Shown here: piece after piece, positions 1-32,916 of the stretch
Layout of the letters: each line of letters starts with the position of its first letter
How positions within the stretch are numbered: position 1 is the first letter of the stretch
Assembly (NCBI GenBank): GCA_023270015.1
Contig: JAGDXZ010000050.1
Coordinates: forward strand, 1-32,916
Reading direction: 5' to 3'
Source: Microcaldota archaeon
GTDB lineage: Archaea > Micrarchaeota > Micrarchaeia > Micrarchaeales > CABMGC01
DNA length: 32,916 nucleotides
Notes under the pieces: model-generated
Told to the model about the DNA's origin: nothing
The model's input: the letters and a program-made list of their open reading frames with translations, nothing else
The model's database searches: none
Position numbers and translations under genes: made by a program

Positions 1-2
1 TG

Positions 3-92
3 TCGCTCAAGACCAACCAGCCTCTCAAGCTAAGCTACAAAATCGGCGAGGCTTCGATAACTTACTATCTTGCTCCTTACGTCGAGGAGTAG
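3..92 (+). CDS. pcn: C-terminal fragment of DNA polymerase sliding clamp (PCNA), truncated by window start
   Basis: My translation of frame 3 gives ...SLKTNQPLKLSYKIGEASITYYLAPYVEE*, resembling the conserved archaeal PCNA C-terminus (LKTN-P-KL-...-YLAP-E). Confidence 0.75.
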   Translation, partial: SLKTNQPLKLSYKIGEASITYYLAPYVEE

Positions 93-105
93 AAAAGTGG
101 TAAAC

Positions 106-2733
106 TTAACTGTTTGCTTTTATTGTAATTCGCCCTTCTTCAAATTTTTCAAGCTTTTCCAGGTCTTCTTTGCCAAAATCTCTTTCTAATCCTTTTCTTA
201 TTAATGGCATCAGGTCGTCTAGTGATATAAAGCATGTTTCAAGCTTATGAAGTTTGTGAGTTCTGTTTCCGTGCTCTGCAGAAACGGTAGTAAAGCCCCT
301 CATTGACTGATTTGTTGATATGCCTATCTGGTTGACAAAGTGGGTAATCGGCGAAGAAGAAGCGCCTGTTATTTTCGAAATCATGTGCCCGCCCAGATCG
401 GTTTCTACATCAACTATATGCTGATGCTTATCCGCGCCTAGCGCCAATACCGTTTCGTTGGGAAATCGTAGCCCATTAGGCAAACTATGTGCAACAAAAA
501 TGGCAGTACCATCGTCAAGTCTTATCGCTCCAACTCCTTTGTCTCCGCCTGGCACTGCAATGATGTCTTTTTCGCGTACGCCGTATTTGGAAGCAATAGG
601 CAGCAACACATCCCTTATTGCAGTGGCTTCATCTACTGTTTTGTCAGAGTAGGTCTTGTTAGTGTGTTGGCCTGAAACAAGCAGTATTGTTTTAGCAGGT
701 CTTAGCAACGGCTTTATGTCGTTTACCAGCTCTGCGATTTGGTCATTCGTGCTCGGTATGGGCTGATGCTCTTGCAGCCAAGCTTCGTATTTAATCCTTA
801 AGGCGCCTTTCAGCTGATGTATACCACGTATGTCGCGCTCTTCGTACTTCTCATATTTTATAGCCTTATAAGCACCTTCGATGTTATCTCCTCCAAAGAA
901 AAGCAGATAAGGATTGAAACCTGCTTTCTTTAGCTTTTCCGGCAAAGCATTGAGCATGCGCGGAGTAGTAACCTCGCCGAGGCCTGCAGTGCCGATATGT
1001 GTATCGTTTATCATTAAAACATCCAGACGCCGTGTTTCTTCCCGCTCATACTTTGGTAGCTCCAGCGCGTTAGGGAAATATTTTTTGGCCAACTGAATTA
1101 GGCGCTTATTCATCTCTTCAGGCAACTTGTTATAAATCTGAATAATGTCTTCTATACTCGGCTTTTCTGTAATATTGTTGCCATTGCTCCTTAGCAATCT
1201 ACTCAAAACATCCTTTTGTATATTGTATTCCTCGCCTGCCTTTTGATGCAAGAATTCATATGAATAATACGTTGTCTTTATGCCATTGCTATCAAAGGTT
1301 ACCTCCACAAATCCTGTAGTTAATCCTTTGCCTTTCTTTATAACCTTTGTAAGCGGAGTATTAATGCCCGATCTCCAAGCATCTATAACTTTTTCTCCGT
1401 CTATAATGGGCGGCACTGCAACCTCATATACTACTCCTGTATTTTTCCTCACATCATTATATGGCGGAACCGTGTCAACATGGTAAGAGGCTGTGTGCGC
1501 CATAGTGACTATCGTTGTGCCTGTTAGCCCTTGCACTAGAGGCTTGAAATTGGTCTGTACAGAAAGATATTCTCTTGATGTTTCAGAAGGCAGGTCAGAG
1601 ACCCTGAAAGAGTGCCCTTTTATAGATATGTCATTTACCAGCTCAGGAAGTATTTCAACATTTGTTCTTCTTCCGAAAGCGTTTCGTATGTTGAGCACGA
1701 TATAAGCCTTGGCTATTTCAAATGCAAGCGTATCTAGCTCTTTGGATCCTGCGTAGTGGCCTGTGTAAAGCTCTCCAGGCCTCTCCCTTTTAAATACGCC
1801 TTCTTCAGCCTTCTGCTTAGTTTTTCTAATATCTTTGTACGTTCCTTTCTTGAGCTCGTTGTTGAGCTTTTTTATTTCTTCATCTAGCTGTCTATATTTT
1901 TCAGGCTCCTTTTCCTTGTCGGTCTTCTCTAGCTCCCTAGTCAATTCCTCTATTTTCTTCTCTATTTCGCTTTTCTCAGTGCCTCTTCCTCTAATTTCGT
2001 TGACAATCCTAGAGATATTCCCTTTCTCTTCAGGATTCAAAGATTTGTCTTGCTCCTCTTCATCCGGATGTTCTTCTAGCCAGAGCCCTACAAGCTCAAT
2101 ATAAAGCTGATCAAGCTTCTCAAAGTCTTCATTTTCCTCCCTTAGCTGCCTAATCTTTTCTTGCATGTTTTGGATCTTGCTTGTGTTCTGTGTGCTTTTT
2201 TCAAGCTCCTTTTTCATTATTTTTTCTGTAGTTTCGATTATTTTGTTATTCGCTCTAATTTTTTCCCTTATGCTTACAATCATTTGCAGCAAGTCTTTCG
2301 GAGAGTTGGTATAGATCCGCACCAGCATGTCGTGTTCTCTAGCAATATTGTCTCTGTCGCTCGGACCCATTACGTAGTATATTTCGATTCCTTTCTCTTT
2401 TGCCAGTTTTGCTATCCTTGATAAGTGTGGCTTTACTTGCACTACAGCCAAATCCAGGCTGTTTATGTGCTCTTGCAGAGGCTGGCTCTTACTGTAGCCG
2501 CCTTTAGTTATGTATTTGGGCAAAGCTGGCAGTACTTCACCATGAAAAATTATTGCAGCAGGCGCATCATTTGTCAGTATTCTCTCTTTCAAAATATGGT
2601 ATAGGCCAACCCAATTGTCCTTGTCAAACCAAACTAACCCGCCGCCAGCTTCTCCTACAAGAAACACAGAAGTTTTTTCTTCAGTTGCAGCGTTATCTGT
2701 GGCTTTTTCTGCGGAGTCTAAGCCACTAGCCAA
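106..2733 (-). CDS. Large calcineurin-like metallophosphoesterase-domain protein with central coiled-coil region
   Basis: 875 aa ORF; C-terminal motifs NDTHIG, FFGGDN, SGQHTNKT, VAHS and GADKHQH fit the metallophosphoesterase motif order; central K/E-rich coiled coil. TTG start with GAGGTGG 4 nt upstream. Confidence 0.7.
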   Translation of the reverse strand: MASGLDSAEKATDNAATEEKTSVFLVGEAGGGLVWFDKDNWVGLYHILKERILTNDAPAAIIFHGEVLPALPKYITKGGYSKSQPLQEHINSLDLAVVQVKPHLSRIAKLAKEKGIEIYYVMGPSDRDNIAREHDMLVRIYTNSPKDLLQMIVSIREKIRANNKIIETTEKIMKKELEKSTQNTSKIQNMQEKIRQLREENEDFEKLDQLYIELVGLWLEEHPDEEEQDKSLNPEEKGNISRIVNEIRGRGTEKSEIEKKIEELTRELEKTDKEKEPEKYRQLDEEIKKLNNELKKGTYKDIRKTKQKAEEGVFKRERPGELYTGHYAGSKELDTLAFEIAKAYIVLNIRNAFGRRTNVEILPELVNDISIKGHSFRVSDLPSETSREYLSVQTNFKPLVQGLTGTTIVTMAHTASYHVDTVPPYNDVRKNTGVVYEVAVPPIIDGEKVIDAWRSGINTPLTKVIKKGKGLTTGFVEVTFDSNGIKTTYYSYEFLHQKAGEEYNIQKDVLSRLLRSNGNNITEKPSIEDIIQIYNKLPEEMNKRLIQLAKKYFPNALELPKYEREETRRLDVLMINDTHIGTAGLGEVTTPRMLNALPEKLKKAGFNPYLLFFGGDNIEGAYKAIKYEKYEERDIRGIHQLKGALRIKYEAWLQEHQPIPSTNDQIAELVNDIKPLLRPAKTILLVSGQHTNKTYSDKTVDEATAIRDVLLPIASKYGVREKDIIAVPGGDKGVGAIRLDDGTAIFVAHSLPNGLRFPNETVLALGADKHQHIVDVETDLGGHMISKITGASSSPITHFVNQIGISTNQSMRGFTTVSAEHGNRTHKLHKLETCFISLDDLMPLIRKGLERDFGKEDLEKLEKFEEGRITIKANS

Positions 2734-2862
2734 TTCCCCACCTCTGTTTTATTTTTCGACTTCTATTTTAAAATACTTTTCACAATCCAAGGGGAAGGCA
2801 AATAAACAACACGGCATTTGCAACATTTAAATAACTGTTTAAATCAATCTAATAGGGGAAGC

Positions 2863-4926
2863 ATGGAAGCAGCAATTGCCAGAGAGTATGAGGATAGGCT
2901 CCTCGAGTTTCTCAATACCTACTATTCCGAGCAGATTAAAAACTTGCTTATTGTTTACCCACAGAAAAGGTCTCTTTATGTAGACATTGTAGACCTAGAG
3001 AGGTTTGACCATGAGCTTGCGCAGGAACTGCTAAACAACCCAGATCCTGTTATTCTCGCTGCAAACGAAGCCCTTGCCAAGCTCAATCCTGCACCTAATC
3101 CTGCAAAGCCCATGTATGTGAGGTTCTTTAACTCAGACCCCTCTGCGGCGCCGCTCTTGCAGGATGTTGGCTCTGACGAAATAGGCAAGCTCCTTACCAT
3201 AGACTCTCTAATTACAAAGCGCTCAGAAATAATGCCAAAGGTTCACGTTGGCGTATTTCGCTGCAGTGTGTGCGGAGCAGTAGTAAAGCTCGATATAGAG
3301 CACGAGGAGGTGCCTGAGGTTTGCCCACAATGCAAGCACAGATCGCTAAAGCAAGTTACCGAAGAGTCGCAATTTATAGACTTGCAGAAGCTGGAAATAC
3401 AAGACCCTCTAGAAAAGCTTAAGGGCAATGTGCCTAACCTCCATATGGAAATTTGGCTTCAAGATGATCTTGTAAACAGCGTCTTGCCTGGCGATAGGGC
3501 AGATATTACTGGAATTTTACGCATAAGGCCCAGAATTACAAGCAGGGGCAAGCAGGAAAAGTCTGTATTTACTATGTTTTTAGATGCTGTATCTGTTAAG
3601 CCAAAACAGAAAGAATTTGCCGAACTTGAAATAACGCCAGAGGAGGAAGCCAAGATAATAGAGCTTGCCAAGGATCCGCTCATATTTGACAAGCTGGCCA
3701 AGTCTATTGCCCCTTCAATTTATGGCTATGATGAGATAAAGAAGGCAATAGTGCTGCAGCTTTTTGGCGGAACCCCCGACAAGCGCCTTGTTGACGGCGG
3801 GCTCATAAGAAGCGACATACATATTCTTCTCATTGGCGATCCTGGAACAGCCAAGACAAGGCTTTTGCAAGCGGTTTCCAGCATAGTGCCAAAGGGAATC
3901 TATGTAAGCGGCAAGTCTGTAAGCTCGGCAGGCCTTACAGCTACTGCAGAGAGAGATGAGCTTTCAGAAGGCGGCTGGACGCTCAAAGCTGGGGCGCTCG
4001 TTTTAGGGTCTGGAGGTACCGTATGCATAGACGAGTTTGATAAGATAAGCGACGAGGACAAAGCAGGTCTTCTCGAAGCAATGGAGTCGCAAACTATTAG
4101 CGTGGCAAAGGCGGGCATAGTTGCAAGGTTCAATGCAAAAACCTCGATTCTAGCTTCAGCAAACCCGAAGTTTGGAAGGTTTGAAAAGAACATTTATCCG
4201 TCTGAACAGTTTGATATACCTCCAGCATTGCTTTCAAGATTTGACCTGATCTTCCCAATAGCAGATCTTATGGATGAGGAGCTTGACAGAAATATAGCAA
4301 AACACATACTTGTTCAGCACGAAGCAGCAGGCGCACAGCTCGAGCAAGTCGAGGCATACGAACAAGTCGCAGCCCCGCCTATAGATCCAGAGCTGTTGAG
4401 AAAATACATAGCCTACGCAAGGAAAAACATAAAGCCTAGGCTGCTTAGGGAGGCGAGCGATAGAATAGCAAACTATTACATAGAACTTAGGAAGCTTGGG
4501 CTAAAGCAAGGCGTAACGCCAATAACGCCTAGGCAGATAGAAGGTCTTGTTAGACTTGCAGAGGCCAGCGCTAAAGCAAGGCTTTCGCCTGTGGTTACAA
4601 GCAGAGACGCAGACGTTGCCATATCTTTGTTCGAGTACATGCTTAACACGCTTGCTGTTGATAGAAGCGGAAGGAGGGACATTGACATTTTGCAAACAGG
4701 CATGCCGAAAGAGAAAGTAGACAAGATCAACGCGTTGATGAACATCATAAAGGAGCTTGAGGAGAAGGAGAAAACAGCAAAGGTTACTACTGTGCTCGAA
4801 GAAGCCGAAAAGATGGGAATAGATAGGCAAACGGCAATAAAATATCTTGACGAGCTCGAGAGGAGCGGAGACGTTTATATGCCAAAACCAGGAGAGCTCA
4901 AGATTGTAAAGCACGAGGCAGAGTAA
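2863..4926 (+). CDS. mcm: Replicative DNA helicase MCM
   Basis: Zn motif CSVCGA...CPQCKH, Walker A GDPGTAKTRLL, Walker B TVCIDEFDK, LLSRFDLIF Arg finger. ATG at 2863 preceded by AGGGGA; the ORF-track start at 2818 is probably too early. Confidence 0.96.
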   Translation: MEAAIAREYEDRLLEFLNTYYSEQIKNLLIVYPQKRSLYVDIVDLERFDHELAQELLNNPDPVILAANEALAKLNPAPNPAKPMYVRFFNSDPSAAPLLQDVGSDEIGKLLTIDSLITKRSEIMPKVHVGVFRCSVCGAVVKLDIEHEEVPEVCPQCKHRSLKQVTEESQFIDLQKLEIQDPLEKLKGNVPNLHMEIWLQDDLVNSVLPGDRADITGILRIRPRITSRGKQEKSVFTMFLDAVSVKPKQKEFAELEITPEEEAKIIELAKDPLIFDKLAKSIAPSIYGYDEIKKAIVLQLFGGTPDKRLVDGGLIRSDIHILLIGDPGTAKTRLLQAVSSIVPKGIYVSGKSVSSAGLTATAERDELSEGGWTLKAGALVLGSGGTVCIDEFDKISDEDKAGLLEAMESQTISVAKAGIVARFNAKTSILASANPKFGRFEKNIYPSEQFDIPPALLSRFDLIFPIADLMDEELDRNIAKHILVQHEAAGAQLEQVEAYEQVAAPPIDPELLRKYIAYARKNIKPRLLREASDRIANYYIELRKLGLKQGVTPITPRQIEGLVRLAEASAKARLSPVVTSRDADVAISLFEYMLNTLAVDRSGRRDIDILQTGMPKEKVDKINALMNIIKELEEKEKTAKVTTVLEEAEKMGIDRQTAIKYLDELERSGDVYMPKPGELKIVKHEAE

Positions 4927-5972
4927 TGGAGAGAATAATAGAATACAGGCAGCTTGTTTACATCATATCCCTTTTCCTCTTAGTCCAGTTTCTTGGTTTG
5001 CTGATCGTATTCTTCTTTTTGCCGCCAGTAGCTGTAGCGCCCACGCAGCAGGCTTCATCCTTCGATGCACTTTGGTTCTTTCTTTATGTGCTAGCCGGAA
5101 CTGTATTCCTTTTGCTAATTTTCAAGTTTTACCATGGTGCGGCGATCTACGCGATTATTGAAGGCGTAATAGTGGTAATTGCTTCATTTTACCTTTTCCT
5201 AATAATCCTTGGCAGCATATTCCCGCAACAGGCATATGTGCCAGAGGTAGTAGCAGCTTCGATAGCCTTGCCTATTCTGCTTATGATTGCGAAATATAGG
5301 AAGCCTTGGCTGAGAAACGAGGTTGCGATAATCGCCAGCTTGGGCGCAGGGATAGTGCTCGGCTTCCTTCCTTTTACTGTGGCCTTCGCCTTTATGATGA
5401 TAATAGCTGCCTATGACTATGTGGCTGTTTTTGTAACAAAGCACATGCTTGCATTGGGCAAACAGGCAGTGGACAGGAATATGGCTTTGCTTGTAGGCTC
5501 TTCAGAGGTAGAGCTGGTGCCCAAGGCTTATCTCAGCAAAAGAAGCATCAAAGAGCTCAAGAAGCTGCTAGCCAAGGCAAAAATAAGGAACAAACAAATA
5601 AAGCAGGCAATAAGGCAAGGTGCTTTGCCAGTCCCTACGCAAACCGCCTTGGGTACTGGCGATTTGACAATGCCGCTCATGCTTGCAGTTAGCGCTTACT
5701 TTTCATTTGCAAGCTACTTCTTCGCTGTGGTGATAGCAGTAGGTGCATCGCTGGGCCTTGTATTTACTATGTATCTGCTCAAGACATACAAAATAGGCTT
5801 GCCCGCAATACCTCCTCTCTTTTCCTTTATAGCCATCGCTTTGGGGCTTAGCCTTGTTGCCAAGAACACATACTTTGGTTCATTGTTAGTGTTGCTAGGT
5901 TTTCTCATAGCAATTTTGATGATTATTACTGCAAGGCGTGTAGCAAAGAAGCAAGGTAGGAGCATCTTCTAG
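4926..5972 (+). CDS. Presenilin/signal-peptide-peptidase-family intramembrane aspartyl protease
   Basis: Multi-TM; YD motif (AAYDYVAVFVTKHM), GxGD motif (GTGDLTMPL), PAL-like motif (LPAIPPL). TAATG overlap with the mcm stop. Confidence 0.88.
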   Translation: MERIIEYRQLVYIISLFLLVQFLGLLIVFFFLPPVAVAPTQQASSFDALWFFLYVLAGTVFLLLIFKFYHGAAIYAIIEGVIVVIASFYLFLIILGSIFPQQAYVPEVVAASIALPILLMIAKYRKPWLRNEVAIIASLGAGIVLGFLPFTVAFAFMMIIAAYDYVAVFVTKHMLALGKQAVDRNMALLVGSSEVELVPKAYLSKRSIKELKKLLAKAKIRNKQIKQAIRQGALPVPTQTALGTGDLTMPLMLAVSAYFSFASYFFAVVIAVGASLGLVFTMYLLKTYKIGLPAIPPLFSFIAIALGLSLVAKNTYFGSLLVLLGFLIAILMIITARRVAKKQGRSIF

Positions 5973-5973
5973 G

Positions 5974-7065
5974 CTAGAAGAATGGCCTTTTCTTTTCTCT
6001 CAAATTCTTGAAATCTTCAAGCAGTTTCCTTTCATTTGGTGTGAGGCTTTTTGGTATCTCTACATTCAGCGTTACTATCTCATCTCCGCTTCCACTCGAT
6101 TTAAAATGCTTTATTCCTGCGTTTGGAATTCTTATCTTTGTGCCTGGCTGGGTCCCTGGAGGTATTACGATTCTCTTTACGCCATCGAGCGTTGGCACCT
6201 CTATTTCGCCTCCTAGTGCAGCGGTATAGAAAGGAATAGTTACTGTTACTAGCAGATCATCTCCACTTCTTTCGAACACTTTGCTTTTGCTGATATGAAT
6301 TTCAAGGTATAGGTCGCCGCTTCTGCCGTTGGCATAGTCCCCCATACCACTAAGCCTTAGCCGCATTCCATCTATTACTCCTGGCGGTATTTCAACCTTA
6401 ATTTTGTCTTCTCCTACTACGCCACCCTTTCCATGGCATACGCTGCACTTCTTTTCAGGTATTCTGCCACTTCCTCCGCACTTGTCACACACAGTGACAG
6501 TCTGCAGCCTGCCAAAGAATGTGTTCCTAAAACTGACAAGCCTACCAGTGCCTCCACATTTGTCGCAAGTAACGTAGCCATATCCAGGCTCTACACCTGT
6601 TCCATTGCAGTGCGGACATTTCTTCACATGCCTGATTGTTAGCTCCTTTTCCGCCCCTTTTGCAGCTTCTTCAAAAGTAAGATTGAGCTTGTAAAGAATG
6701 TCGCTTCCCCTAGGCTGCTCGCTGCTAAAACCTTCTCTGCCAAATCCTGGAAACAGGTCAAAATCGAAGTCAAAATTCAAACCAAGATCTTTGAAGATGC
6801 TTTCTATGTCAAACCCTCTGAATATGTCTTCTGGGCCATACTCCTGGCTGAACTGTTCCGACCCGAGCATGTCGTAGCGTCTACGCTTTTCAGGGTCGCT
6901 GAGTACTGCATATGCCTCATTTATTTCCCGCATCTTTTCTTCCGCTTCCTTGCTTTTGTTCACGTCCGGGTGGTATTTCATTACAAGCTGCCTATAGGCT
7001 CTCTTTATCTCGTCTAGTGTGGCATTTCTTGGTACGCCGAGTATTTCGTAATAGTCCTTTGCCAT
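5974..7065 (-). CDS. dnaJ: Chaperone protein DnaJ
   Basis: J domain with HPD (YHPDVNK); four CxxCxGxG-type zinc repeats ([32 protein letters not shown]). Confidence 0.97.
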
Positions 7066-8915
7066 TACTTCTCAACCCTGAAATTTACATCAGAGTCGCT
7101 TGATCCAGCGCCTGCGCCTGAATCAGAGGAGCCTGGGCCTGCCCCCGGCCCGAAGCTGCCTCCTGCCTGTGCACCGTACAGGCTTGCTCCTATGGCCTCT
7201 GCTTCTTTCTTCAACTCCTCTATTTTCTGCCTGATCTCAGCGGCATCGTTGCCTTTCATTGCCTCTTCCAGGTTTTTGATTGCTGTCTCAACCCTGTCTG
7301 CTATATCCTTGGGTATCTTGTCCTTGTAGTCTTTGAGTGTCCTATTTGTTGCATAAATCAGGGATTCTGCGTCATTTTTTGCTTCTATGAGCTCTAGTTC
7401 TGCCTTGTCCTGTGCAGCGTGCATCTCTGCCTCTTTTATCTTCTGCTCAATCTCTTCCCTGCTCATCTTGTTAGGTGCGACTACGCGCATGCTCTGCTCC
7501 TTGCCCGTTGCTTTGTCCTTGGCGCTTACGTGCAATATGCCATTTGCATCGATGTCGAATGTTACCTCTATTTGTGGAGTGCCTCTCGGCGCTGGAGGTA
7601 TGCCTGTAAGTGTAAATGTGCCTAGCAGTGTATTGTCCTTTGCCAGCGGCCTTTCACCTTGCAATATTCTTATCTCCACTGCAGTCTGGCCGTCTTCAGC
7701 AGTGGTGAATATCTGCGACTTCCTTATAGGTATTGTAGTGTTTCTGGGTATAAGCACAGTCATTACCCCGCCAAGGGTTTCGATGCCTAGAGAAAGCGGA
7801 GTGACATCTAGCAGCACTATGTCCTTTACCTCGCCTGTTAGTACGCCTGCCTGTATTGCTGCTCCAAAAGCCACTGCTTCCATTGGGTCAACGCCCCTTT
7901 CTATTTTCTTGCCCAGTAGTTGCTCTACAAATCTCTGTACTATAGGCATTCTCGTTGGGCCGCCTACTAGTATTACCTTGTCTATGTCCTTTGGCTCTAG
8001 CTTTGCGTCTTTTAATGCCTGCATCATTGGAATTCTTGTTCTTTCTACGATAGGCAAGACTATCTCTTCCAGCTTGGCTCTAGTAAGATCATATGTAAAG
8101 TTTATTGGCTTGCCGTCCTTGCCCATTGCTAGGAATGGCAGGTTTATCTGCGTTGTCAGCGTATTGGAGAGCTCTATCTTTGCCTTCTCAGCCGCTTCCC
8201 TTAGCCTCTGCATCGCTTGTGCATCTGTGCTTATGTCTATGCCGTACTGCTTGTTTATTTCTCCCTGCAAGAAGCTTACTATTGCATTATCCATGTCAGT
8301 ACCGCCTAGCTGGGTATCACCGCTAGTCGCCTTTACCTCAAACACTCCACCTCCGAATTCCATGATAGTTACATCGAGCGTGCCGCCTCCAAAATCATAT
8401 ACTAGTATTTTCTGCTCAGTGTTGGCCTTGTCTATACCATAAGCTAAGCACGCAGCAGTAGGCTCGTTTACAAGCCTCACTACTTCAAGCCCCGCTATTT
8501 CTGCAGCATCCTTTGTTGCCTGCCTCTGGTTGTCGTTGAAATATGCTGGCACTGTGATTACTGCCTGCTTCACTTCTTCTCCGAGGAAAGCCTCTGCGTC
8601 TTTCTTTATCTTCTGCAAAAGCAGAGCAGCAAGCTCTTGCGGCCTGTATTCCTTGCCATAGATCTTGTACTTATAGTCTGTACCCATTTTTCTCTTGAAT
8701 GCCGTTACTGTGCCTTCTGGGTTAGCCACTGCCTGCCTTCTTGCCGGCTCGCCTACTAGCACTTGGCCGTCTTTGGTGAAGGCCACATAGCTAGGGAACG
8801 CTTTGCCGTATAGCGTCACCCCTTCCGCACTTGGTATTAGAACAGGTCTGCCTCCTTGTAGTACTGCAGCTGCGCTATTTGATGTCCCCAAATCAATTCC
8901 TATTATCTTTGCCAT
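7065..8915 (-). CDS. dnaK: Chaperone protein DnaK (Hsp70)
   Basis: [40 protein letters not shown]; GGTGATatt-ATG ribosome-binding context; TAATG overlap with dnaJ. Confidence 0.98.
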
Positions 8916-8924
8916 AATATCACC

Positions 8925-9509
8925 TCATTCTTTCTTTCCATTTGATACGATTACGCTCGCAGGTCTTAACAGGATGCCTTTGAAAGCATAACCTTTCCTT
9001 ACTACCTCTATTACGCTGCCTTCAGGCTTTTCGCTGGGCTTTGTAAGCAGAACTTCCTGTGTATATGGGTCAAATTTTCCTTTGACTTCCACTTCTTGCA
9101 TTCCTTCGCTTTTAAGGGTTTCATAGAGCTCGCTGAAGATGAGCTCGAAGCCCTTGGTTACTTCTTTTTGCTGCTCACTGAGCGATGAGGAGTAAAGTGC
9201 TATCTCGAAGGCATCTATAACAGGCAAGAGCTTTGAAATGAGCTCTGCCTTGCCAACATCTTTTGCCGACTGCACGTCGCTTGCGATTTTCTTCTTATAG
9301 TTGTCGAATTCTGCTGCAAGCCTCAGAAGCCTGTCTTTGAGTTCTGCGATTTCCTTGTCCTTCTTTTCAAGCTCATTTTCTTGCTGTTGCTGCCCGTTGC
9401 CCTGTGCCTTGTTCTCTTGTTGTTTGGCCTCGGTATTGCTGTTCGCATTGTCCTCATTCAGCTTCTGCTCTTTCTTGTTTGTGTCATTGCCCTTTTCTTC
9501 ATTTGCCAT
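8925..9509 (-). CDS. grpE: Nucleotide exchange factor GrpE
   Basis: Charged N-terminus, LRLAAEFDNYKKK, and GrpE C-terminal pattern (VEVKGKFDPYTQEVLL...VIEVVRKGYAFKGILLRPASVIVS). GTGAG-cttt-ATG at 9509 is the likelier start. Confidence 0.95.
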   Translation of the reverse strand: MANEEKGNDTNKKEQKLNEDNANSNTEAKQQENKAQGNGQQQQENELEKKDKEIAELKDRLLRLAAEFDNYKKKIASDVQSAKDVGKAELISKLLPVIDAFEIALYSSSLSEQQKEVTKGFELIFSELYETLKSEGMQEVEVKGKFDPYTQEVLLTKPSEKPEGSVIEVVRKGYAFKGILLRPASVIVSNGKKE

Positions 9510-9900
9510 AAAGCTCACTCTCTATCAATTTGTCAAGCTTCGAAGCAAGCTTAAGCAACCTATCGAAAGTGCTTTCTACCTCTGCCTCGAGCTGCTGTAT
9601 TGTTTCCTCCATATTGCTTCCCCTTAGGAAGTATTGCCTACCTTTCCTTACTACAAGGCCGCTTTCTATGAAATAATTGAGCTTGTATATTACTGTGCTT
9701 CTTGGAAGCTTTAGCTCTTTGCTGAGCGCTTTGCTTGTTACTCCTACTCCCCTAAGGCTTTTTTCTACAATCTCCTTGAAGACCTTCTTATCCTCAGTTT
9801 TGTTTGCTATGCCCAACGCGCTGCAAAGCATGTCTGTAAGCTCTGAAGCGCTCTCGCCCTTCTGCTGTGGCGTATTGAGTAGTAAGGTCCTGCGAGGCAT
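9499..9900 (-). CDS. Winged-HTH (TrmB/ArsR-like) transcriptional regulator, first gene of the grpE-dnaK-dnaJ operon
   Basis: HTH segment GVTSKALSKELKLPRSTVIYKLNYFIESGLVVRKGRQYFLRG; C-terminal coiled coil; overlaps grpE. Confidence 0.8.
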   Translation of the reverse strand: MPRRTLLLNTPQQKGESASELTDMLCSALGIANKTEDKKVFKEIVEKSLRGVGVTSKALSKELKLPRSTVIYKLNYFIESGLVVRKGRQYFLRGSNMEETIQQLEAEVESTFDRLLKLASKLDKLIESELYGK

Positions 9901-9920
9901 GCTTTATTTAACGCCATTCA

Positions 9921-9935
9921 GATATATAAATTTTT
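9921..9935 (-). promoter_or_regulatory. TATA-like promoter of the HTH-grpE-dnaK-dnaJ operon
   Basis: Minus strand AAAAATTTATATATC centred ~27 nt upstream of the ATG at 9900, consistent with leaderless transcription. Confidence 0.55.
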
Positions 9936-10065
9936 GCTTTTTTCCAATATTTTTTGTAAAATAACATAAAAATTTGTTAAAAATCTCAAAAGCTAAAACA
10001 GCTTTCACCAAAGCAGAAACAAAAGTGGTTACTCATTTATATTTTTTGCATTAGCAGTCTAAATT

Positions 10066-10878
10066 ATGAAGCTTTTGCCTTTGTTGTTTGCCTTCGCCTC
10101 AATAGTGTTTGCCAATGCAACATACCTTAGCTTGACTTATCCTGTGCAGGCAACGCTCCACAATGGCAGCAGCCTTTATATAGGCAAGGTAGGGCCTGGC
10201 GAAAGCTTCTATATTGATGCGTCTGCAGACACTACTAACGCAAATGGCATGCTGATAAACATAGGCTGGGATACGCTGCAAGCAATAGGCTTGCCTTCTG
10301 GATGGACGTCTCAGCCCTCACCGCTTTACGCCAATCCAATGAAGCTCAAGATAACAGTAGCTCAGAATGCGCCGAATGGTACTTATGCCATAGTGGCGAG
10401 AGCTGTTAACATAGGAAATTATTCAGGCCTTGGAAACCTTACCTTTACTGCCTTTATCAATGTCACGCCCGATGTGCTAATAGCTAATGCCTCGCCATTG
10501 GTTTTGCACAGCGGCGTGGGCCAGCCTGTAAACCTCCACGTTTTCATAAACAACACAGGGGCTTCCGACGATCCTTTCTTGCTATATACCCAGGGCCTTC
10601 CTGCCTTTGCCGAAAGCTATGAGGTAATAGCAAAGAAAGATGCTCCTACAACCTTCTATTTGCCAGTGTATGAGAACGAGCCTGGCATTTATCATTTCAA
10701 GCTTTTTGTAGCCTCAGCCACAAGCTCGCTTGTTAAAAAGGTCTTTCCTGAAACTCTTATAGTCAACGTAAGTGTGGGAAACGACTATGCCGCATTGAGC
10801 CAGGGTATTTTGATATCGCCAATCATCTACGAACCAGCCTATGCTCTTATGCAATTGCTAAGGCTGATAAGCAGGTGA
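10066..10878 (+). CDS. Secreted/cell-surface protein with N-terminal signal peptide
   Basis: MKLLPLLFAFASIVFANA signal; about nine N-x-S/T sequons; beta-rich; hydrophobic C-terminal segment. TATA-like TTTATATTTT ~25 nt before the ATG. Confidence 0.65.
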   Translation: MKLLPLLFAFASIVFANATYLSLTYPVQATLHNGSSLYIGKVGPGESFYIDASADTTNANGMLINIGWDTLQAIGLPSGWTSQPSPLYANPMKLKITVAQNAPNGTYAIVARAVNIGNYSGLGNLTFTAFINVTPDVLIANASPLVLHSGVGQPVNLHVFINNTGASDDPFLLYTQGLPAFAESYEVIAKKDAPTTFYLPVYENEPGIYHFKLFVASATSSLVKKVFPETLIVNVSVGNDYAALSQGILISPIIYEPAYALMQLLRLISR

Positions 10879-10882
10879 GCAT

Positions 10883-11560
10883 ATGGTCCAGGCAAACAGG
10901 CTCTTGCTGCTAAAAGCTAAAAGCATTAACGACATATGCAGGCGGGCGTGCAGTGTAGACAAGAGCAACCTTCTTTTTCTATACAAAAGGAATGGCAGCA
11001 ATTTACTGGTAGCTTTGGGCGAGAAGCTCGATAGCACAGTTCTGGCTTATTATTTTCCTGTTGAACAGGCAAAGAAATATCTTGTTTACTCTTTAGATAA
11101 GAGCGGAGAAGCGGTAGAGATGGTTGATAGGATTGAAGACGTTGCAGCTATTGCGTCAGATACACGTTGCTCGCTAGCAGTGGTTAGTGCAGATTTTAGC
11201 AAGCTTGAGGCAAAAGCACGAACTATAAGCGTTCCTACTGTTGGCCTAGAGAGTTTGCTCGATATGGCAAAGCTTTTTGTCAAAAAAACAGTTCAGGAGG
11301 AAGTTTTGCCAATCGCATATGTTGTCAAGGATGGCAACAAAAACGTGTTTGGCGCATTCAACCTTCTTGGTGAGCTTGAAAATGATGTGCCTACTTTCTA
11401 CTACACCTTTGCTGATGACGATGGCAAGAGCGCTTTTCTTAGGTATGATTACAAGGAAGATGCAGTAAGCCTGACAAATGATGTAGAGTCACATGCGTTC
11501 TTCTATGTAAAGCTTGTCAGGCTGGGCGATAAGCTTCCTGTGGCTTTGAAGAAGGCTTAG
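10883..11560 (+). CDS. Hypothetical protein
   Basis: 225 aa uninterrupted ORF, GGTGAG-cat-ATG initiation context, directly follows the surface-protein gene. Confidence 0.6.
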   Translation: MVQANRLLLLKAKSINDICRRACSVDKSNLLFLYKRNGSNLLVALGEKLDSTVLAYYFPVEQAKKYLVYSLDKSGEAVEMVDRIEDVAAIASDTRCSLAVVSADFSKLEAKARTISVPTVGLESLLDMAKLFVKKTVQEEVLPIAYVVKDGNKNVFGAFNLLGELENDVPTFYYTFADDDGKSAFLRYDYKEDAVSLTNDVESHAFFYVKLVRLGDKLPVALKKA

Positions 11561-11563
11561 CAT

Positions 11564-12838
11564 TCAGTGGATCCAGCCCCTTACTTTCATAGTAGCCACT
11601 ACCCTGCTCACTGCCACTATGTATGCAGCAGTTCTCGGGCTTATCTTCTTTCCTTTATCAGCATACTGCTTCTGAGTGCTTATTACGTCGTTGAATGACC
11701 TTGTGATTATGGTATCTAATCTCTTGTAGACCTCATCTGCTGTCCAGTAGTATGCCTGCAGGTTCTGCACCCACTCAAAATAAGAAACAATTACTCCTCC
11801 TGAATTGACTAAAAAGTCAGGAAGGTCAAGCACGCCCTTCTCCCATAATATGGCATCGGCTGCAGGTGTAACTGGCCCGTTTGCTAGTTCTAGCACGATC
11901 TTTGCGTTTATCTTGTCCGCATTATCGCCTGTTATTTGGTTTTCTATTGCTGCAGGTATGAGCACGTCAACGTCAGACTCAAGCAGTTCTTCATTGCTTA
12001 TCTTCCTTACATTATTGCCTTCATAGTTCTGTACGCTGCCACTTTTCGCCTTGACTTCTTTCAGCTTTTCAAAATCAAGTCCATCCTCGCAGTAAACGCC
12101 ACCCTTTGAATCACTTATCGCCACTACTTTCGAGCCAAACAGTTTCGTAACAAGATCCATTGCGAACATCCCTGCATTGCCAAAGCCCTGGATTGCTACC
12201 TTAGCCTTCTTAAGGTCTATGCCCTTTAGCTTTGCCGCCTCTCTGAGCACATACATGCCTCCCATGGCTGTGGAGTCAAACCTGCCTTCTGAACCCCAGA
12301 CCTCTAGAGGCTTGCCCGTTATGACCGCAAATTCGTTGGCGCCTTTTAGCTTGCTGTACTCGTCCATTATCCACGCCATTATCTGGGGAGTAGTATAGAC
12401 ATCAGGCGCCGGCACATCCACATTTGGCCCTATGAAGTTTGCTATTGCGCGTATATATCCTCTTGACAAGTTCTCAAGCTCTTTGTCGTTTAGCTGCTTA
12501 GGGTCGCATATAACTCCGCCCTTGGCGCCACCATACGGCAAGTTGGCTAGCGAAGTTTTCCAAGTCATCCATGCAGCTAGGGCTTTAACAGTGTCCAAAT
12601 TCTCCTCAGGGTGGTATCTTATGCCTCCTTTGCCTGGGCCCCTTGCATTGTTATAAAGCACCCTAAAACCGGTAAAGGTCTTTACTGTGCCATCTCTCAT
12701 CTCTACAGGGAAATTCACAATCACTGTTTGCTGAGGCTCCTTTAGAAGCTCAAGTGCCTGCTTATCGAGTTGCATTATTTCAGCAGCATCTTCAAGCTGC
12801 TTTTGTGCTATTTTGAACGGGTTCAGCTCTTCTGCCAT
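11564..12838 (-). CDS. gdhA: Glutamate dehydrogenase (Glu/Leu/Phe/Val dehydrogenase family)
   Basis: [62 protein letters not shown]. Confidence 0.96.
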
Positions 12839-12880
12839 TTTATCACTCTTTTATTTTAGCATTAAAAATTTATAATCCTG

Positions 12881-13189
12881 TTATATATTGCTGCCTAGTT
12901 CGGCGCACAAAGCATCGATCTTTTTCGAAACAGCTTCTTCATCTCCTGTCTTCTCTATAGTGTCGACTATTTCGTCGATTTGCTTTTCGCTGCTTGCTAC
13001 CTTGTTTGCCAACTCCTTTATGTGATTTGACACATTGCCGTTTATGTACTTGCTAACCTCTGCCTGAGCAATTCCGAGATATTTAGCAATTTTTACCTGA
13101 GAAATTCCTTTTGCAGCGGCCTTTCTAGTAACCGCAAGCCTTACTGCAGGCAGGATTAGCTTGACAATCTTTTTGCAATTCTCCATCAA
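12881..13189 (-). CDS. XRE-like HTH transcriptional regulator (COG2522-like)
   Basis: GISQVKIAKYLGIAQAEVSKYINGNVSNHIKELA helix-turn-helix; start overlaps stop of the upstream gene. Confidence 0.75.
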   Translation of the reverse strand: MMENCKKIVKLILPAVRLAVTRKAAAKGISQVKIAKYLGIAQAEVSKYINGNVSNHIKELANKVASSEKQIDEIVDTIEKTGDEEAVSKKIDALCAELGSNI

Positions 13190-13740
13190 ACGATTCCTAG
13201 TGCGTTTTTAATCTTTCCCAATATTCCTTTTCCCTCCTCTTTCTGCTGTTCTTCCACTTCCTCCTCTTTGCTTGTCTGTTGTGCTTGTTGTTGCCTAGCT
13301 TTGGCCTGCTGAGGTTGCTGTGCCTGTTGCTGCCTTTGTTGCTTGCCTAAGCTCAGTTGGAATTTCGGGAACTGTAGGGAAAAGAATCTCTTGGAATAGC
13401 CTAAGCCAGATATTGCATTTATGATTTCAAGGTTTTGCTGATTTTTGCTTTTAAGTATAAAGACATTGGCATTGTTCGCCTTTCCCAAGCTTACATCCTC
13501 AGGATTATTGCAAACAGCAGCAAAAACGCCGGTGAGCTTGTTCAACAATATGCCTGTACCTACGGGATCCTTTGCCACAACTACGCACACATCATAGCCT
13601 TTTCCAAGCTCACTTGCAACTGCATCTACGAGCTCCTGCGTTTGCATAGGCATTTCCTTTGCCACTATGTTGTGGCCTTTAAGCGAATCTACGACTTGAT
13701 CCAAAGCCTTTGGCACATTGCTGATGACAAGGATTCTCAT
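13186..13740 (-). CDS. Degenerate RpiB/LacAB-like fold protein with Q-rich C-terminal tail
   Basis: GTGILLNKLTGVFAAVCNNPEDVSLGKANNANVFIL resembles the RpiB core ([39 protein letters not shown]); Q-rich linker; amphipathic C-terminus GILGKIKNALGIV. Confidence 0.6.
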   Translation of the reverse strand: MRILVISNVPKALDQVVDSLKGHNIVAKEMPMQTQELVDAVASELGKGYDVCVVVAKDPVGTGILLNKLTGVFAAVCNNPEDVSLGKANNANVFILKSKNQQNLEIINAISGLGYSKRFFSLQFPKFQLSLGKQQRQQQAQQPQQAKARQQQAQQTSKEEEVEEQQKEEGKGILGKIKNALGIV

Positions 13741-13802
13741 GTGAGCACTTTATTAAACTTAATAGACAAAATAATATAAAGGTAGTTTCAAAAGGCAATA
13801 GT

Positions 13803-14033
13803 ATGAGAGGAAGAGAAGAACTTGTGACATGCGACAACTGCGGAAGGAAAGTGCCAAGAAGCAAGGCAGTAGCTTACGAGAAGGTAGTTTCTTTCTCTAC
13901 AGACTTGCACACATCCAACGATGTGAGGTTCTTTGAGAGAAAGAAAGTCTATTATTGCATAAGCTGTGCAAAGCACCTTGGCATATTTGAAAAGAAGAAG
14001 GCCTTGGCCAATAGGAAGAGGCTCGGCGTTTGA
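13803..14033 (+). CDS. rps26e: Ribosomal protein eS26 (S26e)
   Basis: CDNCGRKVPRSKAVAYEK...YYCISCAKHLGIF: two CxxC pairs in the eS26 arrangement, basic, 76 aa; TATA-like element ~25 nt before the ATG. Confidence 0.75.
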   Translation: MRGREELVTCDNCGRKVPRSKAVAYEKVVSFSTDLHTSNDVRFFERKKVYYCISCAKHLGIFEKKKALANRKRLGV

Positions 14034-14776
14034 TGCCTGTAGATGTAAACGACATAATGATATTCAAGGCAAGGGGCATGACAACCCAGAAGCAGGCCCC
14101 ACAGGCTGAGAAGCCAAAACAGCCCCAACAGCAGCCGCAGCCAAAGTTTCAGGCTAAGTCTACATCGCCAAAGCCCCAAGAAGAAGTAACTCCTCAAGAA
14201 AAGGAGCTTGAAATTGCGAGAGAAATAGAGGAGGAAGTTAGAGAGCAGATAGAGAGGCAGAAGGCGGAAGAGGCAGGCATAGAAGTTACTGCGTCCCAGC
14301 CGCCTAGCGCCCCAAAACCTAGCAAAGTCGCACTGACCACAATAAGCCTTGTTGCAGGCCTTATTCTTCTTTTTGACGCCGCTGCTTTTGGATTCTTTAC
14401 CTTCTCTCAGTATAGTCTTCTTTTCAGCTATATGCAAAAGGTCGGCTTCTTCGGCTTTCTAAACAGTGCCAACTATGCTTATGGTATGAGCTTCCTAAAT
14501 TTCATAATGCTTCTAGCCCTTGCCGTTTCTGGCGTGCTGATGCTTCTTAAGCTTGGTAGGGTATACATCGCATCTGGCTCTGTGGCCGTTGCTATGCTTA
14601 TCATATCCAGCTTCGAGTACTTGAATACAAATGCAACATATTTTGCAGTAATAGCAGTAATAACCCTCTTTTCTATTCTTGCCGTAGTTTATAGCAGGAT
14701 AAGTGCAGTGGAGATTGCTGAAGAGATGAGCAGCGAACAAGAAGAGATTGTGTGGCCTAGGATTGAGACATTCTGA
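14033..14776 (+). CDS. Multi-pass membrane protein with Q/P/E-rich cytosolic N-terminus
   Basis: TGATG coupling to rps26e; Q-rich N-terminal region then about four hydrophobic segments. ATG at 14033; the track start at 14030 is a TTG one codon upstream. Confidence 0.65.
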   Translation: MPVDVNDIMIFKARGMTTQKQAPQAEKPKQPQQQPQPKFQAKSTSPKPQEEVTPQEKELEIAREIEEEVREQIERQKAEEAGIEVTASQPPSAPKPSKVALTTISLVAGLILLFDAAAFGFFTFSQYSLLFSYMQKVGFFGFLNSANYAYGMSFLNFIMLLALAVSGVLMLLKLGRVYIASGSVAVAMLIISSFEYLNTNATYFAVIAVITLFSILAVVYSRISAVEIAEEMSSEQEEIVWPRIETF

Positions 14777-15212
14777 GCGCAGCTTGTGCTTTTGCTATTT
14801 TTCTGTCATGGAGCGATACAGCTATAGAGGCAATAATGCCAAATACGAAGCTAAAAAGTATGAAGAAAAGCTGGTAGCTCATCTTTATTGAAAAGAAGCT
14901 GACAGTACCGTGAAAAGCCAGAGGAAGTAGCAGGTAATACAGAATTACGAAAATGGGTAAGATTACTAGCATAGGCTTGAACTGCATCTTCATTGTTTCG
15001 TTCAGAAGCGGCATAAGCTCTTTCTGCTTTTGTGCAAGCACCTCTGCGCCAGCATTGCTTTTGCTAAGCTCGTTGAGCTCCTTTGTCTTTGCTTTTATCG
15101 TTTCCTGGACTTCGCGAAGCCTGGCAGGGTTTACCAGCTTTCTTTGCAAATATACTGAAAACACTACGTATAGCGCCGCAATAGCGATCAAAGCAATAGC
15201 AACGAGCATCAT
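14757..15212 (-). CDS. DUF106/EMC3-TMCO1-like membrane protein (Oxa1 superfamily)
   Basis: N-terminal TM, coiled coil with KELNELSKSNAGAEVLAQKQKELMPLLNETMKMQFKPMLVILPIF, two further TMs; located next to adkA as in many archaea. Confidence 0.8.
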   Translation of the reverse strand: MMLVAIALIAIAALYVVFSVYLQRKLVNPARLREVQETIKAKTKELNELSKSNAGAEVLAQKQKELMPLLNETMKMQFKPMLVILPIFVILYYLLLPLAFHGTVSFFSIKMSYQLFFILFSFVFGIIASIAVSLHDRKIAKAQAALRMSQS

Positions 15213-15790
15213 ACCAAGCCTTCTAGCACTTTAGCAAGCTGTTTCCTAGTTTCTTCTAGCTTACCCTCTCTGTTATGTATTACGTAAAGGGGTATATTAA
15301 GGTATGCTGAAAACAGTGAGCACATTGCCAGGTTGATAGACCTTTGAAGGTCTATATCTTCAGGTGTTTCTTGCTCCCTTTTCCTTGTAGTGTCGCGTTG
15401 CCTCCTAGCAATTATTTCCTCTGTTGAAGCATCTATGTATACAATCGCTTTTGCGCTGCCTTTTAGCAGATCGAGGTCGCTAAAGCTTAATCCAGGGCTA
15501 AGCCTGCTTTCTGATTTTATGCTTGCGTGAGTATCAACTAGCACAAGACCTTCTTGCCTCGCTATGCTTTCCAATATCTCCTGTCTCCATCTCTCTGAGA
15601 TTTCTGCATAGTTGTTGATCTTTCTCATTGCATCCCTGTCAGTAATGCCAAATTCCTTCTGCGCAAGCTTTAGCATTTCATCCCCTATGTTCACCTTTGC
15701 CGCCTTGCCATTCGCAATATTTTCAAGCTCGCTAAGTGTGCTCGATTTCCCTGCCCCAGGAGTGCCAAAAACAAAAACAACATTCGCCAT
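15209..15790 (-). CDS. adkA: Archaeal-type adenylate kinase
   Basis: MANVVFVFGTPGAGKSST P-loop; archaeal AdkA pattern (VNIGDEMLKLA, VDTHASIKS). ATG at 15790 preferred over the track start at 15820. Confidence 0.85.
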   Translation of the reverse strand: MANVVFVFGTPGAGKSSTLSELENIANGKAAKVNIGDEMLKLAQKEFGITDRDAMRKINNYAEISERWRQEILESIARQEGLVLVDTHASIKSESRLSPGLSFSDLDLLKGSAKAIVYIDASTEEIIARRQRDTTRKREQETPEDIDLQRSINLAMCSLFSAYLNIPLYVIHNREGKLEETRKQLAKVLEGLV

Positions 15791-15928
15791 GAAAACAATT
15801 CCATGCTTTAGCAATATCAATCTTTCGATTTGCCTATACCCTATGCCCTGCTTGCTTTTGCTAACCTCTCAAAAAGTATTTATTTCTTAGCAGCGTCTTT
15901 ATATCAGGCGACTAGATAAGTGGATGTT

Positions 15929-17002
15929 ATGGCTGAAGGTTTCACCTCTCCCGATGACGAAGAATTGCTTAAATTCATAGAGGCTGCAAAGCCAAAGATA
16001 TACATTGTAGGCGCAGGCGGCAGCGGCTCCAACACGATCTCGCGAATGTTCGAGATGAACATAGAGGGCGCAACGCTCATAGCGGCAAACACCGACGCCC
16101 ACCATCTCGCCATAACCAAGGCGCACCGAAAGCTATTGCTTGGCAAAAAGACAACTAGGGGCTTGGGAGCAGGCAGTGATCCAAAGCTCGGAGAAGAAGC
16201 CGCATTAGAAAGCAAGGAAGAAATAAGGCACATGCTTAGCGACGCACAGCTTGTTTTTGTCACCTGCGGGCTCGGCGGCGGCACAGGCACAGGCTCAGCT
16301 CCTGTGATAGCGCACGAGGCAAAGGAAAACGGCGCGCTAACAGTCGGCATAGTCACCTTGCCTTTCTCCAGCGAAGGAAGGCTAAGAATGCACAACGCCC
16401 TGGAGGGCTTGGCAAAGCTAAAGCGCATGACCGATACCACAATAATAATACCAAACGACAAGCTTCTTGGCGTTGCGCCAGACCTTCCGCTTAACATGGC
16501 CTTCAAGGTAAGCGACGAAGTGCTTGCAAATGCAACAAAGGGAATAGTAGAGATGGTTACAAAACCCGGCATGGTCAACTTGGATTTTGCAGATTTGAGG
16601 AGCGTGCTTAAGGATTCAGGCTATGCAGTAATAGGCTTGGGAGAGAGCAATGGAGTGGAAACAAAAGATAGGGCATTAATAGCGGTAGAAAACACATTAA
16701 AGAGTCCGCTTCTGGATGTGGACCTTAGCACTGCGCAGAGGGCATTGGTAAACATAACCGGAGGGCCAGACCTTACTCTGAGGGAGGCTGAGAGCATATT
16801 CCAGGAAGTAGCAAGTAGAATAAGCAAGGATGCGCTGCTGAAGTGGGGAGCCAAGATAGAACCTCAGTTGCAGAAGAACACAGTCAAGGTAATGGTAGTT
16901 ATGGGTGGCGTTCAATATGCTGAGTACACTGAAGAGGGAATAAAGAAAAAGGCAGACGAAATGCTGCACGGAAGCACAGACTTAGATGATATTTTCGGCT
17001 AA
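15929..17002 (+). CDS. ftsZ: Cell division protein FtsZ (paralogue 1)
   Basis: Tubulin signature GLGGGTGTGSAPV, VGAGGSGSNTISRM, NLDFADLRSV, C-terminal DLDDIFG. Confidence 0.96.
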   Translation: MAEGFTSPDDEELLKFIEAAKPKIYIVGAGGSGSNTISRMFEMNIEGATLIAANTDAHHLAITKAHRKLLLGKKTTRGLGAGSDPKLGEEAALESKEEIRHMLSDAQLVFVTCGLGGGTGTGSAPVIAHEAKENGALTVGIVTLPFSSEGRLRMHNALEGLAKLKRMTDTTIIIPNDKLLGVAPDLPLNMAFKVSDEVLANATKGIVEMVTKPGMVNLDFADLRSVLKDSGYAVIGLGESNGVETKDRALIAVENTLKSPLLDVDLSTAQRALVNITGGPDLTLREAESIFQEVASRISKDALLKWGAKIEPQLQKNTVKVMVVMGGVQYAEYTEEGIKKKADEMLHGSTDLDDIFG

Positions 17003-17455
17003 CTTGCATTTTGCAAAGAATGCCAAAAGAACCTGCTTTATGTTGTCCAAAGTATCTAGCTTTTCTATTTCCTCTTTTGAAAACCATCCTATGTCTGTTG
17101 CTTCATCCTTTGCCAACCTAAGCTCCCCCGATACTGGCTTTGCTGCGTAGATCAGGTCAAAATGCAAGTGGGCACCGGTTTGATATGGCACATATTCCTG
17201 CAAAATCGTGAAAGGCATAGGCAGGGAAATCGCATCATTGGTTCTTATTGTTATGTCGCCGCAAGAAACCAGCTCCACCTTTAAGCCTGTTTCCTCGAGC
17301 GCCTCTCTTTGTGCAGCGTCATGCGGATGTTCGCCTGGGTCCACATGGCCACCAGGATAAATCCAAATGCCTAGCTTTTTGTGGTGCACTAGCACCACTT
17401 TGCCCTCCTTGTAAATTATGCAGCTAGCAGTTATACATTTCTTTATTTCGCTCAT
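16982..17455 (-). CDS. NUDIX hydrolase
   Basis: Nudix box GGHVDPGEHPHDAAQREALEETGLKVE; 3' end overlaps the ftsZ 3' end convergently. Confidence 0.92.
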   Translation of the reverse strand: MSEIKKCITASCIIYKEGKVVLVHHKKLGIWIYPGGHVDPGEHPHDAAQREALEETGLKVELVSCGDITIRTNDAISLPMPFTILQEYVPYQTGAHLHFDLIYAAKPVSGELRLAKDEATDIGWFSKEEIEKLDTLDNIKQVLLAFFAKCKLAENII

Positions 17456-17524
17456 GTTACACACTTAGATCGGCATTAGCATTTGAATCAAAAAGCTTAT
17501 TAAAGAAAACAGGAAAATAAAAGC

Positions 17525-17707
17525 ATGAATCTTAACCCAATCACTGGCATAAAGCGTTTTTACGAGGAGTCAAAGCACATAATGAGCGTAAGCTACAAGC
17601 CAACGCACGACGAGTTCATGCGAACGCTCAAAATCGTGCTTCTGGGAATATTAATTCTTGGCGTAATGGGCTTCATCATAGCGCTGATCCTTCAGCTGAT
17701 TGTCTGA
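17525..17707 (+). CDS. secE: Preprotein translocase subunit SecE/Sec61-gamma
   Basis: 60 aa, amphipathic N-terminus FYEESKHIMSVSYKPTHDEFMRTLKI followed by one TM; located downstream of ftsZ as in many Euryarchaeota. Confidence 0.87.
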   Translation: MNLNPITGIKRFYEESKHIMSVSYKPTHDEFMRTLKIVLLGILILGVMGFIIALILQLIV

Positions 17708-17763
17708 TTTTGCTTGCAGGTCAATAAAATATTAATTAAGCATGCTAGCAATAGAATTATTGG

Positions 17764-17837
17764 GCCAGGATGGCAGATCGGCTATGCGGCCGCCTGCAGA
17801 GCGGCAAAGAGGGGTTCGACTCCCCTTCCTGGCTCCA
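17764..17837 (+). tRNA. tRNA-Cys (anticodon GCA), CCA encoded
   Basis: Acceptor GCCAGGA/TCCTGGC (7/7), anticodon stem GCCGC/GCGGC with loop CTGCAGA, T-arm AGGGG-TTCGACT-CCCCT, discriminator T, CCA. Confidence 0.95.
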
Positions 17838-17883
17838 CGTTTGCTTTATTAATCTTTAACGGCATTTTCTTTCTAGTGGTTTT

Positions 17884-20703
17884 ACGGACTTTGCGGGCAT
17901 AGAGAAAAAATGGCAGAAGAATTGGCAAGAAGCAAAGATATTTGAAGTAGAGCCAAACGACAAACCAGCTTACATGGTTTTCGCAGCATTTCCTTATGTA
18001 AACACACCTCTGCACATTGGTCACTTGCGAACATACAGCATTACTGACGCACTAGCAAGGTACAAGCGCATGCAAGGCTACAACGTCCTTTTTCCTATGG
18101 GATTCCATGCTACCGGAACACCTGTGCTTGCATTTGCAAAGCGCATAAAGAACAACGACCAAGAAATTATAAAGGAGCTCAAACTTTTCCATATCCCTGA
18201 TGAGGACATCGCAAAGATGACAGACCCTGTTTACATAACCGAATATTTCACCAAAAACAGCGAGGCAAGCTTTGCAAGGTCTGGTCTAAGCATAGACTTC
18301 AGGAGGAAATTTGTCTCCACAGAGCCTTTCTTCAGCAAGTTTGTAGAATGGCAGTTTGGGATACTCAACGACAAGCATCTTCTTGTTCAAGGCAAGCACG
18401 CAGTTGGCTGGTGCCCTAATGAAAACAATCCTGTTGGGATGCACGACACCCTGCATGATGTCGAGCCTGAGATTGAGGAGGAGGTTGCGATAGCGTTCAA
18501 GGTCGATGGCGAAGATGCGTATATGCTCTGTGCCACGTATAGGCCTGAGACCGTATTCGGCGTAACCAACATTTTTGTCAACAGAGACAGCCAGTATGTC
18601 CTTTGCAAAATTGGCGAAGATGAAAGAAGCTTCTACATCTCCAAAGAAGCAAGCTACATTTTGGGCTTTCAGCTAAAGATAAGCATATTGAAAGAACTTA
18701 GCGGACAGGAGCTCATAGAAAAGCAGTGCATAAACCCAATGAATGGAGTGAAGGTGCCAGTATACCACGGATTCTTTGTAAAGCCTGATTTGGGCACAGG
18801 AATAGTGATGAGCGTGCCAGCTCATGCGCCATTTGATTATGTCGCTTTGGAAAGGCTGAAAAAAGCGGGCATGCCCATTCCTTTGCCAATTCCGGTTCTT
18901 AAATTGGGCTCAGGCGGTAGCGTTGCTGAAAAAGAAGGCGAGCCGCTGGCAAAGGCATATCTTGATGCGCTCGGAATCGGCATAGATGCAAGCGAGGAGA
19001 AGATAGAAGAAGCAACAAAGCTCGAGTATAAGGAGGAGTCCAGATACGGAATAATGACAGTAGAGGGCTACGAGGGGATGCGAGAGCCAGAAGCCAGGGA
19101 GAAGATAAAAGAGAAGCTGCTTAACGACAAGAACGCATTGCCAATTTACATTCTTGCGAATGCACCGGTCTATTGCAGGTGCGGCGCAAAAATTGTTGTA
19201 AAGATTGTGGAAAATCAGTGGTTCCTAAACTATGGTGACGAGCAGTGGAAGCAGCAGGTAAGGGCACATCTGCCGAATATGACATTGGTGCCGGAAAAGA
19301 TAAGGTCGGCTTTTGAAAATACTGTAGAATGGCTTAATCTGCGTGCTGTTGCGCGTGCACAAGGGCTTGGCACGAGATTCCCTCTCGACAAAAACTACAT
19401 AATAGAATCGCTTTCCGATTCAACGATATACCCAGCGTTCTATACTATCTCTCACATAATAAGGGGGATAGAGCCAGAGAATCTCAAGCCATCTTTCTTT
19501 GACTATGTGTTCTTGGGTAAGGGCGATATAGAGCAGGTTGCGAAAGATACTGGCATAGACTACCAAATAATTAAAAGATGCAGAGAGTCTTTCGATTACT
19601 GGTATAGGCAAACGTCAAACCACTCCGGACTAGACCTGATACCGAACCACCTTACCATGTATATTTTCAACCATCTTGCAGTCTTTAACAAGGAATATTG
19701 GCCAAAGCAGATAGTGGTCAATGGCATGCTTCTTATGGAAGGAGAAAAGATGAGCAAAAGCCTTGGAAATATTGTGCCGCTAATAGACGGCGCCGAGACT
19801 TACGGCGTAGATCCCCTTAGGATAAACCTTATTGCTGGCGCTGACCTTTATAGCGATGCAGACTTTTCTGTAAAGGCAGTTAGAGGCATCCAGGAAAGGC
19901 TTGAGTATTTGTATGATACTGCGCTGAAGCTTGACTCGCTCCAAAGCGGTGGCCTTAAGCAAATAGACTATTGGCTTTATTCAAAGCTCAGCAGGAAGGT
20001 AGAGCAAGCAACAAAGGCGATGGATGCCTTTGAGTTTAGAGAAGCGTATCAGCGCATATTCTACGACAGTGTGATAGAATTGAAGCGATACTTCGCAAGA
20101 GGCGGCAACAACGCAATTGTTGTAAAGGACTTTATCTCCGACATAGCGCTGATGCTTCAACCTATAGCTCCGCACTTTGCCGAGGAACTTTGGCACCAGC
20201 TTGGCAATAACACCTTTGTATCTCTTGAAAAGTGGCCTCAAGCTAGAAAAGACTTGGTAAGCGAAAAAATCGAGACGCTTGAAGAAGAGATAGACTCAGT
20301 TATAGAGGATGCAAAAGAAGTCTCTAACCTTATGACGAGGAAATCAGGTAAGAGGGTGAAGAGGATAAGGGTAATAGTTGCAGACCAGTGGAAAAGAGAT
20401 CTTTACAACAAGTACGTTGAATCAAAGGACATTGCTAGAGCTCTAGAGGGTTTTGAAGGCAAGGTAAACAAAGATGTTGCCGCAAAATATCTTGCTCAGT
20501 TTGTGAAGCCGGGCATAGAGCTTAAGCCTATTGAGATTTCATCCAGCGAGGAATACCAAGCATTTAGCACTGCTATCGAGTATATGCAAAGTATGCTAGG
20601 ATGCGATGTCAGTATAGAGGAGGAAGCAAAATCAAATTCAACAAGGGCTTCTAGAGCCTCGCCGCTAAAGCCTAGCTTGGATGTAGAACTAGAACTTGCC
20701 TAG
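17884..20703 (+). CDS. leuS: Leucyl-tRNA synthetase, apparently initiated at ACG (17884)
   Basis: HIGH motif (PLHIGHLRTY), KMSKS (EKMSKSLGN). Frame upstream of the first ATG (17974) encodes a class-I aaRS-like N-terminus (T/M)DFAGIEKKWQKNWQEAKIFEVEPNDKPAYM with no ATG/GTG/TTG before the stop. Confidence 0.9.
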   Translation, partial: TDFAGIEKKWQKNWQEAKIFEVEPNDKPAYMVFAAFPYVNTPLHIGHLRTYSITDALARYKRMQGYNVLFPMGFHATGTPVLAFAKRIKNNDQEIIKELKLFHIPDEDIAKMTDPVYITEYFTKNSEASFARSGLSIDFRRKFVSTEPFFSKFVEWQFGILNDKHLLVQGKHAVGWCPNENNPVGMHDTLHDVEPEIEEEVAIAFKVDGEDAYMLCATYRPETVFGVTNIFVNRDSQYVLCKIGEDERSFYISKEASYILGFQLKISILKELSGQELIEKQCINPMNGVKVPVYHGFFVKPDLGTGIVMSVPAHAPFDYVALERLKKAGMPIPLPIPVLKLGSGGSVAEKEGEPLAKAYLDALGIGIDASEEKIEEATKLEYKEESRYGIMTVEGYEGMREPEAREKIKEKLLNDKNALPIYILANAPVYCRCGAKIVVKIVENQWFLNYGDEQWKQQVRAHLPNMTLVPEKIRSAFENTVEWLNLRAVARAQGLGTRFPLDKNYIIESLSDSTIYPAFYTISHIIRGIEPENLKPSFFDYVFLGKGDIEQVAKDTGIDYQIIKRCRESFDYWYRQTSNHSGLDLIPNHLTMYIFNHLAVFNKEYWPKQIVVNGMLLMEGEKMSKSLGNIVPLIDGAETYGVDPLRINLIAGADLYSDADFSVKAVRGIQERLEYLYDTALKLDSLQSGGLKQIDYWLYSKLSRKVEQATKAMDAFEFREAYQRIFYDSVIELKRYFARGGNNAIVVKDFISDIALMLQPIAPHFAEELWHQLGNNTFVSLEKWPQARKDLVSEKIETLEEEIDSVIEDAKEVSNLMTRKSGKRVKRIRVIVADQWKRDLYNKYVESKDIARALEGFEGKVNKDVAAKYLAQFVKPGIELKPIEISSSEEYQAFSTAIEYMQSMLGCDVSIEEEAKSNSTRASRASPLKPSLDVELELA

Positions 20704-21741
20704 TTAGAGCATGCCTAAGCCAAATTCTGTGTGCTCTTCTTTTTTGCCTAGCACAGAAGCTCCAGACACGCCAGTAAAGATCGCAATAACTTCTACTCTA
20801 TTTTCATAAGTAGGATCCAATCTGGCTCCCCAAGTGACGTTGGCATTCGGCGCTATATGCTCAGTAAGCCTCGTACCTATTTCATTTGCTTCACCAAGGG
20901 TTAAGTCAGGTCCGCCTATTATGTGGATTAGCACGCCAGTAGCTTTTGAATAATCCACGTCAAGGAGCTTGTTCTTAAGTGTACTTTCCACAACGTCACT
21001 TACCTTGTTAGTTCCCTGCCCTGTTCCTACGCTTATCATTGCAAGCCCGCCGGCCGACATTATGTTTCTGACATCTGCAAAATCTAGGTTTATCAGGCTT
21101 GGTTGCGTTATGGTTTCAGTTATGCCTCTAACTGCCTTCGCAGTTATCTCGTCGGCTAGCGCAAACGCCTTTTCTATAGGCAGGTTTGGATAAAGGTCTA
21201 CCAGTCTTTGGTTATCTATAACGACAAGCGTGTCAACGTTCTGCCTAAGCTTCTCTATTCCTTTCTTCGCGGTTTCAAGCCTTACACGTTCGAGAGAGAA
21301 AGGCATGGTCACTATGCCTATTACTATTGCACCCTGCTCTTTTGCTACTCTAGAGACTATCGGTGCGGCGCCTGTGCCTGTGCCGCCGCCCATGCCTGCA
21401 GTGAGAAAAACAAGGTTGGTATCCTTGAGCAGCAATGCGATCTCGCCCCTGCTGAGCTCAGCTGCCTTTTCACCTATCTCCGGGAATCCTCCAGCGCCAA
21501 GGCCGTGTGTAAGCTCTTTGCCAAGTATAAGTTTTGTAATGTTGTTATTGAGCATTCCAAGGTGCTTTGCATCAGTATTGAAGGCGAAGAGGCTTGCACC
21601 TTTTATATCCATTTGGCTAAGTCTTTGCACCGCGTTGTTGCCGCCTCCGCCTACTCCAACAACAGCTATTTTTGGTTTGAAAAGTTCCTCTTCATTTATC
21701 AGCTGCGTTGCTTGTTCTTGAGGGTCGCCAAATCCATACAT
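20704..21741 (-). CDS. ftsZ2: Cell division protein FtsZ (paralogue 2)
   Basis: GMGGGTGTGAAPIV, VVGVGGGGNNAVQRL, INLDFADVRNIM. Confidence 0.96.
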   Translation of the reverse strand: MYGFGDPQEQATQLINEEELFKPKIAVVGVGGGGNNAVQRLSQMDIKGASLFAFNTDAKHLGMLNNNITKLILGKELTHGLGAGGFPEIGEKAAELSRGEIALLLKDTNLVFLTAGMGGGTGTGAAPIVSRVAKEQGAIVIGIVTMPFSLERVRLETAKKGIEKLRQNVDTLVVIDNQRLVDLYPNLPIEKAFALADEITAKAVRGITETITQPSLINLDFADVRNIMSAGGLAMISVGTGQGTNKVSDVVESTLKNKLLDVDYSKATGVLIHIIGGPDLTLGEANEIGTRLTEHIAPNANVTWGARLDPTYENRVEVIAIFTGVSGASVLGKKEEHTEFGLGML

Positions 21742-21815
21742 TTCTATCGATTATTACTCAAAAACTCAAAAATAAAATACTTACCTTTGCACCCTTTTCT
21801 TTCTCGTCATGTTTG

Positions 21816-22865
21816 CTATTTTTCAATATTTGTTCCAAACTCTCCGAATTTCTCTCTTAGTTTGCTAACTACATGCAGGGCTGCTTCTTCCGCCCTTTCT
21901 TTTTCTGGCCCGTATGCACCTGCCGCGCATGCATGGCCACCACCGCTGCCACTTAGCAAAGGTGCAATCTCTCTCATGAATATGCCTAGATGAATGCCAA
22001 GCTTCCTGTCAAGTGGGGATCTAAGTCTTGCAGAGACCGAACCTTCGTATTGTGTCACTGCCCAAAATACAGCGGCATCTGCACCCATGTTCATGGCAGT
22101 GTCTGCAGCAACGTTTGCATGCTCCGTGGCTTTACCGAAAACTAGCAGATAGTTCCCTATTTTTTCTACGTGTGCCCTTTGCACATCTGCTACCGTCATG
22201 TACCTGTTCTCTATAGGTATGTTCTCATGGTATTGCTCTTGAAGCGCAGCATAGGAAGTACCTGAGATTTCAAAAAGCTGCGATAGTTGCAAAAAAGTAA
22301 GCGGACTTGCATTCTGTAAGTCAGCCGAATCAGCGGTTATGCCATTGACAAGAAGCAATGCTGCCTCTTTGCTTATCTTCTTTCCAAGCCTTTGTAATAC
22401 TGCATAAACAATGCTTGACGTGGAATTAAAGCTTTCGTCGCTAAAAAGCAATACGGACTTTGCATTTGGCAGTTCCGTTGTCAGCTCTTCCTGCTCGAGA
22501 TGGTGGTCTATAAACAGCACTTCTCCGCTATATGTAGCAAGGTCTTTTGCGAATGGACCTAAAACAGCAGTGTTGTTGGCATCGGTTACAATAACTACTT
22601 CCTTTTCCTGGAATTTTGCAGAAATCTTTTTGTCGTAGCCCACGCTTGCAAGCATTTTCTTTGCGTTGTTTGTAAGGAAGTCAGGCATTGCTACTGTGCT
22701 GTTGGGCAAATACTCTGACAACGCCACAGCCGAGCCTACGGCGTCTCTGTCGCCTATTGAATGAAAGGTTATAAGGACTTCCTTTTCAAAATAGGACCTT
22801 ATGGTGTTAACAAGTTCATCAAAGTCTAGTTTCCTAATCAAGCAATCACTGGCTTCTGGATCCAT
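21816..22865 (-). CDS. DHH/DHHA1-family phosphoesterase (RecJ/NrnA-like)
   Basis: FHSIGDRDAVGSAVAL, VTDANN, FIDHHLEQ, GSGGGHACAAG. Start ATG 22865 (MDPEASD) is plausible; the track has 22889. Confidence 0.9.
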   Translation of the reverse strand: MDPEASDCLIRKLDFDELVNTIRSYFEKEVLITFHSIGDRDAVGSAVALSEYLPNSTVAMPDFLTNNAKKMLASVGYDKKISAKFQEKEVVIVTDANNTAVLGPFAKDLATYSGEVLFIDHHLEQEELTTELPNAKSVLLFSDESFNSTSSIVYAVLQRLGKKISKEAALLLVNGITADSADLQNASPLTFLQLSQLFEISGTSYAALQEQYHENIPIENRYMTVADVQRAHVEKIGNYLLVFGKATEHANVAADTAMNMGADAAVFWAVTQYEGSVSARLRSPLDRKLGIHLGIFMREIAPLLSGSGGGHACAAGAYGPEKERAEEAALHVVSKLREKFGEFGTNIEK

Positions 22866-23199
22866 ATAGCTGCGAAAGCTTTTCGCCAAGCTGTTTTTCT
22901 TTTTCTTTTAGCTCGTTGTACTGCTTTGTAGAGGTGCTTATCCTTAGCCTCAGCATCTCGGCTCTGTTGTCAAGATCGCCCAATGCCTTCTCCTTTGTTG
23001 TTTCTACCATTACGCCTCCAACGCTAAGATAAATCTTTCCATTTGAGGCTTGTACTTCTTGCTTCGCCCTCTCCACCTCTTCTTTCTGGTTTTGAAGTTG
23101 ATCTAGCAAAGCAGCAAAAGACCTGAGCTGCTCTTGCACTGCTTGATATTCTTCTACAAGCTTTTCTACATCGTTTTCCAAGTTAGGCCCTTGAGCCAT
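22846..23199 (-). CDS. pfdB: Prefoldin beta subunit
   Basis: Coiled coil flanking IYLSVGGVMVETTKEKALGDL, resembling the prefoldin beta core (IYKTVG-LIVKTTKEKA); adjacent to DHH as in other archaea. Confidence 0.85.
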   Translation of the reverse strand: MAQGPNLENDVEKLVEEYQAVQEQLRSFAALLDQLQNQKEEVERAKQEVQASNGKIYLSVGGVMVETTKEKALGDLDNRAEMLRLRISTSTKQYNELKEKEKQLGEKLSQLYGSRSQ

Positions 23200-23312
23200 G
23201 AAAATCAAGAATATTATTGTGCGATAGAATTAATAAGCATACAAGACTCTGTTTTCATGCTTTGAATTTTGAATAGTTACTAAAATAAAAAGTTGCCGAT
23301 TGAATTTACCAT

Positions 23313-23840
23313 GTGGCGGACCTTGAAGAATTACTAAGATCTAAAATAAGAAGTGTAAAAGACTTCCCTAAACCAGGAATTATTTTCAGGGACATCACGC
23401 CCCTGCTCAAAGATCCTATTGCTTTTGGTTCAGTAGTAGATGCGCTTGCAAAGCATTTCGCAGAAAGGCATGTGGATTATGTTGCAGGAATAGAAGCAAG
23501 AGGGTTCATAGTCGGCGCAGCGGTTGCCAGCAAGCTCGGCGTGGGCTTTATACCGATAAGGAAAAAAGGCAAGCTGCCCTACAAGACTATAAGCAAGGAC
23601 TACCAGCTTGAGTATAATACTGAAACAATCGAGATCCACGCAGACGCTGTGGAACCTGGTAAAAAGGTTGCTGTGATAGATGACCTTTTAGCCACAGGGG
23701 GCACTTCAGAAGCCGCTTGCGAGCTCATAGAGCAGCTAGGCGGCAAAGTTGCGGGTGTTGGCTTTGTTGTAGAGTTGAAGGACCTTAATGGCAGGGAGCG
23801 CCTAAAGGGAAGGAATATATTTTCTCTTGCCCAGTACTGA
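23313..23840 (+). CDS. apt: Adenine phosphoribosyltransferase
   Basis: PRPP motif VAVIDDLLATGGTSEAA; DFPKPGIIFRDITPLL; IEARGFIVGAAVASKLGVGFIPIRKKGKLP. GTG start. Confidence 0.95.
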   Translation: MADLEELLRSKIRSVKDFPKPGIIFRDITPLLKDPIAFGSVVDALAKHFAERHVDYVAGIEARGFIVGAAVASKLGVGFIPIRKKGKLPYKTISKDYQLEYNTETIEIHADAVEPGKKVAVIDDLLATGGTSEAACELIEQLGGKVAGVGFVVELKDLNGRERLKGRNIFSLAQY

Positions 23841-23843
23841 CTT
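23791..23843 (+). repeat. 53-bp direct repeat copy A (3' end of apt including stop)
   Basis: gcagggagcgcctaaagggaaggAatatattttctcttgcccagtactgactt; matches 25226-25278 at 52/53 positions. Confidence 0.97.
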
Positions 23844-23852
23844 TTATAGGTC

Positions 23853-23897
23853 GTCTTACCATGGTCGCCACCTGGTATAGCGGTAATCTGGTAAGAC
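23853..23897. other. Inverted repeat/hairpin (9-bp perfect stem, 27-nt loop)
   Basis: GTCTTACCA (23853-23861) pairs with TGGTAAGAC (23889-23897), 9 nt after repeat copy A; followed by ACC A. Confidence 0.8.
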
Positions 23898-23932
23898 ACC
23901 AATAAGAAAGTTATGTTGTAGAGGATTAGGAA

Positions 23933-25174
23933 TCATTCAACACGCATCTTATTACTGTTACTTTCCTCTTTTCTTTCGGCGTTTCTCAGGGTTGCTGCTT
24001 TTGCCTCGTATGCTTTGTCAATGGCCCTCTTGAGGTGCTTGAACGGAGTAAGGTCTAATGTCTTGTCTCTAAAGTTTACCACTGTTCCCTTTTCCGCTTC
24101 TTCCATCAGCTTGCTTACTTTTGAGCTTGCACCCAAGAAGCCTTTTTCTATTATGCCATTTGCTATTGAGCCGCCGTACTTTGGATCTACTTTTGATAGG
24201 TCGTAGTTGAGCAGCTCTTCCGTGGTTGCGAACTCAGCCACAACCTTGCCTTTGTGGTAAAGCTTAGCAGATCCGTCTTTGTATATCCTTACAACAAGCC
24301 TGTTGAGCAACGGCGCCTCGTCGTGTGCTGGGTAGCCGTCGTAAGTTGTTATACTTCCGCGGCCGCGCTCGCCGTCTATGACTGCAAACTGTTTATCGGC
24401 AAACGTCACGTCATCGCTTACGTGGAGCAGTATTGGAAATATAAACTCGACGCTCTTGTTTTTTACTTCTGTTGTTACCAGCACCCCGTCAATTGTGTAT
24501 TGTGCTGTATCACTTATTTTCTCTACAACAGTGACCCCTGAGCTGAAGCTTCCTATTTCCATGCCTCCCACATTCACCTTTATTGTGAACGGTTTGTTGC
24601 TGGCAAGGCCAAACTTTCCGGCCGTTGATATGCCAGACATGCCCACAGCGTACTGCAACTCGTCACGCGGCGTACTTACCTGTATTTCCATTGTGCCGTC
24701 GTCTTTCATTCGTACAGGCAGCAACTCATTCGTTTCTGTAAGTAGCCTTTCAATGATAGAGACTGTTTCGTTTGATGCGGGTATTGTGACTTGTACGTTG
24801 GCAGCTCGCGCCAGCATCGCTCGTATCGCTTCAGCGCTAGTCGCATCGACAGCGCCTGAGCCTATATCAAGAGAACGGCCTGCGCCGAAAGGCGCGCCGT
24901 CATCCTTCAACTCTAGCACAACACTACCGTCATCGAGAGTTATATGGCCGCCTCCGCCGGGTCTCAAATCTTCCACAGTAATAGTGCCTTTCAGCTTTCC
25001 AGTGGCAAAGGCCTCCCAGTTGCTTGGGATTGGTGCAGCTTTAAATTCATTCAAAGTAGTGATCCTCAATGGCACCAAAGTGACTTTCCTCTCGTCTTCG
25101 TTGAAAGTTACTCTCATTACCACTATTTGTCTCTCGCCAGCAAGCTTATCGAGCTCCTGCATTTGCTCTTGCAT
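23933..25174 (-). CDS. Hypothetical protein within the direct-repeat-flanked segment; weak resemblance to a degenerate Nudix-like core
   Basis: ORF open from 25216; ATG 25174 preceded by GGTGAT-att; TATA-like TTTATAAA further upstream. Segment GGGGHITLDDGSVVLELKDDGAPFGAGRSLDIGSGAVDATSAEAIRAMLARA is vaguely Nudix-like, without catalytic glutamates. Confidence 0.7.
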   Translation of the reverse strand: MQEQMQELDKLAGERQIVVMRVTFNEDERKVTLVPLRITTLNEFKAAPIPSNWEAFATGKLKGTITVEDLRPGGGGHITLDDGSVVLELKDDGAPFGAGRSLDIGSGAVDATSAEAIRAMLARAANVQVTIPASNETVSIIERLLTETNELLPVRMKDDGTMEIQVSTPRDELQYAVGMSGISTAGKFGLASNKPFTIKVNVGGMEIGSFSSGVTVVEKISDTAQYTIDGVLVTTEVKNKSVEFIFPILLHVSDDVTFADKQFAVIDGERGRGSITTYDGYPAHDEAPLLNRLVVRIYKDGSAKLYHKGKVVAEFATTEELLNYDLSKVDPKYGGSIANGIIEKGFLGASSKVSKLMEEAEKGTVVNFRDKTLDLTPFKHLKRAIDKAYEAKAATLRNAERKEESNSNKMRVE

Positions 25175-25225
25175 AATATCACCATAAGCAGTTAGTTTTT
25201 GGTCATTTATAAACATTTCTATTGT

Positions 25226-25278
25226 GCAGGGAGCGCCTAAAGGGAAGGCATATATTTTCTCTTGCCCAGTACTGACTT
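25226..25278 (+). repeat. 53-bp direct repeat copy B (displaced copy of the apt 3' end)
   Basis: gcagggagcgcctaaagggaaggCatatattttctcttgcccagtactgactt; one mismatch to copy A, offset 1435 bp. Confidence 0.97.
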
Positions 25279-25339
25279 GCGACAGCCATCGGCGTTGCCG
25301 ATGCGATACTAACTTATATTTTTGTGCGGAATTATCATC

Positions 25340-25813
25340 ATGCTTAACGAGGCCTCACTCATAGAAAACGAGCTAACGCTAAGGAAGCTGAGGATAGACA
25401 GCACAACCACCGAGACAAGAAGGGCCATTGCAAGGTGGCTCGCGCTTGCATTGGGGCTTGTCAATCCCGGCGAGTCTAGGCAGAGCGCCGTGGAGGTGCT
25501 AGACAGCCTTCTCTATTTCCAGTTCGTAAAGCAGCAAGACCCTGATGTTGAAATGATAAAACAATACATAGCAACAAATTGGGAACCTATAAATGAGAAG
25601 ACGCTGCGATACCACCTTCTTCGAATGAAAAGAATGGGTCTTATTGATAATTCGCAAGGCAAGTTTTACTTTAAGCCTCCTGCAAGCGGAGACAGGTTTA
25701 ATGCCAACGTAGTTTTTTCCAGCATATTCGAACAGAATTTAAAGGAAATCGTTGAAAGAATAGGGAAGGTCATAGAGGAGTTTAGAAACAAGAGCAAGAT
25801 CATGGGTGAGTAG
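25340..25813 (+). CDS. HTH transcriptional regulator-like protein
   Basis: EKTLRYHLLRMKRMGLIDNSQGKFYF winged-HTH-like segment; TATA-like TTATATTTTT ~20 nt before the ATG at 25340. Confidence 0.6.
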   Translation: MLNEASLIENELTLRKLRIDSTTTETRRAIARWLALALGLVNPGESRQSAVEVLDSLLYFQFVKQQDPDVEMIKQYIATNWEPINEKTLRYHLLRMKRMGLIDNSQGKFYFKPPASGDRFNANVVFSSIFEQNLKEIVERIGKVIEEFRNKSKIMGE

Positions 25814-27427
25814 ACGAAGCGTGAGGTTTACTTCTGGATACTGCTTGTAGTGGCAATATTGGGCGCTGCCCTTTATCTGAGGCTTTTCTATCAGCCGGCA
25901 GTGAGTATAGTCCTTACCTCACCTACAAACATTAGCCTCTATCCGTATCAGCTAGCAGAGATTCCGATAAAGGTTTTAAACAACGGCGGAACACCGATAA
26001 GGAATATGAGTATTGGGGTATATGTCAATTCTACCCTCAACACATTATACAAAGTTACTCTTCCTCCAGGGAAGTTTGTGTTTCTCAATTTTACCTATGT
26101 ACCGTCTTTCAACTCTACTTTCGAAATAACAGCAGTTGCAGACCCTGGAAGGCTTTATGACATAATCGACAGGCCTCTTGCAAGGTCTACAACTTATCTT
26201 CACGTTGCTAAGGCCGAAGAGCCAAGCGCGTATGCGATGCTTCCTGCAGGCAACATAGTAGCAGAGAAGATCGAGCATTTAAATGCCGGCGGCTATGCGC
26301 TAGCAAGTTATCTTAATGCAACATACGGCCTTACAAGGATAAAGCTTACTAATGTGTCTTATTTCAACAATTTTCTAGACTCTATTTTGCAGTATGTGCT
26401 CACAAATGTTAGGCAGCTTGCTGCTGCCGATGCAACCTATGCTAATGGTACTTCCGCTTCCGCGGTTTGGATTATGGGTTTCTTATCCCCAAATCTCACA
26501 AACACAGCAGCGCTCATAAACGGGCTCAAGGCTGAGAATATAAGCGTAGCCGGAAAGCAAGTTACTGTAGTTTACTTTCCAAACGACACGACCCTCTGTA
26601 GTTACTATTCGCAAGGTTGGCTTAAGATGCTGTTGGCAAGGCCAGGCAATTGCACAAGCATGTTGTCTGCAAAGCGCGCGAGCTCTGTTCTGCTATCAAG
26701 CTTCTATTCCAACACTGCAATAGCTAATGCAATTAACCTTGGCAATTATTCACTAGTAACTCCAGAAGGCGAAAAGGCAGGGGCTTTTGCGCTTCTAGAT
26801 AATGCGTCTTTTCTCTACTCAACCATATCTTCAAATTCCTTGGCTTATGAAGAGCCCGTTTGTTACGGCCTTATAACAAACACCTCAAATGTTAGCTACT
26901 GCTCGCAATACCTATTTCCAAAGAACAACACCTTTGTAGGAACAAACGCTCTTATGAGGACTACTGCATACATAGGCAATTACAACCTTTCAGTATTTTC
27001 TCTACTTAGCTCCTCTTACCTGCTACAGCAAGTGCCGATAAACATAGGTATAATAAGGGGCTTTGAAATAGAAGGAAAGCCTTTGATGTTTAGCTCAGGT
27101 ATAACAAACATGTGCTCATTCAACAATACCTTCTCATGCTCGAACGTAAGCTTCCTCAACGGGAACCTTTATTTCAGCCTTAAGAATCTAAACTCTACCT
27201 TGCATATTCTTAACGCATCCTGCTATTTGCTTCCGCCTTACAAACCCAAGCCTGTAAATGTGACATTGGCAAAAGGCCAGGTTGTGAACATGAGCATTCC
27301 TTGCTACGACCTTGGCAAAAGCATTACCGGCCTTGCGCTCAATCTCAGGCTTTTTGTAGGCATAGGCTATTCAATAAATTCAACAAACCACGAGATAATA
27401 GGGAGAGCTTACATTCCGATAGGCTGA
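25814..27427 (+). CDS. Membrane-anchored, sequon-rich extracellular protein, apparently initiated at ACG (25814)
   Basis: Frame from the TAG at 25811 reads (T/M)KREVYFWILLVVAILGAALYLRLFYQPAV, a complete N-terminal signal anchor; about 25 N-x-S/T sequons; first canonical start (GTG 25850) lies inside the TM helix. Confidence 0.7.
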   Translation, partial: TKREVYFWILLVVAILGAALYLRLFYQPAVSIVLTSPTNISLYPYQLAEIPIKVLNNGGTPIRNMSIGVYVNSTLNTLYKVTLPPGKFVFLNFTYVPSFNSTFEITAVADPGRLYDIIDRPLARSTTYLHVAKAEEPSAYAMLPAGNIVAEKIEHLNAGGYALASYLNATYGLTRIKLTNVSYFNNFLDSILQYVLTNVRQLAAADATYANGTSASAVWIMGFLSPNLTNTAALINGLKAENISVAGKQVTVVYFPNDTTLCSYYSQGWLKMLLARPGNCTSMLSAKRASSVLLSSFYSNTAIANAINLGNYSLVTPEGEKAGAFALLDNASFLYSTISSNSLAYEEPVCYGLITNTSNVSYCSQYLFPKNNTFVGTNALMRTTAYIGNYNLSVFSLLSSSYLLQQVPINIGIIRGFEIEGKPLMFSSGITNMCSFNNTFSCSNVSFLNGNLYFSLKNLNSTLHILNASCYLLPPYKPKPVNVTLAKGQVVNMSIPCYDLGKSITGLALNLRLFVGIGYSINSTNHEIIGRAYIPIG

Positions 27428-27457
27428 CATGCCCGCAGAGGCCGTTTGAGGGGAAGC

Positions 27458-30217
27458 ATGGACTTATACGCTTCGTTTTTAGCAAAATACGGCACCTTTA
27501 CTTCTATTCAGCGCCTTGCAATGCCGATCATCGAAAGCAAGGAAAACTGCCTAATCATAGCCCCTACAGGCAGCGGCAAGACAGAAGCGGCAATGCTGCC
27601 TTTGTTTTCCAGGCTTGGAAGGGAAGAGGAGAAGAGGGGAAAAGGAATACGGGTAATCTACATTACTCCTCTGCGTGCGCTCAATAGGGACTTGCTTAAG
27701 AGGCTCAAGTGGCTTGCGTCAGAAGCAGGGATAAGCATAGCGGTAAGGCATGGCGACACACCGCAGTCAGAAAGGCAGCAGCAAGCGGCAAATCCGCCTG
27801 CAGTTCTTATCACCACTCCAGAAAGCCTACAAAATCTTTTCCTTTCAGAGAGGCTCAGGAAAGCACTTGCGAATGTAGAGGCTGTTGTGGTTGACGAAGT
27901 GCATGAACTTTTTCCAAACAAAAGAGGCGCACAGCTTGCTATTGCTTTGGAGAGGCTTGCTGTTTATGCAGGCAACTTCCAGAGAATAGGGATAAGCGCA
28001 ACCATAGGGAATGTGGAAGAGGCAAAGGCATGGCTTTTTGGCAAAAGACCTTGCAAAATAGCAAAATCAGAAGAGGTAAAAGAGCTGCAAGTAGACATAG
28101 AAATGCCGCTTAAGCCTAAAGAGGCCTACGCCTCTTTTAGAAAGCAGTTCGGCCTTAATGATTCTGCGTTGGCAAGGATAGAGCGTATTGCCGAGCTCAT
28201 AAGAAATTCAAACTCTCTCCTTCTTTTTGCAAACACAAGACAGGTCGTAGAATCTTTGGGAAACAAGCTTATCGCTTTCGACAAACAATATGGCTTTGGA
28301 GGCATAGGAGTACACCACAGCTCGCTAGACAAAAGCGAAAGGATTGCTGTAGAGGAGGCGTTCAAGAACGGTAAAATAAAGAGCATAATAGCAACAAGCT
28401 CATTAGAACTAGGCATTGATATCGGAACTGTGGACATGGTTGTGCAATATGGTTCTCCAAAACAAGCTACAAGACTTGTGCAGAGAATTGGCAGGGGCAG
28501 GCACAGGGAACAAATCGCATCGCGAGGTAGTATAATAGTCTCCACAGCCCTAGAGGCTCTAGAATCTCTCGCAATATTGGAGCAGGCAAAGAAGGGCGAG
28601 CTTGAACAATACCATGTACAAGCCAAAGCGGCAGACGTGGTGATAAACCAGCTGTGTGGCATGGTGCTGGAAAGGAAGGAAGTAAGCAAAGACGAAGCCT
28701 ATTCTATAATAACGTCAGCATTCCCTTTTGCACAAATGACAAGAGATGAGTTCTATAAAATAGTGCAATTTGCGTTAGAACAGAGGCTCATTAAAGAAGT
28801 GGGCGGTAAACTAGGCCAGGGTTCCAGGACTAGAAGCTACTTCTATGCAAACATAAGCACAATACCCGAAAATGCCAAATACACAGTGATAGAATCCGTA
28901 ACCAACAAGGTCATTGGTTTTCTTGATGAAGAGTTTGTTGCAAACTACCTAGACGAGGGCGTTGTTTTCATAACCAAGGGCATGCCTTGGAGGGTAATAA
29001 GCATAGATGGCTATTTGATAAAAGTTGAGCAAAGCAGCCAAGTAGAGGCAGCAATACCTGATTGGGAGGGCGAAGATTTGCCAGTTACTAGAAAAACTGC
29101 AGAGGCCGTTTTTGAAATGCTTGATTCAGGAAAAATTCAGGCAGATTGGCTCGACATAAATTCTCTCAGCGCGATCAAGAAACTTAGGAATGAGCAATCA
29201 AGATATTTGCTGCCTTCTTTAAGAAAGGTTGTTGTTGAAAACACTGACGAGGCCTCTGTAGCGTTGATTCCTGCGGGTAAGCAGGCCAATGAGCTCATAG
29301 CGAGGCTTATCTCCTTTGCCATATCTGCGGCAGGATACGAGGTATCGGCAGCTGCTACGCCCTATGCAGTAATAGTAAGGTTTGGCAATTCGATAAAAAG
29401 GCCAGACCTTATCCGGCTTTTGACAAGTGGCAGCCTTCTAAACCTCCTAGACGGCGACGCGTATCTTATCAACTCAGATGTTTTCAGGTATAGACTAGTG
29501 CAAGTGGCTAAGCTTTCAGGAGTTGTCGAGAAAAATGCAGTGCTAACAAGGCGCGACACTACAAGGCTTGTAAACTTCTATAAAGGGACTCCCCTTTTTG
29601 AAGAGGCTAAAAGAGATACTCTTGCCAATTACTTTGATTTGAATGCTGCAAAGGAGATTCTGGAGAAAATAAAGAAAAAAGAGATTGAAGTCAGCGTCGT
29701 AGAGGGCTTATCTCCTTTCTCCAAGGAAGTAATAAGCAGTGCGTTTGCATATGCTGAGCTTTTGATAGAACCGCGCAGCGAGAGTGAAATAGAGGAGCTT
29801 AGGAAAGAAATAGTGGGAAAGCAGGTAGAGCTCCTTTGCACCTATTGCGGCTTTGCCTTCTTCCATGAGATAAAGGAGAAGGATGAAGAGATCAAGTGCC
29901 CCAAGTGCAGAAGTCCGATGCTCTGCTTTTACTCCGATTCCAGAGCAGGGATAATGGAAAAGAAGAAAAGGGGCAAGGAGCTTAGCGAAAAAGAAGAAGA
30001 GGAGTACGCAAGTATGGTAAAAGAGGCAGGGCTTGTAAGCTCCTACTCAAACAGGGCGCTCATAGCCCTTTCCACTTATGGCATAGGCTTTTCTACAGCC
30101 TCAAGAATCCTCAGGCTATCAAGGAAAACATACAGTGAGCTGTTTGTGGACTTGCTGATTGCACAGAAGAATTTCATACGCACAAAGAAATATTGGCAAG
30201 AAAGGTCAAAGCTTTAG
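27458..30217 (+). CDS. Lhr-like superfamily 2 DNA/RNA helicase with C-terminal Zn ribbon
   Basis: APTGSGKTEAAMLPL, VVDEVHEL, GISATIG, TSSLELGIDIG, RLVQRIGRGRHR; CTYCGF...CPKCRSPM. ATG 27458 preceded by GAGGGGA; the track start 27446 is an upstream TTG. Confidence 0.93.
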   Translation: MDLYASFLAKYGTFTSIQRLAMPIIESKENCLIIAPTGSGKTEAAMLPLFSRLGREEEKRGKGIRVIYITPLRALNRDLLKRLKWLASEAGISIAVRHGDTPQSERQQQAANPPAVLITTPESLQNLFLSERLRKALANVEAVVVDEVHELFPNKRGAQLAIALERLAVYAGNFQRIGISATIGNVEEAKAWLFGKRPCKIAKSEEVKELQVDIEMPLKPKEAYASFRKQFGLNDSALARIERIAELIRNSNSLLLFANTRQVVESLGNKLIAFDKQYGFGGIGVHHSSLDKSERIAVEEAFKNGKIKSIIATSSLELGIDIGTVDMVVQYGSPKQATRLVQRIGRGRHREQIASRGSIIVSTALEALESLAILEQAKKGELEQYHVQAKAADVVINQLCGMVLERKEVSKDEAYSIITSAFPFAQMTRDEFYKIVQFALEQRLIKEVGGKLGQGSRTRSYFYANISTIPENAKYTVIESVTNKVIGFLDEEFVANYLDEGVVFITKGMPWRVISIDGYLIKVEQSSQVEAAIPDWEGEDLPVTRKTAEAVFEMLDSGKIQADWLDINSLSAIKKLRNEQSRYLLPSLRKVVVENTDEASVALIPAGKQANELIARLISFAISAAGYEVSAAATPYAVIVRFGNSIKRPDLIRLLTSGSLLNLLDGDAYLINSDVFRYRLVQVAKLSGVVEKNAVLTRRDTTRLVNFYKGTPLFEEAKRDTLANYFDLNAAKEILEKIKKKEIEVSVVEGLSPFSKEVISSAFAYAELLIEPRSESEIEELRKEIVGKQVELLCTYCGFAFFHEIKEKDEEIKCPKCRSPMLCFYSDSRAGIMEKKKRGKELSEKEEEEYASMVKEAGLVSSYSNRALIALSTYGIGFSTASRILRLSRKTYSELFVDLLIAQKNFIRTKKYWQERSKL

Positions 30218-30445
30218 CTTCTCAGCGGGTATTTCGAGCACTTTAGCAATCTCGTTCTTGTCTGCCGCGTTGACCTTCTCCGCCAGTACCTCAAGATGGT
30301 TTATGTTGCACTTCCTTGGCTTTGGCCTAAGCTCTGTTACTATGCTCACAAAATTATCATCTATTACCTTTACAATCACTGCCTTCCTGCCTGCATCTCT
30401 TCCATACTTCTTTATACATACCCTTCCTTCTTCGATTAGTCTCAT
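30206..30445 (-). CDS. rpl14e: Ribosomal protein eL14 (L14e)
   Basis: GRVCIKKYGRDAGRKAVIVKVIDDNFVSIV...KCNINHLEVL. Confidence 0.93.
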   Translation of the reverse strand: MRLIEEGRVCIKKYGRDAGRKAVIVKVIDDNFVSIVTELRPKPRKCNINHLEVLAEKVNAADKNEIAKVLEIPAEKLKL

Positions 30446-31002
30446 TTTCTCACCTTCCTAATTTTTTCTAGCACAGTCTCTGCAACCTTGTCAGCAGAAA
30501 GCTGGTTAACATCAAGCACAATGTGGAAAGGAGAAAAATCAGAGCCTAGGTGTATGCCGTAAAGCTTTTCATAAAGATCCTTGTTCTCAATGTCTCTTTG
30601 CTTTATTATCTCCTTAGCTTCTTCCAAGCTTATGCCATCTCTCTGCGAAAGCCTCTTAGCCCTTTCCTCCGGGCTCGCCTCGAGCCATATCTTGATGCCA
30701 AAGTCGGTAAGCCAAGGTAGCGTGTAGCTTGTTATCACAACATCCCCTTTTGATGCAAGTTCTATGAGCCGTTTGTCAACCTCCATGTCGTATTCGGGAT
30801 TAGACGCCCTTTCGTGCAGGAACTTCATGCCGTCAGGCGTGTCCCACCAGTTCGCAGTAGCTGGCTTGTAGCCGTGTTCTTTTGCTAGCTCGATGAGTAT
30901 TTGCGAGCCACTAGCAGTTTTCAAGCCAAGCTCTTTTGCTAGCTTCTCAGCAAGCGTTGTTTTGCCGCTAGCTGGCAGACCAGAGATAAGTACGCACTCC
31001 AT
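30442..31002 (-). CDS. cmk: Cytidylate kinase, archaeal type
   Basis: ISGLPASGKTTLAEKLAKELGLKTASGSQI; located between eL34 and eL14. Confidence 0.9.
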   Translation of the reverse strand: MECVLISGLPASGKTTLAEKLAKELGLKTASGSQILIELAKEHGYKPATANWWDTPDGMKFLHERASNPEYDMEVDKRLIELASKGDVVITSYTLPWLTDFGIKIWLEASPEERAKRLSQRDGISLEEAKEIIKQRDIENKDLYEKLYGIHLGSDFSPFHIVLDVNQLSADKVAETVLEKIRKVRK

Positions 31003-31010
31003 TCAAAAAC

Positions 31011-31337
31011 CTAGTGCGCCATCATTTGCAGCACATAGTTCCTTTCCTTTAGCCCTATGTCATTTAGCTTCATCTCGCCATGCTCTATCCTGCTCGCTAG
31101 CGTAACTACCCTCGCTGTGCACCTGCTGCAGAGCACTCCGCCAAATAACCTCTCTACGCTTTTCCTACTTTTCCCTCTCAGCTTGCTTGTTACGCTTATT
31201 CCGTTTATTTCAGCGCCGCAGATTGCGCATCTTGGCAATGCATGTGCTTTCCTCTCGTAGTGTATTACGTGCCTTCCTTTTGGCGTTACCCTGTCGAGCC
31301 TCCTTACGCTCCTTGATCTATTTTTAGGTTGTGGCAA
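31011..31337 (-). CDS. rpl34e: Ribosomal protein eL34 (L34e)
   Basis: MPQPKNRSRSVRRLDRVTPKGRHVIHYERKAHALPRCAICG...GGVLCSRC. Confidence 0.94.
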   Translation of the reverse strand: MPQPKNRSRSVRRLDRVTPKGRHVIHYERKAHALPRCAICGAEINGISVTSKLRGKSRKSVERLFGGVLCSRCTARVVTLASRIEHGEMKLNDIGLKERNYVLQMMAH

Positions 31338-31375
31338 TTCAAAGCACCTCTAGAATGGTTAAGGTTAAGCAAAAG

Positions 31376-31385
31376 CTTATATATT
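31376..31385 (+). promoter_or_regulatory. TATA-like promoter for the mini-ORF/PDO transcript
   Basis: CTTATATATT centred ~25 nt upstream of ATG 31406. Confidence 0.5.
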
Positions 31386-31448
31386 AATTTAAGCATAAAA
31401 TTAAAATGCTTAGCATATTGCTAGGCGATTTCTGAGTTAGGTGGTTTT

Positions 31449-32105
31449 TTGGCAATTATTGGAGACAAGGATGCAGCATACTTGCGCGATCTGTTCAGCA
31501 AGAAGATGAAGGGGGAGGTAAACCTGATACTTTTTACCAGCGATTCAGGCGAATGCCAGTTGTGCGATAAGACACTAGAGCTCATGAAAGAGGTAGCCTC
31601 GCTCAGCGACAAGATAAAGCTCACTGTTTACGATATCAAAAAGAATGAGAGGGAGGCAAAGTTTTTAGAGGTTGACAAGGTGCCTGCGCTGATAATCGGG
31701 GGCAAGAAAATATATCCTGCCTATTACTTCGGCATGCCTTACGGCCACGAGTTTGCGGCACTTGTTAACGACATATTGGTTGCTTCAAACTCCGAAACTA
31801 CTTTGAAAAATTCAACAAAGGAAAAGATAAGGGGAATAAGCAAAAAACTCAACATAATGGTATTTGTTACCCCCACATGCCCATACTGCCCAATAGCGGT
31901 GCACATGGCGCACCAGTTTGCAATAGAGAACAGCAACATAAAGGCTCAGATGATAGAAGCGATGGAGTTTCCAGAGCTTGCTGACAAATACGGCGTCATG
32001 GCTGTTCCAAAAATTGTGATAAACGACGCTGTGGAGTTTGAAGGTGCGGTGCCTGAGGAAATGTTTTTGGAGTATATCGACGAAGCAGTAAAAAAGGCTC
32101 AGTAA
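31449..32105 (+). CDS. Glutaredoxin-like protein disulfide oxidoreductase (PDO; two thioredoxin folds)
   Basis: Two CxxC sites (ECQLCDK and TCPYCPIA), repeated cis-Pro regions (KVPALII, AVPKIVI); TTG start with AGGTGG-tttt. Confidence 0.92.
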   Translation: MAIIGDKDAAYLRDLFSKKMKGEVNLILFTSDSGECQLCDKTLELMKEVASLSDKIKLTVYDIKKNEREAKFLEVDKVPALIIGGKKIYPAYYFGMPYGHEFAALVNDILVASNSETTLKNSTKEKIRGISKKLNIMVFVTPTCPYCPIAVHMAHQFAIENSNIKAQMIEAMEFPELADKYGVMAVPKIVINDAVEFEGAVPEEMFLEYIDEAVKKAQ

Positions 32106-32117
32106 CCTTGCTAATCG

Positions 32118-32786
32118 CTAATAGAAGCTGAGCTGTTTTAGGCGTGTGTCTTTGTTTCTAGAAAGGTTATCTGCCTTTCTTAGCGTAGACTCGATTTCTT
32201 CTTTTATTTCGCTGTTGAATTTTCCTTCTTGCGACACCATATAGTAGGATTTTCTTTTTAACTCTTTTAGATCTTTAGAATTAAGGTTGTAATAATTCAG
32301 AAATACACTGACGGAGTTGATAGGCTTTCCATCATAGAGGCGCACAACCTCGTGGTTCTGAATTATTTGAGCATTCCTGTCTGTTAATATTATTGCATAA
32401 GCTATCGCTTGCTTAAGGTCTTCGCTATGATCTCTCGATTTGTCCTCAATTACTGTTATTTCCACCCCGCCATTTTTGTGTTTTACCACTACAGCATCAG
32501 GCGTGCCTCTTAGCCCATATGTCGGGCTGCATATAAATGCCGAAAATATGATGTCTTTGCCAGAGCGTATGCTTTCAGTTATTCCTTGCGGAGAAATTTC
32601 TTTCGGAGATGTTTTCAAATTGCGCATGTTAGCCAATCTTTCATGATCTATAATGCCTAATATTGGGTGTATGTAGTTTGGTATGTGATTTCCTTCATTT
32701 GCGCCAATCTGTGCAAGACTGCCTGCCCCTACACAAACTTTTTTAAATCCGCAGTTTTCGCAGATTCCGTTGAATGGCTCCCCCGT
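32118..32786 (-). CDS. Cas4/RecB-like PD-(D/E)XK nuclease with N-terminal Cys cluster, apparently initiated at ACG (32786)
   Basis: GLRGTPDAVVV...VEITVIEDKSRDHSEDLKQAIAYAIIL (D, E-x-K, Q-x3-Y motifs). Upstream extension on the minus strand reads GEPFNGICENCGFKKVCVGAGSLAQIGANEGNHIPNYIHPILGIIDHERLANMRN; no ATG/GTG/TTG until TTG 32636. Confidence 0.7.
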   Translation of the reverse strand, partial: TGEPFNGICENCGFKKVCVGAGSLAQIGANEGNHIPNYIHPILGIIDHERLANMRNLKTSPKEISPQGITESIRSGKDIIFSAFICSPTYGLRGTPDAVVVKHKNGGVEITVIEDKSRDHSEDLKQAIAYAIILTDRNAQIIQNHEVVRLYDGKPINSVSVFLNYYNLNSKDLKELKRKSYYMVSQEGKFNSEIKEEIESTLRKADNLSRNKDTRLKQLSFY

Positions 32787-32916
32787 AAAGCCACCATGAT
32801 ATATTGTCTGCGGGATTAATATTTCTTTTTATAATGTTGAGCTTGCTTAGAGGAGAGGCCACTAAAAGCAACAAATAGAAAAGATTTATAAATGATAAAA
32901 ATAATAAACTACTACG

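Follow-up and report, generated by a model that had tools for sequence, protein, structure and literature searches.

The essential leucyl-tRNA synthetase (LeuRS) gene of this micrarchaeal MAG is in all probability initiated at an ACG codon, which lies at position 17884 of the window (the whole stretch of 32,916 nucleotides that was analysed), and it represents one case of near-cognate starts behind a Shine-Dalgarno (SD) sequence that recur throughout the lineage. We put the probability of this reading at roughly 0.86; no transcript, ribosome or peptide data are available, and initiation itself is inferred from the anatomy, spacing, conservation and recurrence of the site, all of which were observed directly. 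A start at this ACG had been proposed in a first-pass annotation of the window and is supported here by its location on the methionine site, by the spacing of the SD sequence and by the recurrence of such starts in other genes and independent assemblies. The locus contains the following features:

17764-17837, + strand: tRNA-Cys (GCA) with encoded CCA, found by ARAGORN, ending 46 nt upstream of LeuRS
17857-17859, + strand: in-frame stop codon TAA, which bounds the LeuRS frame upstream (sequence, translation)
17876-17881, + strand: SD sequence GTGGTT with its GTG core at 17876-17878, assigned by position and by the same spacing as in relatives
17884-17886, + strand: ACG, predicted to start LeuRS, 5 nt downstream of the GTG core
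17884-20703, + strand: leucyl-tRNA synthetase of 939 aa with intact HIGH and KMSKS motifs (Pfam PF00133, PF09334, PF08264 and PF13603; alignment)
17974-17976, + strand: first in-frame ATG, read as an internal methionine, without an SD sequence ahead (sequence, ORF list)

The LeuRS frame (17860-20703, + strand) contains no ATG, GTG or TTG before the ATG at 17974, where the ORF list places the start of the gene; both sequence and translation thereby agree with the earlier statement that a canonical start is missing between the TAA and this ATG. Translated from the TAA onwards, the frame reads RHFLSSGF, then the T of the ACG at 17884, then DFAGIEKKWQKNWQ, so that DFAGIEKKWQ follows the T directly. 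The AGTGG-TTTT ahead of the ACG is present as had been described, and the AGGTGG-TTTT-TTG to which it had been likened has a single occurrence in the window, at 31439, ahead of a PDO-like protein with a thioredoxin fold. The ACG has the sequence features of a near-cognate start, being one base away from AUG and lying behind an SD sequence at the spacing typical of the lineage, with no ATG, GTG or TTG separating the upstream stop from the conserved N-terminus. The protein fulfils the criteria for an archaeal LeuRS, namely a class I synthetase core with HIGH and KMSKS together with editing and anticodon-binding domains (Pfam, alignment). The gene is flanked by FtsZ-family genes on both sides, one upstream (15920-17002, + strand) and one directly downstream in convergent orientation (20704-21741, - strand; Pfam Tubulin and FtsZ_C).

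To compare N-termini, 88 distinct LeuRS sequences from the order were aligned, and the block D/N-Y/F-x-x-I/L-E-x-K-W-Q-x-x-W was found at the LeuRS start. Such an alignment with relatives had been named in the first-pass annotation as a way to check the start, and it places the ACG on the conserved methionine site, which comprises the codon aligned with the ACG and its immediate upstream neighbour (M-I-D-Y or M-D-Y), at -1 or -2 from the D/N-Y/F motif. This site carries a canonical codon in 81 of the 88 sequences (ATG in 68, TTG in 7 and GTG in 6), and two further sequences have an ATG one codon more upstream. The remaining five are the ACG of the window, which was found in LeuRS of this MAG only, an ATT (G005, with an in-frame ATG six codons upstream), an ATA (G004) and two CTG (G020 and G086). 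Each of these five has its near-cognate codon exactly 5 nt from the end of the GTG core; the same distance is the commonest in canonical LeuRS genes, being found in 20 of the 44 with a core. The earlier claim that the ACG sits where methionine is expected is in this way confirmed.

Translation could instead begin at the ATG at 17974 and yield a shorter functional enzyme, or the ACG copy could be decaying, as the bin contains a second LeuRS; the ATG is, after all, a canonical codon. However, no GTG core precedes this ATG, and the roughly 30 residues which would be lost, as was pointed out before, include W10, Q11 and W14, all invariant in a 14-member LeuRS alignment. Across the 88 sequences, in-frame identity is about 0.06 upstream of the start site and many columns reach 0.5–1.0 beyond the ACG, and in-frame stops are confined to the region upstream. 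When codons 2–30 are compared with those of the second LeuRS, which is located on contig C42 (L039) of the MAG (G000, Candidatus Micrarchaeota, 789 kb) and is 72% identical, 7, 4 and 13 differences are found at codon positions 1, 2 and 3. Because these fall mostly at third positions, residues 2–30 show the pattern of a coding sequence maintained by purifying selection, and the 30 residues before the ATG are, judging by these alignments, real coding sequence. Decay is contradicted by the intact frame with HIGH and KMSKS. A duplication of the LeuRS gene was considered and rejected, since C42 looks like the parallel contig of a second related species, and nearly all of the 142 genomes of the order with a match have a single LeuRS. 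A start at the ATG cannot be excluded formally, yet we give it, and a decaying copy, very little credence compared with a start at the ACG. As a separate observation, a single in-frame TGA or TAG is found within the matched LeuRS stretch of L010 (G002), L014 (G015) and L032 (G029), which may be a natural end or a break.

The 16S rRNA was not found in the MAG itself, and its tail was taken from the relative G028, whose 3' region reads ...GATAGATCACCTC and includes the SD complement; GGTGAT is therefore the expected SD sequence. GTGGTT at 17876-17881 lies in the same register as GGTGAT and pairs with the G028 tail ...GATCACCTC if two G-U pairs are included. This bears on the alternative, raised in the first-pass annotation, that one base was lost from the TTTT run and that the true start is the GTG at 17876 (GTG GTT TTT ACG GAC). 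One extra T would indeed bring this GTG into frame, and homopolymers are error-prone. The same GTG is, however, the SD core, which the co-binned orthologue (gtggtTTAATG) and further orthologues (gtggtTTTGTG, gtggtGTCTTG) have in the corresponding position, and the starts of relatives lie at codon -1 or -2 and never require -4, i.e. four codons before the D. A lost base is accordingly disfavoured and in our view most improbable, and the GTG is better read as part of the signal that precedes the ACG.

Near-cognate starts are not restricted to LeuRS within the window. The first-pass annotation had not pointed out the ACG-started gene at 25814, nor the tRNA-Cys gene and the second LeuRS of the MAG. 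Three further features are relevant:

25804-25813, + strand: SD sequence GGGTGAGTAG, overlapping the 3' end of the preceding gene (stop codon TAG at 25811-25813)
25814-27427, + strand: second gene with a predicted ACG start, 537 aa, possibly a CARDB-type protein (below the cut-off), with a homologue on G000:C32
32118-32786, - strand: frame with a possible third ACG start, GGTGG-CTTT-ACG at 32786, the next canonical codon following 50 codons on

In the second gene the ACG follows immediately after the TAG of the upstream gene and lies behind GGTG (GGTGAGTAG-ACG), and the homologue on the other contig of the bin has an ATG at exactly this codon (TKREVYFWIL versus MKNEIYFWIL). The third frame has no canonical start within its first 64 codons and offers the ACG behind GGTGGCTTT as a candidate; neither a homologue nor a Pfam match was found for its protein, and the start remains possible but unproven, the anatomy being right.

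An unbiased count covered 296 long frames of the sampled MAG that do not overlap one another. Codons behind GGTG-N5/6 and no more than 30 codons from the start of the frame were compared with those at internal positions. ACG was found 5 times versus 0.21 expected (Poisson P about 3e-6), and the canonical codons were enriched as well (ATG 16 versus 1.1, TTG 8 versus 1.7 and GTG 4 versus 1.2 expected), whereas the 51 other codons showed no enrichment at these positions (26 versus 42 expected). Two of the five ACG cases are orthologues on C42 and C20 (L147). They encode winged-helix-like proteins that are 60% identical (L039 1604-2434 and L147 224-1057, both + strand) and show, in both co-binned species, an ACG behind GGTG and at least 19 codons without a canonical one. 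The SD-linked excess of ACG is weak in G028 (5 versus 2.5 expected).

Genes were also compared between 366 kb of the MAG and 480 kb of G028. Many frames that had first been flagged were dropped as antisense or shadow frames. In the MAG, RNase HI (GGTGATCAA-ATA) and RNase HII (GGTGTTAGC-ATC) have no canonical start. In G028, eL14 has an ACG and an ABC ATPase a CTG, both of them following GGTG and lined up with the ATG of the homologue in the MAG. DNA polymerase DP2 of G028 has an ACG directly behind a stop codon and GGTG, and an ATG lies eight codons downstream; DP2 probably starts at this ACG. The aIF2-alpha gene of G028 shows an ACG directly after a stop (GGTGGGCTGA-ACG), as does that of the separate assembly G069, the two proteins being 88% identical, and that of G015 shows a CTG. 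One further candidate in G070 (L238) is unexplained.

The most extensive case is RNase HII, for which 69 of the 83 distinct genes of the order carry a non-canonical codon at the methionine position (ATA 25, ATT 20, ATC 20, GTT 2, GTC 1 and ACG 1, the last in G128). In 45 of these 69 there is no ATG, GTG or TTG in frame before the DEAGRG motif. GGTG lies 4–7 nt upstream in 65 of the 69 non-canonical but only 4 of the 14 canonical genes (Fisher P = 3e-7); some genes with a spacing of 6 nt contain an in-frame GTG inside the SD sequence, which is a possible start. In the same class, RNase HII of family f11 likewise carries ATA (G183, G187 and G194), whereas ATG is found in most of the remaining families. 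With ATA, ATC or ATT in 65 of the 83 genes, an AUH codon has apparently become the norm for RNase HII across the order, and its predicted non-canonical start is a lineage-specific trait present in many independent assemblies. Our inference is that such conserved weak starts may hold expression at a low or regulated level, in the manner of infC. In genus g24 (L280, L281 and L284), a GTT or GTC at the methionine position, two changes from AUG, is followed by ATA, and either could be the start.

It might still be argued that the ACG is an assembly or consensus error, for example through strain mixing, and that the genome really has an ATG (or GTG) at 17884. Base 17885 does rest on one MAG assembly, with 5% contamination, which seems to mix two related species: homologues of the C42 genes, 50–76% identical and in similar order, are found on other contigs of the bin, those of the window genes likewise on C32 (L221), and the contigs concerned (C42, C32, C20 and C30 (L219), besides the window) carry homologues that are 50–84% identical. 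An error of this kind would, however, neither cluster at start codons nor correlate with SD strength, and near-cognate starts with the correct SD spacing are seen in several genes of the MAG, two of them in the window, and across many independent assemblies. We consider an error unlikely, and mainly because the trait recurs in independent assemblies rather than because of any property of the base at 17885. C-to-U editing of the mRNA, which would convert ACG to AUG, also has to be weighed, as ACG is the classic edited start in plant chloroplasts (PMC9845219). Editing would require all non-canonical starts to be convertible in this manner, which is not the case, since AUA, AUC, AUU and CUG, for which it gives no account, predominate in the same lineage; we regard it as scarcely credible. 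The near-cognate start is a trait of the lineage and not an oddity of LeuRS, a conclusion that goes beyond the first-pass annotation.

A more general suggestion would be that start selection is relaxed genome-wide in the order, with a strong GGTG at 5–6 nt fixing the start, any near-cognate codon being accepted, ACG serving as a routine fourth start codon and AUH as the standard for RNase HII. We rate the chances of this as about even. If it is true, gene starts throughout the group are systematically misannotated. Gene finders limited to ATG, GTG and TTG shorten or shift such proteins, costing LeuRS 30 residues and RNase HII its DEAGRG motif, and therefore leave wrong N-termini in the databases for this group.

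Mechanistically, GTGGTT would bring the ACG, five nucleotides further on, into the P site, where the Met-initiator tRNA (anticodon CAU) would be accepted despite the mismatched middle base pair; that the first residue is methionine and that the initiation machinery tolerates the codon are likewise inferred. Lineage-wide, a strong SD sequence at fixed spacing would define the start, and ACG, CTG, AUA, AUC and AUU would be used by a small minority of genes, some of them essential. No report of near-cognate starts in Micrarchaeota was found in open-access PMC text. The closest analogy is infC (IF3) of E. coli, an essential gene with a conserved AUU start behind an SD sequence, which is autoregulatory as far as the entries among the references of PMC9845219 indicate. 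However, infC is one regulated bacterial gene, whereas several unrelated genes are affected here, ACG and CTG are also used, and archaea have aIF1/aIF2 in place of IF3/IF2. Plastids with ACG, GUG and AUU starts and eukaryotes with near-cognate ones are on record as well (PMC9845219), and they illustrate that ACG can initiate in a strong context, as proposed for the micrarchaeon; plastid ACG is, however, often edited to AUG and eukaryotes scan without an SD sequence, whereas the micrarchaeal position is set by GGTG at 5–6 nt. With the SD-led start selection by aIF1/aIF1A/aIF2 in P. abyssi (PMC6237735), the lineage shares a GGUG-type SD sequence, a CAU Met-tRNAi and aIF1. The aIF1 of Sulfolobus reportedly selects against non-canonical starts, to the extent that the citing statements in PMC6237735 and PMC8211752 reveal, whereas the micrarchaeal lineage uses such starts repeatedly. 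If confirmed, this would be a natural archaeal system that tolerates near-cognate initiation at essential genes despite genes for aIF1 and KsgA/Dim1 and a CAU initiator, and the basis of archaeal start-codon fidelity would become directly testable.

The absence of KsgA/Dim1 favours non-AUG starts (PMC7897474). A simple loss of this protein was rejected as the cause, all 117 genomes sampled from the phylum having a PF00398 match (above the cut-off in 115), as was a loss of aIF1, with SUI1 in 70 of 79 genomes of the family including this MAG. A changed initiator anticodon was rejected too, as an initiator-like tRNA with GGGCTCATAACCC and anticodon CAU is located near most aIF2-alpha genes, in detail about 1 kb upstream in 24 of 30 loci (L233-L262) and in G028 (L155 13080-13172, - strand). 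As all three are present, the loss of one of them is not the cause. The T-arm of the G028 initiator-like tRNA is interrupted (GGTGGTCCAAAAAGAAATTCTTGGAAATCCACC), probably by an intron, and the gene was missed by both ARAGORN and Rfam.
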